Part shown: one piece after another, positions 1 to 64,000 of the stretch | Layout of the letters: every line of letters starts with the position of its first letter | Position numbering within the stretch: position 1 is the stretch's first letter | Source: Salipiger pallidus | GTDB taxonomy: Bacteria > Pseudomonadota > Alphaproteobacteria > Rhodobacterales > Rhodobacteraceae | Direction of reading: 5' to 3' | DNA length: 64,000 nt | Assembly: GCF_014643635.1 (NCBI RefSeq) | Contig: NZ_BMJV01000004.1 | Coordinates: 186,001 to 250,000, forward strand | Translations under genes and position numbers: made by a program | The notes under the pieces: model-generated | Databases searched by the model: none | The model's input: only the letters and a program-made list of their open reading frames with translations | What the model was told of the DNA's origin: nothing

Positions 1-347
1 GCCTCGGGCAGGTCTGCAATAGCTTGAAGGGTGCTTGCAGGCGCGTCGATCACCAGAAGCCGCGCCCCCGCCAGTGCGGTGCGGGCGCCCGCCAGCGCAT
101 CGCCCCCCTCGGGCACAACGGTTTCCGACAGCTTCCAGTCTTGCCCCATGAAGCGCCCGGTAGTGGCGTTCTCGGCCAGTCCCAGCCGCGCCCCCGCCAG
201 CCCGAGGTCGTCGGGCCGCGGATCGAGGTTCGATAGCACCGGCGGCGCGGGCTGTGCCACCGACAGGTAGCCGATGCGGATGGTGGTCTCGGCTCCGGCG
301 CTGCCTGCGCATACGGCAAGCACGCCGGCCAGCAGGGCCTTGCGCAT
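1..347 (-). CDS. ABC-type substrate-binding protein of the PQQ-dependent alcohol dehydrogenase system (partial, N-terminal part)
   Basis: Reading leftward from the ATG at 345-347, the product starts MRKALLAGVLAVCAGSAGA, a clear Sec signal peptide. It continues with TIRIGYLS and then DPRPDDLGLAGARLGLAENATTGRFMGQ. This pattern is typical of the periplasmic branched-chain-amino-acid-type binding proteins found beside PQQ/quinoprotein alcohol dehydrogenases. The frame stays open to the left edge, so about 115 residues are visible and the C-terminus lies outside the window. A good ribosome site (ggagga) sits 7 bases before the ATG. It is divergent from pedF at 505, and the 157 bases between them must hold both promoters. 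The exact ligand is unknown; the family assignment rests on N-terminal motif and context. Confidence 0.75.
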   Translation of the reverse strand, partial: MRKALLAGVLAVCAGSAGAETTIRIGYLSVAQPAPPVLSNLDPRPDDLGLAGARLGLAENATTGRFMGQDWKLSETVVPEGGDALAGARTALAGARLLVIDAPASTLQAIADLPE

Positions 348-504
348 GATGAAATCCTCCCTGCCGGTCACGTTACGCGGGCCCGCGCCCTGCCGCCGTA
401 GGACCATGGTCGCAGAACCCCCGGTTTCAGGACCAAGGTCGCATTTAGCCGCCTCGGGGCTGTTGCTACCGATGGGGCAAGCAATGGAAACGGAGGAGGT
501 CCCG

Positions 505-1179
505 ATGTCCAAAAACACGATCCGAGGCGTGAGCGCCCTGGCGGCAATGCTTGTCGCGGGCATGGCGCTGGCCCATGGCGATGTCGCCCCGCAGCCCATG
601 AACACCGATGCGCTGCCCGATGTGGGCGAGGAATGGCTGTCGGAAAATCCCTATCGCGATCAGGGGGATGACGTCTGGAAAACCGCCGTTTCCCTGGGCG
701 AGTCGGGCTACACCCAGAACTGCGCGCGTTGCCACGGGCTCGAGGTCATCTCGGGCGGGCTGGCCCCCGACCTGCGGTTCCTCGAGGCGGAGGAATACGG
801 CGACGAGTGGTTCATCGAACGCTTCCGCGACGGATACACCCAGAACGGCATCACCAAGATGCCCGCCTTCGGCGAGCTGCTGGGACAGAAGGCCGCCTGG
901 GCGATCCGCACCTACGTGGAAACCCGCCCCGACGATGCGGCGGTTGAGGATGTGTCGGACGAGCTTGCCGAGATCCGCGACCATCTTGCCGCCGGAGACG
1001 CGGACGTGCCCGCCGTCACCGCCCGCCTGCGCGAGGTCGCCGGCGAGATCGAGACCCTCTCGGGCGCGCCGGTGGCGGACAGCATCGCCTTCCGCGCGGC
1101 CAACCTTCTTGAAGCCGATCCGTCGGCCACCGCCAAGGCGGCGGAGACCCTGACGATCGGGCTGTCCGCGGCGCATTGA
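505..1179 (+). CDS. pedF: Cytochrome c-550 PedF
   Basis: A periplasmic monohaem c-type cytochrome of 224 residues that would take electrons from a PQQ alcohol dehydrogenase. The start at 505 is preceded by ggaggag and gives a signal peptide ending near ALA-HG. Haem is attached at C73-A-R-C76-H77. M119 in the TKMPAF segment is the likely sixth ligand. A roughly 80-residue helical tail with many acidic residues follows the haem domain. An upstream in-frame extension to 274 would bury the signal peptide and is not accepted. The next gene starts one base after the stop, so the two are almost certainly co-transcribed. Family knowledge: PedF-type c-550 accompanies quinoprotein ethanol/methanol dehydrogenases; the dehydrogenase itself is not in this window. 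Confidence 0.85.
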   Translation: MSKNTIRGVSALAAMLVAGMALAHGDVAPQPMNTDALPDVGEEWLSENPYRDQGDDVWKTAVSLGESGYTQNCARCHGLEVISGGLAPDLRFLEAEEYGDEWFIERFRDGYTQNGITKMPAFGELLGQKAAWAIRTYVETRPDDAAVEDVSDELAEIRDHLAAGDADVPAVTARLREVAGEIETLSGAPVADSIAFRAANLLEADPSATAKAAETLTIGLSAAH

Positions 1180-1180
1180 C

Positions 1181-2071
1181 ATGAAGCGCCGTCACTTGGT
1201 GGCCGCGCTGGCCGGGCTTGCGATCGCAGGTCCGGCCCATGCGCGTTGCGAGGATTGGGTGCCCCAGCCCAAACCCCAGAACGCAGGCCGCGACATCGTG
1301 GGCAAGGACCTCGACGAGATCATTGACCGCGGCTGGATCGAGTTCGCCGCCTACGAGGATTTCGCCCCGTGGTCTTTCGAGGACGAGGGCGAGCCGCGCG
1401 GCATCGACATCGAGATCGGGCGGCTCATCGCGGCAGAGCTTGGGGTCGAGCCGCGCTTTCGCCTCGTGGGCGCGGGCGAGAACCTTGATGCGGACCTGCG
1501 CAACTACGTCTGGAAGGGCGCGGTGGTCGGTGGGCGGGTGTCGAACGTGATGCTGCACGTGCCCTATGACAGCGCCTACGCCTGCCGTATCGAACAGGTG
1601 GTCTTTACCGGGCAATATGCTGCCGAGGAGGTGGCGATTGCCTACCGGCAGGATGCCTATCCCGACGATCCTCCGGTCCCCGCCTATTTCCGTTTCGACA
1701 CGGTTGCGGTTGAGAATGATTCCATCTCGGACTTCTACCTTGGTTCCTTTGCGGGCGGGCAGTTGTCGCAGGGTGTACGGCGCTATCCCACCTCCGAGGC
1801 GGCGATGGAGGCGCTGGGCATGGGTGAGACCATGGCGGCCATGGGGCCGCTGGCACAGCTCGAATACGGCGTACGGGACGGCGTGGCGATCCACCGCCCG
1901 CCCTTGCCGGGCTTCGCGGTTTCCAAGTGGACCGTGGGCGTTTCGGTGCACATGGCCTACCGGGCGCTGGGTTACGCGGTGGATGATGCCATCCGCGCCG
2001 GGCTCGAGGACGGGCGCATCGGGGCGATCTTCGAGGAGTGGGGCGTCAGCCACCTCGCGCCCGAGCGCTGA
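1181..2071 (+). CDS. Quinoprotein-dehydrogenase-associated periplasmic binding protein (MoxJ/XoxJ-like)
   Basis: A 296-residue exported protein with signal peptide MKRRHLVAALAGLAIAGPAHA, then a type-2 periplasmic binding fold. The segment FAPWSFEDEGEPRGIDIEIGRLIAAELG is the usual amino-acid-binding-protein opening. The family includes MoxJ/XoxJ, which sit beside methanol or ethanol quinoprotein dehydrogenases and are thought to help the enzyme mature or load PQQ/metal rather than feed an ABC importer. Consistent with that role, no permease or ATPase gene is adjacent. It follows pedF by one base and is convergent with the NosR-like gene. PedF and this protein together suggest an exaF/xoxF-type alcohol dehydrogenase just outside the window. 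Confidence 0.75.
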   Translation: MKRRHLVAALAGLAIAGPAHARCEDWVPQPKPQNAGRDIVGKDLDEIIDRGWIEFAAYEDFAPWSFEDEGEPRGIDIEIGRLIAAELGVEPRFRLVGAGENLDADLRNYVWKGAVVGGRVSNVMLHVPYDSAYACRIEQVVFTGQYAAEEVAIAYRQDAYPDDPPVPAYFRFDTVAVENDSISDFYLGSFAGGQLSQGVRRYPTSEAAMEALGMGETMAAMGPLAQLEYGVRDGVAIHRPPLPGFAVSKWTVGVSVHMAYRALGYAVDDAIRAGLEDGRIGAIFEEWGVSHLAPER

Positions 2072-2098
2072 CCGGGCCTAAAACGCCGGAAGGGGCGG

Positions 2099-2120
2099 GG
2101 GCGGGGCCTCCGCCCGGTTT
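2099..2120 (+). terminator. Possible intrinsic terminator after the MoxJ-like gene
   Basis: A 6-bp GC-only stem (gggcgg/ccgccc) with a 5-base loop is followed by ggttt. It lies 28 bases after the stop of the MoxJ-like gene. The T tract is short, so this is a weak call. Confidence 0.35.
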
Positions 2121-2148
2121 GCTTGCCGGGGAGGGTGGCAGCTACGTC

Positions 2149-2176
2149 GCTGACGCTGACGCTGACGCTGACGCTG
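2149..2176. repeat. Hexanucleotide tandem array, unit gctgac, about 4.7 copies
   Basis: Four perfect gctgac units and a partial fifth lie between the convergent MoxJ-like and NosR-like genes, then degrade into a short tctctg repeat. The 268-base gap 2072-2339 otherwise holds the possible terminator at 2099 and a hairpin at 2213-2227 (ccgggc/gcccgg, 3-base loop). I see no gene in it. Confidence 0.8.
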
Positions 2177-2339
2177 TCTCTGTCTCTGGTTGCTGCGTAC
2201 TTTTAGGGGCCCCCGGGCCACGCCCGGATAGTTCTTCCGCACGCGGACTCATCGAGCCGGGGGTTTTCGTCTCCGGCCGCCTGCGCTCAGGTCGGTTGGA
2301 GCAGCTCTTTGGCCAGTTCTCAGGGCGGGGACGGAAACG

Positions 2340-4427
2340 CTACTCTGCCGGTGGGCTCGCCTTGAGAGGACGCAGGTTGGTCGCTCTGCGCACCTGCCGC
2401 CCCGCCAGCACAAGCGGCACGCATTGTTGCGGATCGTCGTGGATCTGCACGCAATCGAGGCACTGGAAACATTCGGAATAGTCGATCTTCCCGGTCTTCT
2501 CGATGGCCCCGTAGCGACACCGCACCCGGCACAGCTGGCAGGGCGATCCACAGTCCTCGCGCCGGGCGATCCAGTCGCGCCCGCGCAGCAGGCCACCGAT
2601 GGCCATGACCGCTCCCAAGGGGCAGAGGTAGCGGCAAAAGCCCTTGAACAGCACCATGGAGAGCACCAGCAGTCCTGCCGCCCAGAGCACGAAGGGCCAG
2701 GCCCGCAGGAAGACGGTGGTGATGGCGGTCTTGAACGGCTCGAACTCGGCCACGGTGTCGATCCTTGCAGGAGCCACGAAGACCGTCAAAATCATGCTTC
2801 CCAGAACTGCGTATTTCAGCCATTTCAGCCGCTTGTCCCAGAGCGGCGATGGCTCGATCTGCGGCAGGCGCAGCTGGCGACCGAGGTGGGCCGCAAACTC
2901 CTGCAGCGCCCCGAATGGGCAGAGCCAGCCGCAGAAGAACCCGCGCCCCCAAAGGACAAAGCCAATCGCAGCCGCCGCCCACACCATGAGCGAGAACGGA
3001 TCATAAAGCAGGAAGGCAAAGCTGCCTCCATCGAGGCCCGTGCGCAGCACCGCTAGCGGGGTGACCACCGACAGCTGCCCTTGTCCCCAGAAGCCGACGA
3101 AGCCCGTCATCGCCGCCAGCAGCGTGAGGCGAATGGCGGTAAAGCCCCGCATCCCGGCCATACGGCGCTGAAGCGGCCCCACCGCGAGCAGCATCAGCGC
3201 AAGGAAGGCCCCGAGCACCAGCAAGTCCGCCTGCCGCGCCCTGATCGCCTCGCGCCATGGCGGCAGGGTGCGGACGGGCTCGGGGCGCAGGAAGAAGCGC
3301 TCGGGCGTGGTGACGGGCACGTCGATCTCCTGGCGCCCGATCTGGGGCTGGAACATGCCATGTTCGCGCACCACCTCGACGGTCAATGTCCAGTCGCGGG
3401 ACGGGTCGAACCCAAGCCGCCGGTCGGTGCGCAGGATCATCGCGGTGCCATCATGCAGCGCCTCGGGCAGGTCCGGTGACAGGTCCACCAGCAGGTCCGC
3501 GTCGCGCAGCGCGATAGGTAGCGAGTCCTGCTGTGCCGCCAGCCGGTCGGGGGCGGTGTTGCGGATGAAGGCATCCGACACCAGCCCGTGCCGCCCGGTC
3601 TCGATCAGCAGCAGCGGCTCTTCGTCAGGGGAGATGGCAAGGAAGCGGTCCAGCTCGGCCAGCGTGTCCTCGGAGAGCACCGCTCGGGCGATGCTGCGCG
3701 GGCCGATGTCCACAACCCAAAGGTCAAGATACGCGCCCTGCGGATCAGAGGCGCCCTCGGGGTCGTCATCGGCCCAGACCGTGCTGGCGAACAGCGCATC
3801 CGCCTCGGCGTTGGTCAGATGCGCATGGGTGGCGATGCCGCCTTGGGTCAGCGCGTCCCAGTCCAGCGCCTCGTCGTGGTCTGGATCGGGCCGCGCGGGG
3901 GGGCCGGCAGAGACGCCGCCAAGCTTTTCACGGGCGATCTCGCGGGTGGCGGCCATGAGGCTTTCATGGGCGATGCGTACGCTGGCGGTGGCCTTGGTCA
4001 CCCCGTCGAGATGCACGAGCCCCGATGCATCGTCGCCTTGCCCCACCACCATGCCCTGCGACACGGAGTGCCCGGCGTACTGTTCGAGGAACCCCCTGAA
4101 CGGTGCCTCTCCGAGGCCCGAGACGAAGATCGGCTCGTTATGTTCGATGAGGCGGACGTTGAGGAACTGCCCCTCGAGGTCCATCATCACGAAGAGATTG
4201 ATCGGCGCGCCGGAGAAGCCAGGCAGGGGGGCGATTTGCCCAGTCTCAAGCGCATAGCCTGCCAGCGCCCCGCCGGAGTTCAGAAGCTCCCACACGCCAT
4301 CGTCGCTGACCGGCTCTCCGAGGGCATAGGGCGCATAGACGAAGCGCTCCATCGCCGCGCGGTCGAGGGGCTCGGCACGGGCAGTGAAGGCGGTCAGGCA
4401 CAGGAGCAGGGCAAGAAATAGTTGCAT
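2340..4427 (-). CDS. NosR/NirI-like membrane flavo-iron-sulfur protein
   Basis: This 695-residue protein has the NosR architecture. It has a signal peptide (residues 1-18), then a periplasmic FMN-binding domain with DGVTKATAS around 141-149, where T147 is the expected covalent FMN site. A longer periplasmic region (200-380) precedes a membrane part with several helices from about 400 to 600. Two CxxxCP motifs (C499/C503, C598/C602) and a C-terminal ferredoxin-like region follow, with Cys at 626, 630, 633, 637, 653, 656, 659 and 669. Known members pass electrons across the membrane to periplasmic partners and are best known from nitrous oxide reduction. No nos, nir or nor gene is visible here; the neighbours point to alcohol oxidation. 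Its partner is therefore an open question. The last ferredoxin motif is irregular (QLCRVRC), so one cluster may differ from the norm. Confidence 0.8.
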   Translation of the reverse strand: MQLFLALLLCLTAFTARAEPLDRAAMERFVYAPYALGEPVSDDGVWELLNSGGALAGYALETGQIAPLPGFSGAPINLFVMMDLEGQFLNVRLIEHNEPIFVSGLGEAPFRGFLEQYAGHSVSQGMVVGQGDDASGLVHLDGVTKATASVRIAHESLMAATREIAREKLGGVSAGPPARPDPDHDEALDWDALTQGGIATHAHLTNAEADALFASTVWADDDPEGASDPQGAYLDLWVVDIGPRSIARAVLSEDTLAELDRFLAISPDEEPLLLIETGRHGLVSDAFIRNTAPDRLAAQQDSLPIALRDADLLVDLSPDLPEALHDGTAMILRTDRRLGFDPSRDWTLTVEVVREHGMFQPQIGRQEIDVPVTTPERFFLRPEPVRTLPPWREAIRARQADLLVLGAFLALMLLAVGPLQRRMAGMRGFTAIRLTLLAAMTGFVGFWGQGQLSVVTPLAVLRTGLDGGSFAFLLYDPFSLMVWAAAAIGFVLWGRGFFCGWLCPFGALQEFAAHLGRQLRLPQIEPSPLWDKRLKWLKYAVLGSMILTVFVAPARIDTVAEFEPFKTAITTVFLRAWPFVLWAAGLLVLSMVLFKGFCRYLCPLGAVMAIGGLLRGRDWIARREDCGSPCQLCRVRCRYGAIEKTGKIDYSECFQCLDCVQIHDDPQQCVPLVLAGRQVRRATNLRPLKASPPAE

Positions 4428-4484
4428 TGCCAGACGGTAGCCGGAGCGGCGCGGGCTGCCGATGCGACCAAGGTGGGGTGGGTC

Positions 4485-5405
4485 TCAGCCCGCGTCGTCG
4501 AAATAGCTTTCGTCGATCTGCTTGACGTGCAGCACGGTCCTGTCACGGCAGCCCACGTTGTAGCGGATCATCAGCCGGGCAAGCTGGGTGCCGTCGATGA
4601 GGATGATCCGGGTCCCCAGCGCATCGGCGGTTTCCCGGGCCGAGGCGGTGAAGGCCGAGGTCGTGAAGAATATCCCCTTCGTCGCCCTGCGGATGTTCAG
4701 TGCGCCGAAGAAGTCGCGGATGTCACCCGAACCGACGGTGTTGCCATCGGCATAGCGCTTGGCCTGAATGTAGATCTGGTCGACCCCGAGCGGATCCTGG
4801 TCGATCACCCCGTCGATGCCGTTGTCGCCGCTGCGGCCAAGGGCCCGGCCCGCTTCTTCGCTGGATCCTCCGTAACCCATCTGCAGCAGCAGATCGACGA
4901 GCAGATCCTCGAAGAAGGCGGGCGATGCGTCGCGCACCTGTTCAAGAAGGTTGGCCGCCAGCGTGTCGTTGAGCAGCTTGTAGGCCTGCAGGATGTCCTC
5001 GTCCGGGGTGGTCTGCGATTGCGGTGCCGGAGCCGCCGGAACCGGATCGTCACCGACGTCCCCTTTGGAACGCTGAAGAAAATCGTTGAACTGGTCGAAG
5101 TTGCGAAGGAAATCGCTGTTGACCTGCTGATCCCGATCCAACGCGACCTGTCGGCCTGTTTCGGTCAACTCGTACCACCCGCGCTGGGGATTGCGGACCA
5201 GCCCGGCCTGTTTCAGGTAGGAACGCGCCCAATGGACCCGGTTCCTGATTATGGTCTGCTTGCCGCTGGGCAGGACTTGCGCCCTTTCATCCTCGGTCAG
5301 CTGAAAGTGATCGGCCAGCTCTTCGACGACCGCCGAGATATGGCGCTTGCCGTTCAATGCGGCTTCGAGCGTGGGTCTCATGCAATCTTGGTAGGTCGGT
5401 ATCAT
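4485..5405 (-). CDS. Mrr-type restriction endonuclease
   Basis: A 306-residue protein with the two-domain Mrr layout. A winged-helix N-terminal half (about 10-90, ending with GWYELTETGRQVAL) is followed by a proline-rich linker. The PD-(D/E)xK-like catalytic domain runs from about 160 to 295. The catalytic signature is visible as G-x-D198 in GIDGVI, then Q214-A-K216 in IYIQAKRY. Mrr enzymes cut DNA with modified (often methylated) bases. No methyltransferase or specificity gene is near, as expected for a modification-dependent enzyme. The start at 5405 was chosen because it begins the conserved N-terminal domain; the frame is open upstream to 5831 but that stretch lacks family character. It sits between two genes of the alcohol oxidation set and looks like an insertion into that cluster. 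Confidence 0.85.
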   Translation of the reverse strand: MIPTYQDCMRPTLEAALNGKRHISAVVEELADHFQLTEDERAQVLPSGKQTIIRNRVHWARSYLKQAGLVRNPQRGWYELTETGRQVALDRDQQVNSDFLRNFDQFNDFLQRSKGDVGDDPVPAAPAPQSQTTPDEDILQAYKLLNDTLAANLLEQVRDASPAFFEDLLVDLLLQMGYGGSSEEAGRALGRSGDNGIDGVIDQDPLGVDQIYIQAKRYADGNTVGSGDIRDFFGALNIRRATKGIFFTTSAFTASARETADALGTRIILIDGTQLARLMIRYNVGCRDRTVLHVKQIDESYFDDAG

Positions 5406-5611
5406 CTGGCCTGTCCTGTGTTTTCCACAGTCGTACAGGAGACGGGAACTGGAGCGCAATCGCCTCAAGCGTGTGGCCGCGCACCCAGATTCAGGGCATG
5501 ACGCCACATACCAGGCCGCAACGCAAAGGCGCCGCCCCTGTCGGAGCGGCACCCGAGGCGCCGTGGCGGCGCGTGTGTTCCCCGAAGCGTAAGGGCTCCG
5601 GGGTGGGAGGA

Positions 5612-7132
5612 TCAGAAGAACCCGAGCTTGTTGGGGTTGTAGCTCATCAGGATGTTCTTGGTCTGCTGGTAGTGGTCCAGCATCATCTTGTGGTTCTCGC
5701 GCCCGATGCCCGACTGCTTGTAGCCGCCAAAGGCTGCGTGGGCCGGGTAGGCGTGGTAGTTGTTGACCCACACCCGGCCTGCCTCGATGGCGCGGCCGAA
5801 GCGGTAGCAGCGGGTCGCATCGCGGGTCCACACCCCGGCACCAAGGCCATACATGGTGTCATTCGCGATGGCGAGCGCCTCTGCCTCGTCCTTGAAGGTC
5901 GTCACCGACACCACGGGGCCAAAGATTTCCTCCTGGAAGACCCGCATCTTGTTGTGGCCCTTCAGGATGGTCGGCTGGATATAGTACCCGCTCGACAGAT
6001 CGCCGTCGAAGCTGGCCGCCGCGCCGCCCACGAGGCATTCGGCCCCTTCTTCACGACCGATGGTGAGGTAGGACAGGATCTTTTCCTGCTGCTCGGCCGA
6101 GGCCTGCGCGCCCACCATGGTGTCCATCTCGCGCGGGTCGCCCTGCTTGATGGCCTTCACGCGCTCGATGCAGCGGGCGATGAATTCCTCGTAGATGTCC
6201 TCCTGGATGAGGGCGCGGGACGGGCAGGTGCAGACCTCGCCCTGGTTGAAGGCAAAGAGCACGAAGCCTTCCACCGCCTTGTCGAGGAAGGCGTCGTCTT
6301 CTGCCATCACGTCCGAGAAGAAGATGTTGGGGGATTTGCCGCCCAGTTCCAGCGTCACGGGAATGAGGTTTTCGGTCGCCGCTTCCATGATCTTGCGGCC
6401 CGTTGCGGTCGATCCGGTGAAGGCGATCTTGGCGATGCGCTTGGAGCGGGCCAGCGGGCCGCCCACGTCCGGGCCCATGCCGTTGACGATGTTCAGCACG
6501 CCGTCCGGCAGCAGGTCGGCGATCAGCTCGACCAGCACGAGGATCGCGGCGGGGGTCTGTTCCGCCGGTTTCAGCACGATGCAGTTGCCTGCCGCCAGCG
6601 CCGGGGCCAGCTTCCATGCCGCCATCAGGATCGAGAAGTTCCACGGGATGATCTGCCCCACCACTCCCAGCGGCTCATGGTAATGGTAGGCCACGGTGTC
6701 TTGGTCGATCTCGGACATGTTGCCTTCCTGCGCGCGCAGGACACCGGCGAAGTAGCGGAAGTGGTCCACCGCCAGCGGGATGTCGGCGTTCATCGTCTCG
6801 CGGATCGGCTTGCCATTGTCCCAGGTTTCGGCCTGGGCAAGAAGCTCGAGGTTTTCCTCGATGCGGTCAGCGATCTTGAGGATGATGTTCGACCGCTCGG
6901 CAGCCGAAGTCTTGCCCCAGGCCTCGCGCGCTGCATGGGCGGCATCGAGCGCCAGCTCCACGTCGGCGGCGCCGGACTTGGGGATCTCGCACACCGTCTG
7001 GCCGGTGATCGGGGTGATGTTCTCGAAATACTCGCCGCCGACGGGTGGGACGAACTTGCCGCCGATGAAGTTGTCGTAGCGGGTCTTGAAGGGGGAGGCG
7101 TACTTGCCTTCCGTCTGGGACATGACGTTCAT
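5612..7132 (-). CDS. NAD-dependent aldehyde dehydrogenase, ExaC/acetaldehyde dehydrogenase type
   Basis: This 506-residue enzyme oxidises an aldehyde to the acid with NAD+. Catalytic Glu is E262 in LELGGKSPN and catalytic Cys is C301 in [12 protein letters not shown], the variant typical of the AldB/ExaC bacterial acetaldehyde dehydrogenases. The NAD-fold motif FTGSTATGR begins near residue 238. Length is the family norm. The start at 7132 follows an aggagg site by 7 bases. It would remove the aldehyde made by a PQQ alcohol dehydrogenase, which fits pedF and the MoxJ-like gene upstream. It is divergent from the SDR pseudogene at 7412; the 279 bases between hold the promoter region and a GntR-like site. 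Confidence 0.88.
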
Positions 7133-7362
7133 GATAAAATCCTCCTGTAGCGCCGGATCCTCCACCCGGAGCTGAGTGCAGTCTGAACCCGCGCCGCCCC
7201 TGTGTCATCAAGACCAAGGTAGGAGGGGCGGCAGGCGCGGTAGTTTGCCGGTCCCGCGCCTGGCCATAGGCGGTCCGTGGCCCGGAGCAGGCGGGGTCCG
7301 AGCCCTGATGCATACTGGGCTGTGCATCTGTCGCTGTTTGGCCCGCCTCCCTGCCTTACCAA

Positions 7363-7374
7363 ATGATATACCAA
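7363..7374. promoter_or_regulatory. Candidate GntR/FadR-type operator (imperfect)
   Basis: The 12-mer atgatataccaa matches 10 of 12 positions of the palindrome ttggtataccaa, the style of operator bound by GntR-family regulators. A perfect copy lies at 51305. This one sits 38-49 bases before the first codon of the SDR pseudogene and also upstream of the divergent aldehyde dehydrogenase. Binding is inferred from resemblance only. Confidence 0.35.
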
Positions 7375-7411
7375 GGCGTGCAGGGGTCTTTGGGCCAACA
7401 AGGAGAGTATC

Positions 7412-8241
7412 ATTGAGTTCAAGGACAAGGTCATAATCGTGATCGCGCGGCGGGAGGCATCGGCATCGCGGCGGCGCGCAAGTTCGCGGCAGAGGGTGCG
7501 AAGCTGGCGCTTGTGGAACCCAAGCGTGACGCGCTCGAGGAGGCTGCGGGTGACATCGAGGGCGCGTTGCTGCTGACAGCGGACGTGTCGGTGCAAGGGG
7601 CGTCAAGGACTACGTGGCGCGCACCGTTGAAGCATATGGCCGCATCGACCGCTTCGTGAACAACGCCAGCATCAACGGCGTCATCAAGCCGACCGAAGAG
7701 CTGACATTCGAGAACTACCAGACGGTGCTGGGCATCAACGTGACCGGCGCGGCCATAGGGCGCAAGCACGTCGTGGCGCAGAGGAAGACCCAAGGTTCGG
7801 GCACCATCGTCACTTCCGCATCCAACGGACGCCCACTGGGGGACCCGGCAAGAGCGCCTGTGTCGCCTTGAAGCATGCGCTGATCGGGATAAACAAGAGC
7901 GTGGCGCTCGAGGTGGCCGGGAATGGCATCCGGGTCAACGCGGTTTGCCCCTCGGGGGGGACACGCAGATGATGAGCTCGGTCGAGCCCCATGCCCGCAA
8001 GGGACATGAGGATTAGGCCCGTGAGGAGTTCGAGAAATCCGGGTCGATGGGGCGGTACGCCGAGGCGGCCGAGTTCGCCCACCTGATGCTGTTCCTTGCA
8101 GGCGACAAAGCCGGCTTCATCACCGGCGCCTATTACCAGATCGACGGTGGCGCGGCGCGGCGTCTGCCTGACCGCCCCCCTCGCGTTGAACGATGCCCCG
8201 ATGCCCGGTCCCGTGCCGGGCCTTTTCATGATGGTGTCTGA
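7412..8241 (+). pseudogene. Decayed short-chain dehydrogenase/reductase (SDR)
   Basis: Pieces of one SDR can be read in order across several frames: EFKDKVIIV, then GIGIAAARKFAAEGAKLALVE, then VEAYGRIDRFVNNASINGVIKP, then INVTGAAI, then GTIVTSASNG, then VALKHALIGINKSVALEVAGNGIRVNAVCPSG, then AGDKAGFITGAYYQIDGGAA. The frame shifts at about 7445, 7600, 7840 and 7960, and there is a stop codon near 8014. The glycine-rich nucleotide loop is cut, the catalytic Tyr-x-x-x-Lys block is degraded, and the first codon reads ATT. The final frame runs on to 8241, so the original stop is also lost. Only a relic remains. Its ancestor was probably an NAD(P)-dependent alcohol or sugar dehydrogenase. Confidence 0.85.
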
Positions 8242-8408
8242 TGGTTGCCCGCCCTGCGCTTGGGCAGAGGTGGCGCGGACCCGCGCAGCGCGAAGGGGGA
8301 TCCGCTCACAAGCCTTTACAAGACCATGGTTAACGGCTCTGCTCCTTCGGACGATCCCGGAAAGACCAGTACCAGAGCGACGGCAGTTTCAGACGACAAG
8401 GGCGTTCC

Positions 8409-11400
8409 ATGGCCATCACGGCAAGCATCCACCACCTCACGCATTACAAGTACGACCGGCCCGTGACCCTCGGTCCGCAGCTGATCCGCCTGCGCCCGGC
8501 GCCGCATTCTCGCACGCGCGTCATCTCGCATTCGCTCAAGGTGGCGCCGTCGGGGCATTTCGTCAGCCACCAGCAGGATCCCTATGGCAACTGGCTGGCC
8601 CGCTTCGTCTTTCCCGAGCCGGTGACCGAGTTCAAGATCGAGGTCGATCTTGTCGCCGACATGACCGTCTACAACCCGTTCGACTTCTTCGTGGACGAGG
8701 AGGGCGAGGAGTGGCCCTTCGAATACCCCGAGGAATTCCGCTCGGATCTCGAGATCTACCGCACCCCGGAACCGGTGGGGCCGCACCTTGAGGATTACCT
8801 CAAGACCATCCCGCGCGAGCCGGTGAACACCGTCAACTTCCTCGTGGACATCAACGCCAAGCTTCAGAAGCACATCGACTATATCGTGCGGCTCGAGCCC
8901 GGGGTGCAGACCCCGGAAGAGACGCTTCAGCAGGGGCGCGGATCGTGCCGGGACACATCGTGGCTGCTGGTGCAGATCCTGCGCCACTTAGGGTTCGCCG
9001 CGCGGTTCTGTTCGGGCTATCTCATCCAGCTGAAGCCGGACCTTCAGGCGCTCGACGGCCCCTCGGGGACAGATCACGACTTCACCGACCTGCACGCATG
9101 GTGCGAGGTCTTCCTGCCCGGCGCGGGCTGGATCGGGCTTGACCCGACCTCGGGGCTGCTGACGGGCGAGAGCCACATCCCCCTTGCTGCAACCCCGCAT
9201 TACCGCAACGCCGCGCCCATCACCGGGGGCTTTTCCGCCGTGGGCAGCCCCAAGGTTGATTTCGACTTCGACATGACGGTGACCCGCACCGCCGAGCATC
9301 CGCGCATCACCAAGCCGTTCTCGGAAGAGGCGTGGGATGCGCTAGATGCGCTGGGCAACAAGGTGGATGAGGTCATCAAGGCGCAGGACATGCGCCTGAC
9401 GATGGGTGGCGAGCCGACTTTCGTATCCATCGATGATTTCGAAAGCGCCGAATGGAATACCGCCGCCGTCGGCCCCACCAAGCGTGACCGCGCCGACATC
9501 CTGATCCGCCGCCTGAGGGACCGCTTCGCGCCGGGGGGCTTCCTCCATTACGGGCAGGGCAAGTGGTATCCCGGCGAGACGCTGCCGCGCTGGACCTTCT
9601 CGCTCTACTGGCGGCGCGACGGCAAGCCGATCTGGAAGAACTCGGATCTCGTGGCCCGCGAAACCGCCAAGGGGGCGACGGCCGAGCAGGCGGACCAGTT
9701 CCTGTCGACCTTCGCGGAACACCTCGGGGTGGATGGGGATTACGTCCATCCCACCTTTGAGGATCCGGTGGATTGGATCCTAAAGGAAGCGGACCTGCCC
9801 GCCAACGTGACGCCCGAGGACAACAAGCTCAAAGACCCCGAGGCGCGGGCACGCATTGCCAAGGTCTTTACCCGCGGCCTCGAGAAACCGGCGGGCTACG
9901 TGCTGCCGCTTCAGCGTATGTGGCAGAGCAAGCACCAGCCCTCGACCCGCTGGCGGTCCGAGCATTGGAAGACCCGCCGCGGCCACCTGTTCCTCGTGCC
10001 CGGTGACAGCCCCGTGGGCTTCCGCCTGCCGCTGGGCGCGCTGCCCTACATCGCGCCTTCGGCCTATCCTTACGTCTATCCCGCCGATCCCACGGTGCCG
10101 GTGGAGCCGCTGCCCGATTTCCACGCCGAGCGCGAGGAAAAGCGCCGCGCCCTGATGGAGGAGCTTGCGCGCATTGCGCAGGAGGAAGAGCAGATTGCGC
10201 AGGAGCAGGCCGATATCCTGCCCGAGATCACCGAAGGCCGCGACCAGCCGGTGAGCGTGGCGCGCGACGCGGGCCGCCGCCAGAAGGTCATGGAGCAGGG
10301 CGTCGATCCGGCGGGCGGACAGGTCCGCACCGCCATCGCCATCGAGCCGCGCGACGGGCGGCTGTGCCTCTTCATGCCGCCGGTCGAGACGCTGGATGAT
10401 TACCTCGAACTGCTGGCCGCCGCCGAGGAAACTGCCGAAGAGCTGGGCCTGCCCATCCATATCGAGGGCTACACGCCCCCGCATGACAGCCGCATGAACG
10501 TGATCCGCGTGGCACCCGATCCGGGTGTGATCGAGGTGAACATCCATCCCGCACACTCTTGGGAGGACTGCAAGGAGATCACCGAAACCGTCTACGAAGA
10601 GGCGCGCCAGAGCCGCCTTGGCGCAGACAAGTTCATGATCGATGGCAAGCACACTGGCACCGGAGGTGGCAACCACGTGGTGGTGGGCGGCGAGACGACG
10701 CTCGACAGCCCGTTCCTGCGGCGGCCAGATCTGATGCGCTCGCTCATCCTCTATTGGCTGCGCCACCCGTCGCTGTCGTACCTCTTCAGCGGGCTCTTCA
10801 TCGGCCCGACGTCGCAGGCGCCGCGCATCGACGAGGCGCGGCATGACAGCCTCTACGAGCTGGAAATCGCGCTGTCGCATTTCCCCAGCCCGGGCCAGGG
10901 CGAGCCGCCGCAGCCGTGGCTGACGGACCGGCTGCTGCGTAACATGCTGATCGACGTGACCGGCAACACGCACAGGGCCGAGATCTGCATCGACAAGCTG
11001 TTTTCGCCCGACGGGCCCACCGGACGGCTTGGCCTCGTGGAATTCCGCGGCTTCGAGATGCCGCCCGACCCGCGCATGAGCCTTGCCCAGCAGGTGCTCA
11101 TCCGGGCGCTGCTGGCGCGGTTCTGGAAAGAGCCGGTGCAGGGCCGCCCGGTGCGCTGGGGCACGACGCTGCACGACCGTTTTATGCTGCCCTATTTCGT
11201 GTGGCAGGATTTCCTCGAGGTGCTGCGCGACCTGCGGTCCCACGGGTTCGACTTCCGGTCAGACTGGTACGAGGCGCAGAAAGAGTTCCGCTTCCCCTTC
11301 GCGGGCGAGGTCGAATACGAGGGCGTTCACCTTCAGCTCAACCAGGCGCTCGAGCCGTGGCATGTGCTGGGGGAACGCGGCGCCATCGGTGGTACCGTGC

Positions 11401-11840
11401 GCTACACCGACAGTTCGGTGGAGCGGATGCAGGTGCAGCTGACGGCGATGGACCCGGACCGCTACATCGTCACCTGCAACAAGCGGCCTGTGCCGCTGGC
11501 CGATACCGATGCGGGCGGGGTCAAGGTGGGCGGCGTACGCTTCAAGGCGTGGCAGCCCGGCGATGCGCTGCACCCGACGCTGCCGGTGAACGCGCCACTG
11601 GTCTTCGACATCTTCGACACTTGGACGGGCCGGGCGCTTGGGGGCTGCACCTATCATGTGGCGCACCCGGGCGGGCGCAACTACGAGACCTTCCCGGTCA
11701 ACGGCAACGAGGCTGACGCGCGCCGACTTGCGCGATTTGAGAAGTTGGGCCATACCCCCGGCTCCTACTGGCCCGCGCCCGAGCACCCGCACCCGGAATT
11801 TCCCATGACCCTGGACCTGCGGAGGATGCCGGGACTCTGA
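8409..11840 (+). CDS. Transglutaminase-like + DUF2126 putative amidoligase fusion protein
   Basis: A very large (1143-residue) cytoplasmic protein. Residues 1-100 form the bacterial transglutaminase N-terminal beta domain (IHHLTHYKYDRPV). Residues 140-260 are a transglutaminase/cysteine-peptidase core with a visible triad: C180 in GRGSCRDTSW, H229 in DLHAWCEVF and D245 in WIGLDPTSG. From about 330 to the end lies DUF2126, classed by its family as a putative amidoligase (carboxylate-amine ligase of glutamine synthetase fold). It includes LTMGGEPTFVS, KHTGTGGGNHVV and LVEFRGFEMPP. One chain therefore combines a possible peptide-bond-cleaving or acyl-transferring domain with a possible peptide-bond-forming domain. 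No signal peptide is seen. It is followed after 19 bases by the ATP-grasp/alpha-E gene. The substrate is unknown. Confidence 0.88.
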   Translation: MAITASIHHLTHYKYDRPVTLGPQLIRLRPAPHSRTRVISHSLKVAPSGHFVSHQQDPYGNWLARFVFPEPVTEFKIEVDLVADMTVYNPFDFFVDEEGEEWPFEYPEEFRSDLEIYRTPEPVGPHLEDYLKTIPREPVNTVNFLVDINAKLQKHIDYIVRLEPGVQTPEETLQQGRGSCRDTSWLLVQILRHLGFAARFCSGYLIQLKPDLQALDGPSGTDHDFTDLHAWCEVFLPGAGWIGLDPTSGLLTGESHIPLAATPHYRNAAPITGGFSAVGSPKVDFDFDMTVTRTAEHPRITKPFSEEAWDALDALGNKVDEVIKAQDMRLTMGGEPTFVSIDDFESAEWNTAAVGPTKRDRADILIRRLRDRFAPGGFLHYGQGKWYPGETLPRWTFSLYWRRDGKPIWKNSDLVARETAKGATAEQADQFLSTFAEHLGVDGDYVHPTFEDPVDWILKEADLPANVTPEDNKLKDPEARARIAKVFTRGLEKPAGYVLPLQRMWQSKHQPSTRWRSEHWKTRRGHLFLVPGDSPVGFRLPLGALPYIAPSAYPYVYPADPTVPVEPLPDFHAEREEKRRALMEELARIAQEEEQIAQEQADILPEITEGRDQPVSVARDAGRRQKVMEQGVDPAGGQVRTAIAIEPRDGRLCLFMPPVETLDDYLELLAAAEETAEELGLPIHIEGYTPPHDSRMNVIRVAPDPGVIEVNIHPAHSWEDCKEITETVYEEARQSRLGADKFMIDGKHTGTGGGNHVVVGGETTLDSPFLRRPDLMRSLILYWLRHPSLSYLFSGLFIGPTSQAPRIDEARHDSLYELEIALSHFPSPGQGEPPQPWLTDRLLRNMLIDVTGNTHRAEICIDKLFSPDGPTGRLGLVEFRGFEMPPDPRMSLAQQVLIRALLARFWKEPVQGRPVRWGTTLHDRFMLPYFVWQDFLEVLRDLRSHGFDFRSDWYEAQKEFRFPFAGEVEYEGVHLQLNQALEPWHVLGERGAIGGTVRYTDSSVERMQVQLTAMDPDRYIVTCNKRPVPLADTDAGGVKVGGVRFKAWQPGDALHPTLPVNAPLVFDIFDTWTGRALGGCTYHVAHPGGRNYETFPVNGNEADARRLARFEKLGHTPGSYWPAPEHPHPEFPMTLDLRRMPGL

Positions 11841-11859
11841 TCGCGATGACCCCCTTGCC

Positions 11860-14292
11860 ATGGCACAGCCGACCCAAGACCGACCCAATACCGAGCCCGC
11901 CTCGGATCCCCGGGATCCGCTGAGGCGTTTCCTCGAGGGCTACGCGCCTCTCGAGGGAGTGTCGGACGAGCTCATGCAGCCGGACGGATCGCTGCGCCCG
12001 GTTTGGGATCCGCTGCTTCGGCGGCTGGCCGAGCAGGGGGCGCATGACCGCGACAGCGCCTTTGCGCGGGGGGACCAGTACCTTCGCGACACCGGGGTCT
12101 ATTTCCGCCAGTACAGCGGCTCTGGCTCCGAGGAGCGCAGCTGGCCGCTGAGCCATGTGCCGGTGGTCATCGAGGGCCGCGAATGGCAGGCTCTGGCCAG
12201 CGGCATCGAACAGCGCGCCGAGCTTCTGGAACGGGTGATGGCCGACCTATACGGCGACGGCCAGCTGGTACGGGACGGCCACCTGCCCGCCGAGCTTGTG
12301 GCGCAGAACCCCGAATGGCTGCGCCCGGTTGTGGGGATCAAGCCGCGCTCGGGGCATTACCTGCACTTCCTCGCCTTCGAGCTGGGCCGGTCGCCGGACG
12401 GGCGCTGGTTCGTTTTGGGGGACCGTACGCAGGCGCCATCGGGGGCGGGGTTTGCGCTGGAAAACCGCATGGCCTCGACCCGGATCTTCCGCGACATGTT
12501 CCCGATGGGCAACGTGGAGCGGCTGGCGGGCTTCTTCCGCAGCTTCCGAGATGCCATGAACGGCATGCGCGGCGGCGGCTATGGCCGGGTGGGCATTCTG
12601 ACACCGGGCCAGCACACGGACACCTACTACGAACACGCCTACATCGCCCGCTACCTCGGGTTCTCTTTGCTTGAATGCGAGGACCTCAAGGTGCAGGACG
12701 GTCAGCTCGCCGTGCGCACCATCAAGGGAGCTGAGCCGGTCTCCGTGCTCTGGCGGCGACTGGATTCACGCTTCGCCGACCCGCTGGAGCTGGACGAGAC
12801 CTCGGCCCTCGGGACGCCCGGCATGGTGTCGGCGCTGCGGGCCGGGGCGCTCGACATGGTGAACTGCCTCGGGTCGGGCGTGCTCGAGGCGCGGGCGATG
12901 ATGGCCTTCCTGCCGCGTTTGTCCGAAAGGCTCATGGGCGCGCCACTGGAACTGCCGAACATCGCCACGTGGTGGTGCGGCCAGAAGGCGGAACGCGATT
13001 ACGTTCTGGCCAACATCGACCGCATGATGATCGGGTCCGCCCAGACCCCCAAGCTGCCCTTCGATCGCGGCGCCACCACGGTGCTTGGCGACAACTTCCG
13101 CGCCACCGCTTATTCCTCCATTTCCGAATGGCTGAACAATGACGGCGCGGCGCTGGTGGGGCAGGAGGCGGTGACGCTGTCCACCACCCCCGCGATGATC
13201 GACGGACAGCTTGCCCCGCGCCCCATGGTGGTGCGAGTGTTCGCGGCCCGCACGCCGGACGGCTGGACTGTGATGCCCGGCGGCTATGCCCGCATCGGGC
13301 GCTCCGGCGATGCGGCGGCGCTGGCGATGCAGGCGGGCGGCTCGGTGGCCGATGTCTGGGTGATGTCCGACAGCCCCGTGGAGCATGACACGCTTACCCC
13401 CAAGGCCTCCGGCCCCTTCCTGCGCCGCGGTCCCGGACTGCTGCCAGCGCGGGCCGCCGACAACCTGTTCTGGCTGGGGCGCTACATCGAACGGGCCGAA
13501 GGGCACATGCGGGTGTTGCGCGCCTATCACCTGCGGCTGGAGGAATACGGTCGCCGCGCGGTGCCGCTGGTGGCCCGCCTGGCGGGGTTCCTCGACAGCT
13601 ACGGGCTGGACAGTGCCGAACCGCTGCCAAAGGCACTGGTCGGCCAGTTCGAAGCATCGGTGTTCTGTGCAAGCAAGGTCCGCGACCGGTTCTCGGTGGA
13701 TGGCTGGAACGCGGTGAACGATCTGTCCACCACGGCGCGCGAGCTGGCGGCCAGGGTGAAGGACGGCGACGACGCCGCCCATGCCATGGGCGTGCTGCTG
13801 CGCAAGACCGCCGGCTTCGCGGGCCTCGTGCATGACAACATGTTCCGCTTCCTCGGCTGGCGCTTCCTGACCATCGGGCGGGCGCTGGAGCGGGCCGATC
13901 ACATGGCCTCGGTCCTGATGACCTTCGCCGACGACAGCGCCCCTGAAGGCAGCTTCGACGCGGCGGTCGAGATCGGCGACAGCGTCATGACTCACCGCCG
14001 CCGCTACAGCGTCGAGACCGGGCGCGACACGGTGATTGACCTGCTGGCGCTCGACCGGGACAACCCGCGGTCTATCCTGTTCCAGCTCGACGTCCTGCGC
14101 GAGGAAGAGGCGCGGCTGGCGGAAACCTGCGGACTGCGGCACGAACTTGGCGACACCGGGCGCCGCATCCTGACGCTGCAGACCATGGTCGCCGTGTCGA
14201 CCCCGCCCCAGATTGCGTCCCGCAGGCTGGCCCGCATCCGGCGCGAGCTGGCGGGAGTTTCCGAAGCGCTTACCGCGCAGTACCTGAGCTGA
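11860..14292 (+). CDS. Circularly permuted ATP-grasp ligase fused to an alpha-E domain
   Basis: An 810-residue protein. The first ~480 residues are a circularly permuted type-2 ATP-grasp domain, recognisable from LLERVMADLYGDGQLV, NPEWLRPVVGI, GRWFVLGDRTQAPSGAGFALENR, GRVGILTPGQHTDTYYEHAYIARYLGF and ATWWCGQ. From about residue 525 a helical alpha-E domain begins with LLPARAADNLFWLGRYIERAEGH. In many bacteria these two domains are separate adjacent genes; here they are fused. ATP-grasp enzymes join a carboxylate to an amine using ATP, and comparative genomics links this subfamily with alpha-E, transglutaminase and amidoligase partners in predicted peptide synthesis or modification. It is in the middle of exactly that set, with 10-19-base gaps on both sides, so co-expression is very likely. 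Confidence 0.88.
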   Translation: MAQPTQDRPNTEPASDPRDPLRRFLEGYAPLEGVSDELMQPDGSLRPVWDPLLRRLAEQGAHDRDSAFARGDQYLRDTGVYFRQYSGSGSEERSWPLSHVPVVIEGREWQALASGIEQRAELLERVMADLYGDGQLVRDGHLPAELVAQNPEWLRPVVGIKPRSGHYLHFLAFELGRSPDGRWFVLGDRTQAPSGAGFALENRMASTRIFRDMFPMGNVERLAGFFRSFRDAMNGMRGGGYGRVGILTPGQHTDTYYEHAYIARYLGFSLLECEDLKVQDGQLAVRTIKGAEPVSVLWRRLDSRFADPLELDETSALGTPGMVSALRAGALDMVNCLGSGVLEARAMMAFLPRLSERLMGAPLELPNIATWWCGQKAERDYVLANIDRMMIGSAQTPKLPFDRGATTVLGDNFRATAYSSISEWLNNDGAALVGQEAVTLSTTPAMIDGQLAPRPMVVRVFAARTPDGWTVMPGGYARIGRSGDAAALAMQAGGSVADVWVMSDSPVEHDTLTPKASGPFLRRGPGLLPARAADNLFWLGRYIERAEGHMRVLRAYHLRLEEYGRRAVPLVARLAGFLDSYGLDSAEPLPKALVGQFEASVFCASKVRDRFSVDGWNAVNDLSTTARELAARVKDGDDAAHAMGVLLRKTAGFAGLVHDNMFRFLGWRFLTIGRALERADHMASVLMTFADDSAPEGSFDAAVEIGDSVMTHRRRYSVETGRDTVIDLLALDRDNPRSILFQLDVLREEEARLAETCGLRHELGDTGRRILTLQTMVAVSTPPQIASRRLARIRRELAGVSEALTAQYLS

Positions 14293-14302
14293 GGGCGGCC
14301 AA

Positions 14303-15181
14303 ATGTCCCAGACCTACGATATCACGCTGCGCATCAGCTACCGCTACGACAGCCCCGCCGCTGCGCACCGCGCGATGCTGCGGATGCTGCCGCGCAACCT
14401 GCCCGAACAGCAGCTTCTGACAGGCCGGGTCACCGCCGACCCGGCACCGGATTACCGGCTGGACGACGTTGATTTCTTTGGCAACCCGGTGACCGAGCTG
14501 GCCCATGAACGGCGCCTGTCCGAGATCGACTTCCGCTTTGAGGGCCGGGTGCGGCGCCACCGCACGACCGTCGGGCTCGACCTGTCTTCGGGTCTCGCCA
14601 CGCTGCCGCATGAGGTGGCGCAGATCGCCGACATCGGGCAGGCAAGCCCGCACCATTTCCTTGGCGGGTCGCCGAGGATCAGCCATCAGCCCGAGATCGC
14701 CGCCTTCGCCCGGGAGTGCGTCAGCTCCGGCATGTCCGCGCTGGCGGCGGCGGATGCCGTGAGCCTCGCGCTGAACGAGCTTTTCGATTTCGATCCCGGG
14801 GCGACCGAGGTTACCACAACCGCCATCGAGGCCTTCCGCGCCCGCCGCGGCGTCTGCCAGGACATCAGCCACGTGATGATCACCGCCCTGCGTGAACTAG
14901 GCATTCCGGCGGGCTACGTGTCGGGTTTCTTGCGCACTATCCCGCCCGAGGGGCAGCCGAGGCTCGAGGGAGCGGATGCCATGCACGCCTGGGTGCGCGC
15001 CTGGGTCGGGGGCGACACCGGGTGGGTCGAATTCGATCCCACCAACGCCATCCGCGTGGGGCTCGACCATGTCACCGTGGCGCATGGGCGCGACTATTCC
15101 GACGTGGCTCCTGCCAAGGGCGCGATCCGGACCGAGGGCTCGCACGAGACCACCCATTACGTGGACGTGGTGCCGGTCTAG
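14303..15181 (+). CDS. Transglutaminase-family protein (cysteine peptidase-like)
   Basis: A 292-residue protein with the bacterial transglutaminase N-terminal domain (ITLRISYRYDSPAAAHRAMLRMLP) and a catalytic core at about 150-260. The triad is C185 in RRGVCQDISHVM, H228 in DAMHAWVRAW and D245 in GWVEFDPTN. It lacks the DUF2126 half of the first gene, so the cluster carries a two-domain and a stand-alone version of the same catalytic fold. It starts 10 bases after the ATP-grasp/alpha-E gene. Likely role: cleaving or exchanging amide bonds of the peptide-like product made by the ligases (inference). No export signal is seen, so the reaction would be cytoplasmic. Confidence 0.88.
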   Translation: MSQTYDITLRISYRYDSPAAAHRAMLRMLPRNLPEQQLLTGRVTADPAPDYRLDDVDFFGNPVTELAHERRLSEIDFRFEGRVRRHRTTVGLDLSSGLATLPHEVAQIADIGQASPHHFLGGSPRISHQPEIAAFARECVSSGMSALAAADAVSLALNELFDFDPGATEVTTTAIEAFRARRGVCQDISHVMITALRELGIPAGYVSGFLRTIPPEGQPRLEGADAMHAWVRAWVGGDTGWVEFDPTNAIRVGLDHVTVAHGRDYSDVAPAKGAIRTEGSHETTHYVDVVPV

Positions 15182-15329
15182 GCCGGGTATCGAGCCTTTA
15201 CCTTTGATCAAGACCTTTGCGGCTAGAGTGTCCCCGGTATGGGCGCTGCCTGTACCGCCATGCACCTGTTCCGCGACGCTTTGGTGTGGCCGGGGCGTGG
15301 CGTGGCAGGAATAGCAAGGCACGGGTGAC

Positions 15330-16319
15330 ATGCGACGCATCGACGAGAAACTGGCCAAGATCACCTCTGGCGACTACGGGCCGCGGGACTTCCTTGTCAC
15401 CTTTTCAAAGGACGCGGACATGTTGCGTGGCTGTTCGGCCACCGGCAAGGATGCGAACGGGCGGCCCCGTCCGCTTGCTGCCTACCGCGCCGACGTGAAG
15501 CGGGTGATCGAAAGTGATCTGGCAGATATCGTGCTGACCTCTCTGTCCACCGCCGAGATGCTGGCCGAGAATGGCGTCTACAGCAGTTCCAACGCGACGC
15601 CGGCGGTGCGGCTTAACGATGCCACCGACCAATGGCGCGTGCGGGGCGGGACCTATTCGGCGCAACCAGGCATTCCCTTCCGGTCCTCGCGGCTCGATGC
15701 GGTCAAGCCGGTGTCCAACCTTGGGCTCTACGGCATGACCTTATACAACGACGCAGCACTCGACCATGCAACGCTTCGCGCCTATTGTGATTTCCGTGAC
15801 CTGTCCACGCGCATGGGGATCCGCCATTTCCTGCAATTGTCGGATCCGCAGGTCGCGGTTGCCACCGGCGATCATGATTACGGTGCCTTTCGCAACGATA
15901 TGCTGATGCGCAGCCTCGCGGGAATTGCCCGCCGCGAACGCCCACTCTTCATCGAGGTGGATTACCACGGCCCCGCCTACATGGAGGAACTGGCCGGCTG
16001 GTATCCCTGCCGCATGGTGGTGGGGATTACCGGCTGCGGGGCGGGCACCACCCGTGATTGCCTCGAACGGCTCGCGCAAGCTGAGAAATATGGTGCGCGG
16101 CTGGCGGGGTTCAGCCGTGAGAGCTTTGACTGCGAGGATCCGGTGCTGCTGCTTCAGGCCATGCGCCGGGTGATCCGCGACGGCATGGACAGCTTTGATG
16201 CGGTGAGGGCCTATCATGACGATCTGAAACGCGAGATGATCGTGCCGTTCCGGGCGCTCCAGGACGACGTGGAACTGACCTCGCCGTTGCTGAAGGCACA
16301 TGCCTCCCGCGCTGCCTGA
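15330..16319 (+). CDS. Uncharacterised protein, aldolase-like TIM barrel (tentative)
   Basis: A 329-residue soluble protein I do not recognise by name. Its middle and end have the look of a (beta/alpha)8 class-I aldolase such as DhnA/LacD. There are alternating strands such as RPLFIEVDYHGPA and CRMVVGITGCGAGTTRDCLE, then EKYGARLAGFSRESFDCEDPVLLLQAMRRVIRDGMD, close to the C-terminal phosphate-binding part of that fold. An early segment (ADIVLTSLSTAEMLAENGVY) also fits a sugar-phosphate-type barrel. I cannot point to the Schiff-base lysine with confidence. It starts 148 bases after the transglutaminase-family gene in the same direction, and could be either the last member of that cluster or an independent enzyme. 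Confidence 0.55.
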   Translation: MRRIDEKLAKITSGDYGPRDFLVTFSKDADMLRGCSATGKDANGRPRPLAAYRADVKRVIESDLADIVLTSLSTAEMLAENGVYSSSNATPAVRLNDATDQWRVRGGTYSAQPGIPFRSSRLDAVKPVSNLGLYGMTLYNDAALDHATLRAYCDFRDLSTRMGIRHFLQLSDPQVAVATGDHDYGAFRNDMLMRSLAGIARRERPLFIEVDYHGPAYMEELAGWYPCRMVVGITGCGAGTTRDCLERLAQAEKYGARLAGFSRESFDCEDPVLLLQAMRRVIRDGMDSFDAVRAYHDDLKREMIVPFRALQDDVELTSPLLKAHASRAA

Positions 16320-16696
16320 CGGTGGGCACGCGTACCGCTCAAGCCGGCGATCGGGCAGTAGGCGCAGTTGCACGGGGATGAAAGCCTGAAGGGGCGGCTT
16401 CAGGCCAGATATGGTGCCGGTCCTCGTATTTCCTGAAGACGAACCACTCACTGATGCAGCGACGACGGCACTCACCGCCAGCTTTGCAGGGTCATCCGTA
16501 GCCTGGCAGACGGGAGCCGCTGCGATGGGTGCAGTTCTGTCGGCGTGGCAAAGCCGCTGCCGGCGCAGTGGAACCCGTTGCACCGCCCCCGTTGCCAAGG
16601 GCACACGCCGCTCGCGCCGCTGGACCTTCGGGGTCTATCCGGGCCGGGGCGCAGCCTGTAGGGCAGGGGCAAGCAGCAGGAGCGCCCCCCTTGGAC
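16320..16696. other. Gene-poor stretch with one hairpin
   Basis: No convincing gene is seen in these 377 bases. A perfect 8-bp stem with a 6-base loop lies at 16384-16405 (gcctgaag/cttcaggc). It has no T run after it, so it may be a weak terminator for the aldolase-like gene or an RNA structure before tauE. Short frames on both strands lack family character. Confidence 0.5.
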
Positions 16697-17458
16697 ATGG
16701 CAACCGACCCTTCCGTATCCTTCTGGATCGCGGCCATCATCGCGACGCTCTTCGTGGGCATGTCCAAGGGCGGGCTGCCGATGATGGCGATGCTGGGGGT
16801 GCCGATCCTGTCGGTCTTCATCGCGCCGGGCAAGGCGGCGGGGCTCTTGCTCCCGATGTACATCCTCGCGGATGTCTATGCGGTTTGGCTGTTCCGACAT
16901 TCGTTCTCGAAACGCAACGTCGCGATCCTGATCCCGGCGGCAGCGATCGGGGTGGTGGTCGGCTTCGTGCTGGTCAGTCGCGTGCCGGTCGAGGCGACCA
17001 AGCTGGTTGTGGCGCTGATCGGGCTGGGCTATCTTGCCAATGCCCTGCGCAGCCGGCTTGCGGGCGACTACGCGGCCAGACCGGCGGATGTGCCGCGCGG
17101 CCTGTTCTGGGGCGCGCTGGCTGGGTTCACCAGCTACATCAGCCACGCGGGCGGCCCGCCATACCAAGCCTACACCCTGCCGCAGCGCATGGCGAAGATG
17201 ACCTTCGCAGGCACCGCCGCCATCGTCTTCGCCGCGGTCAACTGGATGAAGTTGCCGTTCTACGTCTTGGCCGGCCAGCTTGACTGGCAGAGCCTGACAC
17301 AGATTTCGATACTCGCACCGGTGGCGCTGTTCGGGGCATGGGCGGGGTATCGCGTCACGACGGTGCTGCCCGAACGGGCCTTCTTTGTGCTCGTCAACAC
17401 CGCGCTGGGGCTGCTCAGCCTGAAGCTCCTGTGGGAAGTGGCCGAGGCCTGGCTCTAG
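16697..17458 (+). CDS. TauE/SafE-family anion exporter
   Basis: A 253-residue integral membrane protein with about seven to eight hydrophobic helices. It carries the family pattern [20 protein letters not shown] near the N-terminus and the repeat-like [20 protein letters not shown] in the second half. Members export sulfite, sulfoacetate or related organic anions. The start at 16697 was chosen because it begins just before the first helix; the longer frame to 16529 adds a charged, non-family leader. It is convergent with ugpC, and the stop codons overlap in a shared CTAG (17455-17458), leaving no room for a terminator between them. The substrate is not deducible. Confidence 0.85.
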
Positions 17459-18453
17459 CGCATCCGCCGACCCTCGGCGTCAAAGCGCATCTCGGAGGCC
17501 GCATCCCAGTCGAGCGTCACCGCCTCCCCGATACCGGGCAGGGGAGCGGCCCCATCCTGCCGCAAGGTCAGCGCCGTGCCGTCCTCCAGCATCACATGCA
17601 CCAGCGTCTCCGCCCCGAGCGGTTCCACCGACACGGCGTGTCCCGATAGCCGGCCTGTGTCGGCCATGCGCATGTGCTCGGGGCGGATACCCACCCGCGC
17701 GCCGGGGCCGCCAAGGCCCGCGGCGTCGATGAAATTGGTGGGCGGAGAGCCGATGAAGCCTGCCACGAACTCGGTCTCAGGATCGGCGTAGACTTCGAGA
17801 GGCGCGCCGATCTGCTCGGCCCGCCCGGCGTTCATCACGATCATGCGGTCCGCAAGGGTCATCGCCTCGACCTGATCGTGGGTCACGTAGAGCGAGGTCA
17901 CACCAAGTTTGCGCTGCAGCTGCTTGATCTCGAGCCGCATCTGCACGCGCAGCTTGGCATCGAGGTTGGACAGTGGCTCGTCGAAGAGAAACACCGAAGG
18001 CCGCCGCACGATGGCCCGCCCCATGGCGACGCGTTGGCGCTGCCCGCCCGAAAGCTCGCGGGGGCGGCGTTTCAGGTAGGGCTCCAGCTGCAGCAGGCGG
18101 GCGGCCTTGGCCACGCGGGCCTCGATCTCGGGCTTCGGGGTCTTCGCGATCTTCAGCCCGTAGGCCATGTTATCGAACACGGTCATGTGCGGGTAAAGGG
18201 CGTAGTTCTGGAACACCATGGCGATGTCGCGCTCCATGGGCTCGGCGTCGTTGACGCGCTTGCCGCCGATGCTGATCTCGCCATCCGAGACGCCTTCGAG
18301 GCCTGCGACCATGCGCAGCAGGGTGGACTTGCCGCAGCCAGACGGCCCCACGATCACGATGAATTCGCCGTCTGCCACGTCGATGTCGACGCTGTGGATG
18401 ACTTGCGTGTCACCGAACCGCTTGCGGACGGAAGAGAGGGTAAGGGGTGCCAT
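17455..18453 (-). CDS. ugpC: sn-Glycerol-3-phosphate ABC importer ATPase UgpC
   Basis: A 332-residue ABC ATPase of the MalK/UgpC type. Walker A is GPSGCGKST, the Q-loop is [11 protein letters not shown], the signature is [15 protein letters not shown], Walker B is [12 protein letters not shown], and the switch His lies in THDQVEA. A C-terminal TOBE-like domain follows ([11 protein letters not shown]). It lies last in a ugpB-A-E-C operon, 4 bases after ugpE. It would energise uptake of glycerol-3-phosphate or glycerophosphodiesters, a phosphate source in seawater. The length is near the usual 350. Confidence 0.88.
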
Positions 18454-18457
18454 TGGG

Positions 18458-19315
18458 TTATTTCTCGCTGTCGACCAGTCCGCGGATGAAGAGTTTCTGC
18501 ATCGAGATGACGACGATCACCGGCGGGATCATGGCAAGGATCGAGGTCGCCATGATGACCGGCCAGTCGGCGATGTCGTCGCCTGACGGGAACATCTGCT
18601 TGATGCCCATGACGATGGTGTTCATCTCGGGGTCGGTGGTGATGAGCAGCGGCCAGAGATACTGGTTCCAGCCGTAGATGAAGAGGATGACGAAAAGCGC
18701 GGCGATGTTGGTGCGGCTCATGGGCAGAAGGATGTCCACGAAGAATCGCATGGGCCGGGCGCCATCGACGCGGGCGGCCTCGGCCAGCTCGTCGGGGACA
18801 GTCATGAAGAACTGCCGGAAGAGGAAGGTCGCCGTGGCCGAGGCCACCAGCGGCAGGATCAGCCCGCCGTAGCTGTTGAGCATCCCGAAATTCGCCGCTA
18901 CCTCGTAAGTGGGAACGATGCGCACTTCCACGGGCAGCATCAGCGTCATGAAGATGAGCCAGAAGAACAGCTTGCGCAGCGGGAAACGGAAATAGACGAT
19001 GGCGAAGGCCGACAGCAGCGAGATGGCTATCTTGCCAAGGGCGATGCCCACCGCCATCACCGCCGAGTTCATCAGCATCCGCGCCACGGGCGCGTTGACG
19101 CCCGACAGGAGTGCGTCGCGGTAGTTCTCGAAGAATCTGTCGCCGGGAAGCAGGGGCATCGGTGGCCGCACGATCTCGGGCTGCGAGACGGTGGAGGCGA
19201 CAAAGGCCAGCCAGATCGGGAAGAAGATGAACAGCACGCCAAGGATCAGCCCTGCGTGGGTCAGCCAGCGGGACGGTCCGCGCTTTTCGACCATGCCTGC
19301 GTGAGGATCGGACAT
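18458..19315 (-). CDS. ugpE: sn-Glycerol-3-phosphate ABC importer permease UgpE
   Basis: A 285-residue inner-membrane permease with six predicted helices and the EAA loop [23 protein letters not shown] that docks on the ATPase. The early segment [22 protein letters not shown] and the C-terminal half [31 protein letters not shown] are close to the UgpE pattern. The ATG at 19313-19315 overlaps the ugpA stop by one base, indicating coupled translation. Confidence 0.9.
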
Positions 19316-20196
19316 CAGTAGTGCACCTTGCGTTCGATGAACTTGAACTGCGCCACGGTCAGCAGCCCGACCACCACCAGGAGCACCACGGATTGCGCCG
19401 CCGACGAGCCCAGATCCTGCCCGACGAAGCCGTCGGCATAGACCTTGTAGACAAGGATGGTGGTGGATTGCTGCGGCCCGCCCGCGGTGATGGTGTGGAT
19501 GACGCCGAAGGTCTCGAAGAAGGCGTAGACGATGTTCACGACCATCAGGAAGAAGGTGGTGGGCGACAGCAGCGGGAAGACGATGGTGCGGAACCGTGTC
19601 CAGAAGCCCGCGCCGTCAATGGCTGCTGCTTCGATCACGCTGCGCGGGATGGATTGTAGCCCCGCAAGGAAGAACAGGAAGTTGTAGCTGATGCGGCCCC
19701 ATGCGCTGGCGATGACCACGAGGCCCATCGCCTCGGTGCCGTTCAGCACATGGTTCCAGTCATAGCCAAGCTGGCCGAGGTACCATGTGATGACGCCGAC
19801 GCGGGTGTTGAACATGAACATCCACAGCACGCCCGCCACGGCGGGGGCAACGGCATAGGGCCAGATCAGCAGGGTGCGGTAGGTGCCCGAGCCCTTGATC
19901 AGCCGGTCCGCCAGCACCGCGAGGAACAGCGCCACGCCCATGGACACCAGCGTCACCAGGACCGAGAATACCGCTGTGGTGACGAAACTGGCGCGGTAAT
20001 AGGGATCGTTCAGCAGATATTCGAAGTTTCCAAGGCCGACGTATTGCATCGACAGGCCGAAGGGGTCGGGGATGAAGAGCGATTGCCAGATCGCCTCGCC
20101 TGCCGGGTAGAAGAAGAACACCGCCGTGACCGCTAGCTGCGGCAGGATCAGCAGCAGCGGCAGCCATTTGCCCTTGAAGATGACGCGTTTTTCCAT
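19315..20196 (-). CDS. ugpA: sn-Glycerol-3-phosphate ABC importer permease UgpA
   Basis: A 293-residue permease with six helices and an EAA loop ([23 protein letters not shown]). The opening [21 protein letters not shown] is the usual UgpA N-terminus. I prefer the ATG at 20196, which has a gaaggg site 5 bases upstream; the alternative at 20208 adds only MKGH. The conserved [22 protein letters not shown] supports UgpA rather than another carbohydrate permease. The ugpB-ugpA gap is 121 bases. Confidence 0.88.
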
Positions 20197-20317
20197 GTGG
20201 CCCTTCATGTCGTGCGGCCTTTCGGCCGATGCCTTCGGGTCTTGGCCCCGTCGGGGCGAAAGTGGGAAGGGCGCCCCCGGTCATCCCGGAGGCGCCCCGC
20301 CATGTGATCGAGAGCGC

Positions 20318-21634
20318 TTAGCGGCTCGACTGTTCGAAGCGGCGCAGCAGCTGGTCGCCGCGGGTCTTGGCGCTGTCGAGCGCGTCCTGAGCTGTCTTGT
20401 CACCGGTCCAGACCGCCTCGAGCTCTTCGTCGATGATGGTGCGGATCTGGTCGTAGCTGCCAAGGCGCACGCCCTTGGAGTTGGCGGTGGGCTCGTTCGC
20501 GGTCATCTGCTCCACGGCGATGTCGGTGCCGGGGTTTTCCTCGTAGAAACCCTGCTCGCGCGTGAGCTCGGCCGCGGCCTCGGTGATCGGCAGGTAGCCG
20601 GTGTCCTGGTGCCACTGGGCCTGGACCTCGGGGCTCGAGAGGTAGTTGAGGAAGCTGGCGACGCCCGCGTATTCCTCGTCGGGCTGGCCGGCCATGACCC
20701 AGAGCGACGCGCCGCCGATGATGGTGTTCTGGGGCGCGGCTTCGACGTCGGACCAGTAGGGCAGGGGGCGCACGTCGAAATCGAACTCGGCCTCGGAGGC
20801 GATGCCTGCGTAACCGGCAGAGCTTTCGGTGAAGAGCGCGCATTCGCCGGCGCGGAAGTTGGCACCGCCCTCGTTGCGGCGGCCGGCGTAGACGAACTTG
20901 CCGTCTTCTGCCCACTGACCCATGGTCTCGATGTGTTTCACCTGCACCGGGCCATTCATCTCAAGCTCGGTACCGAAGCCCGCAAAGCCATTGTCTTCGG
21001 TGGCGAAGGGAACGTCGTGATAGGCCGACAGGTTCTCGAGATGGATCCAGCTTTGCCACGCCGTGGTGAGCGGGCACGAATGGCCTGCCTCGGCCAGCTG
21101 GTCGAGCACCTCGCCGACCTGTTCCCACGTGGTCAGGTCCACGTCTGCCGCGATGCCAGCCTCTTCAAGCGCGGTGGTGTTCACCCACAGCACCGGGGTC
21201 GAGGAGTTGAAGGGCAGCGACAGCATGTTGCCGTCAGTGTCGGTGTAATAGCCCTTGACCGCGCTGATGTAGCTGTCCGGATCGAAGTCCGCGCCCGCGT
21301 CCGCCATCACCTCGTAGACCGGCTTGATGGCGCCCTTGGCGGCCATCATCGTGGCGGTGCCCACCTCGAAGACCATGAGGATATCGGGCTGCTCGCCCGC
21401 GCGGAAGGCGGCGATCCCGGCGTTGAGCGTCTCGGAATAGTTGCCCTTGTGGGTCGCGGTGACCTCGTACTCGTCCTGCGAGGCGTTGAAGTCGGCGACC
21501 TGCTGGTCGACCAGCTCGCCGAGGCGGCCGGTGAAGGCGTGCCAGAATTCGATTTCGGTCGCGGCATTGGCGGTCTGGGCCGATGCGGCGGCGGTGGCGG
21601 CCGCGAGGGCCAGTGTGGAAATGCGCAGGGTCAT
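20318..21634 (-). CDS. ugpB: sn-Glycerol-3-phosphate-binding protein UgpB
   Basis: A 438-residue periplasmic binding protein with signal peptide MTLRISTLALAAATAAASAQTANA, then ATEIEFWHAFTGRLGELVDQQVADFN, the classic UgpB opening. Ligand-site segments TATHKGNYSETLNAGIAAFRAGEQPDI and SLPFNSSTPVLWVN are present. The start at 21634 has an aggagg site. It is first in the ugp operon. Family role: binding G3P or glycerophosphocholine. UgpB is normally controlled by phosphate status; I could not find a convincing Pho box upstream. Confidence 0.9.
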   Translation of the reverse strand: MTLRISTLALAAATAAASAQTANAATEIEFWHAFTGRLGELVDQQVADFNASQDEYEVTATHKGNYSETLNAGIAAFRAGEQPDILMVFEVGTATMMAAKGAIKPVYEVMADAGADFDPDSYISAVKGYYTDTDGNMLSLPFNSSTPVLWVNTTALEEAGIAADVDLTTWEQVGEVLDQLAEAGHSCPLTTAWQSWIHLENLSAYHDVPFATEDNGFAGFGTELEMNGPVQVKHIETMGQWAEDGKFVYAGRRNEGGANFRAGECALFTESSAGYAGIASEAEFDFDVRPLPYWSDVEAAPQNTIIGGASLWVMAGQPDEEYAGVASFLNYLSSPEVQAQWHQDTGYLPITEAAAELTREQGFYEENPGTDIAVEQMTANEPTANSKGVRLGSYDQIRTIIDEELEAVWTGDKTAQDALDSAKTRGDQLLRRFEQSSR

Positions 21635-22019
21635 CAAGGTCTTCCTCCTGTTTGGTCTTCCCCGGGTCATCGGGGGGCATGCGGGCGTGACAGCGCCCTC
21701 GGGCAGCGCGTCGCTGCCCGACATGCCCCACGACATGCATCAAGGGGACGACAGTTTCGTGACGATTCCGGGTGGGACCGTCCGATACGTCGCTGCCCCC
21801 GAGGGGGCGATGTTCATGGAAAGACCGCTGGCGCATTGCGCGGGCGGGACTCTCCTCCTCCGGGTGGGACTAGAACACGGCATGCGTGTTTCGACAAACC
21901 CTTTGTCGTGGACGTGACGCGCCGTCGCGCCTCAGGCCGCCCGTGGCCAGTGAAGGCCGCGCCGGGTTGCGCTGGGGGGCCGTGCGGCCTACCTCTGCGG
22001 CGCAACGCAGGAGGCATCA
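21635..22019. promoter_or_regulatory. Divergent promoter region of ugpB and the dgoK-like gene, with one palindrome
   Basis: These 385 bases hold no gene I can support. A perfect inverted repeat (cgacaaa-ccc-tttgtcg) at 21892-21908 lies 111 bases before the kinase start and 258 bases before ugpB. It is a plausible repressor operator, though the regulator is unknown. Confidence 0.35.
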
Positions 22020-22814
22020 ATGGCACATCCCGACTGGATCGCGGCGGAATACGGTCACGAGACGCTGACGCTGTGGCAGATGGCAGCCGACGGCACCGTG
22101 CTGGACCAAGGCACGGAGGCCCACGGCGGGCGGGCGCTGGCCGATCTGCTGCCACAGGGCGTTCCGGGTGTGGTAAGCGGGCAGGGACCGCTGCCCGCGC
22201 CTGCCGTCCCTGCCAAGGTGCCGGGGCCCGAGGTAGCGGCAACGTCCGGTGCGCTGCTGCTGCTTCAGGCCGTGGCGCAGGCGCAGCCCGTGGATCTGCT
22301 GGGGTTCGAGGCAACGCGGGTCGCGGGGTTCCTTGTGCTGAACCCTGGCTTTGACGGGGTGATCTGCCTGCCCGGGCAGACCAGCCGCTGGGTGCATATC
22401 AGCGCGGGCGAGATCGTCAGCTTCCGCAGTTTCCTGACCGGCGGCCTGATGCAGAGCCTCGGGGGCCTCCCAACGCGCGGTTTCGACAAAGCCGCGCTGG
22501 CCGAGGCGGTGGATCGCGCCATGAGCCGCCCCTCGGGTTTTGCCGGTGATCTCGCGCAGATCGCCGCAGAGGCGCGGCTGGCAGGGCTATCGTCCGAGGA
22601 TGCCGCTGCGCGCATCGGGGGGCTTCTCTTGGGGCTCGAACTGGCGGCGGCCAAGCCCTACTGGTTGGGTCAGAACGTGGCGTTGGTGGCGGATGGTGCA
22701 TTCGCCGCCCCGTGGCAGGCGGCGATCGAGGCGCAGGGCGCGCCGGTCGTCGTGGCCGATGGCCCGCGCATGGCGCTTGAGGGGTTGAAGCAGGCGTGGG
22801 CGGCGCGGGGGTGA
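22020..22814 (+). CDS. dgoK: 2-dehydro-3-deoxygalactonokinase family protein
   Basis: A 264-residue protein resembling DgoK, which phosphorylates 2-keto-3-deoxygalactonate in the De Ley-Doudoroff galactose pathway. Recognisable segments are GFDGVICLPGQTSRWVHISAGEIVSFRSFLTGGL and the C-terminal ALVADGAFAAPWQAAIEAQG. A caggagg site precedes the ATG. The usual partner dgoA (aldolase) is not in the window, and the protein is slightly short (about 290 is common), with an N-terminal phosphate loop that is not obvious. Function by family; the adjacency to ugp and urease genes gives no pathway clue. Confidence 0.75.
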   Translation: MAHPDWIAAEYGHETLTLWQMAADGTVLDQGTEAHGGRALADLLPQGVPGVVSGQGPLPAPAVPAKVPGPEVAATSGALLLLQAVAQAQPVDLLGFEATRVAGFLVLNPGFDGVICLPGQTSRWVHISAGEIVSFRSFLTGGLMQSLGGLPTRGFDKAALAEAVDRAMSRPSGFAGDLAQIAAEARLAGLSSEDAAARIGGLLLGLELAAAKPYWLGQNVALVADGAFAAPWQAAIEAQGAPVVVADGPRMALEGLKQAWAARG

Positions 22815-22971
22815 TCCGCGTGGCCGGGGTTCGGCATCTGCCTGCTTTTTCGGCAAGGTGTTATTTCCGTGGGCAATTTGTCACGCCAGAGCTTGCACTT
22901 CCCGGTCCGGCCAGCGCATGCCGGTCCGGCAGGAGGCAAGGCCCATACCCTACGATCAGGACACAGCGAAG

Positions 22972-23775
22972 ATGACAGCTCCGGCGCAGCGTGCCCGAGG
23001 CCGCGCCCGTATCGGCGTGAAACTGCGCGGTACCCGCAGCGTGATCTCGGACCTGCACATGTCCGGCAGTTCCAAGTTGTTGTTCCCGCGTCCCAAGGAT
23101 GCGCTGCAGGCGGTCTATCTCAACAGTTCGGGCGGCGTGACCGGCGGTGATGCCTTCGACATCGCCGCCCGGGTCGAGCCGGGTGCGCACCTTGTCATGA
23201 CCACGCAGGCCGCGGAGCGTATCTACCGCGCCATGCCCGGGGAGCCGGGCCGGGTGCGCACCGAGGCGGTGCTCGAGGACGGCGCGCGGCTGGACTGGCT
23301 GCCGCAGGAGACGATCCTTTTCGATGGGGCCGCGCTTGACCGGTCCTTGCGGTTCGACATGCCCGCCAATGCCCGCCTTCTGGCCTGCGAGGCGCTGATC
23401 TTCGGCCGTCATGCCATGGGCGAGGCGGTGCATGACCTTCGCCTGCGCGACCGGATCGAGCTGCACCGAGATGGCCGTCTTGTGCTTGCGGACCGGCTGC
23501 ACCTTGCCGGTGACGCCGCCGAGACCCTTGCGCGCAGTGGCGTGGCCGATGGCGCCCATGCCATGGCGACGGTCGTCTTCGCAGCCCTCGGCGCCTCTGC
23601 TCAGGTGGACTGCTTGCGCGAAATGCTGCCCCGGACGGCGGGGGTCTCGGCACTGGCTGACGATCTGCTGCTGATCCGGATGGTTTCCGTTGACGGCTTT
23701 GCGCTGCGCGGTCACCTTGCCCCTGTCCTGCGCCACCTTTCCGGCGCCGACCTGCCACGACCCTGGATGATCTGA
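22972..23775 (+). CDS. ureD: Urease accessory protein UreD
   Basis: A 267-residue urease maturation factor that binds apo-urease and recruits UreF and UreG for nickel loading. The family blocks are KLLFPRPKDALQAVYLNSSGGVTGGD, MTTQAAERIYRA and LPQETILFDGAALDRSLRFD. The start at 22972 gives the usual length. Earlier in-frame starts at 22858 and 22918 add a leader without family character, though no strong ribosome site marks any of them. First gene of the urease set, 3 bases before ureA. Confidence 0.88.
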   Translation: MTAPAQRARGRARIGVKLRGTRSVISDLHMSGSSKLLFPRPKDALQAVYLNSSGGVTGGDAFDIAARVEPGAHLVMTTQAAERIYRAMPGEPGRVRTEAVLEDGARLDWLPQETILFDGAALDRSLRFDMPANARLLACEALIFGRHAMGEAVHDLRLRDRIELHRDGRLVLADRLHLAGDAAETLARSGVADGAHAMATVVFAALGASAQVDCLREMLPRTAGVSALADDLLLIRMVSVDGFALRGHLAPVLRHLSGADLPRPWMI

Positions 23776-23778
23776 CCC

Positions 23779-24081
23779 ATGCAATTGACCCCCCGCGAAA
23801 AGGACAAGCTGCTTGTCGCAATGGCCGCCGAAGTGGCCCGCAAACGGCTGAGCCGCGGCGTAAAGCTCAACTATCCCGAGGCGATCGCGCTGATCACCGA
23901 CGCGGTGGTCGAGGGCGCCCGAGACGGTCGCTCCGTCGCCGATATGATGGAGGCGGGTGCCGCCGTCATCACTGCCGACCAATGCATGTCGGGAGTGCCC
24001 GAGATGATCCACGAAGTGCAGGTCGAGGCCACGTTCCCCGACGGCACCAAGCTGGTCACAGTGCACAACCCGATCCGCTGA
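23779..24081 (+). CDS. ureA: Urease gamma subunit UreA
   Basis: A 100-residue subunit, the normal length. It begins [35 protein letters not shown] and ends with [16 protein letters not shown], both diagnostic of urease gamma. It follows ureD by 3 bases, so the two are probably co-translated. Confidence 0.96.
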
Positions 24082-24136
24082 CGCGTCGTCCCCGGGCCGG
24101 TTCCGGGGCCGTTTACTGGCAAGAGGATGTCTTCCC

Positions 24137-24343
24137 ATGAAATACGCAGCTTTCCTTGCACTTCTCGCGCCACCTGCCGCGGCCCATGCGGGCACCGTGC
24201 CGCATCTGCCCGCTGGTGGGGCGCTGCTGGGCGTGGCCCTCGTTCTGGGTGGCCTCGCGCTCGGCGCGCAGCTGCGCCAGACCCCTGACCGGGTCCTGGT
24301 TCGTGCTACTGTCGAAACCCGCCGCGGAGGCCTGCGCAAATGA
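24137..24343 (+). CDS. Small membrane protein of the urease operon, unknown function
   Basis: A 68-residue protein with signal-like start [18 protein letters not shown] and a second hydrophobic stretch [20 protein letters not shown], followed by a basic tail. It sits between ureA and ureB and its stop overlaps the ureB start (ATGA at 24340-24343), so it is translated and coupled. Two helices, or a signal peptide and one helix, are plausible. I do not recognise the family. Its place suggests a link to urease activity or urea/nickel traffic at the membrane, which is inference. Confidence 0.7.
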
Positions 24344-24645
24344 TCCCCGGAGAACTCTTTCCCGCAGAGGGTGACCTCGAACTCAATGCTGGGCGCGAGC
24401 CGATCACCCTGATGGTGGCCAATACCGGCGACCGCCCGGTGCAGGTGGGCAGCCACTACCATTTCGCCGAAACCAACGGCGCGCTCGATTTCGACCGGGC
24501 TGCGGCGCGGGGCCTGCGTCTTGATATCGCGGCGGGCACCGCCGTGCGCTTCGAGCCGGGTCAGCGCCGTGAGGTGTCGCTGATCCCGATGTCTGGCGCA
24601 CGCAAGATCTACGGGTTCAATCAACAGGTCATGGGAGACCTCTGA
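24340..24645 (+). CDS. ureB: Urease beta subunit UreB
   Basis: A 101-residue subunit beginning [20 protein letters not shown], with [25 protein letters not shown] and [20 protein letters not shown]. These are family-diagnostic and full length. It is coupled to the small upstream gene by an ATGA overlap. Confidence 0.96.
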
Positions 24646-24646
24646 G

Positions 24647-24973
24647 ATGTTTGACGACATCCTGTCCTGGCAGCGCAGCGCCATCCGCATGGGCTCGCTC
24701 ATGGTGGAATCGCAAAGCGTGGTGGCCATGCGCCTCATGGGGTTTGGAGGCGTCTGGTCGGTGCCCCCCTCGGAAGGCTACCGCATGATCGCCGAGAAAA
24801 GCCCGGCGATGCTGAAAAGCTGGTGGGGCATGCAGCAGGCGATCAGCCGGGGGGCCAACCCTGAACGCGTGCTGGCCGCATGGACCGGACCGCTGGAACG
24901 CGAGGCGCGATCAAACCGCAAGCGGCTGGCCCGGCGCGGCCCCAAGCTGACGCCAGGCCTCGAAGCAGAGTAA
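24647..24973 (+). CDS. Uncharacterised small protein of the urease operon (phasin-like look)
   Basis: A 108-residue protein starting two bases after the ureB stop codon. The helical segment WQRSAIRMGSLMVESQSVVAMRLMGFGG is followed by SEGYRMIAEKSPAMLKSWWGMQQAISRG and a basic, proline-containing tail. It resembles short Rhodobacterales proteins with an S-x-x-V-x-x-M-R-x-M pattern and an Ala/Glu-rich amphipathic helix. No catalytic motif is visible. Its position between ureB and ureC is tight and conserved-looking; the function is unknown. The 175 bases from here to ureC hold no gene that I can see. Confidence 0.7.
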   Translation: MFDDILSWQRSAIRMGSLMVESQSVVAMRLMGFGGVWSVPPSEGYRMIAEKSPAMLKSWWGMQQAISRGANPERVLAAWTGPLEREARSNRKRLARRGPKLTPGLEAE

Positions 24974-25148
24974 GCGGTCAGGAAAAGACGCGACCATGTT
25001 CGCGATGATGCCCTTCGGACGGAGCCGCTATCCCCTCGCAGCCGGTGCCAGGGTGGCCGCGTCCTGATCGAAATACCCGGTCACCGCCTGACCGAACCAC
25101 ATCGGTGCCGCGCCGCGCGGGCACCCCGAACGACAAGGATGATCCGCC

Positions 25149-26897
25149 ATGCCTGCAAGGATTTCCCGCTCTGATTACGCCGCCATGTTCGGCCCCACCG
25201 TGGGCGACCGGCTGCGGCTTGCCGACACCGACCTCATCATCGAGGTGGAACGCGACCTGACCTCGGAGCTGGTCGGCCATGCGGCTGGCGCCAATGCCGG
25301 GGTTTACGGCGAAGAAGTGAAGTTTGGCGGCGGGAAGGTGATCCGTGACGGTATGGGCCAGAGCCAGGCGACCCGCGCCGAGGGCGCCGTGGACACGGTT
25401 GTGACCAATGCGCTGATCGTCGACCATACCGGCATCTACAAGGCGGACGTGGGCCTCAGGGACGGGCGCATCCACAAGATCGGCAAGGCCGGCAACCCCG
25501 ACACCCAGCCCGGCGTGAACATCATCGTCGGCCCGGGCACCGAGGTCATCGCGGGCGAGGGGCGCATCCTCACCGCCGGCGGGATGGACAGCCACATCCA
25601 CTACATCTGCCCGCAGCAGATCGAGGATGCGTTGCACTCGGGCCTCACCACGATGCTGGGCGGCGGCACCGGCCCGGCGCATGGCACGCTGGCGACCACC
25701 TGCACCCCCGGCCCGTGGCACATCGCCCGCATGATGCAGGCCGCCGATGCCTTCCCGATGAACCTTGCCTTCGCAGGCAAGGGCAACGCCTCGCTCGCGG
25801 CACCTCTGGAAGAGCAGATCAAGGCCGGGGCCTGCTGCCTCAAGCTGCACGAGGACTGGGGCACCACGCCCGCCAGCATCGACAACTGCCTTAGTGTCGC
25901 CGATGCATGGGACGTGCAGGTGATGATCCACACCGACACGCTGAACGAATCCGGCTTCGTCGAGAACACTGTGGCCGCCATGAAGGGCCGCACCATCCAC
26001 GCCTTCCACACCGAGGGCGCGGGCGGCGGCCATGCCCCCGACATCATCAAGATCTGCGGCGAAGAGTTCGTGCTGCCGTCCTCCACCAACCCGACGCGGC
26101 CCTACACCGGCAACACGCTCGAGGAACACCTCGACATGCTGATGGTCTGTCACCACCTCGACAAGTCGATCCCCGAAGACGTGGCCTTCGCCGAAAGCCG
26201 TATCCGCAAGGAGACCATCGCCGCCGAAGACATTCTGCACGACATGGGCGCGTTCTCGATCATCGCGTCGGACAGCCAGGCCATGGGCCGGGTGGGCGAG
26301 GTTATCATCCGCACTTGGCAGACCGCCGACAAGATGAAGAAGCAGCGTGGCCAGCTGTCCGAGGAAACCGGCGACAATGACAACTTCCGAGTCCGCCGCT
26401 ACATCGCCAAATACACCATCAACCCGGCCATCGCCCATGGCGTGAGCCAGCACATCGGATCGATCGAGGAAGGCAAGCGCGCTGACCTTGTGCTCTGGTC
26501 GCCGGCCTTCTTCGGGGTGAAGCCCGAGATGGTCCTCATGGGCGGCACCATCGTCTGCGCTCAGATGGGGGACCCCAACGCGTCTATCCCGACTCCGCAG
26601 CCGGTCTACTCGCGGCCCATGTGGGGTGCCTACGGCCGGTCGGTCGAGAACTCGGCTGTGATCTTCGTTTCCGAGGCGGCGCAGTCCGAGGGCGTGCGCG
26701 ACAAGTACGGCCTTGCCAAGCAGACCGTCGCGGTGACCAACACCCGGGGCATCGGCAAGAAGGACCTGAAGCTCAACGATGCTCTGCCCGAGGTCGAGGT
26801 AAATCCCGAAACCTACGAGGTGCGCGCCAACGGTGAGCTTCTGACCTGCGAGCCGGCGACCGAGCTGCCAATGGCGCAGCGGTATTTCCTCTACTGA
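25149..26897 (+). CDS. ureC: Urease alpha (catalytic) subunit UreC
   Basis: The 582-residue catalytic subunit that hydrolyses urea to ammonia and carbamate at a di-nickel site. Visible ligands include H149 and H151 in [10 protein letters not shown], the carbamylated Lys at K232 in [12 protein letters not shown], and a His in [12 protein letters not shown]. Others are [12 protein letters not shown], the flap Cys-His in MVCHHLDKS and the Asp in [11 protein letters not shown]. Length is about 12 residues above the usual 570. The start at 25149 gives [24 protein letters not shown], the normal N-terminus. It is followed by a strong terminator before the accessory genes resume, so ureEFG may need their own promoter. 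Confidence 0.96.
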
Positions 26898-26939
26898 GAA
26901 GCAGCGTCCCGGCCACTGCATGGCTGGCGGGGCAAAGAC

Positions 26940-26970
26940 GCCTCCGGCGGGCGTGTTTATAAAGAGAAGA
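26940..26970 (+). repeat. Half-element of the dispersed intergenic repeat
   Basis: The stretch begins gcctccggcggg, then a short T-rich piece, then aaagagaagaa. The same layout occurs at 37774 and, in fuller form, at 29454-29558. Here, as at 37774, it directly precedes an intrinsic terminator hairpin. Confidence 0.6.
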
Positions 26971-27006
26971 AGGCCGGGGCGGCGAGAATGCCCCGGCCTT
27001 TCGCAT
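26970..27006 (+). terminator. Strong intrinsic terminator after ureC
   Basis: A perfect 10-bp stem (aaggccgggg/ccccggcctt) with an 11-base loop at 26970-27000, then ttcgcattt. It lies 73 bases after the ureC stop and separates structural from accessory urease genes. Confidence 0.75.
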
Positions 27007-27030
27007 TTCATCAGACGCGTTAGGGCGATT

Positions 27031-27086
27031 GTTTAAAATTAAACCATTTACCTATGCATCTGCAGAAACCCCAGTTTGCAGATGCA
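27031..27086. promoter_or_regulatory. Two inverted repeats upstream of the DUF1127 gene
   Basis: An AT-rich palindrome gtttaa-aa-ttaaac lies at 27031-27044. A 10-bp perfect inverted repeat tgcatctgca/tgcagatgca lies at 27055-27064 and 27077-27086. The second can fold into a longer hairpin with aaac/gttt inside and a 4-base loop. They are 103 to 158 bases before the DUF1127 start. They could be operators or a leader hairpin; no regulator can be named. Confidence 0.45.
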
Positions 27087-27188
27087 GCATTTGTCAGTTC
27101 GGTCAGCAGGCGTTACTTAGTTTGGCAAGGGAGGGGACCTGACACACCGGCAATATGTCGGACCGCACATGAAACGGAAGGTTTCCCA

Positions 27189-27407
27189 ATGGCATTTCTC
27201 ACCGCGAGCCACGCTCACGACACCGCACCTTTTTTCTCCCGCCTGATCGCCGGGATCGGCAACGCCCTCGTCACCATCGGTGAAGCGAACCCGCGTCTGC
27301 GCCGCGTCGAAGAGCTCCAGCGCCTGTCCGACGAGCAGCTGGCCGCTAAGGGTCTGCGCCGCGAAGACATCGTGCGTCACGTCTTCCACGACGTCTACTA
27401 CCTCTGA
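27189..27407 (+). CDS. DUF1127 small regulatory-type protein
   Basis: A 72-residue protein ending in the DUF1127 signature: NPRLRRVEELQRLSDEQLAAKGLRREDIVRHVFHDVYYL. The start at 27189 follows gaagg by about 6 bases. DUF1127 proteins in alphaproteobacteria are often small arginine-rich RNA-associated proteins tied to stress and phosphate responses. An in-frame extension to 27054 would overlap the inverted repeats and is unlikely. It sits between ureC and ureE, behind a terminator and with its own upstream palindromes, so it is probably an independent unit placed inside the urease locus. Confidence 0.85.
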   Translation: MAFLTASHAHDTAPFFSRLIAGIGNALVTIGEANPRLRRVEELQRLSDEQLAAKGLRREDIVRHVFHDVYYL

Positions 27408-27552
27408 TCCGGTCCGCGGCGGGGCCCGTCTCGCCGGACCGTTCCGGTCAGTACCCGTGACAGCGGAACGCGCCGCTGTTCCGCCCGGGCGCGCACTGAC
27501 CGCTCCACTCCGGTGGACATTGCTGACGCGCCGCCCAAGCGGACGACAAACG

Positions 27553-27586
27553 AGGTCACATGTCGGGGAAATCCCGGCTGTGACCT
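27553..27586 (+). other. Hairpin between the DUF1127 gene and ureE
   Basis: An 8-bp stem aggtcaca/tgtgacct encloses a second small stem cggg/cccg. It is not followed by a T run. The 231-base gap 27408-27638 also holds an imperfect cggtcc/ggaccg inverted repeat just after the DUF1127 stop. Either could be a processing signal, a terminator or part of a small RNA. Confidence 0.4.
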
Positions 27587-27638
27587 TGATCTTTCTGGGC
27601 CCCTGAAGTGATGTGTGGGAAACTACGGAGACCCCCGC

Positions 27639-28172
27639 ATGACCGCTCTTCCCCACGCCCATGAGTTCTTGCGCAAGGGCGCATGGACCGGTGCCGCCGC
27701 CGACCGCGTGGTTCTCACCTATGACGATCGTTTCCTGCGTCGCAAGGTGCTGACCTGTGCCTCCGGCGCGGAGGTCCTTGTCGATCTTGCGCATACCGAA
27801 AGCCTCGATCACGGCGATGCCTTTCGGCTGTCTGACGGCCGCCTCGTGGAAGTCGAAGCCGCCGCCGAGCCACTGCTGGCGGTTACCGGCTCCGCGCTGC
27901 CGCGCATCGCCTGGCATGTGGGCAACCGACATACCCCCTGTCAGATCGAAGCCGCCCGCCTGCTGATCCAGCGCGATCACGTGATCCGCGACATGCTCAC
28001 CCGCATCGGAGCCGAGGTCACGGAAGTGACCGAGCCCTTCACCCCCGAGGGCGGCGCCTATGGCCATGGGCGCACCCATGGTCACGATCATTCGCACTCC
28101 CATGGGCCAGATGATCACTCTCATGACCATGGGCACTCTCACGATCACGGACATCACCACCATGAACACTGA
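27639..28172 (+). CDS. ureE: Urease accessory nickel-binding protein UreE
   Basis: A 177-residue nickel metallochaperone. The N-terminal domain includes VVLTYDDRFLRRKVL. The C-terminal domain includes IAWHVGNRHTPCQIEAARLLIQRDHVIRDMLTRIGAEV, with the conserved metal-binding His in VGNRH. The tail from about residue 145 is extremely His-rich (about 18 His among the last 33 residues, HGHDHSHSHG type), giving extra nickel storage. The ATG at 27639 has a cggag site. The ureF start overlaps its end by 11 bases. Confidence 0.93.
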   Translation: MTALPHAHEFLRKGAWTGAAADRVVLTYDDRFLRRKVLTCASGAEVLVDLAHTESLDHGDAFRLSDGRLVEVEAAAEPLLAVTGSALPRIAWHVGNRHTPCQIEAARLLIQRDHVIRDMLTRIGAEVTEVTEPFTPEGGAYGHGRTHGHDHSHSHGPDDHSHDHGHSHDHGHHHHEH

Positions 28173-28797
28173 CGCGGGGCTCGTCCTGCACCAGTTGTTT
28201 TCGCCGTCGTTCCCGACCGGTGCCTTTGCCTGGTCGCACGGGCTGGAAACCGCGGTGGAAACGGGGCACGTGACTGACGCGCGCTCTCTGCGGGCGTGGC
28301 TCGAGACGGTGCTCTGGCATGGCTCCGGCTGGTCCGATGCGGTGCTCTTGTCGCTGGCAGCGCGAGGGTGGGGTGCGGAGGGGCTTTCAGAGCTCGCGCT
28401 GGCGCTCAGCCCCTCGGCCGAGCGCCGGGCCGAGACCGCACAGCAGGGCAGGGCCTTCGCCGCAACCGTCTCGGCGCTGTGGCAGATCGAGATCCCCGCT
28501 GCACCCTATCCCGTGGCCGCGGGCCTCGTCACCCGCGCGCTGGAGCTGCCGCTCGAGGAAACACTGCGGATCTTCCTGCTCGCTGTCGCCTCGAATCTGG
28601 TGAGTGCCGGCGTCCGGCTGGTGCCGCTGGGGCAAACCGATGGGCAGAAGGTGCTGTGCCTGCTGCGCCCACTATGCGGCGATCTTGCCGCGAAGGCGCT
28701 GGAGGCCACCGATGACGATATCGGCGGGTTCGCCCCGCTGGTGGACATTGCCAGTCAGCGCCACGACATGCTCTATTCCCGACTGTTCAGATCTTAA
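28162..28797 (+). CDS. ureF: Urease accessory protein UreF
   Basis: A 211-residue GTPase-regulating accessory protein that acts with UreD and UreG. Family blocks are [27 protein letters not shown] and [48 protein letters not shown]. The start MNTDAG at 28162 lies inside the His-tail codons of ureE, in another frame. An upstream extension to 28060 would be read from the His-rich repeats and is rejected. Confidence 0.92.
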
Positions 28798-28808
28798 CGG
28801 AGGATCCC

Positions 28809-29441
28809 ATGGCATCTCCCAACGGCCCCCTGCGCGTGGGCCTCGGCGGCCCGGTCGGCGCCGGCAAGACGACCCTGACCGCCGCCCTCGCAAAGGCCCT
28901 GCGTGACCGGGTTTCCATGGCCGTGGTCACCAACGACATCTACACACGTGAGGACGCGGAAGAGCTGATGCGCCAGCAGGTGCTGCCGCTCGACCGGATC
29001 AAGGGGGTGGAAACCGGCGGCTGTCCGCACACGGCAATCCGCGAGGATGCGTCGATCAACCTCGCTGCCATTGCGGAGCTGAACGAGGTGCACCCGGATC
29101 TCGACCTCGTGCTGATCGAAAGCGGTGGTGACAACCTCTCGGCCACCTTCTCCCCCGAGCTGGCGGACGTGACGATCTATGTGATCGACGTGGCAGCGGG
29201 CGAAGAGATTCCCCGCAAGGGTGGCCCCGCTATCACCAAGTCGGACATTCTCGTCATCAACAAGGCCGATCTTGCGCCCCACGTCGGCGCTTCCCTCGAG
29301 GTCATGCAGCGCGATGCCACGCGGATGCGCGCTGGCAAGCCTTTTGTCTTTGCCGAGGTCAAGCACGGCAAGGGGGTGGATGAAATTGTCGACCTGCTTG
29401 TCCGTATTGGCGGACTGGCACTGCCTCAGGCTGCGGACTAG
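28809..29441 (+). CDS. ureG: Urease accessory GTPase UreG
   Basis: A 210-residue SIMIBI GTPase that delivers nickel to urease. It has P-loop [11 protein letters not shown], the metal-binding [34 protein letters not shown] and the guanine-specificity motif [13 protein letters not shown]. The ribosome site cggagg is 7 bases upstream. Last gene of the urease set, convergent with folA. Confidence 0.95.
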
Positions 29442-29453
29442 GCTGTCAGGTCC

Positions 29454-29558
29454 GGGGGGGCTCTGCCCCCGTCCGCTGTCGCGGCCTCCCCCGGGATATT
29501 TCAGGTCAAAGGAAACAGGTGCCTGCGTTTCCTTTGACCTGAAATATCCCCGCCGGAG
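29454..29558. repeat. Inverted pair of the dispersed intergenic repeat with a perfect 24-bp palindrome
   Basis: The arms 29493-29516 and 29527-29550 are perfect reverse complements of 24 bases around a 10-base loop. The left copy continues (reading leftward) into a g-run/gcagagc/c-run module at 29454-29470 and matches the copy at 49737-49793 almost base for base. The right copy ends in ccgccggaggc. It fills the space between convergent ureG and folA and could act as a two-way terminator, although T runs are short. Confidence 0.85.
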
Positions 29559-29591
29559 GCAGGCCGGACGCCGTGGTCTTTCTTTCTGCAA

Positions 29592-30074
29592 TTAAAGGGC
29601 GCTGCGGATCAGCTCTCGCAGGACACAGCGGGGCCCGTCCTCGCTGAGGGGGCGCTCCGCGATGCAGGTCCAGCCTTCCTCGGGAATGTCGGGCAGGAAC
29701 GTGTCCGCATCGGGCACGTCGAGCGCCACTTCCGAGATCAGCAGGCGATGGGCGAGGGGCAGCATCTCGGCATAGATGCTGGCCCCACCCACGGCGTAGA
29801 TGCGCTGGTGGCCGTGCTTTGCCGCGAGCGCCACCGCATCGGCAACGCTCGGCACGACAATCTCGGCGGCCTCGGGGTTCGACGATACCACGATGTTGAG
29901 CCTGTTGGGCAGGGGCTTGAAGGGCAGGCTGTCCCAGGTCTTGCGGCCCATCACGACGGCGCCGCCGAGGGTCTCGGTCTTGAAAAACTTGAGGTCCGCC
30001 GGCACATGCCACGGAATTTCTCCATCACGGCCGATGGCATTGTTGCGGGCGCGGGCGACGATCACGGAAATCAT
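29592..30074 (-). CDS. folA: Dihydrofolate reductase
   Basis: A 160-residue enzyme reducing dihydrofolate with NADPH. Motifs are NNAIGRDGEIPWHVPADLKFFK, VVMGRKTWDSL and IYAVGGASIYAEMLPLA. Its ATG lies 3 bases after the thyA stop, so it restores the folate oxidised by thymidylate synthase from the same transcript. Full length. Confidence 0.95.
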   Translation of the reverse strand: MISVIVARARNNAIGRDGEIPWHVPADLKFFKTETLGGAVVMGRKTWDSLPFKPLPNRLNIVVSSNPEAAEIVVPSVADAVALAAKHGHQRIYAVGGASIYAEMLPLAHRLLISEVALDVPDADTFLPDIPEEGWTCIAERPLSEDGPRCVLRELIRSAL

Positions 30075-30077
30075 CGA

Positions 30078-30911
30078 TCAGACCGCCACAGGCGCGCGGA
30101 TCGCGGGATCGGGATCGTAGCCGGTGATCTCGAAATCCTCATAGCGGAAATCGAAGATCGAGCTGACCTCGCGGGTGATGCTCAGCTGCGGCAGCGGCTT
30201 TGGTGTGCGTGAGAGTTGAAGCTCTACCTGGTCCATGTGGTTGGAGTAGATATGCGCGTCCCCGAGTGTGTGGATGAAATCGCCCGGCTCGTAGCCGGTA
30301 ACATGGGCGAGCATGGTCTGCAGCAGCGCGTAGGAGGCGATGTTGAACGGCACCCCCAGGAACATGTCCGCCGAACGCTGGTAGAGCTGCAGGTGCAATT
30401 TCCGCCCGATGATCCGCACCTGCCACATGGTGTGGCACGGCGGCAGAGCCATGCGCGGCACGTCGCCGGGGTTCCAGGCCGAGACGATCAGGCGGCGGCT
30501 GTCGGGCGAGGTTCGGATGGCCTCGACCAACTGCGCGATCTGATCGATGGGGCGTGACAGGTAAAGCGGCTCGCCTGCCTGCTCGGCGCCGGTTGCCTCA
30601 AGCGCCGGGAAGGCACGCCATTGCTGACCGTAGACCGGGCCGAGATTGCCGTTTTCGTCTGCCCATTCGTCCCAGATGCTGACGCCATTGGCCTTGAGAT
30701 AGCCGATGTTCGTGTCGCCCGAGATGAACCACAGCAGCTCGTGGATGATCGAGCGCAGGTGCAGTTTCTTTGTGGTGACAAGCGGGAAGCCGTCGGACAG
30801 CCGGTAGCGCGATTGCAGACCGAAATGCGACAGGGTGCCGGTGCCGGTACGGTCTGACGAGGGCTCGCCCTCCGCAAGGATCGTCTTCAGGGCTTCGTGG
30901 TACTGCTTCAT
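30078..30911 (-). CDS. thyA: Thymidylate synthase ThyA
   Basis: A 277-residue enzyme that makes dTMP from dUMP with methylene-tetrahydrofolate. The catalytic Cys is C159 in [37 protein letters not shown] and [36 protein letters not shown] are classic ThyA blocks. First of a thyA-folA pair; divergent from the glyoxalase gene. Confidence 0.96.
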
Positions 30912-31129
30912 GGCCTGTCTTTCGTGGGGGGCAGGGGCTGCCCCGGACTGCGGATGGGCGCGAATCCCTGCACGCGCCGGTCAGGTCGAGGCTTACCACA
31001 TCTTGTGGCGAAGAATACCGCGTGGCCTACACCCACGGCCGCCCTGTTGCACGCTTTCAAACTGTGCCCTCGACATATGCGCCGTGGTCCCTACTGTTCA
31101 TGGGCAAAGACGACAGAAAGGAAGCCTTC

Positions 31130-31564
31130 ATGGGGATCAAGTACCTTCACACGATGGTCCGCGTCAAAGATCTCGACGCGTCGCTCGACTTCTACAAGCT
31201 GCTCGGACTGACCGAACGGCGCCGCATCGAGAACGACAAGGGGCGGTTCACGCTGGTGTTCCTATGCCCGCCGGAGCAGGCGGACGGCACCGCGGACGTG
31301 GAGCTGACCTACAACTGGGATGGCGATGACGGGCTGCCGTCGGATTCGCGGCACTTCGGGCACCTCGCCTATTCGGTGCCGGATATCTACGCCCTGTGCC
31401 AGGAGCTGATGGACGCAGGCGTGACCATCAACCGCCCACCGCGCGATGGGCACATGGCCTTTGTGCGGTCGCCTGACAACGTGTCGGTGGAGATCCTGCA
31501 GCAGGGCGACGCTCTTGCCCCGCAGGAGCCCTGGGCCAGCATGGAGAATACCGGGCATTGGTGA
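31130..31564 (+). CDS. gloA: Lactoylglutathione lyase (glyoxalase I)
   Basis: A 144-residue metalloenzyme that converts the methylglyoxal-glutathione adduct to lactoylglutathione. Expected metal ligands are H7 in KYLHTMVRVKD, the Glu in DVELTYNWD, the His in FGHLAYSV and the Glu in NVSVEILQQ. The ATG at 31130 follows aggaag by 5 bases; the longer frame to 31022 lacks family character. Its stop overlaps the GTG start of the next gene (GTGA). Confidence 0.93.
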   Translation: MGIKYLHTMVRVKDLDASLDFYKLLGLTERRRIENDKGRFTLVFLCPPEQADGTADVELTYNWDGDDGLPSDSRHFGHLAYSVPDIYALCQELMDAGVTINRPPRDGHMAFVRSPDNVSVEILQQGDALAPQEPWASMENTGHW

Positions 31565-32256
31565 ATACAGCCCTTCGGATCCTCGTGGTTGGCGCATTGG
31601 GCCTCTGGTCCGGTGTCGGCGCCGCTTGGGCCGAAGGGTGCCGCTTGGCGCTGCTTCTGGCGCTGGATGTATCCTCGTCGGTGGATGACGAGGAATATCT
31701 TCTGCAGAAGAACGGCCTTGCGGCGGCGCTGACGGACCCGGACGTAAGCAGGGCGATCCTGCAGGGAGAGGGCAGTGTCGCGCTGGCGGCTTACGAATGG
31801 AGCGGGCGGCGGCAGTCGGTCGTTGTGCTCGACTGGGCGCTGCTGACTGACGAGGCGGCGCTGGACGTTGCGGTAGGGCAGATCCTCGCAGCACCGCGCA
31901 GCAACAACCGCTTTCCCACCGCCATGGGCTATGCGCTTGGCTTCGGGTCCGGAATGCTCCGGCGGGCGCCGGATTGCACACGGCAGGTGATAGATGTGTC
32001 CGGGGACGGCATCACCAATGACGGCTTCCGGCCACGGCAGGCCTACAGAAATTTTCCTTTTCAGGATGTGACGGTGAACGGGCTTGCGGTGACGGGATCG
32101 GACCCGCGTGTGCTTGAGTATTTCATTGGAGAGGTCGCACATGGCCCCGGAGCCTTTGTCGAGATGGCCGAGGGCTACGAAGATTTCCGGCGCGCCATGA
32201 CAATGAAATTGTTTCGCGAACTCAATGACATGATCATTGGAGGACTGCGTCGCTGA
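31561..32256 (+). CDS. DUF1194 protein, exported von Willebrand A-like
   Basis: A 231-residue protein with signal peptide ALRILVVGALGLWSGVGAAWA and a von Willebrand A-like fold. The metal site motif is D-V-S-S-S at about 36-40 (LLLALDVSSSVDDEEY). Other blocks are GGRR-type charged turns and QVIDVSGDGITNDG. GTG at 31561 overlaps the gloA stop as GTGA, so translation is coupled; a TTG one codon earlier is the alternative. DUF1194 proteins are common in alphaproteobacteria; the function is unknown. The coupling to glyoxalase may be chance operon building. Confidence 0.85.
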   Translation: MNTALRILVVGALGLWSGVGAAWAEGCRLALLLALDVSSSVDDEEYLLQKNGLAAALTDPDVSRAILQGEGSVALAAYEWSGRRQSVVVLDWALLTDEAALDVAVGQILAAPRSNNRFPTAMGYALGFGSGMLRRAPDCTRQVIDVSGDGITNDGFRPRQAYRNFPFQDVTVNGLAVTGSDPRVLEYFIGEVAHGPGAFVEMAEGYEDFRRAMTMKLFRELNDMIIGGLRR

Positions 32257-32311
32257 GCCCTGTGACATTCTGTCCGGTTGCAGAAAATTCGATTGCGCAC
32301 GAGATGCGGCA

Positions 32312-32339
32312 TTGTGACGCGGTCGAATCGTGCTAGCTT
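32312..32339 (+). promoter_or_regulatory. Candidate sigma-70-like promoter for the 55-residue protein
   Basis: ttgtga and tagctt are separated by 16 bases and end 21 bases before the ATG at 32361. The -10 is imperfect, so the call is tentative. Confidence 0.4.
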
Positions 32340-32360
32340 CTTCTTCAGGGAGGAACTTTC

Positions 32361-32528
32361 ATGATTCATTTCGCGATCGGCCTGACCATCGGCCTTATCA
32401 TCATGGCACCGGTTATTGCGCTTGCGCTTGCTGCGGGGCGGCTGACGAAGACCATCGGGTCCGAGACACCGTCCGTTCCTGTGCGTCTGCCGCAGGTCGG
32501 GCTGAAGCTGGTGCACACCAGAGCCTGA
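32361..32528 (+). CDS. 55-residue single-helix membrane protein, unknown function
   Basis: ATG at 32361 follows a strong gggagga site by 6 bases. The product opens MIHFAIGLTIGLIIMAPVIALALAAG, a signal-anchor or membrane helix, and ends with a soluble tail of about 30 residues including PSVPVRLPQVGLKLVHTRA. The helix, ribosome site and upstream promoter-like hexamers make it credible despite its size. No family recognised. Confidence 0.6.
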   Translation: MIHFAIGLTIGLIIMAPVIALALAAGRLTKTIGSETPSVPVRLPQVGLKLVHTRA

Positions 32529-33272
32529 CGGATCTGATGACATTCTGATACCTAGGGCTGCCGAGGAGGCGTTGCATGTTGCCGGTCTGACCGGAAGGCA
32601 TGGGCGGGCAGCCAAGGGTTGGCACCGCGGAGCAGGGCGACTGCTTCGCGGTGCTGACGTTTCAGGTCCCGCTTCCTCGTATTCGGGAGGGGCGTGTTGG
32701 CGGCGCAGCGCTTTGTGGTGAAGCGCCGACAATGAAGGCGCAGCATGAGCGAATGATTTTCAACTAAAGTTTGGTGCTGGGTGATTGGCTGAAAGTCTGT
32801 CGGCTGAAGTGGGGGTGTTGACAGATCCCTCTCGAGCGGAGGCAGACTTTCTGCGAGGCTGCGAGGCTGCGAGGCTGCGAGGCTGCGAGGCTGCGAGGCT
32901 GCGAGGCTGCGAGGCTGCGAGGCTGCGAGGCTGCGAGGCTGCGAGGCTGCGAGGCTGCAGCCGGTGCAAGCCGTTCCAATAGCATTGGCACCCATTTTAA
33001 TAAGCCGCTTTGACATCGTCGTGAGCCACTTGGGTCCGGTGATCATCAAGGATGATCGACATGGCGGCAGGCGGACCCAGCGTGCTTCGCCAACCGGTGA
33101 GGGCAGGGGCAGATCAGTCGGGAGCCATCCGACCCGCTGGCCCGGTCAGGATCTCTCCGGCGTGGCACCTCGGAACGAGGTAGGGCGCCCGCGCCACATG
33201 GTCTAAACCGCCCATTCGCGATTCACACCATTCGTTCGCAACAGGGAGAGGGCCAGTTCGCTTGCCTCCGAG
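32529..33272. other. Gene-free stretch dominated by an octanucleotide array
   Basis: About 740 bases without a supportable gene between the 55-residue protein and the MarR gene. Open frames run through the array on both strands only because an 8-base unit gives a 24-base, three-unit codon cycle without stops. The flanks (32530-32850 and 32961-33260) show no protein family signal that I can recognise. Confidence 0.6.
32851..32960. repeat. Octanucleotide tandem array, unit ctgcgagg, 13.5 copies
   Basis: Thirteen perfect ctgcgagg units run from 32851 to 32954, followed by a partial copy ending in ctgcag. There are no point differences between units, implying recent slippage. One unit change shifts any frame across it by two bases. 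Confidence 0.97.
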
Positions 33273-33770
33273 TTAATAGATGTAGCGGATTTGGTCGGTC
33301 CAGAACCTTTCCAGCCGCCGCAGCGAGGTGTTCACGGAATCGAGCCCGTCCAGGTCGATGACGTTGCGCCCCTCCATGCCTGCGGAGTGCTTCTCGAACA
33401 GGGTCTGCACCGTGTCGCGGATGTCGCGCCCCTGAGCAGTGAGGCGGACACGTACGGAACGGCGGTCGATCTCGCAGCGCTGGTGGTGCATGTAGCCCAT
33501 CTCGACCAGCTTCTTCAGATTGTAGCTGACGTTGCTGCCCTGGTAGTAGCCGCGCGATTTCAGCTCGCCTGCCGTCACCTCGTTGTCACCGATGTTGTAA
33601 AGCAGCAGCGCCTGCACCGCATTGATCTCGATGACGCCGGTGCGTTCGAATTCGTCCTTGATCACGTCGAGCAGAAGACGGTGCAGCCGTTCGACGAGCG
33701 CCAGCGTCTCCAGGTACCCGGTCATGTAGCCGGACATCGGCTGTTTTCCCATGGAGGCATGAATGCTCAT
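33273..33770 (-). CDS. MarR-family winged-helix transcription regulator
   Basis: A 165-residue regulator. The winged-helix core runs from VIEINAVQALLLYNIGDNEVTAGELKSRGYYQGSNVSYNLKKLVEMGYMHHQRCEIDRRSVRVRLTAQG, with the recognition helix at GSNVSYNLKKL and the D-R-R-S wing. N-terminal helices (YLETLALVERLHRLLLDVI) would form the dimer interface. Alternative starts at 33752 and 33737 are possible. Its target is unknown; it lies next to the octamer array and is not divergent from an obvious target. Confidence 0.85.
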   Translation of the reverse strand: MSIHASMGKQPMSGYMTGYLETLALVERLHRLLLDVIKDEFERTGVIEINAVQALLLYNIGDNEVTAGELKSRGYYQGSNVSYNLKKLVEMGYMHHQRCEIDRRSVRVRLTAQGRDIRDTVQTLFEKHSAGMEGRNVIDLDGLDSVNTSLRRLERFWTDQIRYIY

Positions 33771-33901
33771 TACCGTCTCCGCCTGTTTTCTTTGGACGGA
33801 AGGTTTGAGGCAAAAAAGCCAACAATACGTTAAGCCACGTCAAATGCTTAGAAGTGTCAGGATTTATGTCCGCAGCATCCAGACCGGTGACGCATCCGAA
33901 G

Positions 33902-34179
33902 CTAGACGGTGCGGTTCGGGCTGCAGGCGACGTCGACGATGTCCTGCACCAGCGGTGCAAATGGCCCTGGTGCGGGCTTCTGACCCGACACCCACTGGTA
34001 GAGATCCTGATCGTTCTCGTCCAGAAGCGCCTCGTAACGGTCCAGTTCGGCCGCGCTCATGCCCGAGAGCCGAGCCCCTGCGTAGCGCGACAGGATGATG
34101 TCCATCTCCTTGATGCCCCGGCGCATTGAGCGCATGGACAGCCGCTTAATCCGGTGTTCGGGAGACTCGGTGGCCTGCG

Positions 34180-34183
<4 letters not shown>
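33902..34183 (-). CDS. sdhE: Succinate dehydrogenase flavinylation factor SdhE
   Basis: A 93-residue FAD assembly factor. The key R-G-x-x-E motif is visible as RRGIKEMDIIL, followed by YEALLDENDQDLYQWVSGQ, the family's second block. It helps attach FAD covalently to SdhA. Its ATG overlaps the upstream HTH gene stop by 4 bases. Confidence 0.92.
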
Positions 34184-35898
<1,715 letters not shown>

Positions 35899-35919
35899 GC
35901 ATCCAGCTCAGGAGGCATC

Positions 35920-36321
35920 ATGCCCGGCGATCTGCCCGATTATTATTTCCGTGTCCGTGACAATGGCGCCACCGTGTTCCGGGTGGACATGGAAAACCGC
36001 CAGCGGCGGATCGAGATGGATCAGATCGCCGTGGTCAACCTCAACCGTGAGGACATCAAGCCGCATGGCGACCGGGCGCTGTCCCACGAGGATACAGCCG
36101 CCATTCAGAACTGGATCGCCGAGCGCAAGGCCACGCTGGCGCGGCGAGATATCGATGACATCCACCGCGCCATCGACCACCTCAACCTGACCACCCATTG
36201 GGCGCAGACCAAAGCGGACGATGACCAGCTCGAGATCGTGACGGATGCGCTTCTTCTGGCTATGCATGATTTGCGGTCGGTACTGGTACGCAAGAAGGCC
36301 GACCGGCTGACAAGAACTTAG
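35920..36321 (+). CDS. Conserved hypothetical protein
   Basis: A 133-residue soluble, charged protein following the aminotransferase by 21 bases with an aggagg site. It shows an N-terminal beta part (DYYFRVRDNGATVFRVDMENRQRRIEMDQIAVVNL) and a helical C-terminal half (RRDIDDIHRAIDHLNLTTHWAQT). No motif known to me; it has the look of a lineage-specific Rhodobacterales protein. Confidence 0.7.
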   Translation: MPGDLPDYYFRVRDNGATVFRVDMENRQRRIEMDQIAVVNLNREDIKPHGDRALSHEDTAAIQNWIAERKATLARRDIDDIHRAIDHLNLTTHWAQTKADDDQLEIVTDALLLAMHDLRSVLVRKKADRLTRT

Positions 36322-36399
36322 GCCTTCTTTGGACAGTTCTGCATGAAGCCCCTAATTGTCAGTTCTGAGGAAACAAACCCCTGCGATAAAGACAAAAAT

Positions 36400-36427
36400 T
36401 TGACTTGTTTCGCGATGTCACTAACCT
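36400..36427 (+). promoter_or_regulatory. Candidate promoter for the small exported protein
   Basis: ttgact and taacct are separated by 16 bases, ending 55 bases before the ATG at 36483. The -35 is good (5 of 6) and the -10 is weak. Confidence 0.35.
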
Positions 36428-36482
36428 CTGCGCAACAACTCTGACGATTTTTTGGCTTCGTATCTTCGCCATGGGGGATTTC

Positions 36483-36818
36483 ATGCGCGCCACTGCTTTC
36501 CTTGCCGCCGCCGCGGCCTTTACCCTTACCGCCTCGCAGGCCTTTGCCTGGAATGACATGTACCGGGGCGATGCCACCTCCGATGTCACCCGGCAGCCGT
36601 TGGTGCAGGCTTACCCGGCGGCGAACTACTGCCCGGGCGGGCTTGAGCCGGTGATCAACGGGGGAGTGATCTACTGCGGCACGCCGACTGCCGGCACTTA
36701 CTACAACCCTGCCGACCACCTGCCGCGCAAAGCCCGCGGCGCGACCCGTGCGGCGCACCGCAGCTACATGCCGCAGCCCTATGCGCCGGTCGGTGAAAAA
36801 GGCGTCGTTTACCAGTGA
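36483..36818 (+). CDS. Small exported protein, unknown function
   Basis: A 111-residue secreted protein. Signal peptide MRATAFLAAAAAFTLTASQAFA is followed by a Tyr/Pro/Gly-rich mature part with two Cys (NYCPGGLEPVINGGVIYC) and a basic C-terminus. The start at 36483 has a strong gggggatt site; starts at 36471 or 36405 would hide the signal peptide. Probably a periplasmic or envelope protein; no family recognised. Confidence 0.75.
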   Translation: MRATAFLAAAAAFTLTASQAFAWNDMYRGDATSDVTRQPLVQAYPAANYCPGGLEPVINGGVIYCGTPTAGTYYNPADHLPRKARGATRAAHRSYMPQPYAPVGEKGVVYQ

Positions 36819-36935
36819 GGCCTGTCGCCCGGTGCCGCCGGGCGTTGTGAGGCCGGCCGCGTGGACACGCGGACTTGGCAAATCCGGACAGGCCGCGTAT
36901 ATGCGCGGCCTGAACCATTTGCAGGGACCTATGTG

Positions 36936-37727
36936 ATGCAGGGCAGTGCCAATCTCAACATCATGATCAAGGCAGCGCGGAAGGCCGGGCGGTCCCTCGT
37001 CAAGGATTTCCGTGAAGTCGAGAACCTCCAGGTGTCCATGAAGGGCGCCGGGGATTTCGTCAGCCGCGCCGACATCGCCTCCGAGGCGATCCTCAAGGAA
37101 GAGCTTCTGGGCGCCCGCCCGACCTATGGCTGGCTGGCCGAGGAAGGCGGAGAAATCGCCGGGGCCGATCCCACCCGCCGCTGGATCGTCGATCCGCTGG
37201 ACGGCACCACCAACTTCCTGCACGGTCTGCCGCACTGGGCGATTTCCATCGCGCTCGAGCATAAGGGCCAGATCGTCGCAGGTGTGGTTTACGACCCGGC
37301 CAAGGATGAAATGTTTTATGCCGAAAAGGGGCAAGGCGCGTGGCTGAACGACTCGCGCCGCCTGCGAGTGTCGGGCCGTTCGCGCCTGATCGAGGCGCTG
37401 TTCGCCACGGGCATCCCCTTTGCCGCCAAGAAGACCCTTCCCGCCATGCTGGGTGATCTGGCCCGCCTGATGCCCGAGTGCGCCGGTGTGCGCCGCTTCG
37501 GCTCGGCCGCGCTGGACCTCGCCTATGTGGCGGCGGGCCGGTACGACGGCTACTGGGAGCGTGAACAGTACCTGTGGGATTACGCCGCCGGCATCCTCAT
37601 TGCGCAGGAAGCGGGCGCGCTGGTGCAGGGCGTGCGCGAGGACCAGGATCCGCTCGAGAGCGGGTCGGTGCTGTGCGCCAACAATGCGATTTTCGACGGT
37701 TTCGCGAAGATCATCCGCAACGGCTGA
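36936..37727 (+). CDS. suhB: Inositol-1-monophosphatase family protein SuhB
   Basis: A 263-residue Mg2+-dependent phosphatase of the IMPase fold. Metal and phosphate motifs are VSRADIASEAILKEEL, WLAEEGGE, WIVDPLDGTTNFLHGLP and the C-terminal WEREQYLWDYAAGILIAQEAGA. The start at 36936 gives the normal family length. In bacteria SuhB also has a role in ribosomal RNA transcription; which role matters here is not visible. Confidence 0.92.
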   Translation: MQGSANLNIMIKAARKAGRSLVKDFREVENLQVSMKGAGDFVSRADIASEAILKEELLGARPTYGWLAEEGGEIAGADPTRRWIVDPLDGTTNFLHGLPHWAISIALEHKGQIVAGVVYDPAKDEMFYAEKGQGAWLNDSRRLRVSGRSRLIEALFATGIPFAAKKTLPAMLGDLARLMPECAGVRRFGSAALDLAYVAAGRYDGYWEREQYLWDYAAGILIAQEAGALVQGVREDQDPLESGSVLCANNAIFDGFAKIIRNG

Positions 37728-37773
37728 TTTCGCGGCGTGCGCCGCAGGGTGTTTGACGGGAGATCTGCACCCG

Positions 37774-37806
37774 CTCCACCCCCGGCGAATTTTCAAAGAG
37801 AAGAAA
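37774..37806 (+). repeat. Half-element of the dispersed intergenic repeat
   Basis: It carries the ccggcgaattt and caaagagaagaaac pieces in the same order as the 26940 copy and, again, leads straight into a terminator. Confidence 0.5.
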
Positions 37807-37809
37807 CAG

Positions 37810-37834
37810 AGGGCGGCATCAGGCTGCCCTTTTT
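37810..37834 (+). terminator. Intrinsic terminator after suhB
   Basis: An 8-bp stem with one G-T pair (agggcggc/gctgccct), a 5-base loop, then tttttc. It lies 83 bases after the suhB stop. Confidence 0.75.
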
Positions 37835-37880
37835 CATGTCCAGTGGCCGGGGTCGGATGGCCAGAGCCCGCTGGCGAGCA

Positions 37881-38249
37881 TCAGCGGTCGGAGGGATGGT
37901 TGACGCCGTCGCTCCATGGGATCGGTTCGTGGTCTGCGGGATTCACGCCGTCTATGGCGCCCATGTTGACACCGTATTCGTTCGGGTTCGACCGGCGGCG
38001 GTGGAACATGTAGATGCCGCAGATGCGGCAGAAGTGGTGTTCGGCGGTATGGGTGTTGAACTGGTAGAGCGCGAGGCTCTCCACGCCCTTCACGACCTTG
38101 ACGCCGTCCAGAGGGGCAGAGACAGCGGGCGCGCCCCGGCGGCGGCAGTAGGAACAATCGCAGCGCCGGGCAGTGGCGAGCCCGGCGCTTAGGGCCACCC
38201 GAAGCTCGACCGCGCCGCAGTGACAAGTTGCCTTTACTGGTTCGGCCAT
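37881..38249 (-). CDS. GFA-family zinc protein (glutathione-dependent formaldehyde-activating-like)
   Basis: A 122-residue zinc-binding protein with the Gfa/CENP-V fold. The expected Cys ligands lie in CHCGAVELRV, RRCDCSYCRRRGA and FCRICGIYMFHRR. Gfa-type proteins are said to promote the formaldehyde-glutathione adduct, but most members have no proven activity. Its start overlaps the rhomboid stop by 16 bases. An upstream frame to 38486 is antisense-like noise over the rhomboid gene. Confidence 0.85.
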   Translation of the reverse strand: MAEPVKATCHCGAVELRVALSAGLATARRCDCSYCRRRGAPAVSAPLDGVKVVKGVESLALYQFNTHTAEHHFCRICGIYMFHRRRSNPNEYGVNMGAIDGVNPADHEPIPWSDGVNHPSDR

Positions 38250-38983
38250 TGACGTTTCCTGACCTTGGGGATGTCCGAGGCCTGAAGCGCCGGCGGGTGG
38301 GGCGGCTGGCCATCGTTGTGGTTCCAGAAGCTGAGGCCGCCTCGCTTGCGCCATGCGGGCAGGATCAGCAGCATGCCTGCGGCAAAGCCCCCAAGATGCG
38401 CCCAGTAGGCAACTCCAGTTCCGCCGGCGCTGGCACTGACGCCGCCAAAGACCTGAAGCCCGAACCAGGCGCCCAGCAGGACCCATGCGGGGATCGGCAA
38501 TACTTTGAAGAAGATCACGAGAAAAATGAAGATATCCACCCGTGCCCTTGGGAATAGCAGCAGGTAGCCGCCCATCACGCCCGCAATGGCCCCCGATGCG
38601 CCCACCGTGGGGATCGAGGAAAACGGCTCGGACACGTAGTGCACCAGCGCTGCGATGACCCCGCAGGCGATGTAGAAGCCGGCAAACCGCGCATGGCCCA
38701 GCTCATCTTCGATGTTGTCCCCGAAGATGAACAGGAACAGCATGTTGCCGGCGAGGTGCGCCAGCCCGCCATGCAGGAACATCGAGGTGACTAGCCCGCC
38801 AAGGCCATGGCCTTCAGTGACCAATGCCGGGATCAGCGCCCAGTCGAAGAAGAACGCCGCAAGCGCCCGGTCGTCAGTGAAGAGCGGCCAATAGTTCAGG
38901 AAGATCACGATATTCGTCGCGATCAGTGCGTATGTGACGTAGGGCGTGCGGCCCGACGGATTATGATCGCGTATGGGGAACAT
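38234..38983 (-). CDS. Rhomboid-family intramembrane serine protease
   Basis: A 249-residue membrane protein with six or more helices. The catalytic Ser is S130 in VGASGAIAG, the catalytic His is H196 in WAHLGGF, and the oxyanion His-Asn lie in LAHLAGNMLFLFIFGDNIED. The order is that of the short bacterial rhomboid group. The start MFPIRDHNPSGRTPYVTY at 38983 is the usual N-terminus of this subgroup. Substrate unknown. Confidence 0.9.
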   Translation of the reverse strand: MFPIRDHNPSGRTPYVTYALIATNIVIFLNYWPLFTDDRALAAFFFDWALIPALVTEGHGLGGLVTSMFLHGGLAHLAGNMLFLFIFGDNIEDELGHARFAGFYIACGVIAALVHYVSEPFSSIPTVGASGAIAGVMGGYLLLFPRARVDIFIFLVIFFKVLPIPAWVLLGAWFGLQVFGGVSASAGGTGVAYWAHLGGFAAGMLLILPAWRKRGGLSFWNHNDGQPPHPPALQASDIPKVRKRQWPNQ

Positions 38984-39205
38984 CGCCCCCGACTTTGTCT
39001 GGAAAGCCAGCCACGTCAAGCGCCTTGCGTCCGCAGGGGCGCAGCGGGGCAGTTTGCCGCGGCCTCCGACCGGTGCCTCGCGATCTTCCGCCTGACGCGG
39101 TCGGGCAGGAGAGCTTGCATACGCCCGCCAGCAGGCGCGGCGTGTGGGCTGAACCATGCGATGCCCTCCCGCCTGGCGGAGCCGGGCAGGAGGGAGGAGG
39201 AGGGC

Positions 39206-42200
39206 TCACATGTGACCGCCAAGAAGCGCGGCGTTGCCGCCCGAGGCGGTGGTGTCGACGCACACGTGCCGTTCGGCGCGAGCGTGGCCCTTGTCCGGCA
39301 GTCCGGTGATCAGCGAGAGCACCGCGCCGTCCCGCCCTGCAAGCGCCTTTCGGTAGGCGCGGGCGCTGTCGTCGTCCCCCCACCAGATCGCAGCCGAGAA
39401 GCCGGAGACCTCGGCCAGCGCCTCGGGCGGCACCATGCCGTGCGAGACCACTGCCACGCCGCCCAACTTGCGCACCGCGTCGGCTTGCGCCGCGGCGCAA
39501 TCCGACCCCGGGCCGAGGCAAAGCACCGGGGGCCGCGCGTGGGTGGTGTACTGGTTGGCCTCGCCGGTGGGGCCAGGCAGTTCCGTCGTTTTGGGGCCGG
39601 CAGCCCTGCCTGCCGAGGCCAGCGCCTGCTGCACGCGCTCGGTCACGTCACGCGTGGACCAACTGCCCACGGGCCCGGTTTGCGCGTGCTCGCGGAAGCG
39701 GTCTAGATAGAGCGGCCCGCCCGCCTTCGGCCCGGTGCCCGACAGGCCCTCGCCGCCGAAGGGCTGGCTGCCGACAATGGCGCCGATCTGGTTGCGATTG
39801 ACGTAGATGTTGCCCGCTTCGATACGGTCGGTCACGTGCTGCACCCGGTCGTCGATGCGGGTCTGAAGTCCGAAGGTCAGGCCGTAGCCGGTGCCATTGA
39901 TGGTGTCGATGACCTTGTCCAGATCCTGCGCCTTGAAGGTGGCGATGTGCAGGATGGGGCCGAAGATCTCGCGCTCCATGTCCTCGATTCCGCCGACGCG
40001 GATCATCGCGGGGCCGATGAAATGGCCGGTGTGGGGCACGGCGATCTGGTGCATGAGGCGGCCATCGGCGCGGGCCTCGGCCACGTGGGCAGCGATGCCC
40101 TCATGCGCCTCGGCGTCGATCACCGGGCCAAGGTCCGAGGACAGCTTCCACGGCAGGCCGGGGGACAGCGCGTCCATGGCGCCTTTCAGCATCTCGATCA
40201 CGTGGGGGGCGATGTCCTCCTGCAGGTAGAGGCAGCGCAGCGCCGAACAGCGCTGGCCCGCCGACTGGAACGAGCTTTCGATCACCGCGCGCACCGCCTG
40301 TTCCGGCAGCGCCGTGCTGTCGACGATCATCGCGTTGAGCCCGCCGGTTTCAGCGATGAAGGGCGTGCCCGGCGCGAGATGTTCGGCGATGGAACGGTGG
40401 ATGATCTGCGCCGTTTCGGTCGAGCCGGTGAAGGCCACGCCCGCCACTTCAGGCGAAGAGGTCAGCGCCGCGCCCACGTCGCCCGCACCCGGCAGCAGTT
40501 GCAGCACACTGCGAGGCACACCGGCCTCGTGCAGCAGCTGAGCCGCGCGCCACGCGATCAGCGGCGTCTGCTCGGCGGGTTTCGACAGCACACCATTGCC
40601 AGCGGCCAGAGCGGCGGCGATCTGGCCGGTAAAGATCGCCAGTGGGAAGTTCCATGGCGAAATGCAGGCAAAGACGCCCCGGGCCGGGGCACCTGCCGCA
40701 TGGGCGGCGTAGTAGCGCAGGAAATCCACCGCCTCGCGCAGCTCGGCCACGGCGTCCATCAACGTCTTGCCCGCCTCGCGGTGCAGCAGCGCGAAAAGCT
40801 CGCCATAGTTTTCCTCGTAGAGGTCAGCGGCGCGGATCAGTACCGCCGCGCGCTCCTCGGGGGAGGCGTCCCAGCGGGTCGCGGCGCCTGCGGCGGCGCG
40901 CACGGTGGCGGGGCTCGCCCAGGTGATCTCGCCTACCGTGTCATGCGGGTCGGCTGGGTTCACCATCGGTGCGGTCTCCCCAACGGAGGCCTCGCAAGCC
41001 AGCAGCGGAGCGGCGGTCCAGCGGGTTGCCTTGAAGCCATCCCGCGCGGTGTCGATCGCCTCCAGCGTCGGTCGGTGGGTCAGATCGAAGCCCTTGGAGT
41101 TGGGCCGCTCGGGGGCGAAAAGCTCGGGGCCACGGGGCAGGGGGCGGCCCGGTGCGGCCTCGAACGGGTCGGCGGCGACCACCTCGGGGGGCACGGTCTC
41201 GTCGACGATTTGGTTCACGAAGGACGAGTTCGCGCCGTTCTCCAGCAGGCGCCGCACGAGATAGGCCAGCAGATCACGATGCGCGCCCACGGGGGCGTAG
41301 ATGCGGCAGCGGGTGCCTTCGCCCTTGTGTACAAGTTCGTGCAGCGTCTCGCCCATGCCGTGCAGGCGCTGGAACTCGAAGCTGGTGGTGTCCGTCGCCA
41401 TCTCGAGCACCGCGGCCACGGTATGCGCGTTGTGCGTGGCAAACTGCGGGTAGATGCGGTCGGTCATCGACAGCAGTTTGCGGGCGTTTGCGATGTAGGA
41501 AATGTCGCTGTGCGCTTTCGAGGTGAAGACCGGGAAGCCCTCCAGCCCCATGACCTGCGCGCGCTTGATCTCGGTGTCCCAGTAGGCGCCCTTGACGAGG
41601 CGTACCATGAGGTGGCGGTCATGCGCCTCGGCCATGGCGTAAAGCCAGTCGAGCGCTTGCGACGCCCGCAGACCATAGGCCTGCACCACGACGCCGAACC
41701 CGTCCCAGCCTGCCAGCGTCGGCGAGGCAAAGGCCGCCCCGATCACGTCGAGCGAGATCGACAGCCGGTCGGCTTCCTCGGCGTCAACGTTGAGTCCGAT
41801 GTTCGCCGCCTTGGCCTGCTGGCAGAGCTTCAGAAGGCGCGGCACGAGCACCTTCATCACCTGATCGTACTGCGCCTCTTCGTAGCGGGCGAAGAGTGCC
41901 GAAAGCTTGACCGAGATGCCGGGGTTGTCGCGGATGTCGCCCTTGGTGGCGGCCTTGGCAATGGCGGCGATGGCGTCGGAATAGGACTTGAGATAGGCCA
42001 GCGCGTCCGTTTCTGTACGCGCGGCTTCGCCCAGCATGTCGTAGCTGTAGGTGTAGCCCTTGGCCTCCATCTGCGCGCCGCGCTTCATTGCCTTCTCGAT
42101 GGTTTCGCCAAGCACGAACTGCGAGCCCATCTCGCGCATGGCGCGGCCCACCGCGGTGCGGATCACCGGCTCGCCCAGCCGTTTCATGGCGTTGCGCAGG

Positions 42201-42634
42201 TGGCCAGCGGGGCCGGGGCGGGCCTCGGGGTCGAGCACCTTGCCCGTCAGCATCAGGGCCCAGGTTGAGGCATTGACCAGCGGAGAGGCCGAGCGGCCCA
42301 TGTGCTTGCCCCAATCCGAGGGCGCGATCTTGTCCTCGATCAGCGCGTCGATGGTGTCGGCATCTGGCACCCGCAGCAGCGCCTCGGCGAGGCACATGAG
42401 CGCGATGCCCTCGTCGGTCGACAGACCATATTCCGCAAGGAAGACCTCCATCATGCCGGGCTTGGTGCTGGACCGGATGTCGCGCACCAGCTGGGCGCCG
42501 CGTTTGCCGATGGCGGCGCGGTCTTCGGGTGACAGGTTCGCCTCCGTGCGCAGGCGTTCGACGGTGGCCGCCTCGTCGGCATACATGTCGAGATCAATCA
42601 GTTGGCGGATGTCGGGGGCGATATCGCGGGGCAT
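39206..42634 (-). CDS. putA: Bifunctional proline dehydrogenase / glutamate-semialdehyde dehydrogenase PutA
   Basis: A 1142-residue enzyme that oxidises proline to glutamate in two steps. The N-terminal flavoprotein half includes VKLSALFARYEEAQYD, NVDAEEADRLSISLDV and LVKGAYWDTEIKRAQ. The aldehyde dehydrogenase half follows, with SPWNFPLAIFTGQIAAALAAGN, FIAETGGLNAMIVDST and catalytic Cys in SAGQRCSALRCLYLQ. A C-terminal domain of about 150 residues lies after the ALDH part. No ribbon-helix-helix DNA-binding domain is seen at the N-terminus, so it should not repress itself; the divergent Lrp-type gene next door does that job instead. Confidence 0.95.
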   Translation of the reverse strand: MPRDIAPDIRQLIDLDMYADEAATVERLRTEANLSPEDRAAIGKRGAQLVRDIRSSTKPGMMEVFLAEYGLSTDEGIALMCLAEALLRVPDADTIDALIEDKIAPSDWGKHMGRSASPLVNASTWALMLTGKVLDPEARPGPAGHLRNAMKRLGEPVIRTAVGRAMREMGSQFVLGETIEKAMKRGAQMEAKGYTYSYDMLGEAARTETDALAYLKSYSDAIAAIAKAATKGDIRDNPGISVKLSALFARYEEAQYDQVMKVLVPRLLKLCQQAKAANIGLNVDAEEADRLSISLDVIGAAFASPTLAGWDGFGVVVQAYGLRASQALDWLYAMAEAHDRHLMVRLVKGAYWDTEIKRAQVMGLEGFPVFTSKAHSDISYIANARKLLSMTDRIYPQFATHNAHTVAAVLEMATDTTSFEFQRLHGMGETLHELVHKGEGTRCRIYAPVGAHRDLLAYLVRRLLENGANSSFVNQIVDETVPPEVVAADPFEAAPGRPLPRGPELFAPERPNSKGFDLTHRPTLEAIDTARDGFKATRWTAAPLLACEASVGETAPMVNPADPHDTVGEITWASPATVRAAAGAATRWDASPEERAAVLIRAADLYEENYGELFALLHREAGKTLMDAVAELREAVDFLRYYAAHAAGAPARGVFACISPWNFPLAIFTGQIAAALAAGNGVLSKPAEQTPLIAWRAAQLLHEAGVPRSVLQLLPGAGDVGAALTSSPEVAGVAFTGSTETAQIIHRSIAEHLAPGTPFIAETGGLNAMIVDSTALPEQAVRAVIESSFQSAGQRCSALRCLYLQEDIAPHVIEMLKGAMDALSPGLPWKLSSDLGPVIDAEAHEGIAAHVAEARADGRLMHQIAVPHTGHFIGPAMIRVGGIEDMEREIFGPILHIATFKAQDLDKVIDTINGTGYGLTFGLQTRIDDRVQHVTDRIEAGNIYVNRNQIGAIVGSQPFGGEGLSGTGPKAGGPLYLDRFREHAQTGPVGSWSTRDVTERVQQALASAGRAAGPKTTELPGPTGEANQYTTHARPPVLCLGPGSDCAAAQADAVRKLGGVAVVSHGMVPPEALAEVSGFSAAIWWGDDDSARAYRKALAGRDGAVLSLITGLPDKGHARAERHVCVDTTASGGNAALLGGHM

Positions 42635-42740
42635 TCCATAACTCCGGTGATTTTTTCCATAGTACAGTGGTGCTGGCGGGCGGTTTGCCTTATTCAGGCA
42701 TTATGACATTCCGAATCGTCTGAAATTGTCGGGATTTACT

Positions 42741-43226
42741 ATGCAAGACGACTATGAGGGCTTTGATCGGTTCGACCGGGCGATTCTGACCACGCTTGCC
42801 GGGGACGGGCGGATTTCAATCACCGAGCTTGCGCGCCGCATCGGCCTTTCCAAGAGCCCCACACAAGCACGCCTGCGCCGGCTTGAAGAGTTGGGCGTGA
42901 TCCGTGGCTATCGGGCGATCCTCGACCCGATCCGGCTTGGGCTCGATCACGTGGCTTTCGTCGAGGTGCGCATGCTCGACACCCGCGAGGCGTCCTTGGC
43001 CGAATTCAACAAGGCGGTTGCCGCGATCCCCGAAATTGAGCAGGTGCACCTTATCGCGGGCAATTTCGACTATCTTCTCAAGGTGCGCACCACGGACATG
43101 CGCGATTATCGCCGGGTGCTGGCCGAGCGCATCTCGACCCTGCCGCACGTATCGACCACGTCCACCTACGTTGCCATGCAGGCTGTCAAGGAAGACGGCA
43201 TCGCGCAACCCCCGGGCGAAATCTGA
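42741..43226 (+). CDS. putR: Lrp/AsnC-family proline-responsive activator (PutR-like)
   Basis: A 161-residue regulator with an N-terminal winged helix (FDRAILTTLAGDGRISITELARRIGLSKSPTQARLRRLEELGVIRGYRAIL) and a RAM domain ending in THSTTSTYVAMQAVKED-like sequence. It is divergent from putA with about 106 bases between the coding starts. That is the usual arrangement for PutR, which activates putA when proline is present. The ATG at 42741 is preferred; a TTG at 42726 adds five residues. Confidence 0.88.
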   Translation: MQDDYEGFDRFDRAILTTLAGDGRISITELARRIGLSKSPTQARLRRLEELGVIRGYRAILDPIRLGLDHVAFVEVRMLDTREASLAEFNKAVAAIPEIEQVHLIAGNFDYLLKVRTTDMRDYRRVLAERISTLPHVSTTSTYVAMQAVKEDGIAQPPGEI

Positions 43227-43285
43227 GCAATCCATTGCGCGGTGCCTCTGGCCAAGGGCAAAAAAATCCTGCAAGGACGGGGCGG

Positions 43286-43369
43286 GCCCGCGTGGTGGAA
43301 TGGTAGACACAGGGGACTTAAAATCCCTAGCCGCATGGCGTGCCGGTTCGAGTCCGGCCGCGGGTACCA
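43286..43369 (+). tRNA. tRNA-Leu (UAA anticodon)
   Basis: An 84-base tRNA with CCA encoded. The acceptor stem is gcccgcg/cgcgggt. The anticodon arm carries TAA at 43319-43321 in a 7-base loop. A variable arm around 43328-43341 is present as expected for Leu, and the T arm ggttcgagtcc is intact. The 3' end lies immediately upstream of recombinase relics, so it is the likely attachment site. Confidence 0.95.
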
Positions 43370-43482
43370 TTTGAAATTTTAGGAATCTTCCAGATTTTGA
43401 GGATGAGAGCGGCAGGTCAGTCCGCCACCGCTCACCCATCCCTCTCCCCCCTTTCTCGTTCTGGTCCTGCTCTGTTCTGCTG

Positions 43483-44050
43483 TCATTTGCGGCGATTCTG
43501 GGCGGCCCGGCTCAGCGCCCCGCGGCTCGCTTTGGCCCGGTTGTAGGCCAGCATCTCGGCGCTCTGACACGTGACGGCTTGGATTTCCGCATCGCTGCAT
43601 CCGGCCTCGGCCAGCGGCACGATTGCCAGCTTGCGAAGACCGTGAAGTCTGTACCTTTTCGCCTCGGGGCCCAGCCCTTCCCGCCACGTGACAAACGCGG
43701 CCTTCACGCCCGAACAGGCGACTGGGTCGGCGAATTTCTTCGAGGAGGTGCCAGTCGCGCTTCGGCATTTGGGCGACGAACTCGCCCAGATGTTCGGGGC
43801 AGTAGACCTCGAGATCCTGCTTGCCCTTCTCATCCCACACGGTCATCCACCCGCCCGCAAACTGGGCGTGCCGCATCACGATGGCCGTATTGGGGCGCTC
43901 GCCGATCCCGAGCATCACCATGGCGGCGGCGCGGACACTCTGCGGCACCGTGACGAGCTCGCTGACCGTCCGCTTTGGCGATCCGCCACTCGCGCGAAAC
44001 CCTTCCGCCGGCCCACGCCTTCGACGCGGCGGCGCTCGATACCAAGAATC
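43483..44050 (-). pseudogene. Tyrosine recombinase/integrase relic next to tRNA-Leu
   Basis: Two frames carry consecutive parts of one integrase. The first is SPKRTVSELVTVPQSVRAAAMVMLGIGERPNTAIVMRHAQFAGGWMTVWDEKGKQDLEVYCPEHLGEFVAQMP. Then, after a frameshift near 43740, comes GLGPEAKRYRLHGLRKLAIVPLAEAGCSDAEIQAVTCQSAEMLAYNRAKASRG. The H-x-L-R box (HGLRK) and the nucleophile Tyr (MLAYNRAKA) survive. The second catalytic His region is altered (TCQ where TGH is usual), and the N-terminal domain is lost. Inactive. It would have integrated an element at the adjacent tRNA-Leu. Confidence 0.8.
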
Positions 44051-44097
44051 TCGGACCTGAGCGTGAGGCGCTGCGCAGTCAGGCGCGCGGCGCCCGA

Positions 44098-44620
44098 TCA
44101 AGCTGCTGCTGACCCGGTTCTGCACGGGCTGAAACGGCATCAAGGACGACACCGGCACGGCTGCGCCGCTTCAGGCCAAGGCCATCGACGCCTTCCTCGA
44201 TCTGTTCCCCGGCACGGCATCGTCGCTGCATGCCGGGCTTCTGGCGCCAATGGTTGAGCTGAAGGCAGCCGTCTGCGCGCCCTCGCCGCATACCTCTACG
44301 GCAGAGGCCTGATCTTTTGCGCCGATTACCGGACCACGCCCGGCTTTTCCTGCGCGAGGTTCGGGGGCGAGGGCATCTGTCCCGGAGACACGCACGCACC
44401 GCAGAGCGTCGAGGGCCGCGCCACTGCCGCCACCGGTGCCAGTCTGGCGCATCAGCGTGGCATCGGGCCCGCCGGCTACGCTGGGCTCGACATGCCTGCC
44501 TCGCGATGACCGAGGCGCAGGGCATTCCGACATCCGTGGCGGCGCTTCTGCTGCCGTTCTGGGAGCTGGGCCTGCTGCAGGCCTTGAACCGCAATCGTGA
44601 GACCGAAGGCAAGTCATGAG
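44098..44620 (+). pseudogene. Phage-like gene relics (tail region), broken
   Basis: Short frame-shifted pieces follow one another, for example KDDTGTAAPLQAKAIDAFLDLFPGTASSLHAGLLAPM and TEAQGIPTSVAALLLPFWELGLLQALNRN, with stop codons between them. They stand directly before the tape-measure-like fragment, the usual neighbourhood of phage tail genes. I cannot name the genes. Confidence 0.4.
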
Positions 44621-45045
44621 CACCACCACGCGCAGCTACACGATCCGCCTTTCGGCCGCCGGCAAGCAGCAGCTCGAGGCGGATCTGAAGGCGCTCGGCC
44701 AATCCAGCGAGCAAAGCCTGAAGCGCATCCAGTCGGCGGGGCGTCCGGCAAGCGCCGGGCTGCGCGAAACCGATGGTGCAGCGCGGCAGCTTAAGGGGGC
44801 GCTATATGCCATGGGGCAGGGATTGGCCGCCGTCCAGCGCCTCGCGCGGTTCATGGGCACCACGGCGCTGGCCGGGGCTGGTGGCCTTCGGCAAGGGCGC
44901 GCTCGACGCGGGGCGTCAGTTCCAGACGATGATGCAACGGAACGAGGCGGCGACGCAGGCCAACTCGGTGCGGGCGCTTGAGGACGCGCAGCGAGAGCTG
45001 CAGGCGGCTCAGGACAGCATGAGCGGGGCGTTCTATCCGATCGCG
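44616..45045 (+). pseudogene. Phage tail tape-measure-like protein, N-terminal fragment
   Basis: It starts MSTTTRSYTIRLSAAGKQQLEADLKALGQSSEQSLKRIQSAG, a coiled-coil tail-tape-measure look. The frame slips at about 44882, after which LVAFGKGALDAGRQFQTMMQRNEAATQANSVRALEDAQRELQAAQDSM continues. It is cut off near 45045 where IS3-type sequence begins. Only about 140 codons remain of a protein that is normally several hundred to over a thousand residues long. Confidence 0.6.
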
Positions 45046-46071
45046 CTGTGGGGCCGGTCCTCGATGTAGTGGCTGCATCGATCCTCCAGCTTTTCGCGGG
45101 CATCCGCAAGGCTCACAAACCGGTGCAGACATTCGGCGCTGTACCTGCCATCGGACGCTTCGATGAAGTCGTTATCCATCGGCTCGCCTGGCCGTGAGAC
45201 ATGGAGCGTGACGCTGCGCTGATTGACACAGAGATCCAGGTCGCGGGAGAGGAACTCGCTGGCCTGATCGACCCGTGGCGGGTCGGGGTAGCCCGATCTT
45301 CGGCACAATTGGTCCAGTGTGGCGACCACGTCACTGTCCCGCTAGCTGAGTCGTGATTTGAGCATCGAAGCTTAGCGGGAGAGCGTGTCCACGACCGTCA
45401 GAAGCCGACGTATCTCGCACGTTGCCAGCTGGTCATGGATAAAGTCCATTGCCGGACATCGTTCGGCTCAACGGTGCCAGCGTGGTCGTCGCGCAGCTTC
45501 GCCTTTACCCGCAGTTTCGGCGTCTGGTTTCTGAGCGTCATTCCCAACTACCTGAAGGTGTGACAGACTTTCTTGATGTTGATGCCCCAGCCCTCACGGT
45601 CCAGACGTACGTGAACCTGGCGATAGCCGCAACGAACCCGTGTCTGACAAATCTTCCTGATCCACTTCTCCAGGGCGGCCTCGTCGGCGCGGCGGGATTT
45701 GAAGTGCTGCGTTGAGCGGTCAAACCCGGTGGCGCCAAACCGTCCGGATCGACATTCCTAGTCGCTGCACATCCCGCGAACACGCTCGCCCATCCCACCA
45801 GGCCTGAGATCTTTCGCCGGATGACATCTTGCAACATACCGCTGCCCAGCGTGAGGGCTGCCATGATCTTCTTCAACCGACTGTTCTCATCCTTGAGCTG
45901 CTTAAGCCGCGTCATGTCGGTCGGCAGCAAATCCGCATACGTTTTCTTCCGACTGGGATGGGTCGTCTGGCTCATAGCTGCCTTGCGGCAGATTTCAGCT
46001 ACTGGTGTGCCTTTCTTGCCCTGCTTGACGATGGAGGCCTTCTGCGGGTCGGGCACCTTCGATCCTTTCAT
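45033..46071 (-). mobile_element. IS3-family insertion sequence relic (OrfA and OrfB broken)
   Basis: The right part (starting at 46071) encodes an OrfA relic: MKGSKVPDPQKASIVKQGKKGTPVAEICRKAAMSQ, then LKQLKDENSRLKKIMAALTLGSGMLQDVIRRK. The left part encodes the end of OrfB: SEFLSRDLDLCVNQRSVTLHVSRPGEPMDNDFIEASDGRYSAECLHRFVSLADAREKLEDRCSHYIEDRPHSAIG. It carries part of the D-D-E core and the family RPHSA ending. The middle (about 45330-45800) is frame-broken. No clean terminal inverted repeats could be found by eye. The element is dead and disrupts the tape-measure gene. Confidence 0.8.
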
Positions 46072-46333
46072 GTGGTTCCGATCCTCTCCCAGCCGAGAAA
46101 TTCTGGCGGAACACTCCAGCTGCAAAGGGGTGGGGAACCAGCAATCAGATCAGAGCGGCGACCGACCCAATCTCTCGTCCGTACGCTCGGCCAGCTTTGG
46201 CCGGGTGGCGGCATTCATCCGGAACTGACGCGCTGGTGCTCCAGAACCACAGCAAAGCCTTTCGGGGTTTGCAGGACCATGAGAAACGCACCCGAAGCTG
46301 GCCTGCGTAGTGGCGTTTCGGGGCGTCTCGAAA

Positions 46334-47467
46334 TCACATCAGGCGCGATGCGATGTCGCCGGACAAGTGGGCGACGCGGCCCCCGGCGATGGTCATCACG
46401 ATGCGGCGGTTGTCGCGGTCCATGACCACGAGGTCGGCACGCTTGCCGTCCTCGATCGTGCCCCGATCGTGCAACCCCAGCAGTCGCGCCGGGCCTTCGG
46501 ACACCAGCCGCCACGCGCCGGGTTCGTCCAGCAGCCCAAGCTCCACGCAGCGCCAGGCGGCGCGGGCGGGGGAGGGGTAGTGGTAATCGGATGCCAGCGC
46601 ATCGCAGAGCCCCTTGGCGATCAGCTCGGAGGCGGCCACGTTGCCCGCGTGGCTTGCCCCGCGCACCACGTTGGGCGCACCCAGTACCACCGCATCGCCG
46701 GCTTCGCGCGCGGCTTGCGCCGCTGCAAGCGTTTCGGGGAACTCCGAAATGTGCACGCCGCGTGCTCGCCATGCGGCACGGGCCTCAAAGGTCTGATCAT
46801 CGTGGCTGCCCATCCGGACACCGCGCGCGCCCAGCCGCGCACAAAGCGCATCCAGCGCTTCGGGTACTTCCGAAGACCGCTTGTGCAGTTGCTGCATCAG
46901 CGCCAGATGGGCCTCTGGTGAGCGGCCGGATTTCAGCGCCTGACCGGTGAGGCGCGGCGGCTTGCGCCCCTCGGCCAACCGCTGGTGGGGCAGGTGGTCG
47001 TTGAAGACCACATAGGGGATGTCCCAGCGGTCCACGGCAGCTTCGGCGGCCTCGAAACTCTCGAGGAAATGCGTCTCGAGCCGCAGCTGCAGCCTCAGGT
47101 CGACAGGCACCGTCGGCGCGACACAGGCCACGGACTCGAACACCTCGGAGGCAAACTCCGGCCCTCGCATTCCACCTTCCCAGGACCAGAACTGCGCCAG
47201 CATGGCGGTGGTGATGCCGCAGGCTGCCAGCTCGGCGGCGCAGGCTACCATGCCGGAATCGCGCTCCCGCAGGGCTCCTCGGCGCGGTGCCATGTGCCGC
47301 TCGAACCCGTCTCCATGGGCATCGATGATGCCCGGCAGGATGTCGTAACCACCAAGGTCAACCGAACGCGCGCCACCACCGATGAGGCCGTCCTCGATCC
47401 CGACGGGGGCTTCATCCCAACCATCGGGGCGCATCACGCGGGCATTTTCGAAACGGATGGACAGCAT
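46334..47467 (-). CDS. phnM: PhnM-type diphosphatase (alpha-D-ribose 1-methylphosphonate 5-triphosphate diphosphatase)
   Basis: A 377-residue amidohydrolase. Family motifs are LPGIIDAHGDGFERHMAPRRG (metal His and Asp), YVVFNDHLPHQRL, ARGVRMGSHDDQTFE and LCDALASDYHYPSPARAAW with the catalytic Asp. It removes pyrophosphate from the intermediate of the C-P lyase pathway. No phnGHIJKL gene is in the window, so it is an orphan here. It may serve a pathway located elsewhere or have drifted to another substrate. It ends at the edge of the mobile relic region and is divergent from the Nudix gene. Confidence 0.88.
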   Translation of the reverse strand: MLSIRFENARVMRPDGWDEAPVGIEDGLIGGGARSVDLGGYDILPGIIDAHGDGFERHMAPRRGALRERDSGMVACAAELAACGITTAMLAQFWSWEGGMRGPEFASEVFESVACVAPTVPVDLRLQLRLETHFLESFEAAEAAVDRWDIPYVVFNDHLPHQRLAEGRKPPRLTGQALKSGRSPEAHLALMQQLHKRSSEVPEALDALCARLGARGVRMGSHDDQTFEARAAWRARGVHISEFPETLAAAQAAREAGDAVVLGAPNVVRGASHAGNVAASELIAKGLCDALASDYHYPSPARAAWRCVELGLLDEPGAWRLVSEGPARLLGLHDRGTIEDGKRADLVVMDRDNRRIVMTIAGGRVAHLSGDIASRLM

Positions 47468-47537
47468 CGGGGTCTCCTTGGTCGGGGCAGGGGATAAGCC
47501 CTTCCGCGTCCTCGCGAAAGATGCAAATCATGGGCGC

Positions 47538-47978
47538 ATGTCATCGCCTCGCCTCGCCGCCCGCGCCATAATCCTGCACGAAGGCCGCCTGCTGGTGGTC
47601 AATGCCTACCCGGGCCACCGGAGTGATCTGTGGTGTGCGCCCGGCGGCGGCGTCGAAAAGGGTGCCTCGTTGCCGGACAATCTCGCCCGCGAGGTGTACG
47701 AGGAATGCGGGGTGAAGATCACCGTGGGCGCGCCCTGTCTCGTTAACGAATTCCACGATCCCGAAAGCGGCTTCCACCAGGTCGAGATCTTCTTCCGCTG
47801 CGAGCTGGTCTCGGGAGATCTGTCGGTCGACTGGGAAGACCCCGAGGGCGTGGTGAACCGCCGCCGCTTCGTCACCCGCGACGACCTTGGCGCGCTGCGC
47901 CACAAACCCGGCAGCCTTGCCCACGTGGCCTGGGGCCGGGGCTTTGGCTACGATCCTCTCGAAACCATCGTACCCTGA
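47538..47978 (+). CDS. Nudix hydrolase
   Basis: A 146-residue protein with a full Nudix box: GGGVEKGASLPDNLAREVYEECGVKI, matching G-x5-E-x7-R-E-x2-E-E-x-G-hydrophobic. Substrates of the family are nucleoside diphosphates linked to another group; none can be inferred here. The start at 47538 gives a normal length. It lies 2 bases before the ABC permease genes and reads with them. Confidence 0.9.
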   Translation: MSSPRLAARAIILHEGRLLVVNAYPGHRSDLWCAPGGGVEKGASLPDNLAREVYEECGVKITVGAPCLVNEFHDPESGFHQVEIFFRCELVSGDLSVDWEDPEGVVNRRRFVTRDDLGALRHKPGSLAHVAWGRGFGYDPLETIVP

Positions 47979-47980
47979 CC

Positions 47981-48922
47981 ATGATCGCCCATCTTGCCAA
48001 GCGTCTCGGTATCCTTGCCGCAAGCCTCGCGGTCGCCTCAATGGTGATCTTCGTGGTGGTCGAGATCGCGCCCGGCGATCCTGCCAGCTACATGCTGGGG
48101 ATGAATGCCCAACCCGACACGGTGGCGGCGCTCAGGGCCGAGCTTGGCCTCGATCAGCCGAAACTCCAGCGCTACCTGTCGTGGGTGGCGGGCATGGCGA
48201 CGGGTGAGTTCGGCACCTCCTATACCTACCGCGCGCCGGTGGCGCAGATGGTGGCCGAGCGGCTTCAGGTGTCGCTGCCGCTGGCGCTCATGGCGCTGCT
48301 GCTGGCGATGGCAATCGCGCTGCCCGCGGGCATCCTCGCGGCGGCGCGAAGGGGCCGGGCGGCAGACGCTGGGGTCATCGCGGCGACGCAGATCGGCATC
48401 GCGGTGCCGAACTTCTGGTTCGCCATGCTGCTGGTGCTGCTCTTTGCGCTGAAACTGCGCTGGCTGCCGGCGGGGGGCTTTGCGGGCTGGGACGACCCTC
48501 TCGCGGGGCTGAAATCACTGGCACTTCCGGCCATCGCGCTGGCCCTGCCGCAGGCGGCGATCCTTGCACGCATCATGCGCTCGGCGCTCATCGAGACGCT
48601 GGGCGAAGACTACATTCGCACCGCCCGCGCCAAGGGCCTGACCCGCGCACAGGCGCTGCGCAAACACGGTCTGCGCAACGCCCTGATCCCGGTGCTGACG
48701 ATCATGGGGCTGCAATTTTCCTTCCTGCTGGCGGGGGCGATCATCATTGAACAGGTGTTCTACCTGCCGGGACTGGGGCGGCTGATCTTCCAGGCCATCA
48801 CGCAGCGCGATCTCATCGTGGTTGAATCGGTGGTCATGCTGCTGGTCTTCGCGGTGATCCTCGTCACCTTCCTCACCGACATCGCCTACGCGGCGGTCGA
48901 TCCAAGGTTGCGCCGCCGATGA
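47981..48922 (+). CDS. Oligopeptide-type ABC transporter permease (DppB-like)
   Basis: A 313-residue permease with about six helices. The N-terminal helix is followed by EIAPGDPASYMLGMNAQPDTVAALRAELGLDQP, the DppB/OppB signature. The EAA loop is LIETLGEDYIRTARAKGLTRAQALRKHGLRNALIPVLT. It overlaps the second permease by 4 bases (ATGA). Peptides, nickel or opines are all possible substrates for this subclass. Confidence 0.92.
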   Translation: MIAHLAKRLGILAASLAVASMVIFVVVEIAPGDPASYMLGMNAQPDTVAALRAELGLDQPKLQRYLSWVAGMATGEFGTSYTYRAPVAQMVAERLQVSLPLALMALLLAMAIALPAGILAAARRGRAADAGVIAATQIGIAVPNFWFAMLLVLLFALKLRWLPAGGFAGWDDPLAGLKSLALPAIALALPQAAILARIMRSALIETLGEDYIRTARAKGLTRAQALRKHGLRNALIPVLTIMGLQFSFLLAGAIIIEQVFYLPGLGRLIFQAITQRDLIVVESVVMLLVFAVILVTFLTDIAYAAVDPRLRRR

Positions 48923-49734
48923 AACCCACACTTCTCATAGGCGCCACCCTCACGGCCCTTGCCTTCGGCGCGGCGCTTCTGTCCTTCGCCTGGACGCCCT
49001 TTGATCCCTCCGCCATCTCGGTGCCGGACCGCTTCCAGCCGCCGAATGCCAGCCACTGGCTCGGGACGGACCACCTCGGGCGCGATATGCTCAGCCTTGT
49101 TATGACCGGCGCGCGCACTTCGCTGGGGGTGGCGCTGGTGGCGGTGGGCATCGGTACGGGCCTCGGGGTGCCACTGGGTCTTGCCGCGGCCGCCCGACAC
49201 GACGGCTGGATTGACCAGCTCATCATGCGCGGCAACGATTTGGTCTTCGCCTTCCCCAGCCTTGTCATCGCCATCCTCATCACCGCCGTCTTCGGCCCCG
49301 GAGCGATCAACGCCATCATCGCCATCGGCATCTTCAACGTGCCGGTCTTTGCCCGCGTGGCGCGCGGCGGCGCCCTGCCACTCTGGCGGCGCGAGTTCAT
49401 CCTAGCCGCCCGCACTGCAGGCAAGGGCGCGGCCCGCATCAGCTCTGAGCACATCCTGCCCAATCTTGCGAGCCTGCTTATCGTGCAGGGCTCCATCCAG
49501 TTCTCGCTCGGCATCTTGGCCGAGGCCGGGCTCTCCTACGTCGGCCTCGGTGCCCAGCCCCCCGTGCCCTCGCTGGGCCGCATGCTCGCGGACGCCCAGA
49601 CCATGGTGTCCCTCGCGCCCCATACCGCCATCGTCCCCGGTGCCGTCATCGTGCTCACGGTCCTCGGCCTCAATCTGCTGGGCGACGGCCTCCGCGACCG
49701 CCTCGACCCACGCCTGACAAGAGCGCCCGCATGA
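48919..49734 (+). CDS. Oligopeptide-type ABC transporter permease (DppC-like)
   Basis: A 271-residue permease. The periplasmic N-part ends with PNASHWLGTDHLGRDMLSLVMTGARTSL, diagnostic of DppC/OppC. The EAA loop is FILAARTAGKGAARISSEHILPNLAS. It is coupled to the ATPase gene by an ATGA overlap at 49731-49734. The helices and length are normal. Confidence 0.92.
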   Translation: MKPTLLIGATLTALAFGAALLSFAWTPFDPSAISVPDRFQPPNASHWLGTDHLGRDMLSLVMTGARTSLGVALVAVGIGTGLGVPLGLAAAARHDGWIDQLIMRGNDLVFAFPSLVIAILITAVFGPGAINAIIAIGIFNVPVFARVARGGALPLWRREFILAARTAGKGAARISSEHILPNLASLLIVQGSIQFSLGILAEAGLSYVGLGAQPPVPSLGRMLADAQTMVSLAPHTAIVPGAVIVLTVLGLNLLGDGLRDRLDPRLTRAPA

Positions 49735-51395
49735 GCGCTTCCTTTGACTTCAAATATCACGGGGGAGCGCAAAGCGCGGGGGCAGAGCCCCCCTTGCTTG
49801 GCATCGAAAACCTGTTCCTGCACATCCACGGCAGGCAGATCCTCCACGATGTCTCCCTGAACATCGCCCCGGGAGAGATCCTCGCCATCACCGGCGAAAG
49901 CGGTTCGGGCAAGTCCCTCACGGCGCTCGCGACCATGGGCCTGCTGCCCGACGGCGCCCTCACCGAGGGCCACATCCGCCTTGGTGGCAAGGACCTCCTG
50001 AGCACTCCCGAACGCGCCCTCTGCACCGTTCGCGGGCGCAAGATCGGCATGGTTTTCCAAGAACCGATGACGGCGCTCAACCCGCTCGCCCGCATCGGCG
50101 ACCAAGTGGCCGAGACAATCCTTACCCATCGCGCCGCGTCTCGCGCCGAGGCCCGCCTTATCGCCGCTCAGACCCTTGCGCGTGTCGGCCTCGATCCGGA
50201 CCGCATCCCGCCGTCGCGCTACCCGCACGAGCTGTCGGGTGGCCAGCGCCAGCGGGTGGTCATTGCCATGGCGATCGCGCTGAAGCCGCGCCTGCTCATC
50301 GCTGACGAGCCGACAACCGCGCTCGACGTCACCACGCAGGCGCAGATCCTTCGGCTGCTCAAGACCCTCGTGTGCGAGGATGGCATGGGTCTCATGATGA
50401 TCACCCACGATCTGGCCGTGGTCTCGGACCTCGCCGACCGGATCGCCGTCATGCAAAATGGCCGGATCATTGAGTCCGGCCCGGCCCGGGCGCTCTTTTC
50501 CGAGATGCGGCATCCCTACACCCGCGCGCTTCTGTCTGCCTCCGGCCATCGCCCGACACTGCCCGCCCCCCGCCCGGCACCGCCGCTCCTCAAGGTCGAG
50601 AACGCCCTGCGCAGCTATCCCGGCAGGCGCCCGTCACTGCTTGCCCCGAAAGCGCAGCACCAAGCGGTGCGCGACGTCAGCCTCACCCTGCACGAGGGGG
50701 AACGGCTCGGCGTCGTAGGCGAATCCGGCTGTGGCAAGTCCACGCTAGCCCGCGCCATCCTCGGGCTGGAGCCGCTTCAGGGTGGCAGCATCGCCCTGGG
50801 TGGTAGGCCGGTCGATACGCCGGACCAACGCCGCCGGATCCAGGTGGTGTTCCAAGACCCGTTCGGGTCATTCAACCCGCGCCACAAGGTCGGGCGGCTT
50901 GTTGCGGAGCCATTCCATCTAGTCCCGGATGCGCCCAAGGGCCGCTCCTTGGAAGAGGCCGTCGCCGAGGCGCTGACCGAGGTGGGCCTGACCCCGGACG
51001 ACGCCCACCGCCACATCCACGCCTTTTCCGGAGGCCAGCGCCAGCGCATCGCCATCGCGCGGGCGCTGATCACCCGTCCGGACATCGTGATCTTCGACGA
51101 GGCGGTCTCGGCACTCGACGTTCGGGTGCGGGCGCGGATCCTCGATCTCATCGCGGAGCTGTCGCGGCGGCATGGCCTTGGTTACCTCTTCATTTCGCAC
51201 GATCTGTCGGTGGTGCGGGGCATCACTGACCGGGTGCTGGTGATGCGCGAGGGCCGGATCGTCGAAGAGGGACCGACCAACGCGGTATTTGACAACCCTC
51301 AGCATTGGTATACCAAATCTCTGACAGCTGCGGTGCCGATCCTGCCGCAGCCATCGGGAGGAGGAGAAACCGATGCTGGACACCCTGTCCCATGA
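49731..51395 (+). CDS. Fused double ABC ATPase (DppD-DppF type)
   Basis: A 554-residue protein with two complete ATPase domains in one chain. Domain 1 has Walker [10 protein letters not shown], signature [13 protein letters not shown] and Walker [13 protein letters not shown]. Domain 2 has Walker [10 protein letters not shown], signature [15 protein letters not shown] and Walker [13 protein letters not shown]. Each domain is followed by the oligopeptide-type C-terminal block ([26 protein letters not shown]). The first 22 residues come from a dispersed repeat (see 49737-49793) and are not typical of the family. The last 23 bases overlap the aldehyde dehydrogenase start. Confidence 0.9.
49737..49793 (+). 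repeat. Copy of the dispersed repeat inside the 5' end of the ATPase gene
   Basis: It aligns with the left copy at 29454-29516 read on the opposite strand. The core cttcctttgac, then aaatatc, then cgggggag, a variable part, and cgggggcagagcccccc are shared in the same order. It encodes residues 3-21 ([18 protein letters not shown]) if the ATGA-coupled start is correct. Confidence 0.8.
51305..51316. promoter_or_regulatory. Perfect GntR-type palindrome (ttggtataccaa)
   Basis: A perfect 12-bp palindrome lies inside the last part of the ATPase gene, 57 to 68 bases before the aldehyde dehydrogenase start. This is the classic shape of a GntR (FCD-domain) operator and suggests an internal promoter for the ALDH-SDR pair. 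A related, imperfect copy lies at 7363. Confidence 0.45.
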
Positions 51396-52818
51396 CACCG
51401 ATCGCATGCTGATCGGTGGGCAGTGGCGCGCAGCCGCTGCCACGCTGCCCCTGTATGACCCGTCCACCGGCGCCGAACTCGGCCGCATAGCTCGCGGCAC
51501 GGCGCAGGACATCGACGCCGCCGTCGCCTCGGCCACCGCCGCCCTGGGCGGCCCGTGGGGGGCGATGTCCGCCACCGAGCGGGGCCGCATCCTGACCCGC
51601 ATCGGCCTTGCGGTGCTGGACCACGTGGACGAGCTTGCCGAACTCGAGGCGCGCGACGTGGGTAAGCCTCTGAGACAGGCCCGGGCCGACGCGCTGGCCC
51701 TTGCGCGCTACTGCGAATTCTACGGTGGCGCGGCGGACAAGCTGCATGGTCAGACCATCCCCTACATGGACGGCTACACCGTCTACACCCTGCGCGAGCC
51801 GCATGGGGTCACCGGCCATATCGTTCCGTGGAACTACCCGATGCAGATCATAGGCCGCTCGGTGGGGGCGGCGCTGACCATGGGCAATGCCTGCGTGCTG
51901 AAACCGGCCGAGGATGCCTGCCTCACCGCGCTCGCCTTTGCCCGCATCGCCCAAGGCGCCGGGCTTCCGGACGGGGCGCTCAACGTGGTGCCGGGCCTCG
52001 GGGCCGAGGCGGGGGCGGCGCTGTCGGCCCATCCCGGCATTCACCACCTGAGCTTCACCGGATCGGTCGCCACCGGGGCGGCGGTGCAGATCGCCGCCGG
52101 GGCCAACGTGGTGCCCGTGACGCTTGAGCTTGGGGGCAAGTCGCCGCAGATCGTCTTCGAGGACGCGGACCTTGAAGAGGCACTGCCCTTTCTCGTGAAT
52201 GCCGGGCTTCAGAACGCCGGACAGACTTGTTCGGCCTCGTCCCGCATCCTTGTGCAGCGCGGCCTGCTGGGTGAGGTCATGGCCCGCATGGCCGCGGCCT
52301 ATACCGCGAAACATGTGGGCCCCGCGATGGAGGATCCTGACATCGGCCCGCTGATCAACGCCACTCAAAAGGCGCGGGTCGAGGAATACATCGCCAAGGG
52401 CGCCGACCTGCCGCTGCTCGCGCGCGCAGAGCTGGCCAAGGATCTGCCCGAGGGCGGCCATTACGTGCAGCCCGCTCTCTTTGGGCCGGTTCACGAGAAC
52501 CACCCGCTGGCGCAGGAAGAGATATTCGGCCCGGTGCAGGTCATCATCCCCTTTGACACCGAAGAGGACGCTCTGCGCATCGCCAACGGCATCGATTACG
52601 GCCTCGTGGCAGGCATCTGGACCCGTGACGGCGCCCGCCAGATGCGCCTCGCGCGCAAGCTTCGGGCAGGGCAGGTGTTCATCAACAACTACGGCGCCGG
52701 GGGCGGGGTGGAGCTGCCTTTCGGCGGCGTCGCAAAGTCCGGCCATGGCCGGGAAAAGGGCTTTGAGGCGCTCTACGGCTTCTCGGTGCTGAAGACCGTG
52801 GCCGCGCGTCACGGTTGA
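51373..52818 (+). CDS. NAD(P)-dependent aldehyde dehydrogenase family protein
   Basis: A 481-residue ALDH with catalytic E252 in [10 protein letters not shown]286 in NAGQTCSASSR and the nucleotide motif FTGSVATG. It resembles semialdehyde or betaine-aldehyde-type enzymes, though the substrate is not deducible. The start at 51373 has a gggaggagg site and lies within the ATPase gene, in another frame. It is the first of a pair with the SDR gene, preceded by a GntR-like site. Confidence 0.88.
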   Translation: MLDTLSHDTDRMLIGGQWRAAAATLPLYDPSTGAELGRIARGTAQDIDAAVASATAALGGPWGAMSATERGRILTRIGLAVLDHVDELAELEARDVGKPLRQARADALALARYCEFYGGAADKLHGQTIPYMDGYTVYTLREPHGVTGHIVPWNYPMQIIGRSVGAALTMGNACVLKPAEDACLTALAFARIAQGAGLPDGALNVVPGLGAEAGAALSAHPGIHHLSFTGSVATGAAVQIAAGANVVPVTLELGGKSPQIVFEDADLEEALPFLVNAGLQNAGQTCSASSRILVQRGLLGEVMARMAAAYTAKHVGPAMEDPDIGPLINATQKARVEEYIAKGADLPLLARAELAKDLPEGGHYVQPALFGPVHENHPLAQEEIFGPVQVIIPFDTEEDALRIANGIDYGLVAGIWTRDGARQMRLARKLRAGQVFINNYGAGGGVELPFGGVAKSGHGREKGFEALYGFSVLKTVAARHG

Positions 52819-52848
52819 CCGTCTACAGGTCCGAAGGGAGGAAACAAC

Positions 52849-53589
52849 ATGAGACTCGAGGGGAAATGCGCCATCGTCACGGGCGGCGGATCGGGCTTTG
52901 GCGCGGGCATCGCGGAACGCTTTGCCGCCGAGGGCGCGCAGGTGATGGTCGCCGACATCAACGCCGAAGCGGCGGACCGCGTGGCAAATCAGATCGGCGG
53001 CATTGCGCATGGGGTGAACGTGGCCGACGGCAACAGCGTGCAGGCCATGGCCGATGCCGCTGTCGAGGCATGGGGCAGGGTGGACATCCTTGTCAACAAC
53101 GCCGGGGTCACGCATGTGCCCGCACCCATGGACGAAATCCCCGAGGAGGAATTCGACCGGGTCTTCGCGGTCAACTGCAAGTCGGTGTACCTCACAGCGC
53201 GGGCGCTGGTGCCGGGCATGAAGGCGCGCGGGGCGGGGGCGATCCTCAACGTGGCCTCCACCGCCGGGGTGTCGCCGCGCCCGAGGCTCAGCTGGTACAA
53301 CAGCTCGAAGGGCTGGATGAACACCGCCACCCGCGCCATGGCCATCGAGCTTGCCCCCGAGGGCGTGCGTGTCAACGCAATCAACCCGGTGGCCGGGGAC
53401 ACGCCCCTGCTGCCCAGTTTCCTCGGTGAGGACACGCCCGAAATGCGCGCGAAGTTCCTCTCGACCATCCCCATGGGGCGCTTTTCAACCGCGCAAGACA
53501 TGGCGAACGCGGCGCTCTACCTTTGCTCGGACGAGGCGTCGATGGTCACCGGGGTCTGCATGCAAGTGGACGGAGGCCGCTGTATCTGA
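52849..53589 (+). CDS. Short-chain dehydrogenase/reductase (glucose 1-dehydrogenase-like)
   Basis: A 246-residue classical SDR. It has TGGGSGFG nucleotide motif at 11-18, NNAG at about 83-86, catalytic S137, Y150 and K154 (SWYNSSKG), and a C-terminal GVCMQVDGGRCI. The ribosome site is gggagg. It follows the ALDH gene by 30 bases, in the same direction. Together they may oxidise an alcohol to an aldehyde and then to the acid of whatever the upstream transporter brings in (inference). Confidence 0.9.
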   Translation: MRLEGKCAIVTGGGSGFGAGIAERFAAEGAQVMVADINAEAADRVANQIGGIAHGVNVADGNSVQAMADAAVEAWGRVDILVNNAGVTHVPAPMDEIPEEEFDRVFAVNCKSVYLTARALVPGMKARGAGAILNVASTAGVSPRPRLSWYNSSKGWMNTATRAMAIELAPEGVRVNAINPVAGDTPLLPSFLGEDTPEMRAKFLSTIPMGRFSTAQDMANAALYLCSDEASMVTGVCMQVDGGRCI

Positions 53590-54000
53590 AGGGTGGCGGG
53601 CTGCTGCGCAGGACTGGTGAACATCCTTGGTTCTGCCCCAAGGGGCTTTGACTGCCATAGCGCCGGCGGGTGGGGCAGGCTTCATGCTGTAGTCGGGAAG
53701 CGCGGAGAAAAAGCCAGACCAGCCACCACGCGGCTTTTAAGGACCGGCGTGCGCTTAACAGGGCGCTTCGAAGAGCGCCACGACTTCGGGTAATCAAGAC
53801 GATGATGGGCAGCCCGGCAAGCGGCACCGCACCAGACACGCTTGCCCCGTAGTGAACCAGGCGACAGTTCCGCGCCGAGAGCCGGGAAACTGTTTCAATT
53901 GTCTGCAGATTTAAGGAAATCGCCGTTAGTCGGCCAAAATTGTGCCACAAGCCGCGGGCAGTTTGGTGGCACCTGGTTGAAGTGTGCCCGAGGTTTCCCG
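53590..54000. other. Gene-free stretch before the glycosyltransferase
   Basis: No gene I can support in these 411 bases. A weak hairpin (gccc/gggc, then ttt) at 53635-53649 may end the SDR transcript. A hydrophobic frame on the minus strand (GAVPLAGLPIIVLITRSRG) has no start context and no family signal. Confidence 0.5.
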
Positions 54001-54978
54001 ATGTTCCTGTCCGTCGTCGTTCCCTGCTACAACGAAGAAGAGAGCGTGCCTGCGCTGGTGCAGCGCCTTGCGAAGGCCATCGCGCCATGGAAGGACCGCT
54101 CCGAAATATTGCTGGTCGATGACGGTTCGTCCGATGCCACCTGGGCCGCGATCGAGGCCGCCCGCGCCGGCTGCCCACAGCTGCAGGGTATACGCCTGTC
54201 TGGCAACCGTGGCCATCAGGTCGCGCTGACCGCCGGACTCGAGGCTGCGCGGGGCGAGCGTATTCTGATGCTCGACGCGGATCTTCAGGATCCCCCCGAG
54301 CTGCTGGGAGACATGATGAGCCTGATGGATCGCGGCTATGACGTGGTCTACGGCCAGCGCGCAGAACGGCAGGGCGAGACCATGTTCAAGAAAGTCAGCG
54401 CGCATGTGTTCTACCGCGTCCTGAACCTGCTTTCGGATGTGGACATCCCCCGCGACACCGGCGATTTCCGCCTTGTGAGCCGCCGGGCGCTGGACGCGGT
54501 GCTGGCGATGCCTGAACGGGCGCGTTTTGTCCGTGGGCTGTTTGCGCTGGTGGGCTTTGAGCAGATCGCCCTGCAATATCGCCGCGCCCCGCGTGAGGCA
54601 GGGGAGACCAAATACCCCCTCAAGAAAATGGTGCGCCTCGCCGTGGATGCCATGACCGCGCTGTCCACCAAGCCGCTCAAGATCGCCACGCGCATGGCGT
54701 TTCTCAGTCTTATGGCGGCGGCGGGGGCGGTGGTCTACCTCGTGTGGTCCATGGTCACGCACCAGACCGCCCCGGGTTGGGCCTCGCTGTTCCTGACGAT
54801 CTCGATATTTTCCTCGATCCAGCTGTTCACCCTTGGCATCATGGGCGAATACATTGGCCGCATCTACACCGAGGCCAAGGGCCGCCCGCTCTATTTCCTG
54901 TCCGAGGATACCCGCGGCACGATGGCAGCGCCGGGGACGGCCGACCCGGAAGTCCTGCCGCTGCGCAAGCGAGCCTGA
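54001..54978 (+). CDS. Polyprenyl-phosphate glycosyltransferase (GT2, GtrB/DPM1-like)
   Basis: A 325-residue membrane-linked GT2 enzyme. VVVPCYNEEESVPAL, LLVDDGSSDAT and the metal-binding DADLQDPPELLGDM are visible. After residue ~230 come two transmembrane helices (MAFLSLMAAAGAVVYLVWSM, LFLTISIFSSIQLFTLGIMGEYIGRIYTEAKGRPLY). It puts a sugar on an undecaprenyl carrier, usually for modification of surface glycans. The start at 54001 has a gagg site. The GtrA-like flippase partner follows after 2 bases. Confidence 0.92.
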   Translation: MFLSVVVPCYNEEESVPALVQRLAKAIAPWKDRSEILLVDDGSSDATWAAIEAARAGCPQLQGIRLSGNRGHQVALTAGLEAARGERILMLDADLQDPPELLGDMMSLMDRGYDVVYGQRAERQGETMFKKVSAHVFYRVLNLLSDVDIPRDTGDFRLVSRRALDAVLAMPERARFVRGLFALVGFEQIALQYRRAPREAGETKYPLKKMVRLAVDAMTALSTKPLKIATRMAFLSLMAAAGAVVYLVWSMVTHQTAPGWASLFLTISIFSSIQLFTLGIMGEYIGRIYTEAKGRPLYFLSEDTRGTMAAPGTADPEVLPLRKRA

Positions 54979-54980
54979 GC

Positions 54981-55382
54981 ATGCTCCTAATCGCGAAGCT
55001 GTTCCGGTTCTGCCTCGTCGGCGGTACGGTGACACTGATCTATATCGGTCTTTACGCGGGGCTGCGCAGGCTCGGGCAGGATGCGGTTGCCTCGAACCTG
55101 CTCGCGCTTGGGGTGGCCGTGGCCGTGCAGTATGCTGGTCAGGCCTGCATCACCTTCAAAAGGCCTCTCAAGAATGCCGGGCAGGCGTTCCGTTTTTCTG
55201 TCATGATAGGGGCAGGGCTGATGACCTCGTCTGCAATGGCATGGATGCTGGCGCCTCTGCCGGGGATCGCCGACTGGGCCGCTGCGACGTTCATTTCCAT
55301 GGTCCTCGCCATTCAGAATTTCGTCTTCATGCAGGTCTGGGTTTTTGCCCGAACCGGTGTTTTGCGCGAAGATCTTTCCTGA
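54981..55382 (+). CDS. GtrA-family membrane protein
   Basis: A 133-residue protein with four helices: LFRFCLVGGTVTLIYIGLYAGL, NLLALGVAVAVQYAGQACITF, FSVMIGAGLMTSSAMAWML and ATFISMVLAIQNFVFMQVWVF. GtrA-type proteins are thought to flip the lipid-linked sugar made by GtrB. It lies 2 bases after the GT2 gene; the two form a unit. Confidence 0.9.
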   Translation: MLLIAKLFRFCLVGGTVTLIYIGLYAGLRRLGQDAVASNLLALGVAVAVQYAGQACITFKRPLKNAGQAFRFSVMIGAGLMTSSAMAWMLAPLPGIADWAAATFISMVLAIQNFVFMQVWVFARTGVLREDLS

Positions 55383-55682
55383 TCCGCCCTTGCGCCACGG
55401 CCAATGCGGCAGCGTGTTGGCCACGCCCAAGCCGAGGTATGCGCCTCGGCGACAGGGCGGCGGCGCATCACGGGCACATAGCTCGAGTCGCGAGCTGCCC
55501 ATGGTCCTGGGTGTGAGGCTCAGGCATGGCTCAAGGCCAAACAGGCGCGTGACCGAGCGCTGGGGCGCACCCCGCAAACCGCGTGACGGCGCGCGCATGG
55601 CCGGAGGAGCTTTGGTGCCACCCCCCACTGGGGCGGTCCTGAAAGCTCCTCGGCGTTGCATCCCGAGGGCTGATACGGTCCC
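55383..55682. other. Intergenic stretch between convergent GtrA and hemC
   Basis: No gene is seen. A short hairpin (agctcg/cgagct, 5-base loop) at 55480-55496 could end transcripts from either side, but it lacks a T run. Confidence 0.4.
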
Positions 55683-56645
55683 TCAGCCCTTCCAGGCGAA
55701 GAAATCGTCCCCGGCCTTTCCCAGAAGCTCGGTTGCCAGCTGGCGGCCAAGCGCCGCGCCATCGCTGGCCGCGCCACTGATTTCGCCCGCAAACGACTCG
55801 GCTCCGTCGGGGCTGAGGATCTCGCCACGCAGGCGCAGGCTGTCCCCGTCCAGTTCGGCCAGCCCGGCGATGGGGGTCTCACAGGAGCCATCGAGCGTGG
55901 CGAGGAAGCTGCGTTCGGCGCTCAGGCGCAGGTCGGTGTCACCGTCGTGGATCGCGGCCAGCATCTGCGCTGTGCGGTCGTCGTCCATGCGCCGCTCGAT
56001 CCCAATAGCGCCCTGTGCCACGGCGGGCAGCATGTCGTTTGGGTCGATCGCGGTCATGGGGATGGTGCCGTCCATGTTCATCCGCCGCAGCCCCGCCATG
56101 GCAAGGAAGGTAGCCGCCGCCACGCCATCCTGAAGCTTTTTCAGCCGGGTCTGCACATTGCCGCGGAACTCCACCACCGTAAGGTCTGGCCGCCGGTTCA
56201 GCAGCTGGGCCTTGCGCCGCAGGGACGAGGTGCCCACCACCGTGCCATGGGCAAGATCGGTGATTGCGCCGCCACCGGGCGAAATGAAGGCATCGCGCGG
56301 ATCCTCGCGCGGCAGGTAGCAATCAAGCACCAGCCCCTCGGGCTGCACCGTCGGCATGTCCTTCATGGAATGCACCGCGATGTCGATCCCGCCCGAGGAC
56401 AGCTGCTGCTCGATCTCGCGGGTGAACAGGCCCTTGTTGCCGATCTCCTTCAGCGGCCGGTCCGCTGCGATCATCGCGCGGTCGTCGCCGGTGGTGCGGA
56501 TCACAACCACCTCGAACGCTGCGTCGGGCAGATCGAAGGCGGCACCAAGCCTGCGGGCGGTCTCGTGGGCCTGTGCCAGCGCCAGCGGGCTGCCGCGGGT
56601 GCCGATGCGCAGGGGCTCGTCGGGGGAGGGAAGCTTGATCGTCAT
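55683..56645 (-). CDS. hemC: Porphobilinogen deaminase (hydroxymethylbilane synthase)
   Basis: A 320-residue enzyme joining four porphobilinogen units. The dipyrromethane cofactor Cys is visible in [15 protein letters not shown]. The N-terminal [14 protein letters not shown] and the middle blocks VHSMKDMPT and [18 protein letters not shown] are classic. It is divergent from hemE (114 bases between the coding starts), giving consecutive steps of haem synthesis a shared control region. Starting at 56645 gives the normal length; an extension to 56735 is possible but lacks family character. Confidence 0.95.
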
Positions 56646-56759
56646 GGCCCAAGCTTTATGTCGCGGCAAAGCCTGTGGCAATGGGGCGCGAATTGTCCTA
56701 TTGCCGCTGCGACAGGTGCCAAGGGCAGTTGCCACAGACAGTTAAGGGGAGGCCGCATC

Positions 56760-57800
56760 ATGACCAAGACCATCCTTCGGGCGCTTGCAGGCGAAACGCT
56801 GCCCGTGCCGCCGATCTGGATGATGCGGCAGGCAGGGCGTTACCTGCCGGAATACAAGGCCACCCGGGCCGAGGCAGGCGACTTCCTGTCGCTGTGCTAC
56901 AACCCCGAGCTTGCGGCCGAGGTGACGCTGCAGCCGATCCGCCGGTATGGCTTCGACGCGGCGATCCTCTTTGCCGACATCCTGCTGCTACCGCAGGCGC
57001 TGGGGGCTGACCTGTGGTTCGTCACCGGCGAGGGACCGCGCCTGTCGACCACCACCACCGACGCGGATTTTGCAAAGCTCGGGCAGGGCGAGATGATCCA
57101 CGACACCCTGTCGCCGATCTACGAGACGGTGAAGATCCTGCGCCGCGAACTGCCCTCCGAGACGACGCTGATCGGCTTCGCGGGCGCCCCCTGGACCGTG
57201 GCGACTTACATGATCGCCGGGCAAGGCACCAAGGATCAGGGCCCGGCCCATGCGCTCAAGGCTGAGAACCGGGTGCTGTTCGAGAAGATCATCGACCGGC
57301 TCACTGAGGGCACCATTGACTACCTCTCGAAGCAGATCGAGGCCGGGGCCGAGGTGGTCAAGATCTTCGACAGCTGGGCCGGTTCGCTGAACGCCGAGGA
57401 CTTCGACCGCTACGCGCTGGAGCCCGCGCGCCGCATCACTGCCGAGCTCAAGGCGCGGCATCCGGGCATCCCGGTCATCGCCTTCCCGCGACAGGCGGGG
57501 AACAAGTACATCGGCTTCCACGAGGCCACCGGCGCTGATTGCGTCGCGGTGGATGACAGTGTGAGCGCGGAGTGGATCGCCGAGCGTGTGCAGCCAAGCG
57601 GCTGCGTGCAGGGCAACCTTGCCTCGTCGCACATGGTCACCGGTGGTGATGCTCTGGTGTCGGAAACCCGGCGCATCGTGAAGGCGCTGTCGAATGGGCC
57701 GCATATCTTCAATCTCGGACACGGTATCACCCCGGATGCGGACCCCGAGAACGTCAAGCTGATGATCGACACCGTCCGCGAGAGTGCTGCGGCCAGTTGA
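56760..57800 (+). CDS. hemE: Uroporphyrinogen decarboxylase
   Basis: A 346-residue enzyme decarboxylating the four acetate groups of uroporphyrinogen III. Classic blocks are [50 protein letters not shown] and [15 protein letters not shown]. The ribosome site ggggagg precedes the ATG at 56760. A longer in-frame extension through the hemC promoter is antisense to hemC and rejected. Confidence 0.96.
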
Positions 57801-57914
57801 CAGCCGCGACAGGCCGGCGCGCGATTGCGGGCCGGCCGACGTGTGTGACGGGTTGCGCGGATTTGCCTGCCCGACGCGGCCACGCCTTGCACTTGCTCAG
57901 TTGGTCGGCGTCCT

Positions 57915-57949
57915 AGCTCTCAGCTCTCAGCTCTCAGCTCTCAGCTCTC
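57915..57949. repeat. Heptanucleotide tandem array, unit agctctc, 5 copies
   Basis: Five perfect units lie at the 3' end of the malonyl-CoA decarboxylase gene. The stop codon of that gene is the first TGA read on entering the array from the gene side, so copy-number change would lie beyond the stop and not alter the protein. Confidence 0.9.
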
Positions 57950-59222
57950 AGTCCACCTCCGCCGGGTCGCTCTTGCGCTCGGCGGCGGGCTTGTCGCGCC
58001 CTGCAAGCGAGCGGACAGGGCCAGAGGCCACCACCTCCTGACTTTCGGCAAAGCGGTCGTGGTTCTTCTCAACCTTGCCGAGATCGTAGAGGTAGTTGAC
58101 CATCACCCCTGCAGACTGGCGCAGGCCGTTTTCCGACACGTCAGCCCCCGCGTGCACCGCATGCAGGCTGGCGCCGTTGCCAAGGTGGAAGCGCGCCACC
58201 GGATCCAGCGGTGCGCCCCCCTTGCGCTTTGCGGTCAGCAGGTACTGGGCGGCAAGGCGGGACATGCCCTTTGGGTCGGCAGGCTCGTAGGCGATGCCTT
58301 GGGTCTCGAGCCAGCGCACGAGGCCGGGCACCGGCGACAGGGTGACGAATGTCTTCAGTCCCGGTAGCGCCTTGGCAAGATCGGCCACCACCTGCTTGAT
58401 AAGCGAGTTGCCGAAGGAAATCCCCGCCAGCCCGGGCTGGCAGTTGGAGATCGAGTAGAACACCGCCGTGTCGGCATCCGCCGCAGGCTCGGGCGGGCGG
58501 TCCTCGGCCAGCAGCGTCTGCACGGAATTGGGCACGCCGCGCGTCAGCGCCACCTCGACGAAGATCAGCGGCTCGTCCGGCATGGCGGGGTGGAAGAAGG
58601 CAAAGCAGCGCCGGTCATCGGGTTTCAGCCTGCGGCGCAGATCGTCCCACGAATGGATCGTGTGCACCGCCTCGTAGGCGATGATCTTCTCGAGGATATG
58701 AGCAGGGCTTTGCCAGCTGATTGGGCGCAGCACGAGAAAGCCGCGGTTGAACCACGACTTGAAGAGATGCCGGAAATCCTGGTCGAGCGCCCGCAGTGCC
58801 GCGTCCTCGCCCGCCATGCGCCGCAGGTCCGCGCGCATCTGCACCAGGCGCTCGGTCGCGCCGGGCACCTTGTTGAGCCGCCGCACGAGTTCATGCCGGG
58901 GGGCTTCGGTGGCGGCGGTGAAGGCGCGGTAGCTGTCCGCGCTTGGGCTCGCCTCATAGGCCTCGAGCGCGGAGCGCACGGCAGAGGTGTCGAGGGTCAG
59001 CGCCTCAGCCACGTGGCGGAACAGTGCGAGGCGCGCCACGTCGTCCATCTCGGCATAGCGTTGCAGGATACGCCGGGCGAGATCCTGCGCCACGGTTTCC
59101 GAACTTGAGGCCATCAGGTCCGAGATGAGCGCCTCGGTGCTGCGCGGGTCGCGGCGCAGGATGGGTCCGATGCGCTCGGTCCGCTCGAAGACGGTGGAGA
59201 GCAGGTCTGCGAGAAGGGACAT
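57948..59222 (-). CDS. Malonyl-CoA decarboxylase
   Basis: A 424-residue enzyme converting malonyl-CoA to acetyl-CoA and CO2. Family blocks include LVQMRADLRRMAGEDAALRALDQDFRHLFKSWFNRGFLVLRPISWQSPAHILEKIIAYEAVH, HSWDDLRRRLKPDDRRCFAFFHPAMPDEPLIFVEVALT and TAVFYSISNCQPGLAGISFGNSLIKQV. The helical N-terminal domain and the catalytic domain are complete. The C-terminal 45 residues are basic and low in complexity. The stop codon opens the heptamer array. No malonate-use genes are adjacent. Confidence 0.93.
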   Translation of the reverse strand: MSLLADLLSTVFERTERIGPILRRDPRSTEALISDLMASSSETVAQDLARRILQRYAEMDDVARLALFRHVAEALTLDTSAVRSALEAYEASPSADSYRAFTAATEAPRHELVRRLNKVPGATERLVQMRADLRRMAGEDAALRALDQDFRHLFKSWFNRGFLVLRPISWQSPAHILEKIIAYEAVHTIHSWDDLRRRLKPDDRRCFAFFHPAMPDEPLIFVEVALTRGVPNSVQTLLAEDRPPEPAADADTAVFYSISNCQPGLAGISFGNSLIKQVVADLAKALPGLKTFVTLSPVPGLVRWLETQGIAYEPADPKGMSRLAAQYLLTAKRKGGAPLDPVARFHLGNGASLHAVHAGADVSENGLRQSAGVMVNYLYDLGKVEKNHDRFAESQEVVASGPVRSLAGRDKPAAERKSDPAEVD

Positions 59223-59941
59223 GGACTGCCTCGTGATTGCACATGGGGTGGGGGCCGTGGCCTCCAGCTTACAAAGTCGGATGGACGGACCACGAATTCA
59301 ACCGATGCGAGCGCTAAAGCCGTCGCGGCACGGAAATGTCATGGGGAGGCAGGGCCGTATCCTATTGGCGTCAAGAAGGGCGGTGGTGGGGCGCGGGGCA
59401 TCTTTGGGAAAGGTCGCTTTGCGGCAACAGGACACGTGCCGGCCCACCGCCTGAGCGGCCTTGATGGGAGATAGTGTGCATGTCGGCCAACCTTTTGCGC
59501 GGCATCGGTGATGGGCAGGACGCGCATCGGCCGACCGGTGAGGCGCGCCTGACGGACGCGGCGCAAGCAGGTCATGCGCGGGCCAAAGCCCTCGCGCGGC
59601 TCAGGCTCGCGGAAAAGCACTGCCATTAGACGTCCCCTGAGGAGGGTCGCTGATGGACCGCGCTCGGGGCTTCCTGCGTAAGAGGCACCGTCCGGTGCCC
59701 GGACATGAGCCGTCCTTGGCATCGTGGTGAGGCCGCCACGGTGATGCCTGTCGCCGTGATCTGCCGGGCCATGGCGTCGTGTTAGCGGACGAAGAAGATG
59801 ACGGGGGTGCGCCTCTCTTTTTCCGCCACCGCGCCTAGCGTAGTGCGGATGTGTTTTTCCTGCGAGGGACGCATAGGAAAACGCCCGCGCGGCCATGGGA
59901 CCGCGCGGGCGTGATGCGCTTTTCATCAGGGGACGGCGGTG
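59223..59941. other. Gene-free stretch before tamB end
   Basis: About 720 bases with no protein family signal in any frame that I can recognise. The minus-strand piece MRPSQEKHIRTTLGAVAEKERRTPVIFFVR (near 59790-59880) is followed by a stop and cannot be tied to a gene. The tamB terminator occupies 59877-59912. Confidence 0.5.
59877..59912 (-). terminator. Strong intrinsic terminator for tamB
   Basis: A perfect 12-bp GC-rich stem (acgcccgcgcgg/ccgcgcgggcgt) with an 8-base loop. Read on the minus strand it is followed by a short T-rich tail (gttttcc). It lies 30 bases after the tamB stop. Confidence 0.85.
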
Positions 59942-62900
59942 TCAGTAGTCCTTTTCGTAGAAGATGCCGACGCCGGTGTTGCCCTTGCTCGACGCGCTGG
60001 CACGCGCGTTGACGTTGCGATTGATCTGATAGTTCAGATCAATCGTGGTCTCGCCCGAGGACTGGACCTCCACGTCCGTATAGACGTTCTCGCTGATGTA
60101 TTTGCCCAGCCGCAGGCCAGCGTTGCCCTCGGCATCAGTGGTGACGTCCAGGTCGTCGAGGCCAAAGCCCTTGCGCAGGTTGCCGACGATGCCGTCGCCG
60201 CCGCGCCCAGCGAGGGTGTTCACCGCCGCCGCAATGCGCAGCGCTTGAAGCGCTGACAGCTCGGTCACGTCACGACCGAAGAGCAGAAGCGCAAGCACCT
60301 CTTCCTCGGGGCGCGAGGGTTCCGAACGGAAGCTGACCTCGGGCGAGGTCGCCTCGCCTTCGACGCTGACGAAGATCGTGCTGTCGTCTCGCTCGGTCAC
60401 GGCCTCGACGTCGATGAGCGGGATGAAATCGCCAGTCATCTGAAGGCCAGCGGTGTTCAGGGTCAGCCGCTGCCCGAGGATGTCGAGCCGCCCGCGCACC
60501 AGATCGAACCGGCCCACCGGCACGATGTTCGCCGTGGTTCCCGTCAGCCGCAGCTCCCCGCCCAGTTCCGCATCAAGGCCACGGCCCCGGATAAAGATCT
60601 GCTGGGGTGCGCGGATCAGCAGGTCGATGGGCATGACATAGCCGGACCCACCGCCACCGCTCGCGTTGGCGACCTCGTCCAGCAGTCCGGCACGGGCGCG
60701 GCTTTGGCGGACGTCGGCAGGTTCGTTGATGTGGTGCAGCACGAAATCGCGGCTGGTCCCGCCAAGGCCGGTTTCGGGGATGCGGACTTCGGCCTCGTCG
60801 ATGTTGATGCGCCCGCCAAGGCTCGGCCCGGTGAGAAGGGGGCCTTCGACCGTCAGGCGACCGCTTGCGGTGGCCTGATAGAGTCGGCTGTCCTGCAGGA
60901 GCAGCTGCTGCAGCTGCACGCCAAGGTCGGCCCTGTAGGGCGACGCCAGCGAGATGGTGCCATCGGTGGTGATGGTCCCGCCCGTGGACAGCGCGGCATT
61001 GACGTCAAGCCGCACCTGATTGCCACCGAGGTTCGCGTTGATGTCGATATCATCAAGCGTCAGCGCCGGTCCCGGCAGCACCATCTGTGCCCCCGCCACC
61101 GTGACGTTCCCGGACAGCGATGAGGGTTGCAGAGGACCGTCGAGGCGCAGGTTGATCTGGGCCATGCCGCTGATGAGGTTCGGCTCGAGGATCCGGTTTG
61201 CCAGCGACAGCGGAGCGTTGCCGTTGATCGCGAGGTTCGCGCTGTCGAAGCTGCGGGCCAGGCTGCCAGACACCTGCGCCTGCGTGCCCCCCGGCGCGGT
61301 CAGCTGGGTGCTGACCTGCCACGGGCCGTCGCCGTTCGATCCCAGCGTGCCGGTGGCGGTGGCGCGGCCCGGAAGCTGCGGCACCAGTGCGCCAAGGTCA
61401 CGCACCGCCACGTCGTAGGTCAACTGGCTGGACCCGCTCGCGGCAAGGCTGCCGTTGGCGGTGACCGTCAGCTGCGACGTGGTGAGGTCGAGCCGCTCCA
61501 CGGTGATGGTGCCGTCCGCGTCGCGCTCGGCCCGGAACTCGGCATTGCCGTTGCCGCCGATGAGCTCGTCCGCGGCGGGAATGCCGATGGCCAGGCCAGT
61601 CGTGCGCAGTGACCCTTCGGCCGACGCAGCGCCGCTGTCCAGCGTGTAGGACCCGGTGCCATCGAAGCTCACGGACCCGCGCATGTTCAGCCCCGTGAGA
61701 GGCGCGAAGGCGGCAAGGTTGTTCGCATTGGCATTGCCGTCGAAGGCGACGCTCTGGATGTCCGCGATGCCCAGCCCGCTGCCGTCCTCGGCGCTCGCAG
61801 CCTTGGTCGCTGTCACCACGCCGTCAAGCGCGGTGTCGCCGGGGCCGGTGGCAATGAGGTCCAACATGTAAGCGGTGTCGTTCTCGCTCAGGGTGCCGTT
61901 CAGCGTGGCGCGCCCGGACATGCCGGGGGCGGCCAGCGACAGGTCGGGCAGGGTCAGGTCAAACCGCGCCTGCGACCCGCCGACGACCACCTGACCATCA
62001 GCCTGGGCCACGATGCCCGGCCCGTCGATGTCGAGGGTGCGGATGAAGATCCCTTCGGTCGAGCGTGCGGCATCCACGTCCAGAAGCACGCGCCCGCCAA
62101 GCAGCCCGTCCAGCTGGTTGATCCCGGCGGCAAGGTCGGTGGCATCGCCGTTGACCCGCAGGTCGAACAGCAGTTCCGTCGGCTGGGCGCTGCCCACCAC
62201 GGTCACGTCTACGGCGCCGCCAAGGTCACGCCCGGCCAGCTCCGAGAACCGCGACAGGTCGTCGGACTTGAGCGACACATTGGGCGAGACGGTCAGCACG
62301 TCATCCTCTCCAAGGCCCGAAGCGATGACGCTGCCCGCCACCTCGGTCGCGCCGGGGGCGGTGGCGGTGAAGTCGAGCGTGTAGGCGCCATCGGCCTGCA
62401 CCACCGTGCCGTCAAAGGTGGCACGGCCCGAAACGCCCGGCTGCACGCGCGCAAGTTCGGGCAGCACAAGGCTGAGATCCGCGGTGGTGGCGTCTGTCTG
62501 GATGTTTGCGCTGCCGTTCATCGTGAGGCCGGGGCCGTCGAGCGACAGGCTGCGAAGTTCGGTCCCTGTCTCGGTCCGGGCGGCGTCAATGTCCAGCACG
62601 ACGCGGCCTTCGAGCAGACCGTCAAGCTGCTGGATGTCGGTGACAAGGTCGGTGCCGCTGCCCGACACGCGCAGATCGAAGCGCCCGGCAAGAGGTTCAA
62701 CCGTGCCGTTCAGCGCAAGATCCGCCGCGCCGCCAAGGCTGCGCCCGGCAAGGCCGGAAAAGCGAGACAGATCGTCGGTGCGGATGGTCATGTCGGGTGC
62801 GATGGTGGGATCGTCGCCCTGCGACAGGCCCGACAGCACCATGTCGCCGCCGATGGCGATGCCGGCACCGTCAAGGTCGATGCCCGTCAGCTCCAGCGGT

Positions 62901-64000
62901 TCGCCCTCGGCCCAGTCAAAGCCTAGGCTGCCCGCAAGGGTGGTGCCTGCGGCGGCGGCGAGGTTCTCGTCCGCCAGGGTGAGCCCGTCCACCGAGAGGT
63001 CGATCTGGCCGGCGACCTGCCCGGGGGTGGTGCTGCCCTCGTTGCGGGAAATCGTGCCGGTGCCACTGATGCGGGCCTCGTCCAGCGTCATCTCGGGGCG
63101 CTCTATGCCGGAAGCCAGCAAGTCGAGCGTAAAACCGTCGCCCTCGGCGGCATCATAGCTGAGGGTCAGCGTTGCCTCGTCGATGAGTGTGGCGTCGGAG
63201 GTAAAGGCCATCTGCACCGGCTCGCCATCGTCTGAGGCGATCCGGCCGTCGAGGGCCAGCCGCTCGGGCCAGCCGTCGGCGCCGATGCGCGCGTTGCCGG
63301 AGAGCGAGACGGCCGAGGTCTGCAGGTCCAGCGTATCGAGTTCCAGAGCGCCGCTGTTTTCGGTGATTCCCGAAACCTGAAGCGTCTGCTGAGCGCCGAG
63401 GAAGGCGCGCTGCTCTTCCTCGACCAGCGGGCGCAGATCGCCGCTGAGGTTGGCGGCAAAACGGTGGCCCAGTTCCTGCACCGTCTCGAGTGTGATCTCG
63501 CCGGTCAAGCGGTCGGTGTTGTCGGTGGCCAGCGCCACGTCGGCGGTGAAATCATCCACCGGGCCGCTGCCCTGCACCGTGAATCGGATCGACGGATCGC
63601 CCGGCAGCGCGGCGCGGGTGGCAATGAGCCCGCCGCGCGCACCATCCAGCGCAAGGTCGATGTCCAGCTGCCTTGTGTCGTTGGCATAGCTTGCCTGCAG
63701 CGTCACCGCGTCGCGCGGCCCGTCAATGCGCTGCACCGACAGTTCCACCTCGCCTTCGCCATCAGCCAGCTGGGCGGTGCCCGCCACGTTCAGCGCAAGC
63801 TCTTCGCCCACGACGGGCGCGCCCAGTTCGACACGCTCAATGGCGAATTCGCCCACGTTCACCGATACGGGAAGATCAGGCAACGAGAATGACATGCCGC
63901 CCGCCTCGGGGGCAGGCGCCTCGGTGTCCGAGGCCGGCAGGCGCGACAGTTCAAGCCGCTGTGCGGTCAGCTGTTCGACCTCGACGCGGCCGGTCAGAAG
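59942..64000 (-). CDS. tamB: TamB, translocation and assembly module subunit (partial, C-terminal ~1350 residues)
   Basis: The frame is open to the right edge, so the N-terminus is outside the window; 1352 codons plus stop are visible. The protein is a long run of beta-strand repeats of the AsmA/TamB type (many blocks such as LDGPGLTMNGSANI and LSGRATFDGTV-like). It ends with the conserved TamB C-terminal domain: RGRGLDAELGGELRLTGT, GRFDLVRGRLDILGQRLTL, PSRPEEEVLALLLFGRDVTELSALQALRIAAAVNTLAG and VGIFYEKDY. It spans the periplasm and works with an Omp85 protein (TamA) in outer-membrane protein or lipid transport; tamA should lie to the right. Confidence 0.93.
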   Translation of the reverse strand, partial: LLTGRVEVEQLTAQRLELSRLPASDTEAPAPEAGGMSFSLPDLPVSVNVGEFAIERVELGAPVVGEELALNVAGTAQLADGEGEVELSVQRIDGPRDAVTLQASYANDTRQLDIDLALDGARGGLIATRAALPGDPSIRFTVQGSGPVDDFTADVALATDNTDRLTGEITLETVQELGHRFAANLSGDLRPLVEEEQRAFLGAQQTLQVSGITENSGALELDTLDLQTSAVSLSGNARIGADGWPERLALDGRIASDDGEPVQMAFTSDATLIDEATLTLSYDAAEGDGFTLDLLASGIERPEMTLDEARISGTGTISRNEGSTTPGQVAGQIDLSVDGLTLADENLAAAAGTTLAGSLGFDWAEGEPLELTGIDLDGAGIAIGGDMVLSGLSQGDDPTIAPDMTIRTDDLSRFSGLAGRSLGGAADLALNGTVEPLAGRFDLRVSGSGTDLVTDIQQLDGLLEGRVVLDIDAARTETGTELRSLSLDGPGLTMNGSANIQTDATTADLSLVLPELARVQPGVSGRATFDGTVVQADGAYTLDFTATAPGATEVAGSVIASGLGEDDVLTVSPNVSLKSDDLSRFSELAGRDLGGAVDVTVVGSAQPTELLFDLRVNGDATDLAAGINQLDGLLGGRVLLDVDAARSTEGIFIRTLDIDGPGIVAQADGQVVVGGSQARFDLTLPDLSLAAPGMSGRATLNGTLSENDTAYMLDLIATGPGDTALDGVVTATKAASAEDGSGLGIADIQSVAFDGNANANNLAAFAPLTGLNMRGSVSFDGTGSYTLDSGAASAEGSLRTTGLAIGIPAADELIGGNGNAEFRAERDADGTITVERLDLTTSQLTVTANGSLAASGSSQLTYDVAVRDLGALVPQLPGRATATGTLGSNGDGPWQVSTQLTAPGGTQAQVSGSLARSFDSANLAINGNAPLSLANRILEPNLISGMAQINLRLDGPLQPSSLSGNVTVAGAQMVLPGPALTLDDIDINANLGGNQVRLDVNAALSTGGTITTDGTISLASPYRADLGVQLQQLLLQDSRLYQATASGRLTVEGPLLTGPSLGGRINIDEAEVRIPETGLGGTSRDFVLHHINEPADVRQSRARAGLLDEVANASGGGGSGYVMPIDLLIRAPQQIFIRGRGLDAELGGELRLTGTTANIVPVGRFDLVRGRLDILGQRLTLNTAGLQMTGDFIPLIDVEAVTERDDSTIFVSVEGEATSPEVSFRSEPSRPEEEVLALLLFGRDVTELSALQALRIAAAVNTLAGRGGDGIVGNLRKGFGLDDLDVTTDAEGNAGLRLGKYISENVYTDVEVQSSGETTIDLNYQINRNVNARASASSKGNTGVGIFYEKDY

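Follow-up and report, generated by a model that had tools for sequence, protein, structure and literature searches.

The window, a stretch of 64,000 nucleotides from Salipiger pallidus, contains three adjacent open reading frames on the forward strand, with gaps of 19 and then 10 bases between them (Table 1). The first encodes a transglutaminase-like domain joined to DUF2126 (TG-DUF2126), the second a circularly permuted ATP-grasp domain fused to an Alpha-E helical domain, and the third a stand-alone transglutaminase-like protein. All Pfam domain matches of the three proteins lie above the family cut-off. The ORF coordinates and Pfam matches confirm the positions, domains, 10-19 base gaps and ATP-grasp/Alpha-E fusion of the original prediction. 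The N-termini have no hydrophobic stretch, the best 19-residue Kyte-Doolittle means (starts in the first 42 residues) being 0.084, -0.084 and -0.153. This agrees, as far as hydropathy goes, with the lack of an export signal noted earlier, and the proteins are probably cytoplasmic. A gene remnant, apparently broken by frame changes and presumably of the short-chain dehydrogenase/reductase family, lies just upstream (7614-8150, + strand). A 329-aa protein without a Pfam or NCBIfam match starts 148 bases past the trio (15330-16319, + strand) and has no homologue among the trio loci compared below (the best 80 of at least 593 matched stretches).

Table 1. Features of the trio in the window and related features elsewhere in the same genome (G000).
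Feature	Location	Positions	Strand	Length or score	Remarks
TG-DUF2126, transglutaminase-like + candidate GS-fold ligase	Window	8409..11840	+	1143 aa	
Transglutaminase-like part (Bact_transglu_N + Transglut_core)	Window	8424..9146	+		Triad C180/H229/D245
DUF2126 domain	Window	9252..11822	+	Pfam 1312.8 bits	GS/GCS-like fold (predicted)
Probable pseudo-ATP-grasp fused to Alpha-E	Window	11860..14292	+	810 aa	
CP_ATPgrasp_2, circularly permuted ATP-grasp domain	Window	12160..13296	+	Pfam 423.3 bits	ATP/Mg site lost
Degenerate metal-binding motif G187-D-R189-T-Q191	Window	12418..12432	+		E-D-N-x-R in stand-alone copies
Alpha-E helical domain	Window	13441..14286	+	Pfam 177.1 bits	E/R motifs retained
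Stand-alone transglutaminase-like protein (Transglut_core + Bact_transglu_N)	Window	14303..15181	+	292 aa	Triad C185/H228/D245
Complete Anbu operon	L036 (G000:C1:720000-739000)	7050-12866			Genes on one strand
Peptidase_Mx	L176 (G000:C1)	7723-8808			Zinc ribbon, HETAH, single copy, not adjacent to trio

GTDB genomes were scanned with a DUF2126 alignment, which matched at least 593 stretches. The best 80 loci were used, so the sample consists of the nearest relatives and is mostly alphaproteobacterial. Among these 80, the trio is complete in 71, and the concern that the genes might rarely occur together, which would have weakened the idea of a single set, proves unfounded. Downstream sequence of at least 3.6 kb is available for 74 loci, of which 70 have the complete trio and four do not (L051, L078, L094, L116); five further incomplete loci end at contig edges. 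The genomes of six incomplete loci (the same four, L086 and L117) all have a circularly permuted ATP-grasp elsewhere; in that of L051 the matches include an 845-aa frame that is probably a fused copy. The median gaps in relatives are 6 and -2.5 bases (70 loci with both gaps measured), and an Acidobacteriota plasmid (L199) has the identical gene order. Judged by gene order, the three genes are a conserved operon. The flanks of the best 80 loci hold no conserved catabolic or transport gene and no urea-binding gene.

Both transglutaminase-like proteins belong to the transglutaminase-like superfamily, with a Cys-His-Asp triad within Transglut_core. The triads described as intact at the outset are invariant in the aligned relatives, C180/H229/D245 in 66/66 and C185/H228/D245 in 57/57. 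The predicted structure of DUF2126 has a glutamine-synthetase-like fold, and its nearest folds are YbdK, glutamine synthetase, and gamma-glutamylmethylamide synthetase. Twelve acidic, basic, and polar residues are invariant in 66/66 sequences, as taken from an alignment without residue-level superposition on glutamine synthetase. On this structural model, DUF2126 is the only plausible intact ligase of the trio and a candidate carboxylate-amine ligase.

The fused ATP-grasp domain also keeps its fold, the predicted structure being nearest to glutathione and glutathionylspermidine synthetases, but its active site is degenerate. The canonical motifs align with K116, K159, E276, E288, N290, and R292 of E. 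coli AccC, to which we ascribe catalytic roles. The window protein has lost five of these six residues (two lysines, an acidic residue, and E-x-N-x-R) and has neither the full set of active residues nor the Gly-rich loop of an active ATP-grasp. Among 88 fused sequences, 75 keep one of the six and 13 keep two, whereas all six are present in 33/33 stand-alone sequences and, unlike the fused copy, in Mfla_0391 of Methylobacillus flagellatus (PDB 3n6x). The E, N, and R of the metal motif remain in 2/88, 0/88, and 3/88 fused copies, compared with 33/33 stand-alone ones. Variable residues occupy the positions of both ATP lysines and of the Gly-rich loop. Since the ATP/Mg site is lost while the fold is kept, the fused ATP-grasp is classed as a pseudo-ligase, and the ATP-grasp/Alpha-E protein probably acts as a non-catalytic partner. 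The two peptide-bond-forming modules of the original prediction are thus not supported; loss of ATP-binding residues in both ligases, named there as grounds for doubt, applies to one of the two, the fused ATP-grasp. The annotation "circularly permuted type 2 ATP-grasp protein" conceals two distinct classes, in one of which the ATP site is apparently missing.

A replacement motif is conserved in the fused copies, with D188 in 84/88, R189 in 78/88, and Q191 in 71/88, and some other polar positions are retained in 88/88. This conservation would suit a fused ATP-grasp with new chemistry at D188-R189-x-Q191, for example with another metal or nucleotide, or by an acyl transfer that needs no ATP. That reading is rather improbable, given that the former ATP-lysine and Gly-rich positions are now variable and that no new conserved lysine appears in the columns of the lost ATP lysines among the 88 sequences. 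Self-contained peptide synthesis, in which the trio makes a peptide unaided and amide bonds are formed by DUF2126 as well as by the fused ATP-grasp, is less probable still. The completeness of the trio in 71 of the best 80 loci and the scores of both Pfam ligase models, far over cut-off, favor it; the loss of the ATP-grasp residues and Gly-rich loop counts against it, as does the genomic distribution described next.

Contig C1 of the same genome carries a second operon, with a stand-alone ATP-grasp (500 aa), an Alpha-E protein (317 aa), a transglutaminase (275 aa), and Anbu (263 aa). Anbu retains T1, D17, and K32. It is the single Anbu-like match of the genome; another proteasome-family match lies on C6, and the window trio, on C4, has no Anbu gene in its operon. 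Divergent from the Anbu operon is a Peripla_BP_5 gene, which we take to be urea-binding-protein-like; a similar Peripla_BP_5-type gene lies near the stand-alone pair in locus L159.

In a class sample of 142 genomes, DUF2126 occurs in 21, Alpha-E in 48, and Anbu in 35. All 21 DUF2126 genomes have Alpha-E (p = 3e-12), as do all 35 Anbu genomes. DUF2126 and Anbu occur together in 14, and the remaining 7/21 DUF2126 genomes, with no detected Anbu, are in keeping with a self-sufficient trio. The nesting recurs in a phylum sample of 200 genomes, where the system is widespread (63 with DUF2126, 112 with Alpha-E) and the overlap is 63/63 (p = 2e-21). In 120 genomes of the host family, a clearly fused Alpha-E copy, defined by a low score and a long frame, is present in 32, and 31 of these also have a stand-alone copy (p about 2.6e-5); the lone exception is G449, with a completeness of 84%. 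Within the class sample, G069, G099, and G127, which are 74-84% complete, show a fused-type Alpha-E copy only, and G075, 97% complete, has one ambiguous copy. Judging from co-occurrence, the trio does not look self-sufficient, with DUF2126 nested in Alpha-E genomes and fused copies nearly always accompanied by the stand-alone pair. Four genomes in which neither DUF2126 nor Anbu is matched (G008, G012, G034, G086) have small loci of ATP-grasp, Alpha-E, and transglutaminase (L192, L193, L194, L195), which are possibly the ancestral core; in G012 another Alpha-E, of the fused type, lies at a different site.

TG-DUF2126 and Anbu occur within one stretch in eight loci (L042, L158, L166, L167, L170, L173, L174, L175). 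A stand-alone ATP-grasp and Alpha-E are present in 16/19 TG-DUF2126 stretches, which is not a frequency because the stretches were selected largely for two nearby Alpha-E copies. L042, L173, and L174 have TG-DUF2126 next to Anbu and the stand-alone pair but no fused copy, which suggests that DUF2126 can function with the core directly. In L037 and L038 the trio immediately precedes a second ATP-grasp and Alpha-E, both stand-alone, so that five genes form an unbroken series.

A metallopeptidase, Peptidase_Mx (PF15887) with a zinc ribbon, adjoins TG-DUF2126 in 10 of the best 80 of at least 593 loci, eight times head-to-head. It also lies near TG-DUF2126 or Alpha-E in L161 and L169. On a Caballeronia plasmid (L204) it stands between the two ATP-grasp groups, and on a Hymenobacter plasmid (L203) it neighbors a set of ATP-grasp, Alpha-E, and transglutaminase genes. 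In the class sample it exceeds the family cut-off in 9/142 genomes, all nine with Alpha-E; two weaker matches, one in a genome without Alpha-E (G117), are left out of this count. In the phylum sample it occurs in 29/200 genomes, 28 of them with Alpha-E (p = 2.5e-7; exception G224), and at least nine of the 29 have it no more than about 3.5 kb from DUF2126 or Alpha-E (G170, G190, G233, G240, G280, G288, G299, G303, G322). By this statistical link across genomes, Peptidase_Mx is a further partner of the Alpha-E system.

The system is linked to nitrogen by published work. In the portions of PMC5491218 consulted, genes I35_5080-83 of Burkholderia cenocepacia H111 are sigma54- and NtrC-dependent under nitrogen limitation, with values of -8.2, -9.4, -9.4, and -6.0 in the ntrC mutant. 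They encode an ATP-grasp (DUF404/407), Alpha-E (DUF403), a transglutaminase-like protein, and a large transglutaminase-like protein, families common to the trio; they are regulon members by that report only, and the large protein is equated with TG-DUF2126 from its description. Excerpts of PMC3597751 associate the same domains with urea metabolism in marine metagenomes, and Anbu is induced by nitrogen limitation, as cited in the passages seen of PMC5666114 and PMC6376114. By analogy, the Alpha-E/ATP-grasp system seems tied to nitrogen shortage, on evidence that is not specific to the window trio.

The same Burkholderia cluster is NtrC-controlled alongside urea and spermidine/putrescine transport genes (PMC5491218, in part). 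This, together with the nearest folds of the fused ATP-grasp and of DUF2126, favors a small-molecule route, in which gamma-glutamyl or polyamine-type amides (glutathionylspermidine, gamma-glutamylmethylamide, YbdK products), not protein tags, are made and broken for nitrogen handling. Two transglutaminase-like proteins and Ntn or zinc peptidases suit peptides better, and the trio conserves no catabolic or transport gene in the best 80 loci, so this route is held only as a tentative alternative.

In the reading preferred here, with a probability of roughly 0.55, the three genes form an accessory module to a peptide ligation/hydrolysis system that serves in nitrogen stress, and the core of that system is encoded at another site of the genome (G000:C1). 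The intact ATP-grasp/Alpha-E pair would start an amide bond, either peptide or isopeptide, and DUF2126 would lengthen or branch the product through GS-type acyl-phosphate chemistry. The pseudo-ATP-grasp-Alpha-E protein would hold and present the same substrate without ATP use, probably complexed with the active enzymes. The linkage might be transferred or cleaved by the transglutaminase-like domains, and Anbu or Peptidase_Mx might trim the product. The system would probably provide a reversible peptide tag or a peptide store in nitrogen limitation, and among the products we lean toward a reversible peptide conjugate over a store or a small amide.

A bolder and doubtful extension is a two-tier ligase machine, in which an active ATP-grasp/Alpha-E pair, an ancient and dedicated pseudo-fusion acting in trans, TG-DUF2126, and swappable Anbu or Peptidase_Mx form an NtrC-controlled, reversible peptide-conjugation cycle. 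If true, it would be the equivalent of pupylation for nitrogen-starved cells, assembled from ligases of the glutathione and glutamine types.

In favor of the preferred reading, in the sections of PMC6376114 consulted, the stand-alone ATP-grasp of Yersinia bercovieri liberates phosphate from ATP. Two published points speak against a reversible peptide conjugate: according to the passages seen of PMC5666114 and PMC6376114, one study detected neither a complex among the core proteins of Yersinia nor peptidase activity of Anbu, and another judged a peptide-synthesis role for Anbu less likely. The literature searched, with Iyer et al. 2009 lying outside it, names no substrate, shows no peptide tag or conjugate being formed, and mentions neither the pseudo-ligase nor the nesting nor the metallopeptidase partner. 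Our results point to TG-DUF2126 and the stand-alone rather than the fused ATP-grasp as assay targets, to nitrogen limitation as the condition, and to Anbu and Peptidase_Mx as partners. With proteins, condition, and partners named, a question standing since 2009 becomes directly testable.

Similar genes are presumably Rv2566-Rv2569c and Rv2409c-Rv2411c of Mycobacterium. Iyer et al. in 2009 reportedly predicted a peptide-tagging system of a circularly permuted ATP-grasp, a GS-like ligase, an NTN peptidase, and an alpha-helical domain. By this parts list, the S. pallidus genome has every component, as TG-DUF2126, ATP-grasp, Alpha-E, and Anbu taken genome-wide. The parts are divided here between two loci, the trio and the operon on C1, and the ATP-grasp beside DUF2126 is a probable pseudo-ligase. 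A peptide-tagging or peptide-synthesis system of these domains, predicted in 2009, is described in the parts consulted of PMC6376114 and PMC5666114, so the claim of an undescribed biochemical system was too strong. Of the original interpretation, the conserved set, the predicted amide ligase DUF2126, and the two triads stand; the second ligase and the novelty do not. The Anbu operon of the same sources, consulted in part (ATP-grasp, Alpha-E, transglutaminase, Anbu), has domain families in common with the trio. The trio differs from it in lacking Anbu, in having its GS-like ligase fused to a transglutaminase, and in having an ATP-grasp that is fused to Alpha-E and has lost its ATP site.
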